64,000 bases of DNA from Rhizobiales bacterium Ga0077548 (lineage in GTDB: Bacteria > Pseudomonadota > Alphaproteobacteria > Rhizobiales > Xanthobacteraceae), in assembly GCA_001464215.1 (NCBI GenBank), contig LNEZ01000076.1, positions 1 through 64,000 of the forward strand, in the 5' to 3' direction. The translations under genes were made by a program, and so were the position numbers. This document shows, piece after piece, positions 1 to 64,000 of this stretch (the stretch's first letter is position 1; the number at the start of each line of letters is the position of its first letter). Below the pieces are notes generated by a model. The model was not told where the DNA came from. It saw only the letters and a list, made by a program, of their open reading frames with translations, and did no database searches.

Positions 1-945
<945 letters not shown>

Positions 946-1055
946 GCGAGTCCTCAAAAAGGTTGCGGCCAAGCAAAATAACAAATGAGAGCGTCTTGCA
1001 GGCTCTAGGCTTGGCCCCTACATCGCCAGCATAACAAAAGTGCAGGGAGGCATTA

Positions 1056-1382
1056 ATGTTCGCTGGTTTTTATCAAGCTCGCTTTGAAACACCCGATGGC
1101 ATTGACCTCGGCGTAATGACACTTACAGAAGACAATAAAATCTACGGCGGAAACAACGAATTCATGTACGTGGGCAGCTACACTCGGCGTGGGGATAGCC
1201 TTTCAGCCGATATCGAGGTGAAGCCGCTTTTTGGGGTGAAGACCTCCGGTCATGTTCCTAGGGTTGGCCATAAAATTAAAATTACGGGCCGCGGCATGAC
1301 CCAGACCATCCTTTGCGTTTGCGAGTCGCCCGATTTGCCCGGCGTTGAAATGACAGCGACACTTGAGCGCGTGTATGTATGA
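1056..1382 (+). CDS. Small GrlR-like protein, function unknown
   Basis: A 108-residue protein without signal peptide or membrane segment, preceded by an AGGGAGG-like ribosome site. The N-terminal pattern (short strand, LGVMTLTEDNKIYGGNN, then YVGSYTRRGDSL) resembles the small beta-barrel GrlR family. GrlR represses type III secretion in enteropathogenic E. coli, but GrlR-like proteins elsewhere have no known role. Composition is visibly poorer in GC than uvrB, and the gene pairs with the equally AT-rich gene 37 bases downstream, suggesting joint acquisition. Family assignment is by eye and tentative; no type III secretion gene is present here. Confidence 0.6.
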   Translation: MFAGFYQARFETPDGIDLGVMTLTEDNKIYGGNNEFMYVGSYTRRGDSLSADIEVKPLFGVKTSGHVPRVGHKIKITGRGMTQTILCVCESPDLPGVEMTATLERVYV

Positions 1383-1418
1383 ACGCGCTGGCACGCAGTC
1401 GCTAAAGAGAAAGGGGCG

Positions 1419-2252
1419 GTGAATGCATTGAGCGAACTAATATTGAAGTGGCGCATTCGAATTGCGTTATTTTTCGACAATTTATATCTCGTATTTTTCG
1501 CGAAACGCAGAAACCCACCAGAGCCAATCGACATACCAAAGGTATTTGGCGAATTCGTCGCGGATTTTGGCGGCGAACTTAGCGACGAGATTCACGCCAA
1601 TTCAGCTCAACAGCCAGAAAATGCTGATTACATATTTCGCGACGACAATGTAGTCGCCGAATTAAAATGCCTTGAGGACGACCCGCTTAGCTTCAAAAAT
1701 TACACACGGCTAAATCAGACCTTGCTTCGCGCAGGAATGGTGCAACGGGAAATTGCTTTGTGGGCAGCGGGCATGATCCCACTTCCTCCCAAAGGTGGCC
1801 TTGCTCTCATTCAACAATTTAGGAAGCACATTCAACGAATAGCACGAAAAGCAAATCGTCAAATCAATTCTTCAAAGACCAACCAACAGCTTCCGACAGC
1901 TTCAGGAGTTCTGTTGATAGCAAATGACAATAATTATCTTTTCAGCGCTTGGTACAAATTCGTCCTAATATCTGACGTAATGGCACACCATCATGCCTCC
2001 TCAAGCATTACTGCGTTTGTTTTCTTCTCGCCGAATGTTCCAACAAGAATCCCCGGATCACTACGCGATCAGCATCCATGGATGCCATCTTATCAAGAAG
2101 GCGCAGCAGACTCTTTGCAGCATTTCATCAATAGGCTTGGACATGAATGGTGGATCTACTCGACAAAAGATGAGTACTCTCCAAACATTAAAATCCCCCA
2201 TCGCTCAGTCGGTGACTGGTTTCTAAGCTCAGGAAAAAATATTCGGCGATGA
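1419..2252 (+). CDS. Hypothetical protein with PD-(D/E)XK nuclease-like motif
   Basis: 277 residues from a GTG start preceded by AAAGGGGCGG. No known family is recognised with certainty. Residues about 67-84 read NADYIFRDDNVVAELKCL: an acidic residue followed after a turn by a strand ending in E-x-K, the signature spacing of PD-(D/E)XK nucleases. A hydrophobic strand (GVLLIAND) follows later. The N-terminal 30 residues are hydrophobic and basic and could touch the membrane. AT-rich codon use separates it from its neighbours and suggests transfer. Its stop overlaps the next start by 4 bases (ATGA). Nuclease activity is inference. Confidence 0.6.
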   Translation: MNALSELILKWRIRIALFFDNLYLVFFAKRRNPPEPIDIPKVFGEFVADFGGELSDEIHANSAQQPENADYIFRDDNVVAELKCLEDDPLSFKNYTRLNQTLLRAGMVQREIALWAAGMIPLPPKGGLALIQQFRKHIQRIARKANRQINSSKTNQQLPTASGVLLIANDNNYLFSAWYKFVLISDVMAHHHASSSITAFVFFSPNVPTRIPGSLRDQHPWMPSYQEGAADSLQHFINRLGHEWWIYSTKDEYSPNIKIPHRSVGDWFLSSGKNIRR

Positions 2253-2872
2253 AATGCTTCCTCCTCACCCTCCTCTTCCTCACCTCCCCCGCGCTCGCGC
2301 AACCGAAGGCGCAGATTCCGCAGCCGCGTTACGAGATCGCGTGCCGCGGGCAGTTCGGGCCGAAGGCGACGCACGCCGATCTGGTGAAGGTCTATGGCGC
2401 GAGGAACGTCACCTTCGAGGAAGTGGACCGCGCCGAGGGCGAGAAGGCCAAAGCCTCCGTGCTGTTTTCGAAAGACCCGTCGCGTCGGCTCGAGATCGAA
2501 TGGTTCGACGAGAAGAAGCGTGCACGGCCTTCGGTCATCACCGTGTTCAAGGAAGGCAACCTGTGGACCGGCCCGCTCGGCATCAAAAACGGCATGACGA
2601 TTCAGGAGATCGAGCAGCGCGCGGGCAAGCCGTTCAAGATCAACGGCTTCGCCTTCGATGTCGCGGGCGCGATTCATCCCGGCGGCACCAAGCTCGAGAA
2701 GCTGCCGGGCGGCTGCACCTTCGGCGGCCACTTCGACATCGAAGGCGGCCTGCCGCAAGAATTGAAACGCTTCGTCGGCGAAGTCGAGATCGACTCCAAC
2801 GACCCGGATTTGCTGAAGCTCAAGCCGAAGTTATGGATTTATACGCTCAGCTATCCGGCGAGCGAAAATTAG
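2249..2872 (+). CDS. Exported hypothetical protein, family A copy 1
   Basis: 207 residues with a clear signal peptide (MKCFLLTLLFLTSPALAQ). The mature part is paralogous to the product at 4900-5514: both share C-x-G-x-F-G near the N-terminus, HA-x-LVK-x-YG, IEWFDEK, GPLGI, GKPF, a GF-x-(F/W)D segment and PGGC followed by a Phe/His-rich strand. Two conserved cysteines (near mature residue 12 and in PGGC) could form a disulfide in the periplasm. No enzymatic motif is recognised. The ATG overlaps the upstream stop. GC is back to the genome norm here, so the acquired segment seems to end at this start. Confidence 0.75.
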   Translation: MKCFLLTLLFLTSPALAQPKAQIPQPRYEIACRGQFGPKATHADLVKVYGARNVTFEEVDRAEGEKAKASVLFSKDPSRRLEIEWFDEKKRARPSVITVFKEGNLWTGPLGIKNGMTIQEIEQRAGKPFKINGFAFDVAGAIHPGGTKLEKLPGGCTFGGHFDIEGGLPQELKRFVGEVEIDSNDPDLLKLKPKLWIYTLSYPASEN

Positions 2873-3129
2873 CGCTCGAAACCGCGCAGGCCCGTATCCA
2901 TAACGCGAACGCCGAGACCGGTATTGTCCGCGATATACGCGCCGTCGGTGCGCTGGACCGAGATCGGCTTTTCCACCAGCGGCGGCTTGTCGCTGTAATG
3001 CGCGAGCACGAACGCGACGCCAAGGCCCGCGAGAAACAGCAGATCCATCGGCACACGCGACGCAAGACTTTCTCGCGGCGCGGGCCGCTTTGGAATTTTA
3101 AGAATGTGAACCTTGTCGCGGCTCATCAT
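2869..3129 (-). CDS. Small membrane protein, unknown function
   Basis: About 86 residues with one predicted membrane helix (MDLLFLAGLGVAFVLAHY) after a basic N-terminus and a short C-terminal tail. An upstream in-frame ATG at 3195 exists, but the ATG pair at 3129/3126 sits behind an AAGGG ribosome-site-like sequence and gives a more typical small membrane protein. Its 3' end overlaps the convergent exported-protein gene by four bases. No family recognised. Confidence 0.5.
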   Translation of the reverse strand: MMSRDKVHILKIPKRPAPRESLASRVPMDLLFLAGLGVAFVLAHYSDKPPLVEKPISVQRTDGAYIADNTGLGVRVMDTGLRGFER

Positions 3130-3286
3130 GCGGCCCTTGTTACGTCCCTTGCGGATCGTCGGATGCGGGCAATATTTCCTGCGCGAATGGCGCAAGCGCC
3201 AAGCGCGCCTAGCTGAAATTTACTCCCGCCCGGTTAGCCGCGCAAATTCATTTTTTGCGCGAAACAGACAGGCTCGCCGAACAGCG

Positions 3287-3484
3287 CTAGCGCTGCAGCG
3301 CGGTCTCTTCGACCAAGAGCGGCGGGCGGCGCTCGCCGGTCAGGCCCACCGCCTCGCTGCGCTCCAGCGTGAAGCGGGTGCGGTCCCCCGGCGGCTCCCG
3401 CATGGCGAAAACCAGCACGATTACCGAGGCAAACAGGGCCACGCAGAGCAAAAGTTCCATCGACCAGTTCGGCGGGAATCGCAT
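3287..3484 (-). CDS. Small single-pass membrane protein, unknown function
   Basis: 65 residues: short N-terminus, one membrane helix (ELLLCVALFASVIVLVFAM), then a charged 37-residue tail. AGGAAG lies 8 bases before the ATG, which supports translation. It sits in the same minus-strand run as other small envelope genes. No family recognised; the reading frame could be questioned because it is short, but helix plus ribosome site make it plausible. Confidence 0.45.
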   Translation of the reverse strand: MRFPPNWSMELLLCVALFASVIVLVFAMREPPGDRTRFTLERSEAVGLTGERRPPLLVEETALQR

Positions 3485-3610
3485 GACGAATTCTTCCTGC
3501 GTCGAAAACGCGCGGGAACCATCACCCGTTCCAGCATGGCAGAAAGAGCGTTAACGCGCGGAGCGCATGAAGACAGCGCTGCTGACCTATCTCGCGTTAC
3601 GAGCAAAAAA

Positions 3611-4033
3611 CTACTCGATCGTGCAGCGGACGCGCGCCTCGGCGCTGCGGCGCTCGTCGCGGATGAACATCTTAAGCGCGAACGGCTCGCCCTTCTGCGC
3701 GCCGATCTTGCCTTCGAAACGCATCTCCATGGTCTCGCCGGCGGAAAGCGGCTGCTGGAGATGAATGCGGAGCAAGCCGTCGCGGAGCGTCATCTCCTTC
3801 ACGTGCTCCGGAAACAGCTCGTACACATCCTCGCCGAAACGCGCGAGCACGCGCACGGAATCCAGCGTGTTCGGCGGATAGTCGCCCGGCACATGGGCAT
3901 CGACATAGGCGTCGATCTTCACGCCCTCCCCGCGCACGGGAAAACAGCTCAGCACCATCGCGCTCGCGGCGAGCGAAGAAGCAAACAGAATAGAAAACGC
4001 GAGCGCGAAGCGGCGCGCTACTCGACGAAGCAT
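3611..4033 (-). CDS. Exported hypothetical protein, Cys-pair family (family B, divergent copy)
   Basis: 140 residues with signal peptide (MLRRVARRFALAFSILFASSLAASA). The mature protein has one Cys close to its N-terminus (VLSC) and one four residues from its C-terminus (RCTIE), the layout of the two upstream genes (4018-4393 and 4402-4788). A shared core pattern is L-R-I followed by a Pro and then G-x-(Y/I). The three genes therefore look like tandem divergent paralogs, probably disulfide-closed periplasmic beta proteins. The start overlaps the restored end of the upstream frameshifted gene by 16 bases. Function unknown. Confidence 0.6.
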   Translation of the reverse strand: MLRRVARRFALAFSILFASSLAASAMVLSCFPVRGEGVKIDAYVDAHVPGDYPPNTLDSVRVLARFGEDVYELFPEHVKEMTLRDGLLRIHLQQPLSAGETMEMRFEGKIGAQKGEPFALKMFIRDERRSAEARVRCTIE

Positions 4034-4393
4034 TTCACCTTGCCGCGGATCACGCTTGCTTTCGCCTTGCTTTTCTTGTCAGCGGCAACTTGCGTCACTT
4101 CATAGGTGCCCGGCCAGTCGTCTTCGTCTTTCGGATTGCGCGGCAACGCGAACCTGGATCACGCCGCCAACGCCATAATAACGCTTCACATCAGATTGCT
4201 TGAATTCGATTTTCTTGTCGCCGATTTCGAGCACCGCGCCGAAATTGATCAGCGTGCCGCCGGAGCGCGGGGTCGCGCCCTCGACCAGCACTCTCGGCAT
4301 TTCCTTTTCGGCAGTCTCGCAGCTGAAGCCCGCGGCGGCGTAAGCCTGCGCGGCGGAAAGCGTGAGAGCAGCAGCAAGTAATATCCTTTTCAT
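4018..4393 (-). pseudogene. Frameshifted exported protein, Cys-pair family (family B copy 1)
   Basis: The open frame from ATG 4393 encodes signal peptide MKRILLAAALTLSAAQAYA and a mature part matching its upstream neighbour (4402-4788). Near 4123-4130 the homology leaves the frame: the continuous frame reads a short Arg-rich tail to a stop at 4100. The alternative frame continues PKDEDDWPGTYEV ... GKVKCFVE to a stop at 4018, matching PKDEIDLEGSYTL ... GKVTCSGG of the neighbour and supplying the expected C-terminal Cys. Removing one base, or adding two, at GTTCGCGTTGCC restores the frame. It could be a genuine pseudogene or a sequencing or assembly error. Confidence 0.7.
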
Positions 4394-4401
4394 GGACAGG
4401 C

Positions 4402-4788
4402 CTAGCCTCCCGAGCAGGTCACCTTGCCTGCCTTCTTGGTCTTGCCGGCGGCCAGCGTGTAGCTGCCCTCGAGGTCGATCTCGTCCTTGGGCTTCGCAAA
4501 GATGCGCAGTTCGACCGCGCCCTGCGGCGTCTGCTTCGCAATCACCAACGCGACGTTCTTGTCCCACTTGTAGGACTTCACGTTCGACTTATCGAACTCG
4601 ACCTTGGCACCGCCAACGATCTGCAATTCGCCGCGCAGGCTGTCGAGATATTTGCCGTCGCGCGAGGTGATCGCCTCGATCGTAAGCTCCGCGTTCTTGT
4701 CTTTTATCGTGCAGTCGAGGTTGGCGGACGCAAAAGCCGCCTGCGAGAACGCGAGCAGCGAGGCAGCGGCGAGAAAAGCCTTTTTCAT
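4402..4788 (-). CDS. Exported hypothetical protein, Cys-pair family (family B copy 2)
   Basis: 128 residues starting at ATG 4788, with signal peptide MKKAFLAAASLLAFSQAAFA and a mature beta-rich domain. Cys lies near mature residue 5 (NLDCTIKDK) and near the end (GKVTCSGG), probably a disulfide joining the two termini. It is the intact member of a tandem group with the frameshifted gene 8 bases downstream and the divergent copy beyond. The whole group is flanked by the two family A genes on the other strand. No known domain recognised; periplasmic location is inferred from the signal peptide. Confidence 0.7.
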   Translation of the reverse strand: MKKAFLAAASLLAFSQAAFASANLDCTIKDKNAELTIEAITSRDGKYLDSLRGELQIVGGAKVEFDKSNVKSYKWDKNVALVIAKQTPQGAVELRIFAKPKDEIDLEGSYTLAAGKTKKAGKVTCSGG

Positions 4789-4899
4789 CTTTATCCCCGG
4801 AGGAAAAACCGCGCGTGTATAGCCGATCCGAAGAGCCGCGGAAATGACGAAAGCGCGAGCCGTTTCCGGTGTCGGCGGCGCCGTGCCAAGCTCACCGCC

Positions 4900-5514
4900 A
4901 TGCGAAGGCTCTTGATGTATGCCGCGGCGTTTGTGCTCGCGGGCGCGGTTACCGCCCGCGCCGAGGACAGGATCGAATGCGCAGGCCTGTTCGGTCGCGA
5001 CACCTCGCACGCCGCACTTGTGAAAGCCTATGGCGAGACGAACGTGGTCTATAAAAAGATCGATGCGCCGCAGGGCTCGACCGGCATGGCGACCGTCGTT
5101 TTCGAGCGCCTCCGCAACCGCAAACTGACCATCGAATGGTTCGACGAGAAAAACCTCGCGCGCCCGATTTACATCAGCATCGAAGGACCCAAATGGGTGG
5201 GACCGCTCGGCATCCGGCTCGGCACGCCGATCGATGAAGTCGAGAAGCAGAACGGGAAACCGTTCCGGCTGAACGGCTTCGGCTGGGATCTAGGCGGCAG
5301 CGCCCGCTTCGGCAAGGACGACGGCAAGCTCGGCACTGTGCCGGGCGGCTGCCATTTCGGTCTCACCTTCGAGCCGACCGCCGAGGGCCTTCCGCTCGGC
5401 GGAAAATATCGTGTGCTGAACGGCAACAAGGATTTGCGTTCGGATTTGCTGCTTCTGCGCGAAGTGAAACCGGCCGTCGTCGAAATTCTCATCATCTATT
5501 CCGACAACCATTGA
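4900..5514 (+). CDS. Exported hypothetical protein, family A copy 2
   Basis: 204 residues with signal peptide (MRRLLMYAAAFVLAGAVTARA). It is a paralog of the 2249-2872 product, with the same order of landmarks: IECAGLFG, HAALVKAYGE, IEWFDEKNLARP, WVGPLGIRLG, GKPFRLNGFGWD and PGGCHFG. The conserved Cys pair is kept. The two copies are about 35-40% identical by eye, so the duplication is old. Function unknown; it acts outside the inner membrane if exported as predicted. Confidence 0.75.
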   Translation: MRRLLMYAAAFVLAGAVTARAEDRIECAGLFGRDTSHAALVKAYGETNVVYKKIDAPQGSTGMATVVFERLRNRKLTIEWFDEKNLARPIYISIEGPKWVGPLGIRLGTPIDEVEKQNGKPFRLNGFGWDLGGSARFGKDDGKLGTVPGGCHFGLTFEPTAEGLPLGGKYRVLNGNKDLRSDLLLLREVKPAVVEILIIYSDNH

Positions 5515-5618
5515 AACACGAAGTTCCATTACACAGGCCGTGCGGAAATTCGCATCGACTCCGGCGCGGCCCGGCGCTACGCTTCGCGCAGATGCGGCGG
5601 GATGTACGGAGTAGCGTC

Positions 5619-6029
5619 ATGAAACGGATGACGGCCGCGATCGCCATTGCGTTTGCCGCGTTGAGCTTCACGCCTGTGAGTATTACGCCGACTGAAGCGC
5701 AGGCTCTTAATCTGCAATTCCGCCAGCCGCTCAACTATCGCTTCTCGGTGCAGCCGAAGAGCCATGTCTTCGCGTATAACCGCCGTCATCATCACGGCTG
5801 GCGGCATCGTCATCGCGCGCAGGTCTTGCCCGTGCTCACCGGACCGATGGTGATCTACCAGAACGGCGACATCGGCCTTCCGCCGGAAGATGAATATACC
5901 GCCTCCGTGCCGGCTCCGGCGGCGCAGCCGGTCGTCTATCGCCGCGGTGAGACCGCGGGCTGCGGCGTGCAACAGGTCAACGTTCCCGGCAGCAAAGGCC
6001 TGACCAGCGTGAATGTCTGGCGCTGCTGA
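5619..6029 (+). CDS. Exported hypothetical protein with His-rich segment
   Basis: 136 residues from ATG 5619, chosen because GGAG lies 7 bases upstream and the start gives a signal peptide (MKRMTAAIAIAFAALSFTP). The mature part has a His/Arg-rich stretch (RRHHHGWRHRHRAQ, about residues 54-67), an acidic PPEDEY segment, and two cysteines near the end (ETAGCG and VWRC). The His cluster could bind metal, but this is conjecture. It is followed by a strong hairpin terminator. Confidence 0.65.
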   Translation: MKRMTAAIAIAFAALSFTPVSITPTEAQALNLQFRQPLNYRFSVQPKSHVFAYNRRHHHGWRHRHRAQVLPVLTGPMVIYQNGDIGLPPEDEYTASVPAPAAQPVVYRRGETAGCGVQQVNVPGSKGLTSVNVWRC

Positions 6030-6052
6030 CGCGCCCTGCTAGCCCAAAAATA

Positions 6053-6082
6053 AAAACCCCGGCGATCGCTCGCCGGGGTTTT
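6053..6082. terminator. Bidirectional Rho-independent terminator
   Basis: The 13-base arm AAAACCCCGGCGA and its exact complement TCGCCGGGGTTTT surround a 4-base loop. A-tract and T-tract on the two sides let it stop transcription from both the upstream plus-strand gene and the convergent minus-strand gene at 6114. Confidence 0.9.
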
Positions 6083-6113
6083 CGCTGAATCGGGTGAGCT
6101 TACTTGCCCGAAA

Positions 6114-6407
6114 TTACTTGCCCATGTTGTTCTTCACGGCACCGACGATTGCGGTCAGGATCGCGCCTGCGGCGCCACCGCCGACCGCCTGTCCGATGAT
6201 GCTGCCAAGATCCGGCGCAGCCGCCGTCGCCTGCAATGCCGGGATCAATGCCTGCAAAATCTGGCCGCCGACACCGCCGCCGACCGCCCCGATGATGATG
6301 TTGCCGAGCGGACCGGCCGAGAGATTCTTGAGCGTGTTGCCCAGCGCCGTGCCCGCGAGCGCGCCTGCAATAATCTGAACGATGAGATTGATAACGGTTG
6401 GTGACAT
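6114..6407 (-). CDS. Small Gly-rich hydrophobic protein with internal repeat
   Basis: 97 residues, almost entirely hydrophobic and Gly/Ala, with no cleavable signal. Two copies of a roughly 24-residue unit follow one another: LGNIIIGAVGGGVGGQILQA (about residue 33) and LGSIIGQAVGGGAAGAILTA (about residue 67). The N-terminal stretch IIAGALAGTALG is a weaker third copy. GxxxG spacing indicates tightly packed helices of the glycine-zipper type. GGGAGG at 6414-6419 decides the start. It lies just downstream of, and on the same strand as, a peptidoglycan-binding gene. It could form a pore or membrane oligomer; function unknown. Confidence 0.65.
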   Translation of the reverse strand: MSPTVINLIVQIIAGALAGTALGNTLKNLSAGPLGNIIIGAVGGGVGGQILQALIPALQATAAAPDLGSIIGQAVGGGAAGAILTAIVGAVKNNMGK

Positions 6408-6482
6408 GAATCGCCTCCCTTGCTCCGCTGCACTAAAATCGGCGCGCTGCTCCGCGGAGCAGGAACAGCCTGCCGAGAGAAA

Positions 6483-6511
6483 TCCGCCGCGCTCTTTGCG
6501 GGCGCGGCGGA
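6483..6511 (-). terminator. GC-rich hairpin between the PG-binding and Gly-rich genes
   Basis: TCCGCCGCGC and GCGCGGCGGA form a perfect 10-bp stem around a 9-base loop. On the minus strand the stem is followed by TTTCTC, a weak T-tract. It may partly terminate the PG-binding gene ahead of the Gly-rich gene, which has its own strong ribosome site. Confidence 0.55.
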
Positions 6512-6523
6512 CCGAGCAAGCGG

Positions 6524-7003
6524 TTACTTCTTGAATGCGCCCGTAATCGTGTCCCAGATGCTCTTCGCGGCCTTCGTGCCGGCGTCGACGATCGAAGAAG
6601 CGATCACCGAGGCGTTCATCACGCTGCCGAAGGTCTTTGTCTTCGCGAGCGTGGTCGGACCGGCGATGCCGTCCGCGGTCAGACCGTTCTTCTTCTGGAA
6701 TTCCTTCACCGCATTGGCGGTCGCAGGCCCATAGCGGCCATCGGCGGTGATGCCGAGTTCGGTTTGCAGCTTCTTCACGGTGTCGCCGATCGACCCGACC
6801 TGGAGATAGACCAGTGCCGGCAGTCCCATGCGGGTAAAAGTATCCGGACCCGCGATGCCGTCGACTGCGATTTTCTCTTTCGCCTGAAAGTCGCGGACCG
6901 CTTTCTCCGTAGCCGGACCGAACTGTCCGTCAACCGCGACGCCAAGTTTTTCCTGCAACAACTTCACCGGCTCGCCGGCCATACCGCGACCTAGAATCGT
7001 CAT
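6524..7003 (-). CDS. Double peptidoglycan-binding-domain protein without signal peptide
   Basis: 159 residues. Two tandem PG_binding_1 domains: residues about 9-55 (GEPVKLLQEKLGVAVDG ... FGPATEKAVRDFQ) and about 70-120 (GDTVKKLQTELGITADGRYG ... AVKEFQKKNGLTADG). A C-terminal amphipathic tail of about 35 residues rich in Ala/Ser follows. There is no catalytic domain and no signal peptide. AGGAGG at 7011-7016, 7 bases before ATG 7003, fixes the start. Signal-less cell-wall-binding proteins occur with phage lysis genes and contractile injection systems, but none of those genes are here. The adjacent Gly-rich hydrophobic protein is the only candidate partner. Confidence 0.85.
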   Translation of the reverse strand: MTILGRGMAGEPVKLLQEKLGVAVDGQFGPATEKAVRDFQAKEKIAVDGIAGPDTFTRMGLPALVYLQVGSIGDTVKKLQTELGITADGRYGPATANAVKEFQKKNGLTADGIAGPTTLAKTKTFGSVMNASVIASSIVDAGTKAAKSIWDTITGAFKK

Positions 7004-7137
7004 ACGCACGCCTCCTGCATTGAAAAGCAAAACCCCAAGGAAGCGTATGATACCACTTTCGCGCCGGATTCAACCGTGCGGCGCGGTGCGTTTTGTACTT
7101 ATGAAAGTGAGAAAATGCGGAAATTTTACGCGCTAAG

Positions 7138-7707
7138 TCAGCGCGCAGCCGCGGGCTCCAACACTCCGAGCCGGCGCGCGGCGAAGAACACCGCGACACC
7201 GAGGGCGGAATAGAAGAGTGTTACCGTGAGGTACATCGGGAAGTAACGCGACACGCGCGTGACATATTCCGCGATGCCGAGTTGATAGAATTCGCTGCCG
7301 AAGAAGTAGCCGATATTGGACAGCACAAAGAATGCGGCCGTGCCTGCAACGGCGAAGCAAACGAATTTTCCTGCCGTAACGAAATCAACGATTTCGATTT
7401 TGCGCAGCGCGCGGCCCGCGAACCACAACGCGCCATAAGCCGGAGCCAACAGCGCATAGCCCGACGATATGCAGGCATCAGCAACCTTCATGAAGCCGAT
7501 CGCGAAACCGTCGAGCACGACAGCCTCGACCAGCAGACCGGCGAGAAACCAGGGCGACCCCAACAAAAGACCCGCCAGGAAGAACACGCCGGTCGATGCG
7601 TCCGGAGCGACGGTCCCGATGCCGAAATGGTGGATGCGGGTGACCGCCATCAGAATTGCGAGGGCAAAAGCCGCAATCCATTCGGCCTTGGGCTTGAGGA
7701 CGAACAT
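7138..7707 (-). CDS. Integral membrane protein, ECF S-component-like, function unknown
   Basis: 189 residues with about five membrane helices. The layout (N-terminal helix, then DASTGVFFLAGLLLG, long hydrophobic middle, C-terminal helix) resembles substrate-binding S-components of ECF vitamin transporters, but no specific family is recognised and no A or T component lies nearby. GGAG six bases before the ATG supports the start. No riboswitch was seen upstream, so substrate cannot be guessed. Confidence 0.6.
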   Translation of the reverse strand: MFVLKPKAEWIAAFALAILMAVTRIHHFGIGTVAPDASTGVFFLAGLLLGSPWFLAGLLVEAVVLDGFAIGFMKVADACISSGYALLAPAYGALWFAGRALRKIEIVDFVTAGKFVCFAVAGTAAFFVLSNIGYFFGSEFYQLGIAEYVTRVSRYFPMYLTVTLFYSALGVAVFFAARRLGVLEPAAAR

Positions 7708-7856
7708 ATAGTGCTCCGAGGGGTTCGATTTTGGGCGAAACTAGTGCGGCAAGGAGGGCGAAGCAAGTGCAGCATTTTCGCAGCCATTGTGCCTTTTCCG
7801 CGCTTGACCGGGCCGGAGGCACAAGTAATCGTGCGCGCAAATCTGGGAATATCCGT

Positions 7857-8324
7857 ATGCACAAGATAAAGCAGCTGTTCGCCGCCGCCCTCCTCGTGGG
7901 TGTTGCATTCGCCGCGCAACCGGCATCCGCCGCGAGCTGGCTTGAGATGAATTTCGGGCTGCTGCGTGGGCCGGGCTACGACGGCAATGTGCCGGGCTGC
8001 GACTGGGGCCTCTATAAGATTCCGCGGCGTTTCGCACAGAAGGAAGGCCGCTTCTGGGGCTCGGATGCACGTATCGACGACTTCGCCGAAACACGCGAGA
8101 TCGCATTCCGTCCGTGGGGCGACAAACTCATTCCGCGCCGCTACTGCGAAGCCAAGGCTCTGGTTTCCAGCACTGAGTTCGGCAAACAGGTCTGGACCAA
8201 GGTCTATTACTCGATCGGCGAAGACACCGGCTTTGCCGGAATTACCTGGGGCGTGACCTGGTGCGTGGTCGGCATGGACCGCAATCTTTCCTACGCACCG
8301 AATTGCAAACAGGCGAAGCCGTAA
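7857..8324 (+). CDS. Exported hypothetical protein
   Basis: 155 residues from ATG 7857, with signal peptide MHKIKQLFAAALLVGVAFAAQPASA. The mature part carries four cysteines (PGCDWG, RRYCEAKA, WCVVG, APNCKQ), probably two disulfides, and many aromatic residues. No known domain is recognised. Its TAA is directly followed by the ATG of the RNase T2 gene, so the two are cotranscribed and may both act in the periplasm. Confidence 0.7.
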   Translation: MHKIKQLFAAALLVGVAFAAQPASAASWLEMNFGLLRGPGYDGNVPGCDWGLYKIPRRFAQKEGRFWGSDARIDDFAETREIAFRPWGDKLIPRRYCEAKALVSSTEFGKQVWTKVYYSIGEDTGFAGITWGVTWCVVGMDRNLSYAPNCKQAKP

Positions 8325-8972
8325 ATGCGCGCCCTCGCGGCGGCGCTCATCGCGCTGATCGCCGGAGTTATGCCGGCGAAGGCGCAGCAGTATGGCGATC
8401 CGGGCCAGTTCGATTTCTACGTGCTCGCGCTGTCATGGTCGCCGTCTTATTGCGACTCCGCGGGTAACCGCGCCGATCCAGCGCAATGCCGTGCGCAGAA
8501 ACCGCTGAGCTTCATCGTGCATGGCCTCTGGCCGCAATACGACAAAGGCTTCCCTGCCGATTGCGCGTACAACGCACCGCGCGTGGCCGAGCAAACCATA
8601 CGCGAATTGCGCGATGTGATGCCGAGCCGTGGGTTAGTCATCCATCAATGGCGTAAGCACGGCACCTGCTCGGGCCTTTCGCCCGACCAGTATTTTGCGT
8701 TGGTACGCAAAGCATTCGAGAGAATTAAAATCCCGCCACAGTTCTCGCAAGCCACGCAATGGCAGAGCATCTCGCCACCCGAAGTCGAGAACGCTTTCCG
8801 CGTCTCCAATCCGGGGCTGGAAGGCGACATGATCGCCGTCACCTGCGACCGGCGGAATCTCCGCGAAGTGCGGATCTGCCTGAGCAAAGATCTGCAATTC
8901 CGCGCCTGCCCGCAGGTAGACCGGCAAGCCTGCCGTTCCCCGCGCGTATCGCTTCCGCCGGTTCGCGGCTGA
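8325..8972 (+). CDS. Ribonuclease T2 family protein
   Basis: 215 residues with a signal peptide (MRALAAALIALIAGVMPAKA). The two catalytic segments are intact: CAS1 FIVHGLWPQ and CAS2 HQWRKHGTCSG, which hold the catalytic histidines. RNase T2 enzymes cut single-stranded RNA through a 2',3'-cyclic phosphate, here most likely in the periplasm for RNA scavenging. Several cysteines fit the disulfide-rich family. It directly abuts the preceding exported-protein gene, so translation is likely coupled. Confidence 0.93.
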   Translation: MRALAAALIALIAGVMPAKAQQYGDPGQFDFYVLALSWSPSYCDSAGNRADPAQCRAQKPLSFIVHGLWPQYDKGFPADCAYNAPRVAEQTIRELRDVMPSRGLVIHQWRKHGTCSGLSPDQYFALVRKAFERIKIPPQFSQATQWQSISPPEVENAFRVSNPGLEGDMIAVTCDRRNLREVRICLSKDLQFRACPQVDRQACRSPRVSLPPVRG

Positions 8973-8997
8973 CCCTGATCTCCGCTAGATTGCCGCG

Positions 8998-9825
8998 ATG
9001 AATTACCGGCACGGCTATCACGCCGGCAACTTCGCGGATGTTTTCAAACACGCGGTACTCACGCGCGTGCTCACGCTGATGGGCGCGAAAGACGCCGCCT
9101 TTCGCGTGATCGATACCCATGCCGGCGCGGGCCGCTACGATCTCGGCGGCGAGCAAGCCACAGCGACCCAAGAAGCGGACAACGGTATCCGCCGTTTGCT
9201 GAAAAACCTGCCGCAGGGCGCGGCACTCGATCTGCTGCAACCGTATCTCCGCACCGTCGAGAGATTCGCACCGGCCTATCCGGGTTCGCCGCTGATCGTG
9301 CAGGCGCTGACCCGGACGCGGGACACGATGGTTTTCTGCGAGCTGCATCCGGAAGAATTCGCGGCACTCGAACTATCCATCGGGCGCGACCGCCGCGTGA
9401 AGGCGCTTTCGCTCGATGGCTGGACCGCACTGAAATCGCTGCTGCCGCCGAAAGAGCGCCGCGGCGTCATTCTGATCGATCCTCCTTATGAAGACCCATT
9501 GGAGTTCAGGCGCGCGACCGAAGGTATGGAAGAAGCGATCCATCGCTTCGCCACCGGGGTCTATCTGATCTGGTATCCGATTAAGAACCGGCACGACACC
9601 GATGCGGCGATCCGCCGGATCGTCCGGGTCGCCGGCAAGCCTTCGCTGAAGCTCGAGTTCGAGATCGCAAAGCCGCAAGCCGACGGGCCTTTGCAAGCGA
9701 CCGGTATGCTGGCGGTAAATCCGCCGTGGAAGCTGAAGGAAGAATGTGAGGTGCTGCTTCCCGCACTGCGTCAGTCGCTTGCTGGCATGAACCGCGAGGC
9801 GGTCCGCGTCGAGGCAATCGACTAA
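8998..9825 (+). CDS. rlmJ: 23S rRNA (adenine-2030-N6)-methyltransferase RlmJ
   Basis: 275 residues, usual for RlmJ. The characteristic N-terminus MNYRHGYHAGNFADVFKH is present. A Rossmann SAM-binding fold follows (VIDTHAGAGRYDL), and the amino-methylase catalytic motif appears as LIDPPYEDPLEF (D/N-P-P-Y class). RlmJ methylates A2030 of 23S rRNA in the cytoplasm. Stand-alone gene between RNase T2 and the cold-shock gene. Confidence 0.95.
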   Translation: MNYRHGYHAGNFADVFKHAVLTRVLTLMGAKDAAFRVIDTHAGAGRYDLGGEQATATQEADNGIRRLLKNLPQGAALDLLQPYLRTVERFAPAYPGSPLIVQALTRTRDTMVFCELHPEEFAALELSIGRDRRVKALSLDGWTALKSLLPPKERRGVILIDPPYEDPLEFRRATEGMEEAIHRFATGVYLIWYPIKNRHDTDAAIRRIVRVAGKPSLKLEFEIAKPQADGPLQATGMLAVNPPWKLKEECEVLLPALRQSLAGMNREAVRVEAID

Positions 9826-9917
9826 CTGCTGCTTTTCAAGGCAAGGACTTTGTCTTAGCTTTTCCCCGGGAAGAGAGAGCCGCGCCAAGCGGCCGCTAAA
9901 TACAGGGGAGAAGAAGT

Positions 9918-10133
9918 ATGCCGACGACCGGCACAGTGAAGTTTTTCAATTCTGAAAAAGGCTATGGATTCATCAAGCCCGATGACGGCAGCACGGACGT
10001 ATTCGTACACGTCTCGGCGGTCATGAGCTCGGGCCTCGGCACCTTGAACGAAGGTCAGCGTGTGTCCTTCGAGATCGAGCCGGACAAACGGGGCAAGGGA
10101 CCGAAGGCGGTAAATCTGCAAGGCGCCAGTTGA
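9918..10133 (+). CDS. Cold-shock-domain protein (CspA family)
   Basis: 71 residues, one complete cold-shock domain. The RNA-binding motifs RNP1 (KGYGFIKPD) and RNP2 (VFVHVSAV) are present. Such proteins melt RNA structure and act as RNA chaperones or antiterminators. GGGGAGAAG lies upstream of the ATG. Which csp paralog this is cannot be decided. Confidence 0.95.
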
Positions 10134-10163
10134 TCGATCGTGGACTGCGTACGATAAGGACGT

Positions 10164-10769
10164 ATGCTTATCTTACGCAGTTCTCCGCCCTCTCCGTTTG
10201 GGCGCAAGATCAAGATCGCCGCATCCCTTCTGGGCCTGAGCGATCAAATCAAGATCGAAACCACCGACACCAACGACCCGTCGGACTCGATCCGTAAACA
10301 GAACCCGCTCGGAAAAATTCCGGCGTTGATTCTGGAAGACGGCTCGGCGCTGTTCGATTCTCCGGTGATCCTGGAATATCTCGACGCCTTCGCTGGCGGC
10401 GGCAAAATCATCCCGCGTGAGGGCAAAGCGCGCTGGGATGTTCTGCGCCTGCACGCGATTGCGGACGGCATCATGGATGCCGCGCTGTTACAGGTATACG
10501 AGAAGCGGTTTCGGCCCGAGGAACACTGGGTCGCGAAATGGACCGATTATCAGGCCGAGAAGGTCGCGCGCACGCTGGACGTACTCGAAGCAGCTCCGCC
10601 CGCGCTGACGGCGGTACCGGATATCGGCCAGATCGGCCTTGCCTGCGCGCTCGGCTATCTCGATCTACGCTTCGAAGGAAAATGGCGCGCAAAATATCCC
10701 AAGCTCGTCGCCTGGCTCGATGACTTCGCGACGAAGGTGCCTGCGTTCGAAAAAACCAAAGCGCACTAG
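10164..10769 (+). CDS. Glutathione S-transferase family protein
   Basis: 201 residues. N-terminal thioredoxin-like domain (residues 1-80) with the GST signatures SPFGRKIKIAA, NPLGKIPAL (cis-Pro) and DSPVILEYLD (Ser of the glutathione site). An all-helical C-terminal domain follows. The active residue would be Ser near position 8. The substrate is unknown; GSTs of this YibF-like type are conserved orphans in proteobacteria. A strong terminator follows. Confidence 0.9.
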   Translation: MLILRSSPPSPFGRKIKIAASLLGLSDQIKIETTDTNDPSDSIRKQNPLGKIPALILEDGSALFDSPVILEYLDAFAGGGKIIPREGKARWDVLRLHAIADGIMDAALLQVYEKRFRPEEHWVAKWTDYQAEKVARTLDVLEAAPPALTAVPDIGQIGLACALGYLDLRFEGKWRAKYPKLVAWLDDFATKVPAFEKTKAH

Positions 10770-10790
10770 GCGTCCTGAATCTCGAAAACA

Positions 10791-10820
10791 AAAAACCCCG
10801 GCGCGAGCGCCGGGGTTTTT
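10791..10820. terminator. Bidirectional Rho-independent terminator
   Basis: A 13-bp perfect stem (AAAAACCCCGGCG with CGCCGGGGTTTTT) and a CGAG loop lie between the GST gene and the convergent porin gene. A/T tracts on both sides allow use in both directions. The stem resembles the terminator at 6053-6082. Confidence 0.92.
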
Positions 10821-10867
10821 CGTTAGAATGAATTCGCTGCAATTAGAAGCGATAGTTCACGCCGAGC

Positions 10868-11398
10868 TTAACGGTTGTCGAATGCGTAGTACATATATTC
10901 GACCTTCGTCGACCAGTTCGGAGCGAACGCCCACTCGATGCCGAGGCCGAGCGCGTAGCCGGTGTCGGTGTCGTGGACGCCGCCAACCGACGAACGGTTC
11001 CAGGCGAGACCGCCGGTACCGTAAACCATCGTGCGATCCCAAGTGTAGCCGACGCGAGCGCGGAGTGTGCCGAGATAATCGACATGAACCGGAACAGCGT
11101 TGTTGATGTCGGTGCCCGAGATGTCGCCTTCGATACCGAACACCCAGTTGCGGCTCAGCTGCCAGTTATAGCCAAGCTGCAGACCGCCGAGGAAACCATC
11201 GACGTCGCCGCCGACAGCCGTGTCACCCCAGCCGTAGCCGACGTGACCGCCGAAATAGAAACCGGTCCAGTTGAACACCGGCGCCGGAGCGGCCTTGTAG
11301 TACTGCTGCTGTTGGCGGACCGGAACGTCGGCGGCCGAAGCCGGAGCTGCAACAAACAGTGCAGCGAGCGCGACGCCCGAGAGCAGAATCTTTTTCAT
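10868..11398 (-). CDS. Omp25-like outer membrane beta-barrel protein with frame-broken C-terminus
   Basis: Signal peptide from ATG 11398 (MKKILLSGVALAALFVAAPASA; AAGGA upstream). The mature barrel has FNWTGFYFGGHVGYGWGD, LGYNWQLSRNWVFGIEGD and TKVEYMYYAF, typical of the eight-stranded Omp25/OmpA-like family of rhizobia. The frame stops at 10868 directly after EYMYYAFDNR. The terminal strand with the beta-signal (TTVKLGVNYRF, stop at 10843) follows at once in another frame. Against the paralog at 11663 about 15-20 residues are missing at this point. As read, the protein lacks the C-terminal Phe used for barrel insertion. Real lesion or assembly error. Confidence 0.8.
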   Translation of the reverse strand: MKKILLSGVALAALFVAAPASAADVPVRQQQQYYKAAPAPVFNWTGFYFGGHVGYGWGDTAVGGDVDGFLGGLQLGYNWQLSRNWVFGIEGDISGTDINNAVPVHVDYLGTLRARVGYTWDRTMVYGTGGLAWNRSSVGGVHDTDTGYALGLGIEWAFAPNWSTKVEYMYYAFDNR

Positions 11399-11662
11399 AT
11401 TGACCATCCTTGATTTACAGACTTCAGAAATTCGCCCCCACCAAGGAGGCCGTTAGTTCGTTTCGTTAGCGGGGGTGTAACACCCGAGACCGCTTGAAAA
11501 CTATGCCCTTTGAGCAACACCGCACCGAAAAGGAGGTAGCAGATTATGGCAGAAACCCGACACAAACCGCGCGAAAAATTGCTCCCTTGCACAAACGCTA
11601 CGTCGTGATTGTGGTTCCTTTACGTAAACTTAATTTTGAAAGTTCCATTTTCGACGAAAGGC

Positions 11663-12271
11663 TTAGAAACGGTAATTTACGCCGGCGCGCAGCACGCTCG
11701 AATTGAATCCGACACCAACCGGACCACCGACCGTTTGGTACGTGCGAGTTCCAAAATCCGTATAGATGTATTCGAGCCGCGCGCTGATGTTGTTAGCGAC
11801 CATGCCTTCGATGCCGAAGCCGAGCGCATAACCGAAATGATCCTGATCGTTTGAGAATGCGCCGACGCGCAGATCGCCGCCCGCGTAAGCCAGACCGCCG
11901 GTGCCGTAAACGAGCACGCGATCGAACGCATAGCCGAGACGGCCGCGCAGAGTTCCAATGTAATCCGCGGTGAAAACGCCGCCCGCGGCGCCGCCGTCAA
12001 TGCCGCTGAACGTAATGTCGGTTTCCACGCCGAAGGTGAGACCGCTCACGAGCTGATGATTGTAGCCGACCTGCAAGCCCAGCGCGTAGCCGCTGATGTC
12101 GGCGCCAGCCGCGTCGCCCCAGCCCCAACCGGCATGAGCACCCGCATAGAAGCCGGTCCAGTTGAAAAGATTCCGGTAGTTCTGCGGATTGTTGTAGTTC
12201 CGCTGCGGCAGATCGCCTGCATAGGCAGGTGCCGCAACGAACAATGCCGCAACCAACAGCAACTTCTTCAA
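11663..12271 (-). CDS. Omp25-like outer membrane beta-barrel protein
   Basis: 202 residues with signal peptide MKKLLLVAALFVAAPAYA and an eight-stranded barrel. Landmarks are LFNWTGFYAGAHAGWGWGD, VGYNHQLVSGLTFGVETD, YGTGGLAYAGGD and ARLEYIYTDFG. It ends in the intact beta-signal RAGVNYRF with terminal Phe. The start codon is TTG (12271), backed by GGAGGAGG at 12277-12284. It is a paralog of the upstream-oriented porin gene at 10868. These abundant proteins give the outer membrane stability in rhizobia and Brucella relatives. Confidence 0.92.
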   Translation of the reverse strand: MKKLLLVAALFVAAPAYAGDLPQRNYNNPQNYRNLFNWTGFYAGAHAGWGWGDAAGADISGYALGLQVGYNHQLVSGLTFGVETDITFSGIDGGAAGGVFTADYIGTLRGRLGYAFDRVLVYGTGGLAYAGGDLRVGAFSNDQDHFGYALGFGIEGMVANNISARLEYIYTDFGTRTYQTVGGPVGVGFNSSVLRAGVNYRF

Positions 12272-12276
12272 GATGG

Positions 12277-12284
12277 CCTCCTCC
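12277..12284 (-). promoter_or_regulatory. Strong ribosome binding site for a TTG start
   Basis: GGAGGAGG on the minus strand, five bases before TTG 12271. It decides the start of the Omp25-like gene, which has no suitable ATG. Confidence 0.8.
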
Positions 12285-12512
12285 GCATAAGCGGATAAGC
12301 AAACTGCATTCGACCGAAAGATAAAATTTTAGAGGAATGGGTGGGTTAACTACGGTTACCGGCGGACGGCTTCTTCTCTGCCGTGCCTAACAAAGGGTAA
12401 AAACCGGCGCCGTCGAGGAAGCCGCCGGGCCGAAAGGTGATCTTTTTCGGCCCGTTCACGGGCAAAATCCGCCCCGCTGGCCCAAAGCGTTCCGAATCCC
12501 TATTTTCGTAAA

Positions 12513-14558
12513 ATGCCCCGCGAAAAAGCCGCCAGCGAACAAGCGCTAGAAAAGCGCATCGAGGAAGAAGAAGGCCTGATCAGCGTTGCGGCGGACGAAG
12601 CCGGCGACGACGAGGAGGAAGTCCTGGTTGAGGCCAGCGACGAGGAAGATATCGAACCCGAGACCGGCCCGCTGCAACGGGGCCGCGAGGTAATCCGCAA
12701 CTTCGTAAAACTCGCGCCCGAAAGCCCCGGTTGCTACCGGATGTTGGATGCGTCCGGCGCAGTACTCTACGTCGGCAAGGCGAAAAACATCCGTAAGCGC
12801 GTGACTTCTTACACGAGGCCGGAAGGCCATTCGCGGCGTATCGCGCGGATGATCGCGGCGACCGTTTCGATGGAACTGGTCACGACCTCGACGGAGACCG
12901 AAGCACTCTTACTCGAAGCGAACCTGATCAAGCGCTTTCGCCCATATTATAATGTGCTGCTGCGGGACGATAAGTCGTTTCCTTACATTCTCCTTACCGC
13001 GGGCCACTCTGCTCCGGCGATTGCGAAACACCGCGGCGCGCGCAACCGGCCCGGCGATTTCTTCGGGCCTTTCGCGTCGGCGGGTTCGGTGAACCGCACG
13101 ATCACGGCGCTCGAGCGCGCGTTCTTCCTCCGCTCATGCTCAGACTCGGTTTACGAGAGCCGCACGCGGCCTTGCCTGTTGTTTCAGATCAAGCGCTGTT
13201 CGGCGCCCTGCACCGGAGAGATCGAACTCGACGACTACAACCGCATGGTCGGCGAAGCGCGCGATTTCCTTTCCGGGAAAAGCAGCGCTGTGAAGGATCA
13301 ACTGGTCCGCGATATGCAAACGGCATCCGACGCGCTCGACTTCGAGAAGGCCGCAGTGTTGCGTGATCGCCTCGCCGCGCTCTCCGCGATCCAGTCGCAT
13401 CAGGGCGTGCATCCGCGCAACACCGAAGAAGCAGATGTGTTCGCCGCCTATCAGCATGGCGGCATCACCTGCGTACAGAGCTTCTTCGTGCGCGGCCATC
13501 AGAACTGGGGCAATCGCGCGAACTTCCCGCGCGCCGACAAATCACTCGGGATCGAGGAAATTCTCGGACCTTTCCTCGCGCAGTTTTATGCCGACAAAGC
13601 GATTCCGAAACTGATCTTGCTTTCGCACAAGCCGGATGAATACGACCTTCTGGTCGAAGCGCTTTCCGAGAAGGCCGGACGCCGCATTGAAATCGCGGTC
13701 CCGCAACGCGGAGAGAAATCAGAACTCGTTGCACACGCCTTGCAGAACGCGCGCGAAGCGCTGGAGCGCAGGCTGGCGGAATCTTCTTCGCAACTCCGGC
13801 TCCTGAAGAGCCTCGCGGAGACCTTCGGCCTCGCTTCGACCCTGAAGCGTGTCGAGGTTTATGACAACAGCCACATCATGGGCACGAACGCAGTCGGCGC
13901 AATGATTGTCGCAGGGCCGGAAGGCTTCGCGAAAAACCAGTATCGCAAGTTCAACATCAAATCGCCGGAAACGGCTCCCGGCGACGATACCGGCATGATG
14001 CGCGAAGTATTGAAGCGGCGCTTCAAAAGACTGCTCGACGAAAATCCGCGCGAGCAGCAAAGCGAAACCCCGAGCGAAACCGTAAGTGAAACCGCAAGTG
14101 AAACTCCTTGGCCCGATCTTGTGATCGTGGACGGCGGCCTGCCGCAGTTAAATGCCGCGCGCGAGGTGATGGAAGAGATCGGCGTCAGCGACGTGCCGCT
14201 GCTCGCGGTCGCAAAAGGCCTCGACCGCGACGCCGGCCGCGAACTTTTTCATATCGCTGGCCGCGAGCCGTTCCGGCTACCGCCGCGCGACCCCGTGCTT
14301 TACTTCGTTGAACGCCTTCGCGACGAAGCGCATCGCTTCGCGATCGGCTCGCATCGCATTCGCCGCAGCAAGGACATCGGTACCACCGGCTTGCAGGAAA
14401 TCCCCGGCGTCGGCCCGTCGCGCAAACGAGCGCTCCTGCATCACTTCGGGACCTTGCAGGCAATCGAGCAAGCCTCGCTTGCCGATCTCGAAAACGTGCC
14501 GGGGATCGACGCGCGGCTCGCGAAAGCGGTCTATGACTATTTTCATACAGGCGGATAG
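12513..14558 (+). CDS. uvrC: UvrABC system protein C
   Basis: 681 residues. An unusual acidic N-terminal extension of about 60 residues ([23 protein letters not shown]) precedes the GIY-YIG nuclease domain ([20 protein letters not shown]). A UVR domain near residue 270 ([15 protein letters not shown]) contacts UvrB. The C-terminal RNase H-like endonuclease domain includes YDNSHIMG and [11 protein letters not shown]. Helix-hairpin-helix repeats close the protein ([21 protein letters not shown]). It makes both incisions in nucleotide excision repair. A 12-base tandem repeat encodes four SETx units inside the nuclease domain. Confidence 0.97.
14061..14108 (+). repeat. Four 12-base tandem repeats inside uvrC
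   Basis: Units AGCGAAACCCCG, AGCGAAACCGTA, AGTGAAACCGCA and AGTGAAACTCCT encode Ser-Glu-Thr-x four times. The array lies in a surface loop of the UvrC nuclease domain just before [11 protein letters not shown]. Unit length keeps the frame, so copy number could vary without harm. Confidence 0.85.
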
Positions 14559-14638
14559 CACGAGTGACGCCTATTTCCGCGATGCCGCATTGACGGCACC
14601 GGATAGGGGTGTCTTGCTTGCGCCAGATGGAATCTCGA

Positions 14639-15262
14639 ATGAATCAGACGAAGCCAATCTCCGCGCGCAAAAGACCCTCGAAGGGCGGCACGGCCCTGAG
14701 CGCCGCAAATTTATTGACCTATGCGCGCATCGCGGCAGTACCCGCGGTCGCAGCGTGTCTTTTCGGTATCGCCGTTCTCGACGGCGGCTTGTGGTTACGA
14801 TGGGTAGCGCTCGTCATCTACATCGCTGCGGCGGTGACGGATTGGCTCGATGGCTGGGTTGCCAGAACCTACAGCCAGTTTTCCAAGCTTGGCCGTATGC
14901 TCGACCCGATTGCGGACAAGCTGCTTGTATCTTCGTGTCTCCTGATGCTCGCCGCCGACGGCACCATCCGCGGCTGGGCGTTATGGGCCGCGATCATCAT
15001 TCTCTGCCGCGAAATCCTGGTTTCAGGCCTGCGCGAATTTCTGGCCGAGCTTCGCGTCAGCGTGCCAGTGACCAATCTCGCGAAATGGAAAACCATGATG
15101 CAGCTCGTCGCGGTCGGCTTTCTGATCGCAGGCGAAGCGGGTGATGCCGTGCTGCCGTTCACGTCGCTGACCGGCCTCACGCTGCTCTGGATTTCCGCGC
15201 TGCTCACGCTCTATACCGGTTACGACTATTTCAAAGCCGGCTCGAAACATCTCGTCGAGTAG
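14639..15262 (+). CDS. pgsA: CDP-diacylglycerol--glycerol-3-phosphate 3-phosphatidyltransferase
   Basis: About 207 residues. The CDP-alcohol phosphatidyltransferase signature is complete: DGWVARTYSQFSKLGRMLD then PIAD, i.e. DG-x2-AR-x8-G-x3-D-x3-D. About five membrane helices. The enzyme makes phosphatidylglycerophosphate, the committed step to phosphatidylglycerol and cardiolipin. ATG 14627 and GTG 14609 are alternative starts; 14639 is preferred because the first helix region then lies near the N-terminus. The next gene, moaD, starts 4 bases after the stop. Confidence 0.93.
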   Translation: MNQTKPISARKRPSKGGTALSAANLLTYARIAAVPAVAACLFGIAVLDGGLWLRWVALVIYIAAAVTDWLDGWVARTYSQFSKLGRMLDPIADKLLVSSCLLMLAADGTIRGWALWAAIIILCREILVSGLREFLAELRVSVPVTNLAKWKTMMQLVAVGFLIAGEAGDAVLPFTSLTGLTLLWISALLTLYTGYDYFKAGSKHLVE

Positions 15263-15266
15263 TACC

Positions 15267-15518
15267 GTGAAAATTGTTTATTTCGCATGGCTGCGTGAAC
15301 GCCTCGACAAAGCGGAAGAAGATGTCGAACTGCCGTCATCGGTCGAAACCATTGGCGACGTGATGCAATGGCTAAAGACGCGAGGCGAGGAATACGAACT
15401 CGCCTTCGACAATCCGAAGGTGATCCGCGCCGCCATCGACAAGACCCACGTACGTCCCGAAGCGAAGATCGCAGGCGCGAGCGAAATCGCCTTCTTTCCG
15501 CCGATGACGGGCGGGTGA
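15267..15518 (+). CDS. moaD: Molybdopterin synthase sulfur carrier subunit
   Basis: 83 residues from a GTG start, ubiquitin-like fold with the obligatory C-terminal Gly-Gly (PPMTGG) that is thiocarboxylated. It donates sulfur to precursor Z in molybdopterin synthesis, with MoaE as the catalytic partner encoded 4 bases downstream. The operon pgsA-moaD-moaE is common in Hyphomicrobiales. Confidence 0.95.
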   Translation: MKIVYFAWLRERLDKAEEDVELPSSVETIGDVMQWLKTRGEEYELAFDNPKVIRAAIDKTHVRPEAKIAGASEIAFFPPMTGG

Positions 15519-15522
15519 TCCA

Positions 15523-15981
15523 ATGAGCGGCGAAACCGTTCGCATTACGCTCGACGCCATCGACACCAAGGCCGAGACGAAAGCCGTCAGTAAAGCCGGC
15601 GGCAATATCGGCGCCGTCGTGACGTTCTCCGGCATCTGCCGCGCCGACGAGAAGGGCGAAAAGATTTCCGCGCTGCATCTCGAACATTATCCCGGCATGG
15701 CGGAGAAAGAGATCGAAAGCCACGTCGAGAAAGCGAAGCAGCGCTGGCCGTTGCTGGCCGCTTCCGTCGTGCATCGCGTCGGGCGCATCGAACCGGGCGA
15801 GATCATCGTTTTTGTCGCGACCGCAAGCGCACACCGCGAAGCCGCGTTTCAGGCCGCCGAATTCATCATGGATTACCTGAAAACCAGTGCGCCGTTCTGG
15901 AAACGAACCGAAGGCGGCGGCCGCGAGGCATGGGTCGATGCGAGCGAAAAAGACGAGGACGCGCTGGAGCGCTGGAAATAA
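15523..15981 (+). CDS. moaE: Molybdopterin synthase catalytic subunit
   Basis: 152 residues. MoaE landmarks are GAVVTFSGICR, LHLEHYPGMAE, HRVGRIEPGE, ASAHREAAFQAAEFIMD and the Lys-containing segment APFWKRTE of the active site. It converts precursor Z to molybdopterin using MoaD thiocarboxylate. Last gene of the pgsA-moaD-moaE run; a hairpin terminator follows. Confidence 0.96.
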   Translation: MSGETVRITLDAIDTKAETKAVSKAGGNIGAVVTFSGICRADEKGEKISALHLEHYPGMAEKEIESHVEKAKQRWPLLAASVVHRVGRIEPGEIIVFVATASAHREAAFQAAEFIMDYLKTSAPFWKRTEGGGREAWVDASEKDEDALERWK

Positions 15982-15982
15982 A

Positions 15983-16008
15983 AACGCGGCGGAGTGATCC
16001 GCCGCGTT
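15983..16008. terminator. Hairpin terminator between moaE and ilvE
   Basis: AACGCGGCGGA and TCCGCCGCGTT form a perfect 11-bp stem with a GTGA loop. It lies between two convergent genes and can serve both, although the T-tract is short. Confidence 0.8.
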
Positions 16009-16031
16009 CTCAAATTCAATTCCGAAAAGAC

Positions 16032-16919
16032 TTACGCTGCTTTCTGCTTCGGCTGCACCGCCGCTGTGTAATCGTCCATCAGCGTCTGCGTGATTTTCGC
16101 GGGCGTGAAGCGCCACTCGCCGATTTCAGAAACCGGCGTCACTTCCGCCGCCGTGCCGGTGATGAAGCATTCGGTGAAACCCGAAAGTTCTTCCGGCTTG
16201 ATGTGACGCTCGATCACTTCATAGCCGCGGCGCTTGGCGAGTTCGACCACCGTGCGGCGCGTGATGCCGTCGAGGAAGCAGTCGGGCAGCGGCGTATGGA
16301 TCTTGCCGTCCTGCATGAAGAACATATTCGCGCCGGTGCATTCGGCGACGAAGCCGCGATAGTCGTACATCATCGCGTCGGCATAGCCTTTGCGTTCGGC
16401 CTGATGCTTCGAGATCGTGCAGATCATGTAGAGACCCGCGGCTTTCGCCTTACACGGAATTGTCTTCGGGTCCGGGCGGCGATATTCGGCGACGTCGAGG
16501 CGGATGCCCTTCATCTTCTGCGCCGGATCGAAATAGCTCGGCCACTCCCAGGTCGCGATCGCGAGATGGATTTTATTCATCTGCGCCGAGACGCCCATCA
16601 TTTCGGAGCCGCGCCACGCGATCGGGCGCACATAGGCATCCTTCTGGCCGTTGGTCGCGAGCACCAGCTTCTTCGCTTCGTCGATTTGCGCGACCGAATA
16701 GGGAATTTCGAAATCGAGCAGCGCGGCCGAATTCTTCAGCCGCTCGGAATGCTCGGTGCATTTGAAAATTTCGCCGCCGTACGCGCGCTCGCCCTCGAAC
16801 ACGGCGCTCGCATAATGCAGGCCATGCGAGAGCACGTGTAGGTTCGCGTTCTCCCACGGCACCAGTTGGCCGTCGTACCAGATTTTTCCGGGACGTTTGT
16901 CGAAGGGTTCACCGGCCAT
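16032..16919 (-). CDS. ilvE: Branched-chain amino acid aminotransferase
   Basis: 295 residues, class IV PLP-dependent aminotransferase. Landmarks are WENANLHVLSHGLHYASAVF (substrate-binding Tyr/Arg region), YVRPIAWRG, the PLP-lysine region CKAKAAGLYM near residue 158, ECTGANMFF, and CFLDGITRRTV for phosphate binding. It catalyses the last step of Val, Leu and Ile synthesis and the first of their breakdown. It is divergent from the MarR-type regulator gene, with a 201-base shared upstream region. Confidence 0.96.
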   Translation of the reverse strand: MAGEPFDKRPGKIWYDGQLVPWENANLHVLSHGLHYASAVFEGERAYGGEIFKCTEHSERLKNSAALLDFEIPYSVAQIDEAKKLVLATNGQKDAYVRPIAWRGSEMMGVSAQMNKIHLAIATWEWPSYFDPAQKMKGIRLDVAEYRRPDPKTIPCKAKAAGLYMICTISKHQAERKGYADAMMYDYRGFVAECTGANMFFMQDGKIHTPLPDCFLDGITRRTVVELAKRRGYEVIERHIKPEELSGFTECFITGTAAEVTPVSEIGEWRFTPAKITQTLMDDYTAAVQPKQKAA

Positions 16920-17120
16920 TGGCGCTTCTCCTCACACACGAGCCTGTTTCGGCTCTCTTTTCGGGCTTTTGCCTCGCTGGCCGACACCCGTTATGTTTCG
17001 GCCAATGAGAGCGGTTCTCTCCGTTTCGCGCAATGATCGTAACGTGGCCTATGGGCCTTTCGGCACGATCCTTTCGCAAAAACGGTCCTCTCGGTAACAA
17101 TCCAACGAAAATAAGTCAAT

Positions 17121-17663
17121 ATGGCTGACGTAAACGTCTCATCGCTCCCCATTAGCCCCAAGCAGGGCCAGAAAACTGATGATTCTCAAGGAAATGAGGG
17201 CATCCCGGCGGTCGAACTGATCGAACTGTTGTTTTTCGCCTATCGCGATTTCGTGGGCGATGCCGACGAATTGCTGGCCCGGCTCGGCTTCGGCCGGGCG
17301 CACCACCGAGTCGTGCATTTCGTAAACCGGCATCCGGGTATGCGGGTCGCGGACCTTCTGGCGGTGCTAAAAATCACCAAACAGAGCCTTGGCCGCGTGC
17401 TGCGCGAACTCGTCGATAACGGCTACGTCGTGCAGAAGGCCGGCGATAGCGACCGCCGCGAACGCCTGCTTTATGTCGCGCCGAAAGGCGAAGAACTCGC
17501 GCGCCAACTGGTCGCACTTCAGACCCGCCGCTTTGCTCGCGCACTCAACGAATGCGGTCCAGGCGCACGCGATGCCGCACGCAAATTTCTGGCCTCCATG
17601 ATCGATCCGGAACAGCGCGCTGAAGTCGAGCGGCTGATCGCAAACGCAAACGGCAAGAAGTGA
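17121..17663 (+). CDS. petP: MarR family transcriptional regulator, PetP-like
   Basis: 180 residues. Winged-helix MarR core about residues 45-140: helix-turn-helix MRVADLLAVLKITKQSLGRVLRELVDNGYV and wing DSDRRERLLYVAPKGEEL. It overlaps a response-regulator gene by 4 bases. The pairing MarR plus OmpR-type regulator matches petP-petR of Rhodobacter capsulatus, reported as needed for respiratory and photosynthetic growth and linked to the bc1 genes. The symbol is by analogy of order; the target is unproven here. Confidence 0.8.
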   Translation: MADVNVSSLPISPKQGQKTDDSQGNEGIPAVELIELLFFAYRDFVGDADELLARLGFGRAHHRVVHFVNRHPGMRVADLLAVLKITKQSLGRVLRELVDNGYVVQKAGDSDRRERLLYVAPKGEELARQLVALQTRRFARALNECGPGARDAARKFLASMIDPEQRAEVERLIANANGKK

Positions 17664-18379
17664 GCGACGCGATGAACAAGCCGGTCAAACCGCCATCCGA
17701 CGACGCGCCGCATCTTCTGGTGGTCGACGACGACCAGCGCATCCGCGAACTCTTGTCGCGCTATCTGGCGGACCACGCCTATCGCGTGACGACGGCATCC
17801 GACGCCGCCGACGCGCGCGTGAAACTCGGCGGCATGGCGTTCGATATGCTGGTGCTAGATGTGATGATGCCGGGCGAGACGGGCTTGGAGCTTGCGAAAT
17901 CCATCCGCGAAAACTCCGACGTGCCGATCCTGATGCTGACCGCCCGAGCGGAGACTTCCGACCGCATCGCGGGTCTAGAAGCGGGCGTTGACGATTATTT
18001 GCCGAAACCTTTCGATCCGCGCGAACTGCTTCTGCGCATCAACAGCATCTTGCGCCGCGCGGCGACGCCGGCGGTGCCTGCGATCGAAATGGTACGTTTC
18101 GGCGATTTCGAGTTTCATCTGGAACGCGGCGATCTCACGAAGAGCGGCGAGGCGGTGCGGATCACCGACCGCGAATGCGATATGCTGCGCGTGCTGGCTG
18201 CCCGCTCGGGCGACACCGTGCCGAGACAGGACTTGGTAGCTCCCGGCGGCGACGCATCCGACCGCGCGGTGGATGTGCAGATCAACCGTCTCCGCCGCAA
18301 GATCGAAAAAGATCCCGCCGACCCGGCATATCTCCGCACCGTGCGCGGCGTCGGCTACCGGTTGCTGGTAACGCCGTGA
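17660..18379 (+). CDS. petR: OmpR-family response regulator, PetR-like
   Basis: 239 residues from a GTG start overlapping the upstream stop. Receiver domain: acidic pair in VVDDDQRIREL, phospho-acceptor Asp in MLVLDVMMPGETG, Thr in MLTARAE, Lys in LPKPFDPRE. C-terminal winged helix: RDLTK-like start, VDVQINRLRRKIE recognition helix and YLRTVRGVGYRL. It is cotranscribed with the MarR gene before it and the histidine kinase after it. Phosphorylation by that kinase is inferred from operon order. Confidence 0.85.
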   Translation: MSDAMNKPVKPPSDDAPHLLVVDDDQRIRELLSRYLADHAYRVTTASDAADARVKLGGMAFDMLVLDVMMPGETGLELAKSIRENSDVPILMLTARAETSDRIAGLEAGVDDYLPKPFDPRELLLRINSILRRAATPAVPAIEMVRFGDFEFHLERGDLTKSGEAVRITDRECDMLRVLAARSGDTVPRQDLVAPGGDASDRAVDVQINRLRRKIEKDPADPAYLRTVRGVGYRLLVTP

Positions 18380-19764
18380 CCTCGATAGACACCGGCATCC
18401 GCGGCATTAAATCGGTCTTCAACAGGATCATCGACGGCTACGACCGCTTCGGCACCTGGATGAATGCGCGCCTGCCGAAAGGCCTTTATGCACGCACGCT
18501 TTTGATCCTGCTGACGCCGATCGTGTTGCTGCAATCGGTATTGATGTTCGTATTCATGGAGCGGCACTGGAATCTCGTAACCCAACGCCTTTCGGCCGCG
18601 GTTTCGCGCGACATCGCCTCGCTGATCGACGTCTATCAGCAATACCCGCAGGACAAGGACGCTGCGTTCCTGCGCAAGATGGCAAGCGACCGGCTCGGCC
18701 TCACGGTTGAACTGCTGCCCGACGCCGATCTGCCGCCGCCGGGACCGAAGCCGTTCTTCTCGCCACTCGACAGCGCGCTCTCCCGCGAAATCGGATCGCT
18801 GATCCAGCGCCCGTTCTGGATCGACACAGTCGGCAATTCCAACCTGATCGAAATCCGCATCAAGCTGGAGAAGAACGTGTTTCGGGTGTTCGCGCCGCGC
18901 AACCACGCCTACGCCTCGAACTCGCACATCTTCATCATGTGGATGTTCGGCACCTCGCTGGTGCTGATCGCGATTTCGATTCTCTTTTTGCGCAATCAGA
19001 TCAAACCCATTCTACAACTCGCAGAAGCGGCGGAGTCCTTCGGCAAGGGCCGCGAAGTCACGAACTTCCGCCCGCGCGGCGCCACCGAAGTGCGGCGGGC
19101 GGCGGCGGCCTTCCTGGAGATGAAGCGGCGTATCGAGCGCCAGATCGAGCAGCGCACCACCATGCTCGCCGGTGTCTCGCACGATATGCGCACGGTGCTC
19201 ACGCGGTTCAAACTCGAACTCGCTTTGCTTCCGGAAGGACCGGAAATCGAGGCCATGCGCCGCGATGTCGATGAACTGCAGAATATGCTCGAGGCTTACC
19301 TCTCCTTCGCGCGTGGAGAATCCGGCGAGGGACCGGGCATGGTCGATATTTCGGAGATGCTCGAGGACCTCGCAGCCCACGCCGAGCGCCAGGGCCGCAA
19401 GGCGAGCGCAAGTTTCTCCGGCCCGCCGATCGTGCAGGCGCGAAAGGAAGCGCTGCGCCGCTGCGTGGCGAACCTGGTTGCGAACGCTATCCGCTACGGC
19501 AAGAACATCGCGCTCACCGGAAAGCGCGAGCCGCGCTGGCTTGAAGTCACGGTCGAGGATGACGGACCCGGCATTCCCGCCGACCGGCGCGAAGACGTGT
19601 TTCGTCCGTTTCTGCGGTTAGACGCTTCGCGTAATCAGGATGAAGGCAATAGCGGACTGGGCCTATCCATCGCGCGCGACATCGCAATCGCGCATGGCGG
19701 CGATATTTTCCTGAGCGACAGCCCGATGGGCGGCCTGCGCGCGACCTTGCGGATTCCGGCCTAA
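18376..19764 (+). CDS. EnvZ-like membrane sensor histidine kinase
   Basis: 462 residues from GTG 18376, overlapping the petR-like stop (GTGA). Membrane helix [20 protein letters not shown], a periplasmic domain of about 130 residues, second helix [24 protein letters not shown] region, then the H-box [14 protein letters not shown] with the phospho-His. The ATP-binding domain has [23 protein letters not shown] and [11 protein letters not shown]. The usual Pro after HD(L/M)RT is Val here. It presumably phosphorylates the preceding regulator. The signal is unknown. Confidence 0.92.
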
Positions 19765-20117
19765 AACAGCCGTGCGCCATTAGCGACGGCAAAGTCCGGC
19801 GAGAACAGTACTACCGCGCCTTCTTCATCCGGAAATCCCAGCGTCAATACTTCCGACATGACCGGCCCAATCTGGCGCGGCGGGAAGTTGACGACCGCCG
19901 CCACGCGCTTACCGGGCAACTGCTCCGGCTTGTAGTATTTCGTGATCTGCGCGGAAGATTTCTTGATCCCGATCTCGGGACCGAAATCGATCTTCATCTT
20001 GATCGCGGGCTTCTTCGCTTCGGGAAACGGCTCCGCCTCGATAATCGTGCCTACCCGGATATCGACCTTCATGAAATCGCCGAACGAAATCTCCGGCGCA
20101 GTCGCGTCGTTCTTCAT
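19761..20117 (-). CDS. csaA: tRNA-binding domain protein CsaA-like
   Basis: 118 residues, a single EMAP-type tRNA-binding OB fold. Landmarks are [56 protein letters not shown]. CsaA was described as a secretion-related chaperone in Bacillus; the fold binds tRNA-like structures. Length is normal for the family. Convergent with the histidine kinase gene, ends overlapping by 4 bases. Confidence 0.92.
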
Positions 20118-20138
20118 CCTTGCCCCCAGCAGAAATAT

Positions 20139-20813
20139 TTAGACTGCGACCGGCGCGTTCGGATCTTCCGGAAATGCTTCGTCACGATTTGCGCGGCGGC
20201 GCGGACGGCACCCCGGCACGAAGCGGCACATTTCGCGTGCGAAGCCGGCGAGACGTTCGGCGGTTTCCAACTGACGATCGAGCGCTGCCATGGTACGCGC
20301 CAACCCCGGATCGTCGTCATCGAGCCACGTCTGCGTCGCACGCGCGAAGAAACCTGCAAGCGCCTGCGCGCGCATACCGCCGATCAGACCGGATGAGCCT
20401 ACGCCAGCAGATGACAACATCCATTGCTGCGAGCGGACCGCGAGTTTATTCAAACCCATCGCAAGCTGCGGGCTGGTGCGCGCCGACTTGTAAAGCGAGC
20501 GAATCGCTTCGCGATAGGGCGCAAGCGCCTCGAAGCGGCGCATCAGCACTTCAAACAGCCGGTCCCGCGCAGATACATCGCCAAGCTCCGGATCGAGCTT
20601 TAACTGCTCGCCGCCGGAAAGTACCTTCTTGTCGGTCTCGCGGAAGAACGCCGCGACCATGTCGAAGGTCGAGCCGAACTCCCCGCGCAGATCGGCGAGC
20701 GAGACATTGGCGAGTTGCGCGACTTCGGAAAGTTCGATGCGCTCGAAGCGCTTCTCGGCAAGCAGCGTCAGAAATGCCCCGAGGATTTTTTCGCGTGCCT
20801 GTGCATCAGCCAT
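20139..20813 (-). CDS. TetR family transcriptional regulator
   Basis: 224 residues. N-terminal helix-turn-helix, residues about 8-55 (REKILGAFLTLLAEKRFERI, LSEVAQLANVSLADLRGEFG). The C-terminal ligand domain is not assignable to a known subgroup. The tail is rich in Arg and Pro. It lies 21 bases before csaA on the same strand, so the two may be cotranscribed. Target unknown. Confidence 0.88.
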   Translation of the reverse strand: MADAQAREKILGAFLTLLAEKRFERIELSEVAQLANVSLADLRGEFGSTFDMVAAFFRETDKKVLSGGEQLKLDPELGDVSARDRLFEVLMRRFEALAPYREAIRSLYKSARTSPQLAMGLNKLAVRSQQWMLSSAGVGSSGLIGGMRAQALAGFFARATQTWLDDDDPGLARTMAALDRQLETAERLAGFAREMCRFVPGCRPRRRANRDEAFPEDPNAPVAV

Positions 20814-20895
20814 AACGGTCCTCCTGAGACGAAAAACGCCGGAAATCCGATTGGGTTCAGCTTAGGCAGACGATGTGGCGGAGGAAAGACCGTAG

Positions 20896-21714
20896 TTATC
20901 CGGCCAATTCCTTGCCGCGTTTGGTCGCAGCCGCGACCGCCTCTTCGAGCAGTTTATCGAAGCCGGCCTCGCCCATCAGGATTTTAAGCGCGGCTGCTGT
21001 GGTGCCGTTGGGCGAAGTCACGTTCTCGCGCAGTTTAGAGGCCGGAAGATCGGAGCGATAAAGCAGTTCCCCCGCACCGGAGACGGTTTCGCGTGCGAGT
21101 TTCGCGGCCAACTCCTTCGGCAATCCGGCCTTCTCGCCCGCGCGCGCAAGCGTTTCGGCAAGCAGAAACACATAAGCAGGACCGGAGCCGGAAACGGCAG
21201 TCGCCGCGTCCATGAGGTTCTCGTCGTCGATCCACTCTACCGGCCCGGTAGAGCGCAACAGCGCATCTGTCAGCGCGCGCGCTTTTTCGTCGGCGCGTTT
21301 GTTTGGCACAGCCACCGTAATCCCGCGACCGATCGCAGCCGGCGTATTCGGGATGGTGCGGATCACTGCCGACTTCGGGAATGATTGTTCGAGAAACGAA
21401 ATTGTCCGCCCTGCCATCACGGAAATCACGACGGACGAAACGCCTGCGAATTGCGAAAGCTGCGGCAAAACATCCTGTGCGACCTGCGGCTTCACAGCCA
21501 CGATCAGCGCCGCGACTTCGCCTTTTGGGTTTTCGTTAAGCGGAATCTTGTTCTCGGAAAGCAGCGAAGCAATTTCCGGCGGCGGGCCCGGATCGCGCAC
21601 CGCGACCTGAGACGCAGGCAAACCCGCCTTCAGCCAGCCTTCGAGGAGCGCGCCGCCCATCTTGCCCGCGCCCGCGAGCATGACGATACCTTTGAGCGCA
21701 GCGAGAGCGCTCAT
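20896..21714 (-). CDS. proC: Pyrroline-5-carboxylate reductase
   Basis: 272 residues. N-terminal Rossmann fold LAGAGKMGGALLEGWL, then VAVKPQ, IRTIPNTPAAIGRGITV, and the ProC signature in the C-terminal half (DAATAVSGSGPAYVFLLAETL and LRENVTSPNGTTAAAL). It reduces pyrroline-5-carboxylate to proline with NAD(P)H. It is preceded at 4 bases by a YbjN-type gene, a conserved alphaproteobacterial pair. The opposing catabolic enzyme PutA is encoded at 59475. Confidence 0.97.
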   Translation of the reverse strand: MSALAALKGIVMLAGAGKMGGALLEGWLKAGLPASQVAVRDPGPPPEIASLLSENKIPLNENPKGEVAALIVAVKPQVAQDVLPQLSQFAGVSSVVISVMAGRTISFLEQSFPKSAVIRTIPNTPAAIGRGITVAVPNKRADEKARALTDALLRSTGPVEWIDDENLMDAATAVSGSGPAYVFLLAETLARAGEKAGLPKELAAKLARETVSGAGELLYRSDLPASKLRENVTSPNGTTAAALKILMGEAGFDKLLEEAVAAATKRGKELAG

Positions 21715-21718
21715 GGCG

Positions 21719-22219
21719 TCACGCCTCGCCGGCGGTCTCGAACAGCGCGGCGTCCATCGCTTCGCGCGCGGTCTTGCCCGCCCAGATCACGAACTGGAAC
21801 GCGGGGTAGTAGCGCTCCGCCGCGCTGACGGCGTTTTCCAGAAGTGCTTCGCATTGCCGGCCACTGGCCTCCGCTCCGCCGGAGAGTACCAGCCCGTCGC
21901 GATACATGACGAGGCCCTCCTCAGACCAGAGGTCGAAATGCCCGAGCCAGAGCTGTTCGTTGACCATGGCGAGCAGGCGGTAGATTTCCGCGCGCCGCGC
22001 CTCCGGCACCTTGAGGTCGAAGGCGCAGGCCGTATGCAGCGCCTCCAGTTCGTCCATCCACTGGAACGAGACGTTGTAGTCGGTCTGGCGTCCCTTGATG
22101 GAAAGCGTGATCTCCGACTCGTTCGAACGCTCGAACGACCAGTCGTTGACCGCAGCCAGCCGCTCGACCAGGTCGACGGGATTCCCGCCGGGACCTCTAT
22201 CGAATTCAGCCAGTGACAT
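21719..22219 (-). CDS. YbjN domain-containing protein
   Basis: 166 residues from ATG 22219, supported by AAGGA six bases upstream. Landmarks are DWSFERSNESEITLSIKG, FQWMDELEALHTACAFDLK and VNEQLWLGHFDLWSEEGLVMYR, typical of the YbjN family, which has a type III chaperone-like fold and no settled function. Four-base gap to proC, so cotranscribed with it. Confidence 0.88.
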   Translation of the reverse strand: MSLAEFDRGPGGNPVDLVERLAAVNDWSFERSNESEITLSIKGRQTDYNVSFQWMDELEALHTACAFDLKVPEARRAEIYRLLAMVNEQLWLGHFDLWSEEGLVMYRDGLVLSGGAEASGRQCEALLENAVSAAERYYPAFQFVIWAGKTAREAMDAALFETAGEA

Positions 22220-22469
22220 TCCGCTTCCTTTCCGGGTCCTCCAGGCCTTGCGGGAATCCTTCAGCGCTCTCCAGCCTAAGGCCGAAGCGCCGTTTGCTCC
22301 CGGTTTGGTCTGCCGCCGCAACTCGCTGATTCGCCGAACTGAATCGCAAATCAGTTGGTTCAGAAGAATCGAATTCGCCCCCGCCTTCAATGGCGGTTCC
22401 ACGACTTCCCACAGGCGCAGGCCCGTGGAAGCGCAATTATCCGTGGAGAACTTCGGGGCTTCGAGCCGC

Positions 22470-22721
22470 TTACTTCTTCAAGAGCGTTTCGAGCTCGGCC
22501 ACGCGGGCAGCGAGCTTCTCATTCTCGTTACGCGCTTTCGCGGCCATCTCTTTTACGGCCTCGTGTTCCTCGCGGGTCACGACATCCATGCCGCGCAAAA
22601 TACGCTCGGCCTGCGAGCGGACCATGGTCTCGACCTCGCGGCGCACGCCGCCGGCAACGCCTGCGGCGTCGTTCGCAAGACGGGCGAACTCGTCGAAAAT
22701 GCGGTTGCTGGTCTGGGTCAT
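22470..22721 (-). CDS. ubiK: Accessory factor UbiK family protein
   Basis: 83 residues from ATG 22721, with AAGGAG upstream. Helical protein: MTQTSNRIFDEFARLANDAAG, then VVTREEHEAVKEMAAK and a C-terminal coiled coil ENEKLAARVAELETLL. UbiK (BMFP, YqiC) supports aerobic ubiquinone synthesis with UbiJ and can trimerise and touch membranes. Divergent from lgt. Confidence 0.88.
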   Translation of the reverse strand: MTQTSNRIFDEFARLANDAAGVAGGVRREVETMVRSQAERILRGMDVVTREEHEAVKEMAAKARNENEKLAARVAELETLLKK

Positions 22722-22834
22722 CACGCGCTCCTTGGGCCGCAACGGGCGGCTAGTACTCCTACAATGGGTATCGCGGGGCTGCGCCGCAAGGCGACTCCTT
22801 GACTTCGGTTAAGCGAACCTCGATTCAGCCAGTA

Positions 22835-23689
22835 ATGCCGCTTTTCGCGCTCCCCTTTCCGATGATCGATCCGGTGCTGATTTCGGTCGGCCCGCTTGCG
22901 ATCCGCTGGTACGCGCTCGCCTATGTCGGCGGCATTGTCGCCGGCTGGTGGCTGGCGCGGCGGGTCGCCGCGGCGAAGACCTACTGGGGCGGCGTCTCCC
23001 CGATGCACCCCGAAGATGCCGACGACGTCATCGTCTGGGCCGCTCTCGGCATCGTGCTCGGCGGCAGGTTTGGCTACGTGCTCTTCTACAACCCCTCTTA
23101 TTTCGTCTCGCATCCCGCGGAAATCTTCGTGCTCTGGCGCGGCGGTATGTCGTTCCACGGCGGCTTTCTCGGCACCATCCTCGCGCTCTTATTGTTTGCG
23201 CGGTCGCGCGGCATCCCGATGCTTTCGATGCTGGATGTCGCAGCGATCGTAACGCCGATCGGACTTTTTCTCGGCCGCATCGCGAACTTCATCAACAGCG
23301 AGCTTTGGGGCCGCGTCACCGATGTGCCCTGGGCCTTCGTGTTTCCGAACGGCGGACCGCAACCGCGTCACGCGAGCCAACTCTACGAAGGCACACTGGA
23401 AGGCATCGTCCTGTTTGCGATCCTTATCGTGATGTGGCGCAAAGGCGCGCTGAAATATCCGGGGATGATCGGCGGAATGTTCGTCGGCGGCTATGGCGTC
23501 GCACGTATCGTTTCGGAGTTATTCCGGGAGCCGGACGCGCATATCGGCTACCTCACCGGCGGCCTCACCATGGGTATGCTGTTGTCGATCCCAATGCTGA
23601 TCGTCGGCTTTGGCGCGATCTGGATTGCGAAACAGCGCGGCGTCACGAAATTCAAAGCGCCGAAGAAGCCAAAGAATGAACGCGCTTGA
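22835..23689 (+). CDS. lgt: Prolipoprotein diacylglyceryl transferase
   Basis: About 284 residues from ATG 22835 (an upstream TTG at 22799 is possible). Seven membrane helices and all family landmarks: [24 protein letters not shown] with the catalytic His, the Lgt signature [14 protein letters not shown] and [12 protein letters not shown]. It transfers diacylglyceryl from phosphatidylglycerol to the lipobox Cys of prelipoproteins at the inner membrane. The next gene overlaps by 14 bases. Confidence 0.97.
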
Positions 23690-24785
23690 GCGCGAAATCC
23701 GCGCGCTGATCGAGACGCAGGGCCCGATCTCCGTCTCGCGCTACATGGCGCTCTGCCTCGCTCATCCCGAGTACGGCTACTACAGCACGCGCGATCCTTT
23801 CGGCACGGACGGCGACTTCACGACCGCCCCGGAAATCTCGCAGATGTTCGGCGAACTCGCCGGTATCTGGTGCGCGGAAGTCTGGCGGCTGATGGGCACG
23901 CCGCAGCAAATCGCACTTGTCGAAGTGGGTCCCGGCCGCGGCACCCTGATGAAGGACGCGCTGCGCGCGGCAAAAGTGATGCCGGGATTCCTGAACGCGA
24001 TCGAATTGCACCTCGTCGAGACGAGCCCCGTCTTGCAGGAGAAACAACGCGAAGCCCTGCACGGGGCGGTTTCAAAGATTGCGTGGCACGGCGAAACGAA
24101 CACGCTCCCCGACACGCCGCTCATCGCCGTCGGCAATGAATTCGTCGATGCGCTGCCGATAGAGCAATACGAAAAGAAAGCCGGACGCTGGCATGAGCGA
24201 AAAATCGGTCTCGGCGCGAACGGCGGCCTTGCCTTCGGCCTCGATCCGGCGCTGCTGCCGGACTTCGAGAAAAACTTACCCAGGCGCCTCACGCCCGCGC
24301 CGAACGGCGCGGTGTTCGAGCGGCGCAATCTAACGCCGATCGCAGACATTGTTGGCCGCATCGGGAAAAACGGCGGCGCCGCGCTCTTCGTCGATTACGG
24401 CCACGCTGAGTCCGGTTTCAGCGATACGCTGCAGGCAGTCAGCGGCCACGATTACGCCGAACCACTGGAAGCGCCGGGCGAAGTCGATCTCACTTCGCAG
24501 GTGGACTTCGAAGCACTCGCCGCACTCGCAAGCAATAATGTTCGCGCAACCGGTCCGCTCACGCAGCGGGATTTTCTGACACAACTTGGCATCGAAGCCC
24601 GCGCGGAAATCCTGCAACGAAACGCGAAGGAAGAAATGCGCGACGAAATCGGTACCGCGCTCACACGCCTGATCGGGCACACACCCGGCATGGGCGAGCT
24701 ATTCAAAGCACTCGCCTTCGCGCATCGCGATTTGCAGGCACTCCCAGGATTTGACGGCGCAAAGGTCAGCGGTGAGCATTCATAA
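23676..24785 (+). CDS. MidA/NDUFAF7-type SAM-dependent methyltransferase (DUF185)
   Basis: 369 residues. Landmarks are [38 protein letters not shown], the SAM-binding [29 protein letters not shown] and SQVDFEALA. Its mitochondrial relative NDUFAF7 dimethylates an Arg of complex I subunit NDUFS2; the bacterial substrate is not settled but is likely the NuoD counterpart. Translationally linked to lgt by a 14-base overlap and to the pgeF-like gene. Confidence 0.92.
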
Positions 24786-24786
24786 C

Positions 24787-25551
24787 ATGAGAGTCGAATC
24801 TTCCGCGCTCGCGAAACTTCCCGGCATCCGCCACGCCTTCTTCACGCGCGAAGGCGGCGTCTCGGAAGGCATTTATGCGTCATTGAACGGCGGCATCGGC
24901 TCCAATGATAGCGTAGCGCACGTGTCTGAGAACCGCCGCCGCATGAGCGAAGCGCTAGGCGCGGAACACATCATAACCTGTTATCAAATCCACTCGGCCG
25001 ACGTTGTCGTCGCAGGTAAAGCCTGGAGCCGGGAGAGCGCCGCGCGCGCCGACGGCATCGTCACGCGCACGAAAGGTTTGGCGGTTGGCGCTTCCGCCGC
25101 CGATTGCGGACCGCTTCTTTTCGCGGATGCCGGTGCCGGTATTGTCGCCGCGGCCCATGCCGGCTGGAAAGGCGCGCTCGGCGGCATCGCGGAGGCAACC
25201 GTCGCGAAGATGGAAGAACTGGGTGCGAGCCGGAAAAATATTGTGGCCGCGATCGGCCCGCTGATCCGGCAGCGGAGCTACGAGGTAGGCCCGGAATTCG
25301 TCACGCGGTTCAAGGACGCCGACCCGGATTACGTGCGATTCTTCGTGCCCTCTTTGACCCCCGATCACGCGATGTTCGACCTTGCCGGCCTCATCCGCCT
25401 GCGGCTGGAGACGGCGGGCGTCGGCCATATCGACGACCTCGGGCTAGATACATATTCCGACGAGAAGCGCTTTTTCTCCTATCGCCGAACCACCCATCGC
25501 GGCGAGCCGGACTACGGCCGCCAGATCGCGGCAATTGCGCTTATCGCCTGA
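24787..25551 (+). CDS. pgeF: Peptidoglycan editing factor PgeF / multicopper-oxidase-fold (YfiH, LACC1) family
   Basis: 254 residues from ATG 24787. Metal-site landmarks are CYQIHSADV, ASAADCGPLLFAD (Cys ligand), AAAHAGWKGALGGI (His ligand) and GPLIRQRSYEVG. Relatives are purine nucleoside phosphorylases or remove mis-built Ser from peptidoglycan precursors. The usual context lgt - MidA-like - pgeF is kept, one base separating it from the preceding stop. Confidence 0.92.
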   Translation: MRVESSALAKLPGIRHAFFTREGGVSEGIYASLNGGIGSNDSVAHVSENRRRMSEALGAEHIITCYQIHSADVVVAGKAWSRESAARADGIVTRTKGLAVGASAADCGPLLFADAGAGIVAAAHAGWKGALGGIAEATVAKMEELGASRKNIVAAIGPLIRQRSYEVGPEFVTRFKDADPDYVRFFVPSLTPDHAMFDLAGLIRLRLETAGVGHIDDLGLDTYSDEKRFFSYRRTTHRGEPDYGRQIAAIALIA

Positions 25552-25571
25552 GCAACTTGGCAGTTTTATTT

Positions 25572-25599
25572 GGCCAAGTCGGGCAAGCCCGACTTGGCC
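25572..25599. repeat. Perfect 13-bp inverted repeat between pgeF and prs
   Basis: GGCCAAGTCGGGC and GCCCGACTTGGCC separated by AA form a very stable hairpin. No T-tract follows on the plus strand, so it is an imperfect terminator and may be an mRNA-stabilising or repeated palindromic element. Confidence 0.75.
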
Positions 25600-25696
25600 G
25601 GGGACGGCCTTTGCCCCTGTATTTACAGGGTTGGCGGCGGCGGCTAGTGACTTGCTCACACAGGTCCGCGCCAGAAGGCGCGAATGGATGGCGTGA

Positions 25697-26662
25697 ATGT
25701 CGGGTCGGCAAGGCAAGAACAACGGAACCATCAAGCTCGTCGCCGGCAATTCGAATCGCGCGCTTGCGGAAACCATCGCCTCCTATCTTGAAACGCCGAT
25801 GACCAAGGCAACCGTGCGGCGCTTCGCCGACATGGAGATCTTCGTCGAGATCGAAGAGAACGTGCGCGGCCAGGACGTCTTCGTCATGCAGTCGACCTCG
25901 TTCCCCGCGAACGATCACTTGATGGAATTGCTGATCCTCACAGACGCGCTGCGCCGCTCCTCCGCGCGCCGCATCACGGCGGTCATTCCCTATTTCGGTT
26001 ACGCGCGGCAGGACCGCAAACCCGGTCCGCGCACGCCGATCTCGGCGAAGCTGGTCGCTAACCTGATCACGCACGCCGGCGCTGACCGCGTGATGACGGT
26101 CGATCTCCACGCCGCGCAAATTCAGGGCTTCTTCGATATTCCTGTCGATAACCTCTTCGCTTCCCCGGTAATGGTGCGCGACGTGAAGGAACGCTTCGAA
26201 CTAGGCAAAGTCACCGTGGTTTCGCCGGATGTCGGCGGCGTGGTTCGTGCGCGAGGGCTTGCCAAGCGCATTGATGCGCCGCTCGCGATCATCGACAAGC
26301 GCCGCGAGCGTCCGAACGAATCCGAAGTGATGAACGTCATCGGCGATGTCGAAGGCCGGGACTGCATTTTGATCGACGACATCGTCGATTCCGGCGGCAC
26401 GCTCGTGAACGCCGCCGAAGCGCTGCTCGAAAAAGGCGCCCTCTCGGTTACCGCCTACATCACGCATGGCGTGCTTTCCGGCGGCGCGGTCGCGCGCGTA
26501 ACCGCATCGAAGCTGAAGGAACTTGTCATCACCGACACAATTCAGGCGACCGAAGCAGTACGTGTCGCGCGAAACATCCGCGTGCTCTCGATTGCCACCT
26601 TGATGGGCGAAGCGATCGGCCGGACTGCGCACGAAGAGAGCGTCTCGAGCCTCTTCGATTGA
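25697..26662 (+). CDS. prs: Ribose-phosphate pyrophosphokinase
   Basis: 321 residues. Landmarks are [19 protein letters not shown], the flexible-loop region [38 protein letters not shown] and the PRPP-binding loop [18 protein letters not shown]. It makes PRPP from ribose-5-phosphate and ATP for nucleotide, His and Trp synthesis. The gene lies upstream of rplY-pth-ychF, as in many alphaproteobacteria. Confidence 0.97.
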
Positions 26663-26809
26663 ATGTGGCGAGCACGTTCAACCGATCCGCGAAAAATCCG
26701 GGCAATCTGTTAACGAAATAGTGTTTTGCTGCCATATCGCTTCCATGATTGGAGCGTAGCAACAAAGTCACACCAGCAACTGCGGCACACGTCGCATAGG
26801 GAGCACCCT

Positions 26810-27559
26810 ATGAAACGCGAATTCGCGGCAATTATTTTTTCCGCACTTCTCATCGGAGCCCCACTCGCGGGGCCGATTGAGCAGACCGATCTGCCTCCTC
26901 CGTCGGCGCATAATCCGGCGGCGGCTGAGCAAACCTTCCTGCACGAAGACTGGAACGCATTTTCGTCGGCGGACGTCTGGCTTGCGGACATCCCCGAGAG
27001 CGATGGCATCTCGCTGGACGCGCTGGCAGCGAAGGCCAAGCGCTATCCGAGCTACAACACAGTCGAAGAACGCAACCAAAAACTCCCTACCGGCTACAAC
27101 TGGAACCGCGGTAACTGGCGAGCCAACTTCGGCACCAATGTCACGACCGCGACCGCACCCAACACCGTCATTCCAACCGATATTTACGCCGGCAACGTCT
27201 CGCCTTCGGGCGGCACCGGCGCGATCGACGGCCGGCTCGAATACGATCTGAGTTCCTGGCAGTTCTACGGCGGTACGCGGCGTGCGCTCGTTGCAAATCC
27301 GGACGGCACCGTCGGCGTGAACAACAACTTCACCGGCGGCACCTTCTACAATCTGCCGCCCTCGCTGCTCGGCGGAAAGGTCGGCACCGGCTTCGAGGTG
27401 AACCCTGTCGGCGATGCCAAGACCCGGCTCGAATATCGCAAGATGTTCGGCAATACCGAGGGCTTCCTGGCCGCTGAGCGGACCACCCCGTTCCAGCACA
27501 GCGGTCCGGACGTGACCGGCGTGAACGGCCTGAAGGCCGGCATAAACCGCAAATTCTGA
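26810..27559 (+). CDS. Exported hypothetical protein, possibly outer-membrane
   Basis: 249 residues with a signal peptide (MKREFAAIIFSALLIGAPLAG) and GGGAG upstream of the start. The mature part is Gly/Asn/Thr-rich, with alternating polar and hydrophobic residues in the second half (DGRLEYDLSSWQFYGGTR, GTGFEVNPVGD, TRLEYRKMFG). The C-terminus is GLKAGINRKF, ending in Phe like outer-membrane barrels. A small beta-barrel is therefore plausible, but no family is recognised. Its insertion between prs and rplY is unusual. A hairpin terminator follows. Confidence 0.65.
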   Translation: MKREFAAIIFSALLIGAPLAGPIEQTDLPPPSAHNPAAAEQTFLHEDWNAFSSADVWLADIPESDGISLDALAAKAKRYPSYNTVEERNQKLPTGYNWNRGNWRANFGTNVTTATAPNTVIPTDIYAGNVSPSGGTGAIDGRLEYDLSSWQFYGGTRRALVANPDGTVGVNNNFTGGTFYNLPPSLLGGKVGTGFEVNPVGDAKTRLEYRKMFGNTEGFLAAERTTPFQHSGPDVTGVNGLKAGINRKF

Positions 27560-27574
27560 CCTCCTGCCCCTCTC

Positions 27575-27608
27575 TTGGCAGGCGCGAAAGCCTCGTTGCG
27601 CCTGCCAA
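27575..27608 (+). terminator. Hairpin terminator upstream of rplY
   Basis: TTGGCAGGCGC and GCGCCTGCCAA form a perfect 11-bp stem with a 12-base loop, followed by TTT. It separates the exported-protein gene from rplY. Confidence 0.75.
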
Positions 27609-27726
27609 TTTGAGCCGGTATAAGCCCGCTCGAACCCAACAGGCTTGCGCTGTCGCGTGACGCCGGTGCGCCACCGGACGGGTAATTTTTTGCCGTCCGA
27701 TCAAAGACTTGACGAGGAATAGAACG

Positions 27727-28473
27727 ATGGCCGTTGCGAAAGAATTGAAAGCCACCGCGCGCAAGGGCGCCGGCAAAGGTCCGGCCCGCGCTGAACGTCG
27801 TGCCGGCCGCGTGCCGGGCACCGTCTATGGTGAGAACCAGCCGGCCGCTTCGATCTCGGTCGATGCCGTCGAAATCGGCCGCCGCATCTATGCCGGCCGT
27901 TTCCTCACCACCGTTTTGGATCTCGAGATCGACGGCCAGAAGACCCGCGTGATCCCGCGCGACTTCCAGCTCGATCCGCTCAAAGATCGCCCGGTCCACG
28001 TCGACTTCCAGCGCCTCGGCAAGGGCGCGATCATCAAGGTCGCGGTGCCGGTCCACTTCATCAATCAGGATGGCTCGCCCGGCATCAAGCGCGGTGGCAC
28101 ACTGAACGTCGTGCGCCACACGGTCGATTTCTACGCGCCGGCCGAGAGCATTCCGGAATCCATCACCGCCGATCTGACCGGCCTCGAGATCAACGACTCG
28201 CTCCACATTTCGGCAGTGAAGCTGCCGGAAGGCGTGCGGCCCGTGATCCGCGACCGCGATTTCACGATCGCGACCATCGTGCCGTCTTCGGGCTACCTCG
28301 AAGAACTCGCCGCTGCTGCGCAGAAGGCGAAGGCCGACGCTGCTGCTGCGGAAGCCGCTGCTGCTGCCGGTCCGGCTCCGGAAGGTGCCGCCCCTGCCGC
28401 TGGCGCCGCTCCTGCTGCTGGTGCCGCTCCTGCCGCCGGCGCTGCGAAGCCGGAAGGCGGCGACAAGAAGTAA
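27727..28473 (+). CDS. rplY: 50S ribosomal protein L25 (Ctc form)
   Basis: 248 residues. The N-terminal L25 domain (KELKATARKGAGKGPARAERRAG, PGTVYGENQ) binds 5S rRNA; a TL5/Ctc beta domain follows (VPVHFINQDGSPGIKRGG, TADLTGLEINDSLHIS). The C-terminal tail of about 60 residues is almost only Ala, Pro, Gly and Glu, with three GAAPAA repeats, an accessory extension typical of alphaproteobacteria. ATG 27727 chosen since it opens MAVAKELKA. Followed by pth. Confidence 0.96.
   Translation: MAVAKELKATARKGAGKGPARAERRAGRVPGTVYGENQPAASISVDAVEIGRRIYAGRFLTTVLDLEIDGQKTRVIPRDFQLDPLKDRPVHVDFQRLGKGAIIKVAVPVHFINQDGSPGIKRGGTLNVVRHTVDFYAPAESIPESITADLTGLEINDSLHISAVKLPEGVRPVIRDRDFTIATIVPSSGYLEELAAAAQKAKADAAAAEAAAAAGPAPEGAAPAAGAAPAAGAAPAAGAAKPEGGDKK
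28384..28437 (+). repeat. Three 18-base tandem repeats at the 3' end of rplY
   Basis: Three near-identical 18-base units each encode Gly-Ala-Ala-Pro-Ala-Ala. The array forms part of the disordered tail of L25 and is likely length-variable. Confidence 0.8.
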
Positions 28474-28530
28474 GACGACGCGGCGGGCGCGGACACGCGC
28501 CCGCCCGCCGGTCCCCGCGGAGACCGACCG

Positions 28531-29121
28531 ATGTTTTTATTCGCGGGACTTGGCAATCCGGGCGAGCAGTATCGCCGCAACCGGCACAACGTCGGCTTCA
28601 TGGCCGCCGACGCCATTCACTACAAACATCGCTTCTCGCCGTGGCGGAAACGCTTTCAGGGCTACAGCGCCGAAGGCGAGATCGCGGGCGAGAAGATTTT
28701 ACTGCTCAAGCCCCAAACCTACATGAACGACTCCGGCCTTGCGGTCGGCGCGGCGCAGAAGTTTTTCAAGATCGCGCTTGCCGGCATCGTAGTGTTTCAC
28801 GACGAGATCGACCTGCCGCCCGCGAAAATGCGCGCGAAAATCGGCGGCGGAAATGCCGGCCAGAACGGTCTGCGCTCGATCAGCGCCCATTGTGGCAACG
28901 ACTATGCACGCGTCCGCATCGGCGTCGGGCATCCCGGCGACCGCAATCTCGTGTCGCGCTGGGTGCTCTCGGATTTCGCGAAGGCCGAGCAGTCGTGGGT
29001 CGAGACCATGTGCGAAGCGATTTCCGATGCGGCGGAATACCTCGTGAAGCACAAGCTCGAAGACTTCCAGAATCGCGTACACCTCGCGCTCGAAAAGAGC
29101 GGCGTCCTGAAATCAAGCTAG
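28531..29121 (+). CDS. pth: Peptidyl-tRNA hydrolase
   Basis: 196 residues. Landmarks are FAGLGNPGEQYRRNRHNVGF (Asn and catalytic His), LLKPQTYMNDSG, VVFHDEIDLPPAKMR (Asp) and GGGNAGQNGLRSI. It recycles peptidyl-tRNA dropped from ribosomes. One deviation: the family's usual GHNGLRS is GQNGLRS here, so the conserved His (His113 of E. coli numbering) is Gln while the adjacent Asn is kept. Lies between rplY and ychF. Confidence 0.96.
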   Translation: MFLFAGLGNPGEQYRRNRHNVGFMAADAIHYKHRFSPWRKRFQGYSAEGEIAGEKILLLKPQTYMNDSGLAVGAAQKFFKIALAGIVVFHDEIDLPPAKMRAKIGGGNAGQNGLRSISAHCGNDYARVRIGVGHPGDRNLVSRWVLSDFAKAEQSWVETMCEAISDAAEYLVKHKLEDFQNRVHLALEKSGVLKSS

Positions 29122-29136
29122 GCAAGAAATTCGATC

Positions 29137-30234
29137 ATGGGATTTAAATGCGGAATTGTCGGGATGCCGAATGTCGGCAAATCGACCCTCTTCAATGCGC
29201 TGACGCAAACCGCGGCGGCACAGGCTGCGAACTATCCGTTCTGCACCATCGAGCCGAATGTCGGCGAAGTTGGCGTTCCGGATGATCGCATCGACGCACT
29301 CGCGAAGATCGCAGGCTCCGCGGAAATCGTGCCGACCAAAATCAATTTCGTCGATATCGCGGGCCTCGTACGTGGCGCCTCCAAGGGCGAAGGCCTCGGC
29401 AACCAGTTCCTTGGCCACATCCGCGAAGTCGATGCGATCGTTCATGTGTTGCGCTGCTTCGAAGACGGCGACATTACGCACGTCGAAGGCGGCATCGATC
29501 CGCTGCGCGACGCCGAGACGGTCGAAACCGAGTTGATGCTTGCCGATCTCGATAGCCTTGAGAAACGTATCGACAACCTCACGAAAAAAGCGCGCGGTCA
29601 GGACAAGGAAGCCATCGCGCAACTCGATCTCGTGAAGCGCTCGATCGAAGCGCTTTCAAACGGCAAGCCCGCGCGCACGATTGAGCGCAAGCACGAAGAA
29701 GAAGCCGCGTTTCAGGCGCTGCAGCTCATCACCGCGAAGCCCGTGCTCTACGTCTGCAACGTCGAGGAAAGCGCCGCCAACACCGGCAACGAGCTCTCGA
29801 AGAAGGTCGAAGCCAAGGCAAAGTCCGAGAACGCCGTCACGGTCGCAATCTCCGCGAAGATCGAGTCCGAAATTGCCATGCTCCCCATCGGCGAGCGGAA
29901 AGAATTTCTCGATGCGGCGGGCCTGGCTGAACCGGGCCTCGATCGCCTGATCCGCAAGGGTTACGAATTGCTCGGGCTCATTACTTATTTTACCGCGGGG
30001 CCGAAGGAAGCCCGCGCCTGGACCATCGTGAAGGGGTTCAGGGCGCCGCAGGCCGCGGGTGTGATCCATACCGATTTCGAGAAAGGCTTCATCCGCGCCG
30101 AAACGATTGCATATGCCGACTACGTCGTATGCAAGGGGGAGGCTGGCGCACGCGACGCCGGCAAGCTACGGCTCGAAGGCAAGGAGTATGTCGTGCAGGA
30201 CGGCGACGTCATGCACTTCCGCTTCGCCAACTGA
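29137..30234 (+). CDS. ychF: Redox-regulated ATPase/GTPase YchF
   Basis: 365 residues. G-domain motifs: P-loop [32 protein letters not shown], and a C-terminal TGS-type domain ([31 protein letters not shown]). YchF (OLA1) binds ATP better than GTP and associates with ribosomes. It lies 15 bases after pth, a widely conserved pair. Confidence 0.97.
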
Positions 30235-30252
30235 GCATTTAAGTTTTTTCGG

Positions 30253-30723
30253 ATGGACGCAAAAACCGCCCGCATCTGTTACGAGGATTTCGAGGTCGGC
30301 AGCGTCCGCATCTTCGGCCCGCGTCTGGTCACGCGTGAGGAGATCATCGAATTCGCGAGCGAGTTCGATCCGCAGCCGATGCATCTCGACGAAGAGGCTG
30401 CGAATAAGTCCATGCTGAAGGGCCTGTCCTCCTCCGGCTGGCACACCTGCGCGCTGATGATGCGCATGATCTATGACGGCTTCCTGCGTGAATCGAGTTC
30501 GCTCGGCGCGCCCGGCGTAGATGAAGTACGCTGGGTCCGTCCCGTGCGGCCCGGCGATGAGCTCACAATCCGCGTTACCTGTCTGGAAAAGCGAAACTCC
30601 GGCAGCCGCCCGCAGGTCGGCATCGTGCGCTTCAGCCTCGAAATGCTGAACGCCAAAGAAGAGATCGTGTTGGAGTCGTCTTATTCGGGCTTCTTCGGCA
30701 AGCGCTATCCGGGATCCGCGTGA
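30253..30723 (+). CDS. MaoC family hydratase (copy 1)
   Basis: 156 residues, hot-dog fold. The hydratase-2 active-site pattern is present as FDPQPMHLDEEAA (Asp and His). The N-terminus CYEDFEVGSVRIFG is typical of MaoC-like (R)-specific enoyl-CoA hydratases. It overlaps a second MaoC gene; the two products may pair as a heteromer or act on different chain lengths. Substrate is unknown. Confidence 0.92.
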   Translation: MDAKTARICYEDFEVGSVRIFGPRLVTREEIIEFASEFDPQPMHLDEEAANKSMLKGLSSSGWHTCALMMRMIYDGFLRESSSLGAPGVDEVRWVRPVRPGDELTIRVTCLEKRNSGSRPQVGIVRFSLEMLNAKEEIVLESSYSGFFGKRYPGSA

Positions 30724-31199
30724 TGCCGTACTTTGAGGACATGAAGGTTGGCGACATCCGCGAATTCGGCGCCTACACGTTCACCGCCGAGAACATCATT
30801 CGCTTCGCGAAGAAGTACGACCCGCAGCCGTTTCACCTGAGCGAAGAAGGCGGAGAGAATTCTTTATTCGGCGGCCTTTGCGCGTCCGGCTGGCATACCG
30901 GCGCCGCCTGTATGCGCATGATTGTGGATTTCAACAAACAGCAGATTCAGGAAGCGATTGCGCGTGGTGAAAAACCGATCGCATCCGGCCCCTCGCCAGG
31001 ATTCAAAAACCTGAAGTGGCTGAAGCCGGTTTATGCCGGCGACACCATCACCTACACGAGCGAACTCGTGGAATTGCGCGAATCGGCAACGCGCCCCCAA
31101 TGGGGGATCATGTTCGCGAAAATCTACGGCGTGAACCAGAAGGGCGAGCGCGTCTATGAGTTCGACAGCTCTGCGTTCATGCCGCGGAAGCCGAAATAG
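30723..31199 (+). CDS. MaoC family hydratase (copy 2)
   Basis: 158 residues from ATG 30723 (GTG 30720 is possible), overlapping the upstream stop. Same fold and active-site pattern, KYDPQPFHLSEEGG, and CASGWHTGAACMRMIVDF matching SSGWHTCALMMRMIYDGF in copy 1, so the two arose by duplication. Probably (R)-enoyl-CoA hydratase activity. Ends directly against the convergent apt gene with no spacer. Confidence 0.92.
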   Translation: MPYFEDMKVGDIREFGAYTFTAENIIRFAKKYDPQPFHLSEEGGENSLFGGLCASGWHTGAACMRMIVDFNKQQIQEAIARGEKPIASGPSPGFKNLKWLKPVYAGDTITYTSELVELRESATRPQWGIMFAKIYGVNQKGERVYEFDSSAFMPRKPK

Positions 31200-31745
31200 T
31201 TAGTGCCCCTCAAAACTCATTAGCGTTCGCACCGGCACACCTAGCGCACGCAGTTTCGCGGCACCCCCTAAATCCGGCAGATCGATCACGAAACAGGCGG
31301 CGAGAATTTCCGCGCCCATGTTGCGAAGTAGCTTTACTGCCGCCTCCGCTGTGCCGCCGGTCGCAATCAGATCGTCCACCAGCACCACGCGGTCGCCCTC
31401 GTTAACGGCGTCCTTGTGCATCTCCATCTCGTCGATGCCGTATTCGAGTGAGTAAGCGATCCGCACCGTCTCGTAAGGCAGCTTGCCTTTCTTTCGGATC
31501 GGCACGAAACCCGCCGAGACCTGATGCGCGACCGCACCGCCGAGAATAAAGCCACGCGCTTCGATGCCTGCGACCTTGTCGATCTTGGAGCCGGCCCAGG
31601 GATTGACGAGTTCATCGACCGTGCGGCGGAATGCCCGCGCGTTGCCGAGCAGCGTGGTAATGTCGCGGAACTTAATGCCGGGCTTCGGGTAATCCGGGAT
31701 CGTCCGGATAGCACTACGAAGGTCGAGCGCATTGGGGAGGCTCAT
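31200..31745 (-). CDS. apt: Adenine phosphoribosyltransferase
   Basis: 181 residues. Landmarks are [49 protein letters not shown] and the PRPP loop [21 protein letters not shown]. It salvages adenine to AMP using PRPP, linking to prs in the same window. Start ATG 31745. Confidence 0.97.
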
Positions 31746-31859
31746 GGAAATCCTTGGCGTTCAAAGGCGCACCTTGTCGGCAGGCGCAAAACGAGAATAG
31801 CCTACTTCCCTGCGGCGACGGATTCGCGAAACGCCGCGCTAAATCTTCAGGAGAGCGCC

Positions 31860-31961
31860 ATGGCCAAGGGCCAAGACAAACCCAGTAAGGAAAAGAAGAA
31901 GCCGAAAGCGGAGACGTCCAAAAAGGGCACGTCCTCCTACAAGCAGGCTTACGGCAAGTAA
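31860..31961 (+). CDS. 33-residue Lys-rich small protein
   Basis: A very short gene: MAKGQDKPSKEKKKPKAETS followed by KKGTSSYKQAYGK. Nearly a third of the residues are Lys, no hydrophobic segment. AGGAG seven bases before the ATG and a strong terminator just downstream (31978) mark it as a real transcription unit. Possibly a nucleic-acid-binding or disordered protein. Function unknown; similar tiny Lys-rich proteins are known in Hyphomicrobiales. Confidence 0.65.
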   Translation: MAKGQDKPSKEKKKPKAETSKKGTSSYKQAYGK

Positions 31962-31977
31962 GCGCCACCCGATTATG

Positions 31978-32006
31978 AAAAAGGCCCCGTTTCCGGGGCC
32001 TTTTTT
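31978..32006. terminator. Bidirectional terminator between small protein gene and petC
   Basis: AAAAAGGCCCCG, loop TTTC, CGGGGCCTTTTTT. A strong stem with A and T tracts on both sides. It ends the bc1 operon on the minus strand and the 33-residue gene on the plus strand. Confidence 0.93.
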
Positions 32007-32027
32007 GTTTCTAATCAGACGCAGCGC

Positions 32028-32864
32028 TCAATGCGCGTTGGCCCAGACCTTTTTCTTGGTGAAGTAGGCAAGACCCGCGAACACGATCAGGAAGATCATG
32101 ACCTGAAAGCCCATGCGCTTGCGCGCTTCGAGATGCGGCTCCGCGGCCCACATCAGGAATGCGGTGACGTCGCGCGAATACTGATCGACCGTCTGCGGCG
32201 CGCCGTCGGTATATTCGACGCGCTTGTCCTCGAGCGGCGGACGCATTGCGATCTTGTGGCCCGGATAATACTTGTTCCAGAACTGGGTCGGCGTGAGCGT
32301 TTCGCCCGCCGGCGCATTCTCGTAGCCGGTGAGCAGCGCGTGCAGATAATCGACGCCGTTTTCCTGATACTGGCGCACGATATCGAACAGGAAGCCGGGG
32401 AAGCCGACTTCATAGGTGCGCGCCTTCGCGATCACCGAAAGGTCGACCGGCAGCGCACCGTTGTGGGTCGCGCGGGCGGCCTGCTCGTTCGCGAAAATCT
32501 GCGGGAAGTAATCCGACGGACGGCCGGGGCGTTGGAACATCTCGCCGCGGTCGTTCGGACCGTCGGTGATCTGGTATTCGGCAGCTAACGTCTTGATCTG
32601 ACCCTCGCTGAAGCCGAGCGCGCCGCTTTGTCCGAGCGTGCGGAAAGCGACCAGTTTCAGCGAATGACAAGCCTGGCAGACTTCGCGATAGACCTTGAAG
32701 CCGCGCTGGATCTGCTGCTTGTCGTAGTGACCGAACGGCCCCGCGAAGGACCACTTGAGACGCGGCGGCTGCGGCGCGTGCGCGTCGGCGGCAACAGCGA
32801 CCGACGTAGCACCGAAGGAAATCGCGGATGCGAGCCCGAGCGCGAGAAGGGTATTCGTTTTCAT
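32028..32864 (-). CDS. petC: Cytochrome c1 of the bc1 complex
   Basis: 278 residues with a signal peptide (MKTNTLLALGLASAISFGA). Heme c motif CQACH near residue 60, the axial Met in HKIAMRPPL, and a C-terminal membrane anchor (FQVMIFLIVFAGLAYF) with basic end. It passes electrons from the Rieske protein to soluble cytochrome c in the periplasm. Start 32864 is preferred over the preceding ATG because of spacing to AAGGGG. It is a gene of its own, ten bases after the cytochrome b stop, not fused to it as in Bradyrhizobium fbcH. Confidence 0.95.
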   Translation of the reverse strand: MKTNTLLALGLASAISFGATSVAVAADAHAPQPPRLKWSFAGPFGHYDKQQIQRGFKVYREVCQACHSLKLVAFRTLGQSGALGFSEGQIKTLAAEYQITDGPNDRGEMFQRPGRPSDYFPQIFANEQAARATHNGALPVDLSVIAKARTYEVGFPGFLFDIVRQYQENGVDYLHALLTGYENAPAGETLTPTQFWNKYYPGHKIAMRPPLEDKRVEYTDGAPQTVDQYSRDVTAFLMWAAEPHLEARKRMGFQVMIFLIVFAGLAYFTKKKVWANAH

Positions 32865-32874
32865 CATATGCCCC

Positions 32875-34105
32875 TTACCGCGAGCCTTTGACTTTGGCCG
32901 GTGCAAGCGACTGCTTGCCGAGGACCGACTCCGTGATCGACCCCGGCATCGCCGACGGCTTCTCGTAATAAGAGAGCAGCGGCAGCACGACCAGGAAGTG
33001 AATGAAGTACCACGCGGTGAGAATCCGCGAGGCGATCACATAGCCGCCTTCCGCGGGCTTCGCGCCCAACCAGCCGAGACCGATGCAGGTGATCACAAAA
33101 ATCCAGAAGAACTGCTTGAACAGCGGACGATACTTCGCAGAGCGAGTCTTGGCGCGATCGAGCCACGGCAGGAACGCAAGCACCGCGATCGACGCGAACA
33201 TCGCCATCACGCCGCCGAGCTTGTTCGGGATCGCGCGCAGGATCGCGTAGAATGTGCGTCGGCGTCTGCAGCGGGTTCGCCGGGATGTAGTTGTCGGCGT
33301 GGCCCAGATAGTTCGGGATGTAGAACACGAACCACGCGAAGAAGATCATGAAGCAGACCATCGCGAAGTTATCCTTCGCGGTCGCATAGGGCGTGAACGC
33401 GAGCGTGTCCTTGTCAGACTTCACGTCGATGCCGGTCGGGTTGTTCTGGCCGACTTCATGCAGCGCCCAGATGTGCAGGATGACAACGCCCGCGATCATG
33501 AACGGCAGCAGATAGTGCAGCGAGAAGAAGCGCTGCAACGTCGGCTGATCGACCGAGTAACCGCCCCAGAGCAGTTCGACGATTTTTGTACCGACGCCCG
33601 GAATTGCCGAGAACAGGTTGGTGATGACGGTCGCGCCCCAGAAGCTCATCTGGCCCCACGGCAGCACGTAGCCCATGAAGGCGGTTGCCATCATCAAGAG
33701 GAAGATGATGACGCCGAGAATCCAGAGGATCTCGCGCGGCTCTTTATATGAGCCGTAATACATACCGCGGAAAATGTGGATGTAGACCGCGATGAAGAAC
33801 ATCGACGCGCCATTGGCGTGCACATAGCGCAAGAGCCAGCCGTAGTTCACGTCGCGCATGATGTGTTCGACCGAGTCGAATGCACCAGCAACCGTCGGCG
33901 TGTAGTGCATGGCGAGCACGATGCCGGTGATGATCTGGACGCCGAGGCAGAAGGAAAGAATGCCGCCGAAGGTCCACCAGTAGTTCAGGTTACGCGGCGT
34001 CGGGTAAGCCACGAACGAAGAGTGCATCAACCCGAGGATCGGGAGACGGCGCTCAGTCCATTTCAGGAAGGCGCTTTTCGGCTGGAAGTTCGACGGACCG
34101 CTCAT
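32875..34105 (-). pseudogene. petB: Cytochrome b of the bc1 complex, broken by a small deletion with frameshift
   Basis: The N-terminal part is normal: [16 protein letters not shown], heme-ligand histidines in [10 protein letters not shown] and YVHANGAS, and [18 protein letters not shown]. After NPLQTPTH (about 33254) the frame should continue IVPEWYFLPFYAILRA. Instead about 26 bases are absent: the next coding bases give [13 protein letters not shown] in another frame, which runs to a stop at 32875 with normal C-terminal helices. Read without correction, the product carries a nonsense tail to 32864. The missing segment holds the PEWY motif of the quinol-oxidation site. Rieske and c1 are intact, so assembly error is a serious possibility. 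Confidence 0.85.
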
Positions 34106-34139
34106 TCTTCAGATTCCGTTTTCAAAAGCGAAGCGCGGA

Positions 34140-34673
34140 TCAACCGATCCGCACCATCGTGTCGGATGCAAATTCGTAAGGCGGCACTTCGAGGTTGGTC
34201 GGCGCAGGACCTTTGCGGATGCGGCCGGAGGTGTCGTAGTGCGAACCGTGGCAGGGGCAGAAGAAGCCCTGATAGTCGCCCTGATGACCGAGCGGCACGC
34301 AACCAAGATGCGTGCAGACGCCGACCAGCACGAGCCACTGTTCCTTGCCCTTTTTCACGCGCGCGTCGTCCGGCTGCGGATCGGGCAGGTCGCGAAGCGG
34401 AGTTGCCTTCGCTTCTTCGATTTCTTTCTTGGTACGGTGCGCGATAAAGACCGGCTTGCCGCGCCACTTCACGGTGATGATCTGGCCTTCCTTCACCGGC
34501 GACAAATCGACTTCGGTGGAAGCCAGCGCCTGCACGGACGCATCCGGATTCATCTGATGGATAAGCGGCCAAGCGGCAGCGGCAGCGCCGACCGCGCCGA
34601 CTGCACCTGTCGCAATGTAGAGAAAGTCGCGCCGGGTCGGCTGGTCGCCGTTCATTGTCGTGGATTTCGCCAA
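34140..34673 (-). CDS. petA: Rieske iron-sulfur subunit of the bc1 complex
   Basis: 177 residues from TTG 34673, chosen because AAGGA lies 7 bases upstream; ATG 34655 is the alternative. A Tat-type N-terminus [18 protein letters not shown] serves as membrane anchor. The 2Fe-2S ligands are in CTHLGC and CPCHGSHYD. It oxidises quinol at the Qo site and passes the electron to cytochrome c1. First gene of the petABC operon. Confidence 0.95.
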
Positions 34674-34680
34674 GTTCCGG

Positions 34681-34685
34681 TCCTT
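34681..34685 (-). promoter_or_regulatory. Ribosome binding site deciding the petA TTG start
   Basis: AAGGA on the minus strand, seven bases before TTG 34673. No comparable site precedes the ATG at 34655. Confidence 0.6.
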
Positions 34686-34941
34686 TCCATCGCCTCGACG
34701 GAGCGTGACCGCTTCCCAAGCAAGACGCCGCGAAACGGACTCGCCTGACGGTCGGCGGTGGCCCAATCCGCGGCGCAAACCCTGCAAAAATCGACAGAAT
34801 CCTGCCGATTGCGGCGCCCCAATTGAACGCTTCTAATGTCATTAGCGCCCATTATTGTCCAGTATCCGGCCATGCGGCACGGAGTCGTTATGCAAGGGTT
34901 TCCGCGTGTTTTCGCCCGCGGCCCATGCCATTGAACCGCCA

Positions 34942-35403
34942 ATGGAAATCGCACTTTACGAACCGGATATTCCGCAGAACGCCGGGACCATCATGCGCCT
35001 CGGCGCCTGCATGGGTGTACCCGTACACTTCATCGAACCGGCGGGCTTTCCGGTGAGCGATCGCGCGTTCCGCCGCGCCGGACTGGACTATCTGGATGCC
35101 GTGAAAATCGAGCGCCACGTCTCGTTTGCGGCCTTCGAGGAATGGCGAAAGGCGAACGGGCGGCGGTTGGTGCTGCTCACCACCAAAGCGAAGCAGACTT
35201 ATCCTTCGTTCGCGTTCCGCAGCACCGATGTGCTCTTGGTCGGGCGCGAGTCATCGGGCGTGCCGGACAACGTGCACGCGGCGGCAGACAGCTCGCTCCG
35301 CATTCCGATCCGTGACGGCTTGCGCTCGCTCAATATCGCGGTGGCGCTTTCGATGGTTTTAGGCGAAGCACTGCGCCAGACCGGAAGACTGAACGATGAG
35401 TGA
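34942..35403 (+). CDS. trmL: tRNA (cytidine(34)-2'-O)-methyltransferase
   Basis: 153 residues from ATG 34942, the usual TrmL length. SPOUT landmarks are [34 protein letters not shown] and [20 protein letters not shown] (knot region). It methylates the wobble base of certain leucine tRNAs. It overlaps hemF by 8 bases and is divergent from the bc1 operon. Confidence 0.94.
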
Positions 35404-36271
35404 GACTTTCAAGGAGCCTGCCCGCGCCTGGTTTCGCGAATTGCGCGACCAGCTTTGCGCGGCGTTCGAGAAGCTTGAGGCCGATGCCCCCTCTTCTCTT
35501 TATGAAGGCCCGGCTGGGAAATTCGTGCGCTCGCCGTGGGAGCGCACGGATCACTCGGGTCAGCCCGGCGGCGGCGGCGAAATGTCGATGCTGCATGGGC
35601 GGCTCTTTGAGAAAGCCGGCATTCACATTTCAACCGTGCATGGCGAGTTCGCGCCGGAATTCAGAAAAGAAATCAAAGGCGCGGAAGACGATCCCCGCTT
35701 CTGGGCTTCCGGCATTTCGCTGATCGCGCACCCACGCAATCCGCATATTCCCGCCGTTCACATGAATACGCGCCATGTCGTTACCGCGAAAGCATGGCTC
35801 GGCGGCGGCGCGGACCTGACGCCCGTTCTCGACGCGCGCCGCAACCAGACCGATCCCGACACGATCGCCTTTCACGCCGCGATGAAGTCTGCCTGCGACA
35901 AGCACAAAGCCGTCGCGGACTACGACAAGCTGAAAAAGTGGTGCGACGAGTACTTTTTTCTGAAGCATCGCAACGAGCCGCGCGGCATCGGCGGCATTTT
36001 TTACGACTGGCTGGACAGCGGAAATCGCGATGCCGATTTCGCCTTCACGCAAGAAGTAGGAAGAAGCTTCCTCGATATTTATCCGAAGATCGTTCGCGCG
36101 AACTTCGCGAAACCCTGGAATGAATCCGAGCGCGAAGAGCAACTTGTGCGGCGCGGCCGCTATGTCGAATTTAATTTACTTTACGACCGCGGCACGGTGT
36201 TCGGCCTGAAAACCGGCGGCAACGTGAATTCGATTCTTTCTTCGCTGCCTCCGATAGTGAAGTGGCCTTAA
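35396..36271 (+). CDS. hemF: Oxygen-dependent coproporphyrinogen-III oxidase
   Basis: 291 residues. Landmarks are [78 protein letters not shown]. It converts coproporphyrinogen III to protoporphyrinogen IX with O2 in heme synthesis. Start overlaps the trmL stop. Its place beside the cytochrome bc1 genes fits aerobic respiration. Confidence 0.97.
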
Positions 36272-36741
36272 GCTACTTCTTCAAATCCGCCGCACCAGAT
36301 CACGACACTCTGATAGTCGGCGAGATTGACGTTGGCCGGAATCGGATAGCGCTGGCCGCCCTTGAACGCTTGTATCTGCCCCAGATCGACGGACTTGGAG
36401 AGAACCTCTTTCACGTCGCCATTCGATTTGATTCCCGATTTCGGAACCAGCAACACGCGATAGTCAGGCCCCGGCCCGACCTCGAAGTCCTGCTCGAGAA
36501 AAACGAGATTCTTGTAAACGCTGACCGAACCTTTGCCCCAATGGATCGGGTCGCTTGGGTTCGCGTGAATGAAAGTACCCTTAGCGACAGCAGGCGTCTG
36601 CGTCTCTTCCTGCGTGAGCGTGTGATTCACCGGCTCGAGCGGAAAGATATAGGGGAAAAACCAGATGCCGGCAGCGAAGCCGAGAGCCGTGCCAAACAGC
36701 CCGCCGACGATGAAGATAAGAAGGCCGCGCAAAAATCGCAT
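36268..36741 (-). CDS. DM13 domain-containing membrane-anchored protein
   Basis: 157 residues. N-terminal membrane helix [22 protein letters not shown], then a DM13 domain (about 60-157): [45 protein letters not shown] and SVVIWCGGF with the conserved Cys. DM13 domains are proposed to act in redox or electron-transfer chemistry with an exposed Cys. Location is periplasmic if the helix is an anchor. Convergent with hemF (4-base overlap). Confidence 0.85.
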
Positions 36742-36805
36742 AACCCGACTCTAACAAAGAGGGCTCGCAACACCAGCCATCCGGCGATGACGATTGCGCG
36801 AGCAG

Positions 36806-38056
36806 CTAACGGATGGCCGCGGCGGCGATTTTCGCGAGCGCCGCCGCATCCTCCGGAAAATCCGCTGCAATCCAGGCGGCTTCCGCTGCAGCCAGCGCTT
36901 TCCCGAGCTTCGGCCCCTTCTCGACCCCGCGTTTCATGAAGTCGTCTGCCGACAACGGAAAGCGCGGCGGCGTCCAGCGCGCGGGCAACCAAAGCAATGC
37001 GCCCCATTTATCGTCCGCAAGCGAAGCCTCCGAATGCGCGAACGAAATCAGCGCACGGTCGCCATATTCCTCCGCCCCGATCCGGTAGAGCGTCTCTCTG
37101 GCATAAGTCTCGCCGCGCGCGGGCGTAAGCTGCCACCAGCGGTCGCTGATCGAAACCAGACGCTTGTATTCTTCGTTCGAAAGCCGAAGCCGCTCACGCA
37201 AATGCATCGCGTCCTCGTCCAGCCGCACCGCCACCGCAGCCAGCCGCCGCACGGCATCAGGCGCGATTTCGTTCGACTGCTCGATCAGCACGAGTTTTGC
37301 GAGCGCGGGCAGTTCCGGCGCATTCGCAAACACGCGATCGTAAATCCCGGTATCCGCCATCGCGACCATCGCTTCCGGTGCGCGCCTTGCGGCAAGCGTT
37401 TTGATAATCTCCGCGCGAATGCGCTCGCGCGACAGCGCCCCGAGCTTGTCGCGCGCACGCGCGCAGGCAAGATAGCCGTCGCGATCCGGCTCGCCTTCGG
37501 CGTAAGCGGCGAAGAAGCGAAAGAAGCGCAACACGCGCAGATAATCTTCCGCGATGCGCTGGTCAGCAACGCCGATGAAACGCACGGCGTGCTTTTCGAT
37601 GTCGGCAAGCCCGCCGCAATAGTCATGCACCGTGCCGTCTGCGCTTATCGACATCGCATTGATCGTGAAGTCGCGGCGCTCGGCGTCTTTCTTCCAGTCG
37701 CGCCCGAACCGCACCACTGCGTGACGCCCGTCGGTTTCGACATCCTCGCGAAGCGTCGTGACCTCGAATGGCCTGCCATCGGCAACAACCGTAACGGTGC
37801 CGTGTTCAATTCCAGTCGGTACCACCTTGAAGCCGGCAGCCGTCACGCGATCAATCACAGTCTTCGGCGGCGCCGTCGTCGCGAGATCGGTTTCCCCGAC
37901 TTTCAGCCCAAGCAGAAGATTGCGCACGGCGCCGCCGACCACGCGCGTTTCTTCGCCGCCACCGTTTAGAACAGCGAGCACCTCGGCCAGCGGCTTTTGT
38001 TTCAGGAAGGCGACTTGGTCCGCGGCGAGTTTCTTTTGCGCCGGGCCGCCGCTCAT
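36806..38056 (-). CDS. CCA tRNA nucleotidyltransferase / poly(A)-polymerase-like
   Basis: 416 residues from ATG 38056. Class II nucleotidyltransferase head: RVVGGAVRNLLLGLKVGETDLAT (DxD-type site), then ERRDFTINAMSIS, RIAEDYLRVLRFFRF, and a neck/body typical of the alphaproteobacterial CCA-adding branch. It repairs or adds the CCA end of tRNAs. Overlaps the DUF6111 gene by 4 bases, with the Nudix gene next upstream, a conserved cluster. Confidence 0.94.
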   Translation of the reverse strand: MSGGPAQKKLAADQVAFLKQKPLAEVLAVLNGGGEETRVVGGAVRNLLLGLKVGETDLATTAPPKTVIDRVTAAGFKVVPTGIEHGTVTVVADGRPFEVTTLREDVETDGRHAVVRFGRDWKKDAERRDFTINAMSISADGTVHDYCGGLADIEKHAVRFIGVADQRIAEDYLRVLRFFRFFAAYAEGEPDRDGYLACARARDKLGALSRERIRAEIIKTLAARRAPEAMVAMADTGIYDRVFANAPELPALAKLVLIEQSNEIAPDAVRRLAAVAVRLDEDAMHLRERLRLSNEEYKRLVSISDRWWQLTPARGETYARETLYRIGAEEYGDRALISFAHSEASLADDKWGALLWLPARWTPPRFPLSADDFMKRGVEKGPKLGKALAAAEAAWIAADFPEDAAALAKIAAAAIR

Positions 38057-38319
38057 TTCGTGTAGCCCGGGACCAGCTTGCCGTCTTTGTCGATATGGGC
38101 CGGCACATAGGTTGAACCCGGCTTGTAGCCGCCGTAATGCGAAAACCAGATGAGGCTGATCGCGACCAGAATGATGCCGGCGAAGGCGAGCCACGCCACC
38201 ACTTTAGCACCCCAGTTTTCGCGGTCGCGCGCATCCTTCTGCTTCAAGAGCAGCGCGATCGCGTAAATCGCGAACGGCGTGATGAAGAAGGCAAGTTCGG
38301 TGAGAATGGTGCGGGCCAT
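38053..38319 (-). CDS. DUF6111 family membrane protein
   Basis: 88 residues with two membrane helices (LAFFITPFAIYAIALLL and VVAWLAFAGIILVAISLIWF) and a C-terminal GGYKPGSTYVPAHIDKDGKL tail. It lies between the Nudix gene and the CCA transferase gene with overlaps or one-base contact on both sides. Function unknown. Confidence 0.85.
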   Translation of the reverse strand: MARTILTELAFFITPFAIYAIALLLKQKDARDRENWGAKVVAWLAFAGIILVAISLIWFSHYGGYKPGSTYVPAHIDKDGKLVPGYTK

Positions 38320-38987
38320 TATTCGTACAGCTTCTCGTAAAGGCTCCGGATGATTCCGGCGGTCGCTCCCCAGATATTACGCTTTTCGAAGGGCATTGCG
38401 TAGAAGTGCCGCTCGACCCCCTTCCAGACCCCGGAATGCCGGGCGTGGTTCTCCCGCGCCATCAGGAAAGAGAGCGGCACCTCGAAAGCCTCGTCCACTT
38501 CCGACGGGTTGAGCTTGAGGGTAAAGCCCGGTTCGATCAGCGCTACCACCGGCACGATACGGAAACCCGTGCCGGATAAATAAGAGTCGAGATAGCCGAG
38601 TGGGGTCGCGAAGCGCGCGGGCAATCCGACCTCCTCGTCGGCCTCGCGCAAGGCGGCAGCCAGCGGAGACACGTCGCCCGGATCGATCCGCCCGCCCGGA
38701 AACGCCACCTGCCCTGCGTGCGTGCTCATATGTTTCGAGCGCTGCGTGAGCAGCACGGTCGGCTCTTCGTGCGCGACAATGGGAATGAGTACCGCCGCCG
38801 GACGCGGCGAGTTTTCGCCGATGCGATCCGCGAAATCCGGATTGAGCTTGTGATCGCCGCGCGTGAATTCGCGCGCATGGCCGAGCAGATTTCCCTGCGG
38901 TTCGCGGTAGAGCTTCTCGCGCGCGAGCACCACGAAGTCGCGAAGCACGGGCGAGAATTTATCTTGCACGGAATTCCCTTCGATCAT
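38319..38987 (-). CDS. CoA pyrophosphatase-type Nudix hydrolase
   Basis: 222 residues from ATG 38987. The extended CoA-Nudix pattern is present: LLTQRSKHMSTHAGQVAFPG followed by the Nudix box GGRIDPGD-x-SPLAAALREADEEVGL. These enzymes cleave CoA and its derivatives to 4'-phosphopantetheine and 3',5'-ADP. It directly follows DUF1285 and precedes DUF6111 and CCA transferase, a conserved alphaproteobacterial order. Confidence 0.92.
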   Translation of the reverse strand: MIEGNSVQDKFSPVLRDFVVLAREKLYREPQGNLLGHAREFTRGDHKLNPDFADRIGENSPRPAAVLIPIVAHEEPTVLLTQRSKHMSTHAGQVAFPGGRIDPGDVSPLAAALREADEEVGLPARFATPLGYLDSYLSGTGFRIVPVVALIEPGFTLKLNPSEVDEAFEVPLSFLMARENHARHSGVWKGVERHFYAMPFEKRNIWGATAGIIRSLYEKLYE

Positions 38988-38988
38988 T

Positions 38989-39591
38989 TCAGCGCAAACC
39001 CGCGATGGTTTCAGCGGGCGCCATCGAAAAGAATTCTCCGCTCGACGCAACGCCGAACAGTTCCTTGCCGTTCAAGCTCCGCGTCTCGCCCAGTTCCACG
39101 AGATCGAAAAAGAGTGCGCGTGTCACCCGCGCCCAGAGATCGCGCCGCACGAGCAGATAGGGCTTCAGCCCGCCGGTGTGTTGTTCCGGCTCGAAACGCA
39201 GCGGATGCTCAGCATCGCAAGGCACGAGATCGTCCACGTTGGTGCGGAAGGAGAGCTTGCGGCTTGCACCCTCGCCATCGACCGCCATCTCGACTGCATG
39301 GAATGGCGCATCATCGACCTTGATCCCGACCTTTTCCACCGGCGTCACCAAAAAATATTTCTCGCCTTCGCGCTTCAGAACCGATGCAAAGAGTCGCACC
39401 AGCGCAGGACGCCCGATCGGCGTGCCCAGATAGAACCAGGTTCCATCGACCGCAATCCGCATATCTAGATCGCCGCAAAACGGCGGATCCCAGAGATGCA
39501 CAGGCGGCAGTTTGCGCTCCTTGCCCACCGCGGCAATGAGCGATTCCAGCCCCTGTGGCGGCGCCCCCGGATTACCGCTCTCCACCGTCAT
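38989..39591 (-). CDS. DUF1285 domain-containing protein
   Basis: 200 residues. Landmarks are PPVHLWDPPFCGDLDMRIAVDGTW (no longer run quoted), PIGRPALVRLFASVL and RREG-type ends typical of DUF1285. A two-domain beta protein of unknown function. First gene of the minus-strand operon DUF1285 - Nudix - DUF6111 - CCA transferase. Confidence 0.88.
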   Translation of the reverse strand: MTVESGNPGAPPQGLESLIAAVGKERKLPPVHLWDPPFCGDLDMRIAVDGTWFYLGTPIGRPALVRLFASVLKREGEKYFLVTPVEKVGIKVDDAPFHAVEMAVDGEGASRKLSFRTNVDDLVPCDAEHPLRFEPEQHTGGLKPYLLVRRDLWARVTRALFFDLVELGETRSLNGKELFGVASSGEFFSMAPAETIAGLR

Positions 39592-39786
39592 AAAGCTACC
39601 CGGATTGTGATCGTCGAAAACCGTGCTTTCATCATAGCTTAAACGCCGCCGGACCCTTTTGGGACCGCCTCAATCCCGGCCCAGTCCCGGTCTTTCGTGT
39701 GCATGGAAATTGCATGAACATACTTGAATTAAGTGAGTCGGAAGGCCGCGAATACAAGTCCGGCTCATATTGCCCCTCGCGAACGC

Positions 39787-40800
39787 ATGGAGGAGCCGTT
39801 GAGCCCCGCAAGTCCCGATAATTTCGATCAAATGATCGTCCGCGCCGCGGAGAACACCGCAGCGAGCGTGAAGGCGGCCCGCGCCGCGATCGGCAATGTC
39901 ATCTTCGGTCAGGAGAAAGTCGTCGATCAGGCGCTGATAACGGTGCTGGCCGGCGGTCATGCGCTGCTCCTGGGCGTTCCCGGTCTCGCGAAGACGAAAC
40001 TCGTCGATACGATGGGCACCGTGCTCGGGCTTCAAGCACGCCGCGTGCAGTTCACGCCGGACCTGATGCCGTCCGACATCATCGGCGCGGAAGTGCTGGA
40101 AGAGAGCCAAACCGGCAAGCGTTCGTTCCGTTTCATTCAGGGCCCGGTCTTCACGCAGCTACTGCTTGCGGACGAAATCAACCGCGCCTCGCCGCGCACA
40201 CAGTCCGCACTCTTGCAGTCGATGCAGGAATACCATGTGACGGTCGCGGGCCAGCGCCACGATCTGCCCAAACCGTTTCATGTGCTCGCGACCCAGAACC
40301 CGCTGGAGCAGGAGGGTACGTATCCGCTGCCCGAAGCGCAGCTCGACCGCTTCCTGATGGAAATCGACGTCAGCTACCCGGATCGCGAAGCAGAAAAGAA
40401 AATCCTCTTCGACACCACCGGCGTCGAAGAAACCAAGCCGCGCGCCGCGATGACCGTGGAAGACCTGATGGCGGCGCAACGTCTCGTGCGGCGTATTCCG
40501 GTCGGCGAGTCCGTCGTCGAAGCGATTTTGAATCTCGTACGCTCCGCGCGTCCCGATAACGCCAGCGGCGAAATCGCAAAACAGATCGCCTGGGGTCCCG
40601 GTCCGCGCGCTTCACAGGCTCTTATGCTCGCAGTCCGCGCCCGCGCGCTTCTTGACGGCCGTCTCGCACCTTCGGTCGATGACGTACTCGAACTTGCGGA
40701 GTCCGTTTTGAAGCACCGCATGGCCTTGACCTTCGCAGCCCGCGCCGACGGCGCAACGGTCGAGAGCCTGATCGCCAAGCTGAAAGCCAAAATCGGATGA
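39787..40800 (+). CDS. MoxR family AAA+ ATPase
   Basis: 337 residues from ATG 39787. Walker A LLGVPGLAKTKLVD, Walker B LLLADEINRASPRTQ, sensor region THVLATQNPLEQEGTYPLPEAQ-like (here FHVLATQNPLEQEGTYPLPE), and a C-terminal lid. MoxR proteins act as chaperones that mature or load metal-binding proteins together with vWA partners. It opens an operon with a DUF58 protein and two large membrane proteins, each overlapping or spaced by a few bases. Confidence 0.95.
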   Translation: MEEPLSPASPDNFDQMIVRAAENTAASVKAARAAIGNVIFGQEKVVDQALITVLAGGHALLLGVPGLAKTKLVDTMGTVLGLQARRVQFTPDLMPSDIIGAEVLEESQTGKRSFRFIQGPVFTQLLLADEINRASPRTQSALLQSMQEYHVTVAGQRHDLPKPFHVLATQNPLEQEGTYPLPEAQLDRFLMEIDVSYPDREAEKKILFDTTGVEETKPRAAMTVEDLMAAQRLVRRIPVGESVVEAILNLVRSARPDNASGEIAKQIAWGPGPRASQALMLAVRARALLDGRLAPSVDDVLELAESVLKHRMALTFAARADGATVESLIAKLKAKIG

Positions 40801-41762
40801 ATGCGCCCATCGACGTAAGCGGGGCACGGGAAGAAGAGATCGCGCCGGTACGGGCTGCGACGGGAAGCGCACAACATCTCGTTGCCGCCATGCCGCGTTT
40901 GATTCTCGAAGCCCGCCGCGCCGCCGCGTCGGTGTTTCATGGCACCCACGGCAGGCGCCGCGCGGGACCGGGCGAAAATTTCTGGCAGTACCGCCGCTTC
41001 ATTGATGGCGAGCCTTCGAACCGCGTCGACTGGCGCCGCTCCGCGCGAGACGATCATCTTTATGTGCGCGAACGCGAATGGGAAGCTTCGCACACGATCT
41101 GGATCTGGCCCGATCTTTCGCCATCGATGATCTTCGCTTCTCCGCTGGTTTGGGAAACGAAGCGTGACCGCGCACTGGTGCTCGCTTTCGCGCTGGGCGA
41201 ATTGCTGGTGCAAGGCGGCGAGCGGGTCGCAATCCCCGGCCTGATGCGCCCAACCGCGAACCGCAACGTGATCGAACGCATGGCCGAAGCGATCATCCAT
41301 CACGGCGGCGAGTGGAATAGTCTGCCGCCCCCGATCACGCCCGGCCCGCGCGAAGAAGTCGTGCTGCTGTCCGATTTCTGGAGCCCGGCAAACGAAATCG
41401 CCGCCGCCATCGACCACATGGCAAAGCGCGGCCCTAACGGACATCTCGTGCAGGTCGTCGACCCTGCGGAGGAAACTTTCCCTTATTCAGGCCGCATCGA
41501 CTTCCGCGAACCCGAAACCGGCCAGCACCTCACGGTCGGCCGCGCGGAAATGTGGGCGCGCGATTATCTGGCGCTGGTCGCCAAACATCGCGACCGCATT
41601 CGCAATGAGACGTCGTCACGAGGCTGGAGCTTTGCGATCCACCGCACCGACCGTCCGGCAAGCGAATTGCTTCTCTCGCTGCATTCGCACATGGGCGAAT
41701 CGCGTGACGTGATTTCGCGCAAACGCGCGAACTTGAAACTCGGCGAAACGGAGGCGGCATGA
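40797..41762 (+). CDS. DUF58 domain-containing protein
   Basis: 321 residues. DUF58 signature GENFWQYRRFIDGEPSNRVD then WRRSAR and YVREREWE near residues 60-100. No membrane helix. DUF58 proteins resemble vWA domains and routinely follow moxR. ATGA overlap with moxR before it and with the BatA-like gene after it, so translation is coupled. Confidence 0.95.
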   Translation: MNAPIDVSGAREEEIAPVRAATGSAQHLVAAMPRLILEARRAAASVFHGTHGRRRAGPGENFWQYRRFIDGEPSNRVDWRRSARDDHLYVREREWEASHTIWIWPDLSPSMIFASPLVWETKRDRALVLAFALGELLVQGGERVAIPGLMRPTANRNVIERMAEAIIHHGGEWNSLPPPITPGPREEVVLLSDFWSPANEIAAAIDHMAKRGPNGHLVQVVDPAEETFPYSGRIDFREPETGQHLTVGRAEMWARDYLALVAKHRDRIRNETSSRGWSFAIHRTDRPASELLLSLHSHMGESRDVISRKRANLKLGETEAA

Positions 41763-44596
41763 TCGGTCTCCCGATCGGCTTCACCTCTCCGCTGCTCCTG
41801 CTCGCGCTCGCGGCACTGCCGGTGCTTTGGTATCTGCTGCGGCTGGTGCCACCGCGTCCGCGCCTGATCCAGTTTCCGCCGACGCGGCTCCTGCTCGAAA
41901 TCGAACCGAAGGAAGAAACTCCCGCGCGTACGCCGTGGTGGCTTACCGTGTTGCGGCTTCTGCTCGCGGCGATCGTGATCTTGGCCGCCGCCGGTCCGCT
42001 CCTGAACCCGCCACCCGCAACTTCGCGCTCGACCGGTCCGATCGTGCTCATGGTCGATTCCGGCTGGGCTTCCGCCGCGCAGTGGCAGAACCGCCTCTAC
42101 ACCGCGAACGCAATCATCGCGCGCGCCGAGGCCGAAAACCGGCCGGTGGCGCTGCTTGCGACCGCGAAACCGCAGAAAGATGTCTCGCTCCTGCGTCCGT
42201 TAGAGGCGCGCGAACAACTGCGGCTCCTAGTGCCCTCGCCGCATCAACCGAACCGCGCTGAAATTGTGCCGGGTCTCGCCGATCTCCTGAAGCGTCAGCC
42301 GGACGCCTCGGTGATCTGGCTCTCCGACGGCATCGATCTCGGCGACGGCGAAGCCTTCATCAGCGCATTGAATGAGCGAATTCCCGACGGACGACTCACC
42401 GTGATTTCCGGCGGCACGCAAAGTTCGCTGGCGCTTGCGGGAGCCGAGAACAACGCAGGCGCGCTAATCGTCAAAGTGCTGCGCGCGGATACCAACACGC
42501 CCGCGAACGGCAGCGTTCGTGCGCGCGATCTGCGCGGGTTGCCGCTCGGCGATGCGCCGTTCTCGTTTGCGATTGGCGCACTCGAAGCCGAAGCAAAGTT
42601 CGACTTGCCTGTCGAAATTCGTAACGACATTTCGCGTCTGGAGATTACCGGCGAGCGCTCGGCAGGTGCCGTGCAATTGTTAGATAAGCGCTGGCGCCGC
42701 CGCACGGTCGGCGTTGTGTCCGGCGGCACCATCGATACTGCGCAGCCGCTGCTCGCGCCGACGTTCTATCTCTCCCGCGCGCTCGCGCCTTTTGCCGACG
42801 TGCGCTTGGCAGGCAGCACATCGGCGGGCGAAGCCATCGCGCGCTTCATCGAACAGCAGATCCCGGTGATCGTGCTTTCCGATGTCGGCACCATTCCGCC
42901 GGAAGTGCGCGAACAGCTTTTCAAATGGATGGATAACGGCGGCGTTCTGATCCGCTTTGCTGGCCGCCGTCTCGCCGCCTCCACCGACGACGATCTGGTG
43001 CCGGTGCGGCTGCGCCGTGGCGGCCGCGTGCTAGGCGGCTCGCTGTCCTGGGAGCAGCCGCAGAAGCTAGGGAGCTTCTCGCGCGAAGGCCCCTTCATGG
43101 ACATGACCGTGCCGGACGATGTTCTGGTCACGCGTCAGGTGCTTGCAGAGCCCGACGGACGCCTCCCAGAACGCACCTGGGCGTCGCTCGCCGACGGCAC
43201 GCCGTTAGTCACCGCCGAGCGCCGCGGCAAGGGCTTGCTCGCGCTCTTCCACGTGACCGCCGATACGTCGTGGTCGAACCTTCCGCTGTCAGGCGCCTTC
43301 GTCGATATGCTTCGCCGCACGGTCGGCTTGGGAAGCGCGATCAACCGCCCGGCGGAAAGCACGCAGAACGCACCGCGCGCGAACGTACAGACCGTTGCAC
43401 CCAATCGCCTGCTCGACGGCTACGGCGCCTTCACCGCGCCGGGGCCGACCGCACGCCCGGTCGCGGCCGATTTTAACGAACGCGCAAACACCGATCACCC
43501 GCCCGGATTTTACGGCCCCACCGAAAGCCTGCTTGCGGTCAACACGCTGATGCCGAGCGACCGGCCCGCCGTACTCGATCTTTCAAAACTCAAAGCGAGC
43601 GTCGAAGCCTATCGCCGCTCCGAGCCGGTCGATCTGCGCGCCGCACTCCTTTCGTTCGTGCTGCTACTCCTTCTGATCGACGCGCTAATCGTGTTCTGGC
43701 TCGCGGGCGGCATCAACCGCCTTTTGCGTAAGCGCGCGGTCGCAACGATTGCGATCATGCTTGGCGCTTCACTGTTTTTCGCGGGCACCGATGCGCAGGC
43801 ACAGACGCCGCTACGCGCGACGCAAAACGACGACGCCTCGCTGCCGTTCGAACTACGCGCGAGCCTGCAAACGCGGCTCGCTTATGTGATTACCGGCGAC
43901 GTTGAGACCGACACCATCAGCAAGGCCGGCCTCGAAGGCCTCACCGCTTTCCTCTCCTCGCGCACCGCGCTTGAGCCCGGAGCGCCGATGGGCGTCAACA
44001 TTGCAAAGGATGAGCTTTCGTTCTTCCCGATTCTCTATTGGCCGATCGTGCCCGGCACGCCGAGACCCTCGAAAGAAGCGCTGAGCAGGATCGACGCTTA
44101 CATGAAACAGGGTGGCTCCATCCTGTTCGATACGCGCGACGCGCTCGCAATCACAAATCCGCGGGGCGGCGAAGTCTCACCCGCGACCGCGACGTTGCGC
44201 GACATTCTTGCTTCGCTCGACCTGCCGGAATTAGAGACCGTGCCGCGCGATCATGTGCTGACAAAATCCTTCTACATTTTGCGCGACTTCCCCGGCCGCT
44301 TCACCAGCGGCAATCTCTGGGTCGAAACCTTGCCCGCGAGCGAAGAAGAACAGGCGGATCGCCCCGCACGCGCTGGCGACGGCGTCTCGCCGATTTTGAT
44401 TACCTCGAACGACCTTGCCGGCGCCTGGGCTGTCACGCCCGACAACCGGCCGATGCTGCCGCTGACTCCCGGCGAGCCGCGCCAACGCGAATTCGCCTAC
44501 CGCGTCGGCGTCAACATCGTGATGTATGTGCTGACCGGAAATTACAAAGCCGATCAGGTGCACGTGCCCGCGCTTCTCGAACGGCTGGGGCAATAG
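41759..44596 (+). CDS. BatA-like / DUF4159 fused membrane protein
   Basis: 945 residues. N-terminal BatA-type region with two membrane helices (SPLLLLALAALPVLWYLLRL; VLRLLLAAIVILAAAGPLL), a degenerate vWA-like domain (IVLMVDSGWAS lacks the DxSxS metal site), an amidotransferase-like segment around residues 360-400, a third helix (LLSFVLLLLLIDALIVFWLA). Then comes a second hydrophobic stretch shaped like a signal sequence (TIAIMLGASLFFAGTDAQA) just before a C-terminal DUF4159 domain of about 240 residues. This looks like a fusion of two genes with the DUF4159 part outside the membrane. Member of the MoxR operon; function unknown. Confidence 0.85.
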   Translation: MIGLPIGFTSPLLLLALAALPVLWYLLRLVPPRPRLIQFPPTRLLLEIEPKEETPARTPWWLTVLRLLLAAIVILAAAGPLLNPPPATSRSTGPIVLMVDSGWASAAQWQNRLYTANAIIARAEAENRPVALLATAKPQKDVSLLRPLEAREQLRLLVPSPHQPNRAEIVPGLADLLKRQPDASVIWLSDGIDLGDGEAFISALNERIPDGRLTVISGGTQSSLALAGAENNAGALIVKVLRADTNTPANGSVRARDLRGLPLGDAPFSFAIGALEAEAKFDLPVEIRNDISRLEITGERSAGAVQLLDKRWRRRTVGVVSGGTIDTAQPLLAPTFYLSRALAPFADVRLAGSTSAGEAIARFIEQQIPVIVLSDVGTIPPEVREQLFKWMDNGGVLIRFAGRRLAASTDDDLVPVRLRRGGRVLGGSLSWEQPQKLGSFSREGPFMDMTVPDDVLVTRQVLAEPDGRLPERTWASLADGTPLVTAERRGKGLLALFHVTADTSWSNLPLSGAFVDMLRRTVGLGSAINRPAESTQNAPRANVQTVAPNRLLDGYGAFTAPGPTARPVAADFNERANTDHPPGFYGPTESLLAVNTLMPSDRPAVLDLSKLKASVEAYRRSEPVDLRAALLSFVLLLLLIDALIVFWLAGGINRLLRKRAVATIAIMLGASLFFAGTDAQAQTPLRATQNDDASLPFELRASLQTRLAYVITGDVETDTISKAGLEGLTAFLSSRTALEPGAPMGVNIAKDELSFFPILYWPIVPGTPRPSKEALSRIDAYMKQGGSILFDTRDALAITNPRGGEVSPATATLRDILASLDLPELETVPRDHVLTKSFYILRDFPGRFTSGNLWVETLPASEEEQADRPARAGDGVSPILITSNDLAGAWAVTPDNRPMLPLTPGEPRQREFAYRVGVNIVMYVLTGNYKADQVHVPALLERLGQ

Positions 44597-44599
44597 CGC

Positions 44600-46660
44600 A
44601 TGAATCTTGGTATCGCATTTGAGCCGCTTATCTCGCTGCCGCTCTTGCTCGGCGCGGCGGTCGTTGCAGCGCTCGTTGCGGCACTCCTGCTTGTTTCCCG
44701 CTCGCGCGGCGCGATCACGCGGACGATTGCGCTCGCACTCGGCGTGATCGCGCTTGCCAATCCTTCGCTCACCCGCGAAGACCGCGATCCGCTAACTTCC
44801 GTGGTCGCCGTCGTGCTCGATCGAAGCGCGAGCCAGCGTTTCGGCGACCGCGCGGACGCAACCAATAAAGCGGCGGAAATCCTGAAAGAGCGCCTCGGCG
44901 CGATTCCCAATCTCGAAGTCCGCATCGTCGAAGGCGGCACCGATGGCGAAGGCGACGGCACCAAACTCTTCGCAGCGCTCAGCGCGACACTTGCAGACGT
45001 TCCGCCGGAGCGCGTCGCGGGCGCAATCATGATCACCGACGGCCGCGTGCATGACGTGCCGTTGCCGCAGCATCTCGGATTTCAGGCGCCGGTTCATGCG
45101 CTGATCACCGGACGCGAGAACGAACGCGACCGCCGCGTGGCGCTGACGGTAACGCCACGCTTCGGCATTGTCGGCCAGCGCCAGACTGTCGGCTTCCGCG
45201 TGGTCGATGAAGGCATTCCGAACGGCGCGCGCGTGAATGTCACCGTGCGCCGCGACGGCACGGTCGTGGCGAACACCGTGGTCACCGCGGGCGCCGAAGA
45301 GCGCGTGCAGGTCGAGATCACCCATGCCGGCGCGAACATCATCGAGATCGACGCCTCCCCGCTCGAAGGCGAACTCACGCTCCTCAACAATCGCGTTGCG
45401 CTGACGGTCGATGGTGTCCGCGAAAAGCTGCGCGTGCTGCTCGTCTCCGGCGAGCCGCATTCCGGCGAACGCACCTGGCGTAATTTGCTCAAGTCGGACG
45501 CAAACGTCGATCTCGTGCACTTCACCATTCTTCGCCCGCCTGAGAAGCAGGACGGCACGCCGATCCAGGAGTTGTCCTTGATCGCGTTCCCGACGCGCGA
45601 GCTCTTTCAAACAAAGATCAAGGAATTTCACCTGATCATCTTCGACCGCTACGCCCAGCAGGGCGTTCTGCCGCTGATCTATTTCGACAACATCGTCGAA
45701 TATGTCCGCGGCGGCGGCGCGCTTTTGATCGCGGCAGGCCCGGATTACGCGGGCCGCAACTCCGTGTGGCGCACACCGTTAGAGGCAATCTTGCCCGCGA
45801 CACCAACCGGCAACATCACCGAAGTCGCCTACAAGCCGGCTTTAAGCGACGACGGCAAACGCCATCCGGTCACGCGCGCATTGCCCGGCTCCGAATTTTC
45901 GCCACCGCAGTGGAGCCCGTTCTTCCGCCTGATCGACGCGCAGACCTCGAACGGCACTGCCTTGATGAACGGCCCCGGCAACCAGCCGCTCCTGGTGCTG
46001 TCGCGTCATGGCGAGGGCCGCGTGGCGCTGCTGTTGTCGGATCACATCTGGCTTTGGGCGCGCGGCTATCAGGGCGGCGGGCCGCACCTCGATCTTTTGC
46101 GCCGCCTCTCGCACTGGCTGATGAAGGAGCCGGAACTTGAGGAAGAGCGGCTCGTCATGAGCGCGCGCGGCGGCGAGATTCTCATTGAGCGGCGCACGAT
46201 GAACGAAACCGCAGAGCCCGTGACGGTGACTCAGCCCTCAGGCGCGACACAGATATTGAATCTCTCGCGCGCCGAGCCCGGCATCTTCCGCGGCACCATC
46301 AAAGCCGAAGAACTCGGCTTGTGGCGCGCGACCGACGGCAAGCTGACCGCGCTCGTCAATCTGGGACCGCTCAATCCGCGCGAGTATCTGGAAGTGACCA
46401 GCACGCGCGAGGTAATGCAGCCGCTTGTAAACGGCACCGGCGGCGGCGTATTGCGGCTCGCGGACCTTTCCGGCGGCGCGCCGCGCATTGCGCAAATCCG
46501 CTCCGCCGAACGCTTCGCCGGACCGGACTGGCTGGGCATCAAAATGCGCGATGCAAGCGTGGTGCGCGGCCTCGGCCTGTTCCCGCTGTTCGCGGGACTT
46601 TCCGGCCTGTTGATTCTGATGGTGGGCATTGCAGCCGCATGGGCTCGCGAAGGCAGATAA
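44600..46660 (+). CDS. Large vWA-like membrane protein of the MoxR operon
   Basis: 686 residues. Two N-terminal helices (LPLLLGAAVVAALVAALLLV; TIALALGVIALANP), then a vWA-like domain with an intact DxSxS metal site (VVLDRSASQRFG) and IMITDGRVHD. An Ig-like region follows, then an amidotransferase-like segment (VRGGGALLIAAGPDYAG), and one C-terminal helix (FAGLSGLLILMVGIAAAWA). It starts 4 bases after the BatA-like gene. With MoxR and DUF58 it probably forms an envelope assembly; role unknown. Confidence 0.82.
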   Translation: MNLGIAFEPLISLPLLLGAAVVAALVAALLLVSRSRGAITRTIALALGVIALANPSLTREDRDPLTSVVAVVLDRSASQRFGDRADATNKAAEILKERLGAIPNLEVRIVEGGTDGEGDGTKLFAALSATLADVPPERVAGAIMITDGRVHDVPLPQHLGFQAPVHALITGRENERDRRVALTVTPRFGIVGQRQTVGFRVVDEGIPNGARVNVTVRRDGTVVANTVVTAGAEERVQVEITHAGANIIEIDASPLEGELTLLNNRVALTVDGVREKLRVLLVSGEPHSGERTWRNLLKSDANVDLVHFTILRPPEKQDGTPIQELSLIAFPTRELFQTKIKEFHLIIFDRYAQQGVLPLIYFDNIVEYVRGGGALLIAAGPDYAGRNSVWRTPLEAILPATPTGNITEVAYKPALSDDGKRHPVTRALPGSEFSPPQWSPFFRLIDAQTSNGTALMNGPGNQPLLVLSRHGEGRVALLLSDHIWLWARGYQGGGPHLDLLRRLSHWLMKEPELEEERLVMSARGGEILIERRTMNETAEPVTVTQPSGATQILNLSRAEPGIFRGTIKAEELGLWRATDGKLTALVNLGPLNPREYLEVTSTREVMQPLVNGTGGGVLRLADLSGGAPRIAQIRSAERFAGPDWLGIKMRDASVVRGLGLFPLFAGLSGLLILMVGIAAAWAREGR

Positions 46661-46710
46661 ATCTCTTACTGCGATTGATTCAAATGCACTCGCGTCGTAG
46701 GACGGCGCGC

Positions 46711-47469
46711 ATGATCGGTTATCTCGACTATCTCATCTTCCGGCTACGCCACTGGCTGAAACGCGGCCGCAATCCGGATCCATACGAAATCGAAATCCGC
46801 CGGCTTTATAATGAGCGCGTCGGGCTGAAAAAGCTCGAGCACGGCGAACATTTCGATGTCATGTCCTATAAGACGAACGGCAAGTTCGATTACGAGCTTT
46901 ACAAGAAGATTCAAACGCTAGGCAACAAAGGAAAAATCGAGCGCGTATTTGTCGCGCAGGAAAATATCGCTTTCCTATCCCGCGAACTTGAAAAACTGAT
47001 CCCCGAAATCAAATTCGTTCTCTGTCACGGCACACGCAACGCTGCCGAACAGAAATACTTTCAGGCATCGCTATCGAAACCTGCTGACATTGTCGGAACA
47101 GAAATCTCCGATACGGCATCGCAATTTCCGATGACGATCGAGTGGGACTTTCACGAGGTGAAGCCGGAATGGCTTGGCGCAGCCGATGTCGTTTATTCGA
47201 ACAGCTACGACCACTCCTACGACCCGCATAAATTGTTTCCCGCCTGGCTGTCGTGCCTCAGCGTGAACGGCGTGATGGCGTTGGAGTGGACCCGCGCGCA
47301 CGATATGCGGCCGTCGATTCTGGACCCGTTCAACGTCGGCCTCGACAGCCTGACGCAGCTTCTCGAAAGCTTTTGCGCGGACGGCAAATACAAGCTGTTG
47401 CCGCCGCTGACGGATTTACCTGTTCGCAGTATCGGCCAGACGTTCCTGCTCGTGCAGCGCGTCCGCTAG
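46711..47469 (+). CDS. Class I SAM-methyltransferase-like protein
   Basis: 252 residues from ATG 46711. The central part fits a Rossmann methyltransferase fold although motif I is unusual: FVLCHGTRNAAEQKYF, DIVGTEISDTASQFP, ADVVYSNSYDHSYDPHKLF, NGVMALEW. Such proteins occur in surface polysaccharide loci, but this copy stands alone after the MoxR operon. Its first two thirds are noticeably richer in A and T than its surroundings, hinting at transfer. Substrate unknown. Overlaps the convergent GNAT gene by 4 bases. Confidence 0.65.
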   Translation: MIGYLDYLIFRLRHWLKRGRNPDPYEIEIRRLYNERVGLKKLEHGEHFDVMSYKTNGKFDYELYKKIQTLGNKGKIERVFVAQENIAFLSRELEKLIPEIKFVLCHGTRNAAEQKYFQASLSKPADIVGTEISDTASQFPMTIEWDFHEVKPEWLGAADVVYSNSYDHSYDPHKLFPAWLSCLSVNGVMALEWTRAHDMRPSILDPFNVGLDSLTQLLESFCADGKYKLLPPLTDLPVRSIGQTFLLVQRVR

Positions 47470-48014
47470 TTCCGGCCGTAGTCGCGCCGCACCGCGCCCG
47501 AAACTTTCTCGAACGAACCAGCGACAAGCTCGGCAACCAGTACGCGCTCCGGGTCGACCGGACCCGGCAGCTTGACGCGGCCATGCTCAACTTTCTTGAA
47601 CCCGAGCCGGCCATAATAAGGTTCGTCGCCGACCAGCAGGATCAGCTTCACGCCGTCATCCTTCGCAGCCTTCATCGAAGCTTCCATCAGCGCGCGGCCG
47701 ACGCCGCGGCTTCTGAACGGCGGCTCGACCGTGAGCGGGCCCAAGAGCACCGCTTTCTCGCCGCCGATAGTGATCGGCGTCAGCCGCACCGAGCCGACCA
47801 AAAGCGTGCCGATGCGGGCGGTGTAAGACAGCTCGCGCCTGTGCGCGACGCCTTCGCGCAACCGGTATGCCGAACGCGCGAAGCGGCCCGGGCCGAAGGT
47901 CCGTTCCGAAAGTTTCTCGATCGCCGGATCGTCTTCCGGCGTTTCGGGTTGGATGTTGAGCGACAGATCGGCCAAGGCGCTTAATTCCGTTGAAATCGGC
48001 GCGCCGAATACCAC
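47466..48014 (-). CDS. GNAT family N-acetyltransferase (YhbS-like)
   Basis: 182 residues from GTG 48014. Core: IQPETPEDDPAIEKLSERTF, LLGPLTVEPPFRSRGVGRAL (acetyl-CoA loop R/Q-x-x-G-x-G/A), VKLILLVGDEPYYGRLGFKK. No ribosome site clearly supports 48014, and the domain begins about 18 residues later, so the true start may be internal. Substrate unknown. Confidence 0.88.
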   Translation of the reverse strand: MVFGAPISTELSALADLSLNIQPETPEDDPAIEKLSERTFGPGRFARSAYRLREGVAHRRELSYTARIGTLLVGSVRLTPITIGGEKAVLLGPLTVEPPFRSRGVGRALMEASMKAAKDDGVKLILLVGDEPYYGRLGFKKVEHGRVKLPGPVDPERVLVAELVAGSFEKVSGAVRRDYGRN

Positions 48015-48057
48015 GGCGGCTGAAGCCGGTCCAATGACGGCGCGTTTACAAGTGTGA

Positions 48058-48501
48058 CTACCACTGCTGCGGCACGGCGGCCGCTTCTGTCACCTCGGCG
48101 AGCCGCCGCCGCGTCGATTGCGTGGTGTCGCCCGGCAGCGCACCGAGCGGGAAGAACTTCGCTTCCTGTATTTCAAAACTCGGCGCAAGCGGCCCGCCAT
48201 ATTCGAACGCGCGGACGACATAGACCGCGACATGATCGCGCGTGGACGCATTCGTGTTCTGAAACAACGCGTGCAGCACCGGCTTGCCGGTCACACGCAC
48301 GTTGCCTTCTTCCATCAGTTCCTTGGCAAGCGCTTCCTCGAAGGTCTCGCCCGGCTCCACACCGCCTCCCGGCAGATGCCAGCCCGGCGTATAGCCGTGG
48401 CGCACGAGCAGCACTTCGTTATCGCGCAGCACTATGCCGCGCACCCCGAGCGTCATGCCGCGCTTCATGCGCCAATAGAGATGAAGGAATCGGCGGATCA
48501 T
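48058..48501 (-). CDS. Nudix hydrolase
   Basis: 147 residues. Nudix box is GGGVEPGETFEEALAKELMEEGNV, close to G-x5-E-x7-RE-x2-EE-x-G but with Lys-Glu where Arg-Glu is usual. N-terminal MIRRFLHLYWRMKRGMTLGV is shared by a common alphaproteobacterial orthologue group. Substrate unknown. Divergent from the metallophosphoesterase gene. Confidence 0.9.
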   Translation of the reverse strand: MIRRFLHLYWRMKRGMTLGVRGIVLRDNEVLLVRHGYTPGWHLPGGGVEPGETFEEALAKELMEEGNVRVTGKPVLHALFQNTNASTRDHVAVYVVRAFEYGGPLAPSFEIQEAKFFPLGALPGDTTQSTRRRLAEVTEAAAVPQQW

Positions 48502-48557
48502 ATTTCGCTTATAGCAAAGCCGTTTGCGTAGCGCGCTTTCCCGGCTAGACAGGATGA

Positions 48558-49460
48558 ATGTTCACGCTTGCCCATTTGTCCGATCCGCACTTGTCTCCGA
48601 TGCCGCGCCCGAGACTGCGCGAGCTTATGGGAAAACGCGCGGTCGGCTATTTCAACTGGCGCACGAACCGCGGCGCGCATCACAGCGTCGACAGTCTCAG
48701 CGCCCTGGTCGCCAACATGAAGAGCCGCGGCTTCGACCACCTCGCGGTCACCGGCGATCTTGTCAATCTTGGCCTGCCCGACGAATACGGATTGGCGCAT
48801 CGTTTTCTGGAAAGCCTCGGACCCGGCGACCGCGTCTCGATGGTGCCCGGCAATCATGACGCCTATGTCCGGGGCACCGCGCTCCTGCACATCGATATGT
48901 GGAAGGATTACATCGCCGCAGACGAGCCCTCGGAGAAGTCCGGCATCGCAGGCACGGCCTTTCCGTATCTGCGCCGCCGGGGAGACCTTGCGATCATCGG
49001 GCTTTCGACCGCGATTCCGACCGCGCCGTTTCTCGCCACCGGCAAACTCGGCAAGGCGCAGTTGCTAGAGTTCGAGCGGCTCCTGAAAATCGCAAAAGAC
49101 GAACATCGCTTTCGCGTGGTGCTCATCCATCATCCGCCGGTCGGGCGTCATTCGCCGCATGAAGTGCTGACCGATGCAAAAGCCTTCTGCGCGGCCGTTG
49201 CGCGCGAAGGCGCGGAGCTTGTACTGCATGGCCACAAGCACAAGGCGCTCCTGCACAAGATTATTGGACCGGACGGCAGCGTGAATGTCGTCGGCGTGCC
49301 TTCGGCTTCGAACCCCGGCAGCCACCCGGAACGAGGTGGCGCCTATAACGTCTATCGCATCGGCGGAAGGACCGGCGCGTGGTCTTGCGAAATGGAAAGC
49401 TATGGCTTTGCGCCGGATGGCGGCGGCATCAGAAAAATCAGAAACGTGAAGCTGATCTGA
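48558..49460 (+). CDS. Metallophosphoesterase family protein
   Basis: 300 residues. Calcineurin-like metal site: LAHLSDPHLSPMPR (D-x-H), VTGDLVNLGLPDEY (GD), VPGNHDAY (GNHD), LIHHPPVGRHS (H) and LHGHKHKALLHK (GHxH). All five blocks are intact. Probable cyclic-nucleotide or other phosphodiester hydrolase; substrate unknown. Ends directly against the convergent next gene. Confidence 0.94.
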   Translation: MFTLAHLSDPHLSPMPRPRLRELMGKRAVGYFNWRTNRGAHHSVDSLSALVANMKSRGFDHLAVTGDLVNLGLPDEYGLAHRFLESLGPGDRVSMVPGNHDAYVRGTALLHIDMWKDYIAADEPSEKSGIAGTAFPYLRRRGDLAIIGLSTAIPTAPFLATGKLGKAQLLEFERLLKIAKDEHRFRVVLIHHPPVGRHSPHEVLTDAKAFCAAVAREGAELVLHGHKHKALLHKIIGPDGSVNVVGVPSASNPGSHPERGGAYNVYRIGGRTGAWSCEMESYGFAPDGGGIRKIRNVKLI

Positions 49461-50000
49461 CTACGGATTGGCCGTGAACCACACTGCCGCAAATAGTGCG
49501 ATTGCGCCTGCAAGCGCGCCAAGCACAAAAGCCGCGAAGATCGCGCCGCGATTTTTCGCGGGCAGCTCTTCCTCGGTTTCGGTCGAGGCCAGCGCCTGTT
49601 CGCGCGCAACCATCCGCCGCGCGACGTAGCGCGTAATCGCCTCCCGCATCGGCGGCACTTCGGTGCTTTCCCCAAGCACGCGGCGGCCATGCGCGGTATC
49701 GGTAAGCAGACGATAGGTGCGCTTGTCGTTACCCATCACGACATGGGTGATCGCATCCAGCCACAGGCGCGGCTGCATGCCGCCGGAAACGCCGCGGTCG
49801 AAATAATCGGTATGACGCGCCGGAATATCCTTGAACGTCTTGTCGATGGCCTCGTTCAGGATTTCGAGGCGCGCCATTTCCGCGTCGCGCAGATCGATGA
49901 TGATCGCGGAGCGCTCCGCCGCCTCGATCCGCGCATCGTGTATGGCTTGCTTCAGCGGCATCGCTGCCACCGGCATCGCCGGAGTGTTTTTGTCGCTCAC
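49461..50000 (-). CDS. Conserved hypothetical protein with C-terminal membrane helix
   Basis: 179 residues from a GTG start. Mostly soluble and helical (RIEAAERSAIIIDLRDAEMARLE; LDAITHVVMGNDKRTYRLL), with a single C-terminal helix IFAAFVLGALAGAIALFAAVWF, so tail-anchored in the inner membrane with the bulk in the cytoplasm. Known only as a conserved hypothetical in Hyphomicrobiales as far as can be judged. No function proposed. Confidence 0.75.
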   Translation of the reverse strand: MSDKNTPAMPVAAMPLKQAIHDARIEAAERSAIIIDLRDAEMARLEILNEAIDKTFKDIPARHTDYFDRGVSGGMQPRLWLDAITHVVMGNDKRTYRLLTDTAHGRRVLGESTEVPPMREAITRYVARRMVAREQALASTETEEELPAKNRGAIFAAFVLGALAGAIALFAAVWFTANP

Positions 50001-50053
50001 GTTTTCCGTCCCTGTCCGGCCATCGTCCCCGGCCTGAGCACCGCGCAGAAAGA

Positions 50054-50851
50054 CTAGCGGCGAGCGTTCAGAGAGTCACGTGCGCGTAAGACGTAAGGTT
50101 CCATCCATTGCAGACCCTCTTCGGTCCGTCCGCGCGGGCGGTACTCGCAACCGACAAAGCCGTCATAGCCGGAGAAAGCGAGCGCATTGAAAACGGAAGC
50201 GATATTCACCTCGCCGCGGTCCGGCTCGTCGCGCAGCGGCACGCCTGCAACCTGCACGTGGCCGATGCGTTTTGCGTGCTTCTCGATCCGGCGCGTGAGA
50301 TCGCCTTCGGTGATCTGCGTGTGATAGATGTCGAATTGCAGCCGGACATTCTTGAGGCCGACGGCGTCGAGAATTTCGGCGGCCTGATCAGTGGTGCGCA
50401 AAAAATAATTCGGCCGGTCGCGCGCGTTCAGCGGCTCGATGGTGAGCGCAATGCCGACCTCCGCCGCCTCCTCGCCTGCCTTCCTCAGATTCGAAATGAA
50501 AGATTCGGTGTTGCGAAGGCCCGCCTTCGCATCGCCGGCCATCACGTGAATGGTAGGCACGCCGAGCGCGCGGGCATAGCTCAGCGCGAGATGAATCTTC
50601 CGGAAGAAATCTTTCTCTCGCCCTGCGATCGCGGCACAACCGGCGTCGCTGCCGTCGGCGGCAAACGGCGTGTTGATGAGCACGCATTGCAGGCGGCTTG
50701 CGGTAAGCCACTCTTTCAGGTGCTCCACCGGCTCGGCATAAGGATGCAGAAGCTCGACCGCGGAAAAGCCCGCGTGATGCGCGGCCGCGAAGCGGTCGCG
50801 AAACGCATACTCCCCGAACAGCAGGTTCAGGTTTGCCGCAAAGCGAAACAC
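50054..50851 (-). CDS. hyi: Hydroxypyruvate isomerase family TIM-barrel protein
   Basis: 265 residues from GTG 50851. Landmarks are FAANLNLLFGEYAFRDRFAA, GFSAVELLHPYAEP, IEPLNARDRPNYFL, VRLQFDIYHTQITEGDLT, HVQVAGVPLRDEPDRGEVN and CEYRPRGRTEEGL: the xylose-isomerase-like barrel with Glu/Asp/His/Glu metal ligands. Converts hydroxypyruvate and tartronate semialdehyde. Links functionally to glycerate kinase at 56497. Confidence 0.92.
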   Translation of the reverse strand: MFRFAANLNLLFGEYAFRDRFAAAHHAGFSAVELLHPYAEPVEHLKEWLTASRLQCVLINTPFAADGSDAGCAAIAGREKDFFRKIHLALSYARALGVPTIHVMAGDAKAGLRNTESFISNLRKAGEEAAEVGIALTIEPLNARDRPNYFLRTTDQAAEILDAVGLKNVRLQFDIYHTQITEGDLTRRIEKHAKRIGHVQVAGVPLRDEPDRGEVNIASVFNALAFSGYDGFVGCEYRPRGRTEEGLQWMEPYVLRARDSLNARR

Positions 50852-50978
50852 GTAATCACCCCCGTAACCGCGTCAATGAAGCCGCGCCGGACGAAAAGCG
50901 CAAGGAAAACAACACGGCGGATTCGCGACGCAGGAAAAAAGCGGCTATGGCTCATTTGAATAAAAAGAAGAGCCTTCC

Positions 50979-51824
50979 TTGACCACTGCAATTCTATTGG
51001 CTGTTCTGGCCGGCGCGCTCCTGCACGCAAGCTGGAACGCCCTCATCAAATGGGAGCCGGATAAGCTCACCGCCTCCGCCGCGATTGCGGTCGGCGCCGG
51101 TATCGTCGCCTTGCCGGTCGCGCTGATGAGCCCTTTGCCGCTTGGAGCCAGTTGGCCGTGGATTGCGTTCTCGTCGCTGATCCATGTTTTCTATTTCGCG
51201 CTAGTCGGCTACGCGCTGCGTCACGCCGATCTCGGCGTGGTCTATCCGCTGACGCGCGGCTCGGCGCCGGCCTTCACGGCAATTCTCGCGGCGGTCTGGC
51301 TCGGCGAAACGCTTGCGCTCAACGGCTGGCTCGCGGTCGGCGCGATTGCAGCGGGTGTGGTGACGCTCTCTGCGGACGCGTTGTTGCGTGGCGGATTGAC
51401 CCCGCGCACAGCCGTGCTCGCCTTCACCAACGCCGCGATCGTGGTCGCTTACACATTGGTCGATGGGATCGGCGCGCGGCTTGCGGGCAACGCGCTCTCT
51501 TATGTCTCGTGGATGATGATCGGCACCGCGGCACTCATCGTGCCGATTGCGCTCGTTTTCTACCGCGCGGAGATCGCCGAAAAAGAACGCAGCTTCTGGG
51601 TCCGCACCTTCATCGGCGGCGCGCTCAGCATCGCAAGCTACGGCATCGCGCTCTGGGCCATGACCAAAGCGCCGATCGGCCTTGTCGCGGCGTTACGCGA
51701 GACCTCGGTGCTGTTCGCCGCGATTCTGGGGGCGCTGATATTCGACGAGCGCTTCGGCCCCAAACGCTGGGCCGCGCTCATTCTAATCGTAATCGGGATT
51801 GGATTGTTGCGGATGCCCTTCTGA
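50979..51824 (+). CDS. EamA/DMT family transporter
   Basis: 281 residues with ten membrane helices in two homologous halves. Second-half EamA motif: APIGLVAALRETSVLFAAILGA. First-half motif: YPLTRGSAPAFTAILAAVWLG. Start is TTG 50979, as no ATG lies in frame before the first helix. Probably exports or imports a small metabolite; substrate unknown. Confidence 0.9.
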   Translation: MTTAILLAVLAGALLHASWNALIKWEPDKLTASAAIAVGAGIVALPVALMSPLPLGASWPWIAFSSLIHVFYFALVGYALRHADLGVVYPLTRGSAPAFTAILAAVWLGETLALNGWLAVGAIAAGVVTLSADALLRGGLTPRTAVLAFTNAAIVVAYTLVDGIGARLAGNALSYVSWMMIGTAALIVPIALVFYRAEIAEKERSFWVRTFIGGALSIASYGIALWAMTKAPIGLVAALRETSVLFAAILGALIFDERFGPKRWAALILIVIGIGLLRMPF

Positions 51825-51834
51825 GGGCCTCCAA

Positions 51835-52110
51835 TTACATCCGGTACTGCTGGATGCGCGTGGTGCGCAGACCCGCGAGACCGTGCTTGTCGATCGAAGC
51901 TTGCCAGTTGAGGAATTCTTCGACGGTGAGCGTGTAGCGCGCACAGGCTTCTTCAAGCGAAAGCAAACCGCCGCGTACGGCCGCGACCACTTCGGCCTTA
52001 CGGCGAATGACCCAACGACGGGTCGACGGCGGGGGAAGATCCGCAATCGTCAAAGGGCTACCGTCCGGCCCGATCACGTATTTCACTCTCGGGCGATGCG
52101 CTTCGGTCAT
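51835..52110 (-). CDS. sciP: CtrA inhibitor SciP (DUF1153)
   Basis: 91 residues. Landmarks are RVKYVIGPDGSPLTIADLPP, TRRWVIRRKAEVVAAVRGGL and LSLEEACARYTLTVEEFLNW, a helix-turn-helix of the DUF1153 family. In Caulobacter SciP binds CtrA and blocks transcription of CtrA targets, many of them flagellar. It lies next to flgD-fliK, consistent with that role. Intact and normal length. Confidence 0.93.
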   Translation of the reverse strand: MTEAHRPRVKYVIGPDGSPLTIADLPPPSTRRWVIRRKAEVVAAVRGGLLSLEEACARYTLTVEEFLNWQASIDKHGLAGLRTTRIQQYRM

Positions 52111-52236
52111 TACAAACTCACTCGGAACACAACTTGTAATGACGAGACCCTAGAGGGCAGCCATGAACATTTCCCTAAGTCTTTCTTTCCAAAAGGTTAT
52201 TGGCCCGGCTCACATTTATCGGAGCAGGAACAAGCC

Positions 52237-52263
52237 AAAAAAGCCTGTCAAATAAGGGCTTTT
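52237..52263 (-). terminator. Terminator after flgD
   Basis: On the minus strand AAAAGCC, a loop of about 11 bases, GGCTTTT and further T's. It lies between flgD and sciP and ends the fliK-flgD transcript. Confidence 0.75.
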
Positions 52264-52265
52264 CG

Positions 52266-52937
52266 CTAGTTTGTCGTGGTGGGCTTCTGTACCGCTTTGA
52301 CCTTGTCGAGCGAGATCAATGCGGTGCCGACCATCAAGAGCGGCTCGCTGCCCGAAAGATCGACCGCATCCACCACGCCGGAGAACTGGGTCGAGATCGT
52401 TACCGCCTGACCGTTCACGTCCTTGGCGTTGATCTTGATCGTGTATTGGCCTTCCGGAGCCGTTTGGCCGTTCGACATCTTGCCGTCCCACGTAAAGCCC
52501 GAAGTGCCGGCTTCCATGGTGGTGGCTTCCTTCGTGAAAATGATGTTGCCGGTGGAGTCGGCGATGTTGATCGTCGCGGTCGCGGCGCGAGGTGCGGTGA
52601 CGTACCAGGTCGCGACACCCGATTTCAGGGCGCTGGTCGCACCGTCCGCGGTGATCGTGGCACCGACGTAGTTCATCGCCGTCGAAAGCTGGCTGGTCTT
52701 GTTGAGATTGACGAGCGCTTCGAGGTTCTCGTTCGAGCGGATCTGCTGCTCCACGCCCGCGAATTGCACGAGCTGTTGCGTGAACTGGTTGGTGTCCAGC
52801 GGATCGAGCGGATTCTGATTCTTGAGCTGCGTGGTGAGCAACAGCAGGAACGTATCGAAATTGTTTGCGATCGAAGCGCGGCTGGCCGTAGTGGCCGACG
52901 TTGCCGATGGAGTTTGCGTGACCGAAGTGACTGCCAT
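52266..52937 (-). CDS. flgD: Flagellar hook assembly protein FlgD
   Basis: 223 residues. N-terminal FlgD motif FLLLLTTQLKNQNPLDPLD followed by TNQFTQQLVQFAGVEQQIRS. The middle and C-terminal domains are beta-rich (GTSGFTWDGKMSNGQTAPEG). FlgD caps the growing hook and is shed after hook completion. Nine bases after fliK on the same strand. Confidence 0.95.
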   Translation of the reverse strand: MAVTSVTQTPSATSATTASRASIANNFDTFLLLLTTQLKNQNPLDPLDTNQFTQQLVQFAGVEQQIRSNENLEALVNLNKTSQLSTAMNYVGATITADGATSALKSGVATWYVTAPRAATATINIADSTGNIIFTKEATTMEAGTSGFTWDGKMSNGQTAPEGQYTIKINAKDVNGQAVTISTQFSGVVDAVDLSGSEPLLMVGTALISLDKVKAVQKPTTTN

Positions 52938-52946
52938 AGCGCGCCC

Positions 52947-54350
52947 CTAAATCCGGATATCGACGCCGCCGCGCAGTTGCGCCGCAAGCGTTGCATTGTT
53001 GATCGAAACTTCCGTCATGACCTCGGCGTCGGCCTGCAGCGGATCTAGCCGCCCGCGCATTTCCGGCGCATGGTTCTGCTGGCCTTGCTGCGTCTGCGCA
53101 TCTTGCGAGAGCGAGAATTGCAGGCCGCCGGCGTCCGTCTTCAGACCCGCATTCTGCAATGCCTTCTCGAGACCACGCGCATCGCGCTGAAGCATATCCA
53201 GCGTTTCCGAGCGCTCGACGATCAATTTGGTGGTGGTGTTGCCCTTGCTGTCGATTTCAAGCCGCACGTCGATCCGGCCCAGTTCTGGCGGATCGAGACG
53301 AATATCGAAACGGCGCTCGCCCTTGCTGGCGCGGGTCGCGATTTCGACCGCGAGCTGATCCATCGGCACTGCGCGCGATGCTTCCGTAAGTTGTTGCGCC
53401 TGCACCGTTACCGGTGCTGCGACCTGTGCGGTCATCGCAAAATTCGGCGCGACGGCATTCGAGGAAATCAGCGGTTTTTGTGCGTCCTGCGGCTGGCTGG
53501 CGGCGTCAGTGCCAAGTGCAAGCTGGATCTGCTTGCTGATCGCGGCATTGAGCATCTCAAGCGGCGCCGGGCCTTGCAGCGGTGTCGCGTTCGCTACCTG
53601 CACCGAGCCCGGCTGGGTTTGCTGCTGAACCTCCAGCGTAAAGTTGGCGGCAGCGCTCGCCGGCTTCGCACGTGACAGGATTGCTTCGGCAGCAGCCGCT
53701 GGAAGCGAAAGCTCGTTGATCTTTCCGTTGCCTGAGGGCGTCGAAATTTCCAGTTGCACATTCACTTTCGTGGGCTTCGGCGCCGCCTGGACCGGCGGCG
53801 CTTCGGTCGGGGCAACGCTGGTTACCTCGGCAATAGCCGCAGCGAGCGCGGGCGCGGCCTGAATTTCGGCCGCCGCCTCGACATTCGCAACCACGACAGG
53901 TGCGGTTTCTACTTGTGCTTCGACATCCGGATCGCCAACGGTCTGCACCGCAACCGTTGTCTGCTGCTGGTCGGTCAGCGCAATCATCAACAGCGCATCG
54001 ACCGCCGCCGTGTCGTCGCCCTTGTCATCGCTTTCTGTTTCTTCAACGTCATCGTCTGCCGGCTTGGCCGGAGCGTTCGCTTCGGTCTGCGGCTTCGCAT
54101 CGGGCTTATCGGCATCGGGAGCGCGGCGCTTGGCCTGCCGGTCGGCATCGGTCTCTGGCTTTTGTTGCTTCGTTGGCACGTCATTGCGCTCAGTCGCTTT
54201 CGGCGCTTCCGGCCGCTGCACACCCGCCTTCACTTCGGCAACGGAGTTGAGCAGCATCGAGAAAGGCTCATCGCCTTCCGGCGCGGCGTTCTGGGGTTGC
54301 GTCAGGTTCGCGCGGAATTCGGCGGAGGAAACGACGGAAACGCTGGCCAA
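52947..54350 (-). CDS. fliK: Flagellar hook-length control protein FliK
   Basis: 467 residues from a TTG start with GAGGTG upstream. The N-terminal 300 residues are low-complexity, rich in Ala, Pro, Glu, Gln, Asp, Lys, as expected of a molecular ruler. The C-terminal Flg_hook domain is conserved: FDIRLDPPELGRIDVRLEID, TKLIVERSETLDMLQRDARG, LEKALQNAGLKTDAGGLQFS. It measures hook length and switches export specificity. First gene of fliK-flgD. Confidence 0.9.
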   Translation of the reverse strand: MASVSVVSSAEFRANLTQPQNAAPEGDEPFSMLLNSVAEVKAGVQRPEAPKATERNDVPTKQQKPETDADRQAKRRAPDADKPDAKPQTEANAPAKPADDDVEETESDDKGDDTAAVDALLMIALTDQQQTTVAVQTVGDPDVEAQVETAPVVVANVEAAAEIQAAPALAAAIAEVTSVAPTEAPPVQAAPKPTKVNVQLEISTPSGNGKINELSLPAAAAEAILSRAKPASAAANFTLEVQQQTQPGSVQVANATPLQGPAPLEMLNAAISKQIQLALGTDAASQPQDAQKPLISSNAVAPNFAMTAQVAAPVTVQAQQLTEASRAVPMDQLAVEIATRASKGERRFDIRLDPPELGRIDVRLEIDSKGNTTTKLIVERSETLDMLQRDARGLEKALQNAGLKTDAGGLQFSLSQDAQTQQGQQNHAPEMRGRLDPLQADAEVMTEVSINNATLAAQLRGGVDIRI

Positions 54351-54556
54351 GAGGGCACCTCAAAGGAACGGATGAATCCAGGCTCCACTCAGCAAGCGCC
54401 GGGCCAGATTTGGCGCGCTTAAAACGCCTGAAAATCAGCACTTTTTGCCTCCAGAGGTGGCGATGGGGACCGGCAGAAACCGCACACCCGGCAGACTTTG
54501 CCGCCTCTTTGCTTGAACGGGCGCGGTGCCTATAACGCCCGCCAAGAGACCCAGAC

Positions 54557-55759
54557 ATGACCACGAATTTCGAGATCGCCGGAGAGCCGCAGAAGACCCG
54601 CATCGTGGTTGCGATGTCGGGCGGCGTGGATTCGTCGGTTGCAGCAGTCCTCGCCAAGCGCGCGGGTTACGATGTCGTCGGCGTTACCTTGCAGCTTTAT
54701 AATCACGGCGAAGCGGTCAAGAAGAAGGGCGCCTGCTGTGCGGGCTCAGATATCCACGACGCCCGCACGGTCGCGGCCAAGATCGGCATTCCGCATTTCG
54801 TGTTGGACTATGAGACGCGCTTCCGCGAGCAGGTGATCCAGCCGTTCGCAGATTCTTACGCGCGCGGCGAGACGCCGGTACCCTGCATCTCCTGCAATCA
54901 GACGGTGAAATTCAAGGATCTGCTTGCGACCGCACGCGATCTCGGCGGTGCCGCGCTCGTCACCGGCCACTACATCGAGAGCCGGAGCGCCGGAAATCAC
55001 CGCGCGATGTATCGCGCGCATGATGCGGACCGCGACCAGAGCTATTTCCTCTATGCGACCACGCAGGAACAGCTCGATTATTTGCGCTTCCCGCTTGGCG
55101 GACTGGCGAAGCCTGCGGTGCGTGCGATCGCGGAGGAACTCGGCCTTATCGTCGCGAACAAGCCGGACAGCCAGGATATTTGTTTTGTCCCATCCGGCAG
55201 ATACACGACGATCATCGACCGCCTGAAGCCGAACGCGGCCGAACCCGGCGAGATCGTGCATATCGATGGCCGCGTGCTCGGCACGCATCAGGGCATCATC
55301 CATTACACGGTCGGCCAGCGCCGCGGCCTGAACATTGCACTGAGCACTCCAGAGGCCGAGCCGCTCTTTGTCATCAAACTGGACGCAAAGTCGAAGCGCG
55401 TGATCGTCGGCCCGCGCGAGCACTTACTGGTCGTTCGCGCGGCGCTTCGCGAGATCAACTGGCTTGGCGATATTTCGCCAGTCGAAATGGCCTCGTCCCG
55501 CACGCCGGTATTCGCTCGCGTGCGTTCGACACGCACTCCCGTTCCGGCTGCGCTGCACTGCGACGGCAACCAAATTTTCATCGACTTCGCCGATGGAGAG
55601 GAAGGGGTCGCGCCCGGTCAGGCCTGTGTTCTTTATGACAGCGCCGGTCTGCGCGCCCGCGTTCTCGGCGGCGGTGTCATCAATTCCACCTTGCCGTTAG
55701 GCGAAAGTCGCGAGAAAATAGCACCGGCTTTGCAACCCGAAGCCGTGTTGGTGGTTTGA
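54557..55759 (+). CDS. mnmA: tRNA-specific 2-thiouridylase MnmA
   Basis: 400 residues. P-loop [32 protein letters not shown], first catalytic Cys in [27 protein letters not shown] with the second catalytic Cys, and the C-terminal barrel. It thiolates U34 of tRNA Lys, Glu and Gln. Length slightly above average because of the N-terminus. Stand-alone start after a 206-base spacer; PmtA-like gene follows. Confidence 0.97.
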
Positions 55760-55777
55760 GCGTTCGAAGGGGCGTCA

Positions 55778-56494
55778 ATGAAGACGGAAAGTGCCGGCAA
55801 CGGCAAAGCGGCGCAAACAGTGGAACCAGGCCTGGACCGCGCGACCATCGAAAAAGCGTATGCCCGCTGGGCTCCCGTTTATGACCTCGTCTTCGGTCCG
55901 CTGCTCGACATGGGCCGCCGCACGGCGACCAATGCGGCGACCCGCATCGGCGGCCGCATCCTGAATGTCGGTGTCGGCACCGGATTGGAACTTCCTTATT
56001 TCGACAAGTCACATGAAGTGATCGGCGTCGATATTTCCGAGCCAATGCTCCGCAAGGCGCAGGAGCGCGTGGACCGCGAAAAACTCTTCAACGTAAAAGG
56101 CCTGACCGTCATGGACGGCGCGAACCTCGCGTTTGCCGACGGCTCCTTCGATTGCGTGGTCGCGCAGTTCGTCATCACCACCGTGCCGCAGCCGGAAAAG
56201 ACGCTCGATGAGTTCGCCCGCGTGCTGAAACCCGGCGGCGAAATCGTGCTCGTGAACCACATCGGCGCCGAGCGCGGATTGCGCGCGAGCTTCGAGCGCT
56301 GGTTCTCGCAACACGCGCGTAAGCTCGGTTGGTCGCCGGAATTCCCTTTCAAGCGGATTTCCGACTGGGCCGAGAAGAACGGTCATGTTCGCCTCGTCGA
56401 GCGCCGCACGGTGCCGCCCTTCGGCGTTTTCACGCTGATGCGTTTCTCGCGCGAAGACGTGGCTTCCGTCCGGCCCGCCGCTGCGACGGCCTGA
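55778..56494 (+). CDS. pmtA: PmtA-like phosphatidylethanolamine N-methyltransferase
   Basis: 238 residues. Class I fold with RILNVGVGTGLELPYFDK (motif I), VIGVDISEPMLRKAQERV, LAFADGSFDCVVAQFV and LKPGGEIVLVNHIGAE. The last motif with the following ARKLGWSPEFPF is characteristic of alphaproteobacterial PmtA (membrane phosphatidylcholine synthesis). Nineteen bases after mnmA, so possibly cotranscribed. A different lipid or small-molecule methyltransferase is not excluded. Confidence 0.85.
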   Translation: MKTESAGNGKAAQTVEPGLDRATIEKAYARWAPVYDLVFGPLLDMGRRTATNAATRIGGRILNVGVGTGLELPYFDKSHEVIGVDISEPMLRKAQERVDREKLFNVKGLTVMDGANLAFADGSFDCVVAQFVITTVPQPEKTLDEFARVLKPGGEIVLVNHIGAERGLRASFERWFSQHARKLGWSPEFPFKRISDWAEKNGHVRLVERRTVPPFGVFTLMRFSREDVASVRPAAATA

Positions 56495-56496
56495 GT

Positions 56497-57657
56497 TTAG
56501 TTTCGACCGGCGCTAAGCAGGCGAACCACCTGCTCCGTCGCGTCAGTGAGAAGCCTCGGCGCATCCTCGAACGACTGCTCCCACTGTGCGGGCTTCTGCT
56601 GAATGCAGAAGTAGGCGGCGATGCCCGCGTCAAGCGTCTTGCGAACGTCTCGCCCCAGCGCTCCGGCGATGGCAATGACCGGTTTGCCATAGCGCGCGGC
56701 ACGCCTCGATAGCTCAGCCGGCACCTTGCCCGAGGCGCTTTGTCCGTCGAGCGTGCCTTCGGCAGTCAGCACGACATCGCAATTCCGGATTGCGCGATCG
56801 AGATCGAGAAACTCCCCGAGAATTTCGAAGCGCGGTCGCAATTCGGCGCCGAGAAAAGCCTGCAGGCCGGCGCCGAGACCGCCGGATGCGCCCGCGCCGG
56901 GCGCTTTGTCGATTGCAATCCCAAGCTCGCGGCGGACGACGCGCGCAAAATGCGCCATCGCGTCTTCAAGCTCCGCAACATGAGCGGGTGTCGCGCCCTT
57001 CTGGGGGCCATAGACACGCGAAACGCCACGCGGTCCCAGCAGCCGGTTGCTCCAGTTCAGTGCGACACGAATCTTCGTGCGGGCAATTCGCGCATCTCGT
57101 CCGGACATATCGATGCTGTGAAGCCGTGCAAGCGCCGCACCTCCGCTTTCGATCGGAACACCGTTCCTGTCGAGCAGACGAATGCCGAGCGCAGAAGCCA
57201 AACCTGCGCCGCCATCGTTTACACCGCTGTCGCCGCAGCCGATGAGCAATCGCAGCGGCTTTTTTGCGAGAGCGGCGGCAACGAGTTCGCCGACGCCTCG
57301 GCTTGTGGTTTTCCGGGGATCGCGCAATCGGGGCGGCACGAGGCGTAAGCCTGCTGCCGCCGAGATTTCCAGCGCGGCCGTATTGCGATGTCGGCCTCCC
57401 AGAACACCGAACGACGCGACCAGCTTTTGCCCGACGGGCCCGCTTACTCGTGCTTTCTTCATTTGGCCCGAAGACAGCCTGACCAGCGTTCGTGCAAATC
57501 CTTCGCCGCCATCGGGGATGGGAAGCAGTGTCAGCTTCGCCTGCTTCGCGAACCGCCGGACACCCGCGGCCATGGCGATAGCCGCCGCTTCGGCGCTGAT
57601 ATTTTCCTTAAAGCCGGATGGCGCGATGAGTATGCGGAGATTGCTTTTTGCCGGCAT
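56497..57657 (-). CDS. Glycerate kinase (GlxK/GarK type)
   Basis: 386 residues from ATG 57657. Landmarks are ILIAPSGFKENISAEAAAIA, LPIPDGGEGFARTL, IGCGDSGVNDGGAGLASALG, PGAGASGGLGAGLQAFLGA and VVLTAEGTLDGQSASGKVP. It phosphorylates glycerate using ATP. It starts 4 bases after an SLC13-type permease gene, so uptake and phosphorylation of a glycerate-like acid are probably coupled. Hydroxypyruvate isomerase at 50054 belongs to the same metabolism. Confidence 0.94.
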   Translation of the reverse strand: MPAKSNLRILIAPSGFKENISAEAAAIAMAAGVRRFAKQAKLTLLPIPDGGEGFARTLVRLSSGQMKKARVSGPVGQKLVASFGVLGGRHRNTAALEISAAAGLRLVPPRLRDPRKTTSRGVGELVAAALAKKPLRLLIGCGDSGVNDGGAGLASALGIRLLDRNGVPIESGGAALARLHSIDMSGRDARIARTKIRVALNWSNRLLGPRGVSRVYGPQKGATPAHVAELEDAMAHFARVVRRELGIAIDKAPGAGASGGLGAGLQAFLGAELRPRFEILGEFLDLDRAIRNCDVVLTAEGTLDGQSASGKVPAELSRRAARYGKPVIAIAGALGRDVRKTLDAGIAAYFCIQQKPAQWEQSFEDAPRLLTDATEQVVRLLSAGRN

Positions 57658-57661
57658 CAGA

Positions 57662-59053
57662 TCAACCCGTAACGCGAAGGCCGAACAGCGGCCACACGAA
57701 AAGTGCAAACAGCAAGACCAGCACCACCTGCAGCGGCAACAACAATGCACCAAGGCGCAGCAAATCCGTCTGCCGGTACGTTCCTCCCTCGATCTTGCCG
57801 AACAGGATTACGGGCTTCGCGCTCACCATCAGTGTCTGGCAGTAACCCGTCGCCGCAACCGCAACCAGCGTGATGGCTACCGGATCAAGGCCAAGACGAG
57901 GAGCGAGCAGCAGAAGCGGCGGTATGAGCACTGCGACGCGCGCCGTCCGGCTGTGCACGATCAGATGCAGCAAGGCGCCAACCAAAGCGACCACGAGTAT
58001 AAAAACTACCGGAGAAACTCCGGCACGAGTCAGCACTTCGAGCGGTCCGTCCAGCAGCTGCGAAGCGAGCTTCGAAGACACCAAAGCCTTCGCAAGAAAA
58101 ACCGTCGTTGCGAGAAAAACCAGGAGACCCCATTCGACTTCCTTCAGCGCATCTCGAAATTTTACCGGCCCGATACCCGGCGCGGTAATGAACAGCGACC
58201 CGATGATCGCGACCAGCGTTTCGTCGATTCCGTGGATCGGCTTCGTAAGCCAGCCCGCAAGCACGGCAACCGCGATCCAGAGCACCGGCTGGGTCAGAAC
58301 AGGAAGTTTGGTCTCCGAACCCGGGATAGGAACGATTTTCGAAGCTGCTTCATCGCGCGTCATGAAAAGCCGCAGAATGATCTCGACGGCAAGGAACACG
58401 CTGACAATCGCAAGCGGCAGGCAATAGAGCGTCCACTCGGCAAAGGAGATCGAGCGGCCGCGCATCTGATTGAGCAGTTCGACGGCTGCGATATGCGCGC
58501 CTGCCCCTACCAGCGAACCGATTGCCGATAACAGGATAACCGTCGGGAACAGGAGCGCGAAGGCGACACGCATTCTCTGGTTTCCGAGCGTGGGTGCGAT
58601 GGTTGCGAAGATCGGAATCATCAGCGCGGCCCGGCCCGATGTGGATGGAATAACGAAGGCGCTTGCGACAATGACCGCGGAGAGCGCGTGAAACAGGCCG
58701 CGCACGGTGCCGGCAAGCGAGGCGACCTTGCGCAAAATCGTGTCGGCAAGGCCGCTCGCGCGAAATGCAGCAGCAAAGATGAACGAGGCGACGAGCAGCC
58801 AGACCAGATTGTCGCCGAGCGCCGCGAATAATTCGTCCGGCGAGCCGACGACAAAGAGCGCCATCAGCACTGCGGCAAGCAGCGCTACGAAGACGTCGTC
58901 CAGCGGCGTCATGGTCCAGCAGACGATCGCGAAGGAGAATATCTGCAGCGCACGCCGCGCCGGGGCCTCGATCTCGGCCAGACCGATCTCGATTGCCAGC
59001 AGCACCACCGCGGCGACAGCAGCCGCGCGAAGCGCCGTGTAGGGAACTGTCAT
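57662..59053 (-). CDS. SLC13/DASS family anion permease
   Basis: 463 residues with about 11-12 membrane helices. Landmarks of the divalent-anion symporter family: VPSTSG-like IPSTSGRAALMIP, and in the second half IVHSRTARVAVLIPPLLLLA, both holding substrate-contact Ser/Thr. Imports an organic acid with Na+. The glycerate kinase gene follows at 4 bases, so glycerate, glycolate or a related C3 acid is a reasonable but unproved substrate. Confidence 0.9.
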   Translation of the reverse strand: MTVPYTALRAAAVAAVVLLAIEIGLAEIEAPARRALQIFSFAIVCWTMTPLDDVFVALLAAVLMALFVVGSPDELFAALGDNLVWLLVASFIFAAAFRASGLADTILRKVASLAGTVRGLFHALSAVIVASAFVIPSTSGRAALMIPIFATIAPTLGNQRMRVAFALLFPTVILLSAIGSLVGAGAHIAAVELLNQMRGRSISFAEWTLYCLPLAIVSVFLAVEIILRLFMTRDEAASKIVPIPGSETKLPVLTQPVLWIAVAVLAGWLTKPIHGIDETLVAIIGSLFITAPGIGPVKFRDALKEVEWGLLVFLATTVFLAKALVSSKLASQLLDGPLEVLTRAGVSPVVFILVVALVGALLHLIVHSRTARVAVLIPPLLLLAPRLGLDPVAITLVAVAATGYCQTLMVSAKPVILFGKIEGGTYRQTDLLRLGALLLPLQVVLVLLFALFVWPLFGLRVTG

Positions 59054-59198
59054 GGGCAGCGGGTCCTAACATCGCCCGCCGTTCCCGGGTTCCCGAGGAT
59101 TGGCGCCTAAAAGGTGTAACGCCGGTTATCTTGACATGGTTCCGCGCCGATTCCATACCCGCGCCTCCTGAACGGTAGTTTTGCCGCGCGGAATAGGC

Positions 59199-59275
59199 GG
59201 CGGGGTAGCTCAGTTGGTTAGAGCACGGGAATCATAATCCTGGGGTCGGGGGTTCGAGTCCCTCCTCCGCTACCA
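59199..59275 (+). tRNA. tRNA-Met, anticodon CAT
   Basis: 77 bases including CCA. Acceptor GGCGGGG pairs with CTCCGCT (two G-U pairs). D-arm GCTCAGTTGGTTAGAGC. Anticodon arm CGGGA-ATCATAA-TCCTG with anticodon CAT. T-arm GGGGG-TTCGAGT-CCCTC. First base pair is G-U and not mismatched C-A, so it is not the initiator. Elongator Met is most likely; the Ile-lysidine form is not excluded by eye. Confidence 0.96.
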
Positions 59276-59474
59276 AATCTTCGATACAAATCCAGTATGA
59301 CGTCCGGAAGCGCGAACAGTATCGCCGGCGCGAAAGACAATAGTCCGGCAGCGCGCGGCACGCTTGCTCGCTCCTTTCGCTGCAGTCCTAAACCGGAAGA
59401 AGCTGGTCCGTCCTCACTTATTTCATGAGCGTGTAGGTGCGCGTTTCGGAAATTCGTGGCCTAATCCTTTTCGG

Positions 59475-62462
59475 ATGGGAAAAACCATGGCCGCTTTCCC
59501 GCTATTCGATGCGCCTTATGCCGAAGACGACGAAGCGATCGCAGCGCGGCTGCTCGCAGCGGACCGCTCTTCAAATGCAGATCGAACGGCCATCGAGAAA
59601 GACGCTCGCGCGCTCATCGGCGCGATCCGGGAGCAATCCGGCGGCTTCGGCGGAGTCGAGGAATTACTCCGCGAGTTTTCGCTCTCCACCAAGGAGGGCG
59701 TCGCTCTCATGGTGCTTGCCGAAGCGCTCCTGCGTATTCCGGATGCCGAAACCGCGGATCGGCTGATAGAAGACAAGTTAGCAGCAGGCGACTTCGAACA
59801 TCATCAATCGAAATCGGATGCGCTGCTCGTCAATGCTTCGGTGTGGGCACTCGCGCTCAGCGTAAAAACGATTCATCCCGGCGAGTCGCCGGACGGGATC
59901 ATCGCATCGCTCACCAAGCGCATCGGCCTGCCCGCGGTCCGCACCGCGATGCGGCAGGCCATGCGCATCATGGGACAGCATTTCGTTTTCGGAGAAAACA
60001 TCGAAGGAGCGCTCGAACGCGCGAAAGACAGCCCGCGCTACCGCTATTCCTTCGATATGCTTGGCGAAGGCGCCCGCACCGCGAAGGATGCCGCGCGCTA
60101 TCACGAGGCGTATCTGCAGGCGATCCACGCCATCGGAAAAAGCGCCAAAGGGATGCCGCACGAAGGGCGCCCCGGAATATCCGTAAAACTCTCGGCACTG
60201 CACCCGCGCTACGAAGCGATCAGCCGTGAGCGCGTGATGCAGGAACTGCCGACGGTCTTGCTCGAATTGGCGCTGGCCGCGAAATCCTATGACCTGCATT
60301 TCACGGTCGATGCCGAGGAAGCCGACCGGCTCGAACTCTCGCTCGATGTCATTGCAAGCGTGTTCACGAATGCCGCGCTCACGGGCTGGGACGGTTTTGG
60401 CATCGCCGTGCAGGCTTATCAGAAACGCGCGGGCAAAGTGATCGGCTGGTTCGCAGCACTCGCGAAACAACACGATCGCCGCGCCACGATCCGTCTCGTC
60501 AAAGGCGCCTATTGGGACACCGAGATCAAGCGCGCACAGGAGCGTGGACTGGCGGGCTATCCGGTCTTCACGCGTAAGGCGATGACTGACCTGCATTACG
60601 AATTCTGCGCGCGGCAGTTACTCGCGCTGCGGCCGCATATCTATCCGCAGTTCGCGACCCACAACGCGCTCACCGTCGCAAGCGTGCTGGCGATGGCGGA
60701 CAACAGCGCCGGCTTCGAGTTTCAGCGCCTGCACGGCATGGGCGAAGCGCTCTATGAGAAGCTGCTTGCGGATAACGCTGAACTTGCCTGCCGCGTCTAT
60801 GCGCCGGTCGGCGCGCACGCGGACCTGCTCGCCTATCTCGTGCGGCGGCTGCTTGAAAACGGCGCGAATTCTTCTTTTGCGTCGGCTTCAGCTAATCCCG
60901 AAATCGCTATCGAAAAACTGCTACTAGCTCCCGCTGAAGATGTATCTGCGCGTGGCGTGAAGAACACAAAAATCCCGCTGCCGTGCGATCTTTATGGTGC
61001 GCACAGAAACTCATCAGGCGTTGAGTTCGGTCATCGCACGTCGCTGAACGCACTGCTCACAGAAATTGCAAACAGCTCACCGGGCAAAGTCGCGAAATCT
61101 TATGCATCCAAAGACGCAATCGAAATTGCAGCCGCAAGTTTTCCGGCGTGGCAGCGAACGTCCGCGTGTGAACGCGCAGCAATTCTCGAACGCGCAGCCG
61201 ATCTTCTTGAGACGCGCCGGGGCCGCTTCCTTTATTTGCTCCAGAGCGAAGGCAAGAAAACGCTCGACGACGCACTCGGCGAGGTGCGTGAGGCCGCCGA
61301 CTTTTGCCGCTATTATGCGTCCGAAGCGCGAAGGCTGTTTGCAGGCGACACGCCGCTCCCCGGCCCGGCAGGCGAACGCAACGTGCTTCGTCTCACCGGC
61401 CGTGGTCCGTTCGTTGCGATCTCGCCGTGGAATTTCCCGCTTGCGATTTTCATGGGCCAGGTGACTGCAGCACTCGCCGCCGGAAATACGGTCGTAGCGA
61501 AACCTGCCGAGCAGACACCGCAGATCGCGGCAGAGGCAATCGCTCTCCTGTATGACGCAGGTATCCCAGAAACCGCGCTACTGCTTGTGCAAGGCGACGG
61601 CAAGGCAGGCGCTGAACTTGTCGCGCATAAAGATGTTGCCGGCGTAGTCTTTACCGGCTCGACCGAAGTCGCGCAGATCATCAACCGCACGTTAGCCGCG
61701 AAAAACGGTCCGATCGTACCGCTGATCGCGGAGACCGGCGGCATCAACGTAATGGTGACCGATGCAAGCGCGCTTCCCGAACAGGTCGCTGATGACGTGA
61801 TCGCGTCGGCATTTCGCTCCGCCGGTCAGCGCTGCTCGGCGCTTCGCCTTCTGCTCGTTCAAAAAGAAGTGGCGGATAAATTCATCGGCATGATCGCCGG
61901 TGCCGCGCGCGAACTGAAGATCGGCGATCCGCTGAACATCGCGACCCATGTCGGTCCGGTAATCGACAAGGAAGCGAAAGATCGCCTCGACCGGCATATC
62001 GAAAAGATGAAAGGCATCGCGACGCTGCATTTCGCCGGTACCGCGCCTGCCGAAGGCAATTTCGTCGCGCCGCACATTTTCGAAATCAGGAGTGCCGAAG
62101 ACCTCAGCGAGGAAGTCTTCGGCCCGGTGCTGCACATACTTTCTTATGAGCGGAAAAATCTTATCAACACGCTGGAAGCGCTCGCCCATAAAGACTTCCG
62201 GCTCACGGCAGGCTTACATTCGCGCATCGACACGATGACCGAACTCGTGGCTAGCAAACTGGGCGCAGGCAATGTCTATGTGAACCGCAACATGATCGGT
62301 GCCGTGGTCGGCGTGCAGCCGTTCGGGGGCGGCGGCTTGTCCGGTACCGGCCCGAAAGCGGGCGGCCCGCATTATCTCCCGCGCTTTGCCACCGAGCAGA
62401 CCATCACGATCAACACCGCCGCCGCGGGCGGCGACGCGACGCTGATCGCGATGGAAGACTAA
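59475..62462 (+). CDS. putA: Bifunctional proline dehydrogenase / P5C dehydrogenase PutA
   Basis: 995 residues from ATG 59475 (ATG 59487 is possible), the short PutA type. Proline dehydrogenase barrel about residues 90-420: GEGARTAKDAARYHEAYL, RPGISVKLSALHPRYE, VRLVKGAYWDTEIKRAQERG-like, and ATHNALTVASVL. Aldehyde dehydrogenase domain about 500-980: WNFPLAIFMGQVTAALAAGN, LIAETGGINVMV (Glu) and SAGQRCSALRLLL (catalytic Cys). No N-terminal DNA-binding domain is present, so it is not a self-regulating PutA. Oxidises proline to glutamate. Confidence 0.97.
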   Translation: MGKTMAAFPLFDAPYAEDDEAIAARLLAADRSSNADRTAIEKDARALIGAIREQSGGFGGVEELLREFSLSTKEGVALMVLAEALLRIPDAETADRLIEDKLAAGDFEHHQSKSDALLVNASVWALALSVKTIHPGESPDGIIASLTKRIGLPAVRTAMRQAMRIMGQHFVFGENIEGALERAKDSPRYRYSFDMLGEGARTAKDAARYHEAYLQAIHAIGKSAKGMPHEGRPGISVKLSALHPRYEAISRERVMQELPTVLLELALAAKSYDLHFTVDAEEADRLELSLDVIASVFTNAALTGWDGFGIAVQAYQKRAGKVIGWFAALAKQHDRRATIRLVKGAYWDTEIKRAQERGLAGYPVFTRKAMTDLHYEFCARQLLALRPHIYPQFATHNALTVASVLAMADNSAGFEFQRLHGMGEALYEKLLADNAELACRVYAPVGAHADLLAYLVRRLLENGANSSFASASANPEIAIEKLLLAPAEDVSARGVKNTKIPLPCDLYGAHRNSSGVEFGHRTSLNALLTEIANSSPGKVAKSYASKDAIEIAAASFPAWQRTSACERAAILERAADLLETRRGRFLYLLQSEGKKTLDDALGEVREAADFCRYYASEARRLFAGDTPLPGPAGERNVLRLTGRGPFVAISPWNFPLAIFMGQVTAALAAGNTVVAKPAEQTPQIAAEAIALLYDAGIPETALLLVQGDGKAGAELVAHKDVAGVVFTGSTEVAQIINRTLAAKNGPIVPLIAETGGINVMVTDASALPEQVADDVIASAFRSAGQRCSALRLLLVQKEVADKFIGMIAGAARELKIGDPLNIATHVGPVIDKEAKDRLDRHIEKMKGIATLHFAGTAPAEGNFVAPHIFEIRSAEDLSEEVFGPVLHILSYERKNLINTLEALAHKDFRLTAGLHSRIDTMTELVASKLGAGNVYVNRNMIGAVVGVQPFGGGGLSGTGPKAGGPHYLPRFATEQTITINTAAAGGDATLIAMED

Positions 62463-62465
62463 ACG

Positions 62466-63692
62466 CTAGCTGCCGCGGCGAAGCCGCCGCACCAGTTCCT
62501 CGGTTGGATAACCGTCCGCGGGCAGTTTGAACTTGATCTGCGCCTGCTGCACGGCCTTGCGCGACGATGCGCCGAGCCGCCCGTCGATGCCGCCGACCTC
62601 GTAGCCAGCTTTTACGAGCAACGTCTGCAACTCGCGCACCTGCTCCATGGTGAAGGTGTCTGGCGTGCCGTTACCCTTGTGGAGCACCGGCGCACCGGCA
62701 ATGCGCGTAGCTAAATAGGCCGCGGTCGTCGAATAGATCAGCGAATGATTCCATTCCGTGTAGGTGCGGAAGTTCGGATAGACGAGAAACGCAGGTCCCA
62801 GCCGTCCCATCGGCAGCAAAAGAGAAGCATTCGGCGCGCCGTCCGGCAGCGGTTTGCCGTTTGCGAGCGTGACCCCCCACTGCGTCCATTGCGCATGGGG
62901 ATGCTCAATATCTAAGCTCGCCTGACTCCAGTCCATCCGCTCCGGCACACGCACTTCCTGCATCCACGGCTCGTTGCGCCGCCAGCCGCTCTTCTGGATG
63001 TAATGCGCGGTCGTGGCCAGCACATCCGGCACGCTGCGCAACAAATCCACTTTGCCGCTGCCGTCGAAATCGACGCCGTAGTCGAAATAATGCGACGGCA
63101 AAAATTGCGTCTGTCCCAATTCGCCAGCCCATGAACCGACCATGTTTTCGGGCGTGAGATCGCCGCGCTCGATGATTTTGAGTGCGGCGTGCAATTCCTT
63201 GCGGAAGCGCTCGCTGCGGCGGCAGTCGTAGGCGAGCGTCGCAAGCGAGCGCAAAACTTCGTATTTGCCGACGTCCGCGCCGAAACCGCTCTCCAGCGCC
63301 CAATACGCGGCGATCACCGGCGCCGGCACGCCATATTGCTCTTCCACCTTCTGAAAAATCGCGGCGTGTTTTTTGATGAGTTCCTGTGCGCGCGGCGTGC
63401 GGCCGCCGCCGGCCATGCGGTTCGAGAATTCGAGAAAGGGCTGGCTGAAGACGCGTTGGCCGCGATCAATCCCGATGATCTTCTGATCCAGCGTCAAGAG
63501 ATGTTGCGCGCGAGCGTAGGTGCGCGGCGACAGTCCCCTCTCCAGCGCTTCGCGCCGGAAATCCGCGAGCCACTTGTCGAAGTTGCCGGTGTTTCTGCAA
63601 TTCGTAGTTGCCTGTTGGGCGTTTGCCCAAGTGCTGCTTACGAACAAGAACGCAACTGCAGCAATAGCGCCGACGTAAATACGAAACCGCAT
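62466..63692 (-). CDS. Lytic murein transglycosylase (MltB family) with peptidoglycan-binding domain
   Basis: 408 residues from ATG 63692 (AAGGTGAG upstream). Signal peptide, then SLT-type MltB domain: PVIAAYWALESGFGADVGKY with catalytic Glu, WAGELGQTQFLPSHYFDYGV, RRNEPWMQEVRVPERMDW. A PG_binding_1 domain closes the protein (QVRELQTLLVKAGYEVGGID, GASSRKAVQQAQIKF). It cleaves glycan strands of peptidoglycan in the periplasm. Convergent with putA, gap of 3 bases. Confidence 0.95.
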   Translation of the reverse strand: MRFRIYVGAIAAVAFLFVSSTWANAQQATTNCRNTGNFDKWLADFRREALERGLSPRTYARAQHLLTLDQKIIGIDRGQRVFSQPFLEFSNRMAGGGRTPRAQELIKKHAAIFQKVEEQYGVPAPVIAAYWALESGFGADVGKYEVLRSLATLAYDCRRSERFRKELHAALKIIERGDLTPENMVGSWAGELGQTQFLPSHYFDYGVDFDGSGKVDLLRSVPDVLATTAHYIQKSGWRRNEPWMQEVRVPERMDWSQASLDIEHPHAQWTQWGVTLANGKPLPDGAPNASLLLPMGRLGPAFLVYPNFRTYTEWNHSLIYSTTAAYLATRIAGAPVLHKGNGTPDTFTMEQVRELQTLLVKAGYEVGGIDGRLGASSRKAVQQAQIKFKLPADGYPTEELVRRLRRGS

Positions 63693-63874
63693 CTGTCTCA
63701 CCTTGATGGAAAAATCCTTGCTTTATTCTAGCCCAACTAGCGGCAGGGTAAGGGAAATCGCAAGCGTTGGGTTGCCCACGAATTCTTGCGAATTTCCGGC
63801 AGTTGGCGGAGTATCGGCCCGAACTAAAAAAGCGGCCGGCAAAAAAGGCCGCGATCCCCGGAGGAAGAACGTCC

Positions 63875-64000
63875 ATGTTACGCAGATCGTTTCTGGCCGC
63901 GCTTGCGGCGACGGCACTCGCGGCCGGCAGCTTGCCGGCAACCGCGCAAGAGACCGTGAAGATCGGCCTCATCATTCCGCTGACCGGCCCATTCACCACG
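63875..64000 (+). CDS. ABC transporter substrate-binding protein, 5' end (partial at window end)
   Basis: 42 codons are visible: signal peptide MLRRSFLAALAATALAAGSL, then QETVKIGLIIPLTGPFTT, the start of a branched-chain amino acid type periplasmic binding protein (Peripla_BP_6). GGAGG at 63860-63865 supports the start. The remainder lies beyond the window. Confidence 0.85.
   Translation, partial: MLRRSFLAALAATALAAGSLPATAQETVKIGLIIPLTGPFTT

Follow-up and report, generated by a model that had tools for sequence, protein, structure and literature searches.

A variable slot behind uvrB and its AT-rich cargo: a probable solitary nuclease gene and a GrlR-like barrel gene

Two AT-rich genes lie behind the DNA-repair gene uvrB at the start of the window (the whole 64-kb stretch of DNA that was analysed). 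This raises the question of whether they belong together, how they came to be there and what they do. The 3′ part of uvrB, named by reading of the sequence, is an open reading frame at 1-945 of the + strand. On the same strand follow gene A (1056-1382, ATG start, 108 aa) and, 36 nt farther on, gene B (1419-2252, GTG start, 277 aa). GC content is 0.51 in A and 0.45 in B, against 0.61 for the whole window, and third-position GC is 0.55 and 0.43, against 0.82 in uvrB and 0.84 in the next gene. B is the most AT-rich non-overlapping 834-base stretch of the 64 kb; the lowest GC elsewhere is 0.53. The sequence-only reading had placed both frames here, on this strand and with a composition unlike their surroundings, and this was confirmed. 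A promoter scan found 0 where 1.5 would be expected by chance, and Rfam gave no match at E up to 1 for 900-2400.

Downstream, the region is closed by a GC-rich open reading frame (2249-2872, + strand, GC 0.61) that overlaps the B stop by 4 nt (ATGA) and has no Pfam or NCBIfam match. Its homologues also occur in congeners without B. Of the six congeners with a readable far border, four have this gene there, with border homologues in G845, G861 and G806. As a separate observation, this gene and the one at 4900-5514 are paralogues of secreted type (42% identity over 171 residues), and the two bracket a cluster of small secreted-type proteins.

What lies between uvrB and this border differs from one congener to the next. 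Of the 8 genomes of the genus, 7 have a uvrB match, as do 38 of 41 relatives (E <= 1e-60). The window and G845 carry A then B, and G806 carries A followed by a DUF6119 gene (E 6e-129) on the other strand. A caspase-domain gene, also on the other strand, occupies the slot in G770 (Peptidase_C14, E 3.5e-17; PADLOC PDC-S65, E 1.4e-48), and G861 has DUF7662 (6e-18), MerR/DUF433 and DUF5615 genes. G827 has a 195-aa open reading frame and G890 one of 197 aa followed by the contig end, both without a Pfam match. Four slot-cargo proteins of congeners lacking B were compared with PADLOC, and one of them matched. In each of the six congeners measured, the slot is poorer in GC (0.47-0.55) than the sequence downstream of it (0.61-0.63).

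The same border gene with different, compositionally odd content, seen across six congeners with a readable far border, makes a small insertion slot at the uvrB 3′ end the best reading of region 946-2248. To this extent the sequence-only reading is supported: the site is AT-rich and variable, and it holds defence-type genes in some relatives. Chromosomal defence hotspots, such as those of Pseudomonas and E. coli (PMC10250203, PMC10121019), likewise have a conserved gene bounding a variable slot. The uvrB slot differs from them in holding one or a few genes, in having no integrase that we noticed and, in two congeners, in having copies of the uvrB 3′ end at its borders. Outside the genus, tblastn detected neither A nor B in any of the 23 loci around uvrB examined from other genera (L068-L090, with flanks of about 1.5 kb), and a Pseudolabrys record from another collection has B behind uvrB. 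The slot offers a way to find more accessory or defence genes in this group.

The reading that we favour, and to which we give about an even chance, is that the slot holds two separately acquired genes: B, a probable metal-dependent nuclease of the PD-(D/E)XK type that is solitary, mobile and probably defensive, and A, a separate barrel protein. B would then be a low-GC accessory gene carried by phages, transposon-like elements and chromosomal slots, acting alone with no obligate partner.

Judged by profile searches, B is an undescribed family without significant match in Pfam, NCBIfam or PADLOC. No NCBIfam or PADLOC family was found for it at E up to 10, its two Pfam matches (E 0.08 and 0.13) lie far below the cut-off, none of 13 homologues has a Pfam match better than E 0.029, and PADLOC gave no match at 0.01 for the homologues at loci L043 and L054. 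B does match PHROG 20483, a family of unknown function, over residues 139-178 (E 2e-4), as do 6 of 13 homologues (best E 1.5e-9). Among open-licence papers we found none on B, on uvrB as a defence slot, or on the B-carrying phage AbIPP1 in print.

Conservation provides the best clue to what B does. D70 (codon 1626-1628), E81 and K83 (E81-L82-K83, 1659-1667) form a D-x10-E-x-K arrangement that is invariant in 23 of 23 homologues (23 distinct rows, including the remote L010, with E 1e-8 and a long branch, and the broken or cut L047 and L053). Q148 (1860-1862) is kept in 22 of the 23, the exception being the broken row L047. All these codons are on the + strand, and the conservation spans members 15-52% identical to B. 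D70, E81 and K83 are the only acidic and lysine residues strictly kept in the set, and are candidate metal ligands and a putative E-x-K. The core picked out by eye beforehand (NADYIF...AELKCL) is thus real and conserved among homologues.

The family is patchy. With its own genome included, B turns up in 4 of 397 genomes at the level of the order, 4 of 296 at that of the family and, with a five-sequence profile, 3 of 398 at that of the phylum. Across the genomes of 84,980 species, a pattern-based scan, which detects only copies with the conserved stretches, gave 11 loci in alphaproteobacteria, Acidobacteria and a Phycisphaerae bin. B is also found on viruses, with four distinct loci on IMG/VR viral contigs and one record, Acinetobacter phage AbIPP1, in a phage collection. 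A plasmid search gave nothing for B, A or the L043 homologue; the L054 homologue had a single weak match (27%, E 5e-4). GC of B homologues is at least 0.07 below that of the flanks in 12 of 18 other loci measured.

The company B keeps elsewhere includes genes of known or candidate defence systems. In Martelella (L045), the Lamassu gene LmuB starts 350 nt from B, with LmuA after it (E 2e-234 and 4e-133); in G579 (L009), PDC-S52 lies 80 nt behind B (E 1e-90); and in G364 (L098), AbiEi (2e-55) and AbiEii (9e-72) lie 3.2 kb from B, with a weak type IIG match farther out. Weaker PADLOC matches near B are mad8 at L050 (3e-19), a homing endonuclease at L048 (2e-11) and RmrA at L056 (7e-11), and an N6 methylase fragment follows B at the contig end of L051 (E 7e-7). 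PADLOC matched neither of two neighbours at L057, nor the one scanned at L097. Five of 14 neighbour proteins, at three of eight loci, match PADLOC below 1e-20, and of 52 ordinary window open reading frames 47 served as a yardstick, with 0 below 1e-20 and 2 below 1e-5 (best 3.4e-17); since the neighbours were picked by eye at 8 of the 23 B loci, the comparison is no fair enrichment test. Neither A nor B belongs to a catalogued anti-phage system as defined by PADLOC-DB profiles (none at E <= 10). The defence claim for B rests on its company and its mobility, which agree with such a role but do not prove it. As a side observation, a similar-looking small acidic protein gene, recognised by eye, adjoins B on opposite sides in Martelella (L045, 5297-5839) and Boseongicola (L048, 6916-7632); the Boseongicola protein has no Pfam match.

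If B is a nuclease, it would most likely serve to cleave the DNA of phages entering the cell or of rival elements. Other solitary nucleases recognise modified or replicating foreign DNA, and that B would spare host DNA in the same way is a guess by analogy with them. Shedu SduA (PF14082) is a single-gene defence nuclease and offers a parallel: both genes are solitary and patchy, and within the family 6 of 129 genomes have SduA and 4 of 296 have B. Profile-profile comparison gave no link between the two.

B homologues in phages could, however, serve the phage. B may be an element-borne nuclease that works for a phage or transposon, in DNA processing, exclusion of rivals or degradation of host or rival DNA, and that was left behind in chromosomes. 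The complete temperate-type phage record and the four IMG/VR contigs speak for this, one of the viral homologues lying 20 nt from an integrase-like open reading frame (recognised by eye), as does the homologue of G958 (L097), which sits behind TniB (E 7e-16) and TniQ (6e-19), both upstream of B by 0.7 kb and more. We consider this somewhat unlikely, given that lone chromosomal copies keep intact triads, that B stands behind uvrB in three genomes, and that genes of host defence systems are among its neighbours. It overlaps with the favoured reading of a solitary defensive nuclease, since exclusion of rivals is also defence.

The predicted structure of B is in line with a nuclease. The model (13 sequences; pLDDT 78.8, pTM 0.77; residues 253-277 unreliable) has a helix at 39-50, strands at 71-73 and 78-86, a long helix at 124-155 and a strand at 162-170. 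In this model, the short strand comes directly after D70, E81-K83 lie on strand 78-86, and Q148 is carried by the long helix. The order of helices and strands fits the PD-(D/E)XK core alpha-beta-beta-beta-alpha-beta, plus two added helices. The proposed active site lies on a beta hairpin, packed against the long helix with Q148, where D70, E81 and K83 would coordinate the metal and activate water. With the PD-(D/E)XK superfamily (restriction enzymes such as BsmI, PaqCI, FokI and EcoO109I; Vsr) B shares the D-x10-E-x-K and, in its predicted model, a D opening a short strand, the E-x-K on the next, a preceding helix and then a long helix and strand. The model differs in having the two extra helices between E-x-K and the long helix, and no sequence-profile link to the superfamily was found. 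B also differs from restriction enzymes in that its slot contains no partner methyltransferase or specificity subunit.

Fold alignments to nucleases are moderate: BsmI at Z 7.1 over 143 residues (rmsd 3.9), a CdiA toxin domain at 6.8 over 111, PaqCI at 5.0, FokI at 4.8, Vsr at 4.2 and EcoO109I at 4.1, all of which we take to be members of the PD-(D/E)XK superfamily. The top alignments are to acetyl-CoA carboxylase domains, at Z 7.8-8.7, a range that the tool calls unspecific. Foldseek found no match to the model at E <= 0.001 in PDB or viral models, and a sequence search of PDB with B gave best matches of E 0.03 and 0.39. Profile-profile comparison with SduA, Mrr_cat and HSDR_N_2 gave probabilities of 0.1-0.4%, no better than the reversed control, in a comparison of low power that also missed the SduA-Mrr_cat link. 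The fold comparison taken by itself is suggestive at most and does not decide the PD-(D/E)XK assignment. The nuclease claim for B is probable, being well supported by conservation and moderately by fold. The earlier description of B as PD-(D/E)XK-like stands on its D-x10-E-x-K in 23 of 23, and its fold part is suggestive, with nucleases at Z up to 7.1 against 8.7 for unrelated proteins.

It is quite unlikely that B is instead an alpha/beta protein whose enzymatic or binding function has nothing to do with nucleases, and whose conserved D, E and K serve another site. The central domains of acetyl-CoA carboxylase do head the fold alignments, and neither Foldseek nor profile searches gave a significant match. 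Against this, the only strictly kept acidic and lysine residues have the exact D-x10-E-x-K spacing on a predicted hairpin. One ground for refutation named in advance was a profile match to a fold other than a nuclease; at the sequence level there is none (the best PDB matches are at E 0.03 and 0.39), though the highest fold alignments of the model, in the unspecific range, are to carboxylase domains (Z 8.7). If B is a nuclease, its family is small and solitary, is missing from the searched versions of Pfam, NCBIfam and PADLOC, and is present on phages, transposon-like elements and chromosomes. It is simple to test, as one gene suffices.

No Pfam, NCBIfam, PHROG or PADLOC family matches gene A at E up to 10, and none of 13 members of its family matches Pfam at 0.01. 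A single-sequence AlphaFold2 model (pLDDT 76.6, pTM 0.65) is all beta, and Foldseek places GrlR chains at ranks 1-3 for it (probability 1.00; E 0.004, 0.004 and 0.03). GrlR is a regulator of type III secretion in E. coli. VIA-align gave GrlR Z scores of 8.0 and 7.9, below designed and other barrels at up to 9.5. With a profile of 13 relatives, GrlR was the sole PDB sequence matched up to E 1 (0.021 and 0.033). The call of a GrlR-like small protein thus holds at the level of fold, and A is a GrlR-like barrel that probably serves as a small regulator or binding protein. The barrel is common to GrlR (PDB 2ovs, 4kt5) and the A model, whereas A lacks the EDED motif at the aligned place, the window having TRRGDSL where GrlR has SEDEDII (profile alignment). 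A 2007 paper cited by PMC9979310 has the EDED motif in its title. Of 397 genomes in the order, 22 have members of the A family, with at most four matches each, and the family has one-domain and two-domain forms. Away from this slot its genes show no AT-richness: over 29 loci their GC differs from that of the flanks by -0.013 on average.

The sequence-only reading had suggested that the A-B pair would fit a two-gene module for defence or toxin-immunity, and had named lack of co-occurrence as what would count against it. A adjoins B in only 2 of the 23 B loci, the window and G845; the flank available is as short as 1.5 kb at some loci and, on the upstream side of L054, 90 bases. The module reading fails on this count, and we reject it. 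It is very unlikely that B is a toxic nuclease and A its inhibitor or regulator, even with the two 36 nt apart on one strand and in the same order in G845 (A 63%, B about 51% identical), since A is alongside in so few B loci, G806 lacks B and has its A next to DUF6119, the Pseudolabrys B follows uvrB directly and has no A with it, and the A family frequently occurs in genomes without B (in the order, 22 of 397 have A and 4 of 397 have B).

B need not be a newcomer at this site, as had been supposed. In the B tree, the window, G845 and Pseudolabrys group in one clade, with ultrafast bootstrap and SH-aLRT both at 100 and no firm order among the three. Because G845 and Pseudolabrys both carry B behind uvrB within this clade, a recent arrival is not shown. 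B is about 51% identical between congeners and 49% between genera, where uvrB gives 93% and 76%. This equal divergence of B, while uvrB differs little, makes exchange at the slot possible. It is weak evidence, since other fast genes next door are just as divergent (41-55% identical between the window and G845). The data are compatible either with long residence accompanied by fast change and loss or with exchange at the slot, and do not call for a recent arrival. The Pseudolabrys sp. bin copy (L046, JALHRB010000013.1) has one in-frame stop in B near the residue aligned with W221 of the window, which marks either a decaying copy or a sequence error.

How cargo enters the slot may be recorded in the sequence at its borders. 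In the window, the uvrB end (923-943, + strand) recurs imperfectly at 1400-1420 on the same strand, with 18 of 21 nt matching and the stop position falling on the B start codon. None of 300 dinucleotide shuffles of the slot reached 18 matches (maximum 14). This copy overlaps the ribosome-binding site of B, and part of its likeness to the uvrB end may come from that site. In G861, the last 56 bases of uvrB are repeated (82%) just behind the DUF7662 gene, as though a fresh uvrB end had arrived with the insert and pushed the old one away. The G861 copies (locus L094) are at 837-896 and 1148-1203, and the DUF7662 start codon comes directly after the uvrB stop. Among the seven congeners tested, a copy is clear in G861 and short in the window. 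G845, G770, G827 and G890 gave only chance-level matches of 8-12 nt, G806 a 16-nt match that is not at the stop, and Pseudolabrys no copy (best 13 of 21).

These copies at cargo borders suggest repeated insertion at the uvrB end, and they offer a testable entry route for genes next to a repair gene. In Pseudolabrys L046, which lacks A, the B ATG is 5 nt behind the uvrB stop (5872 and 5878). We infer that B first sat directly behind uvrB and that an A cassette was later inserted between them, in front of B, leaving the old uvrB tail on B. A tRNA as integration site was considered and set aside: a tRNA is present in only 2 of 22 B loci scanned, at L051 150 nt before B.

A more far-reaching idea, which we regard as unlikely, is that the uvrB 3′ end is a self-renewing site. 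Each cassette would bring the last 20-60 bases of uvrB and so restore the repair gene, its cargo would come under uvrB transcription with the start codon often next to the uvrB stop, and cassettes would stack with the newest nearest uvrB. Cargo expression could then rise upon DNA damage or invasion, and B would be a solitary nuclease family that spread partly by this route. If this were true, accessory nucleases and other cargo would be riding on a DNA-repair promoter.

Some minor observations concern the other cargo. The DUF6119 gene of G806 (L092, 9421-10977) has a GC content of 0.44 and no PADLOC match; among open-licence papers, one on wheat names DUF6119 and none relevant was found. A is 85% identical between G806 and G845 and 63-65% between either and the window, yet the window uvrB is nearer that of G845. 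The leader of A (946-1055, + strand) is conserved together with A in G845 and G806, with a mean column identity of 82% across the three leaders. A conserved hairpin before A was considered and dropped, with z 0.3 in the window (absent) and z -0.7 in G806 (weak). In G845 (L091), a strong hairpin covers the ribosome-binding region of the leader at about 562-596 (-22.7 kcal/mol, z -3.1).
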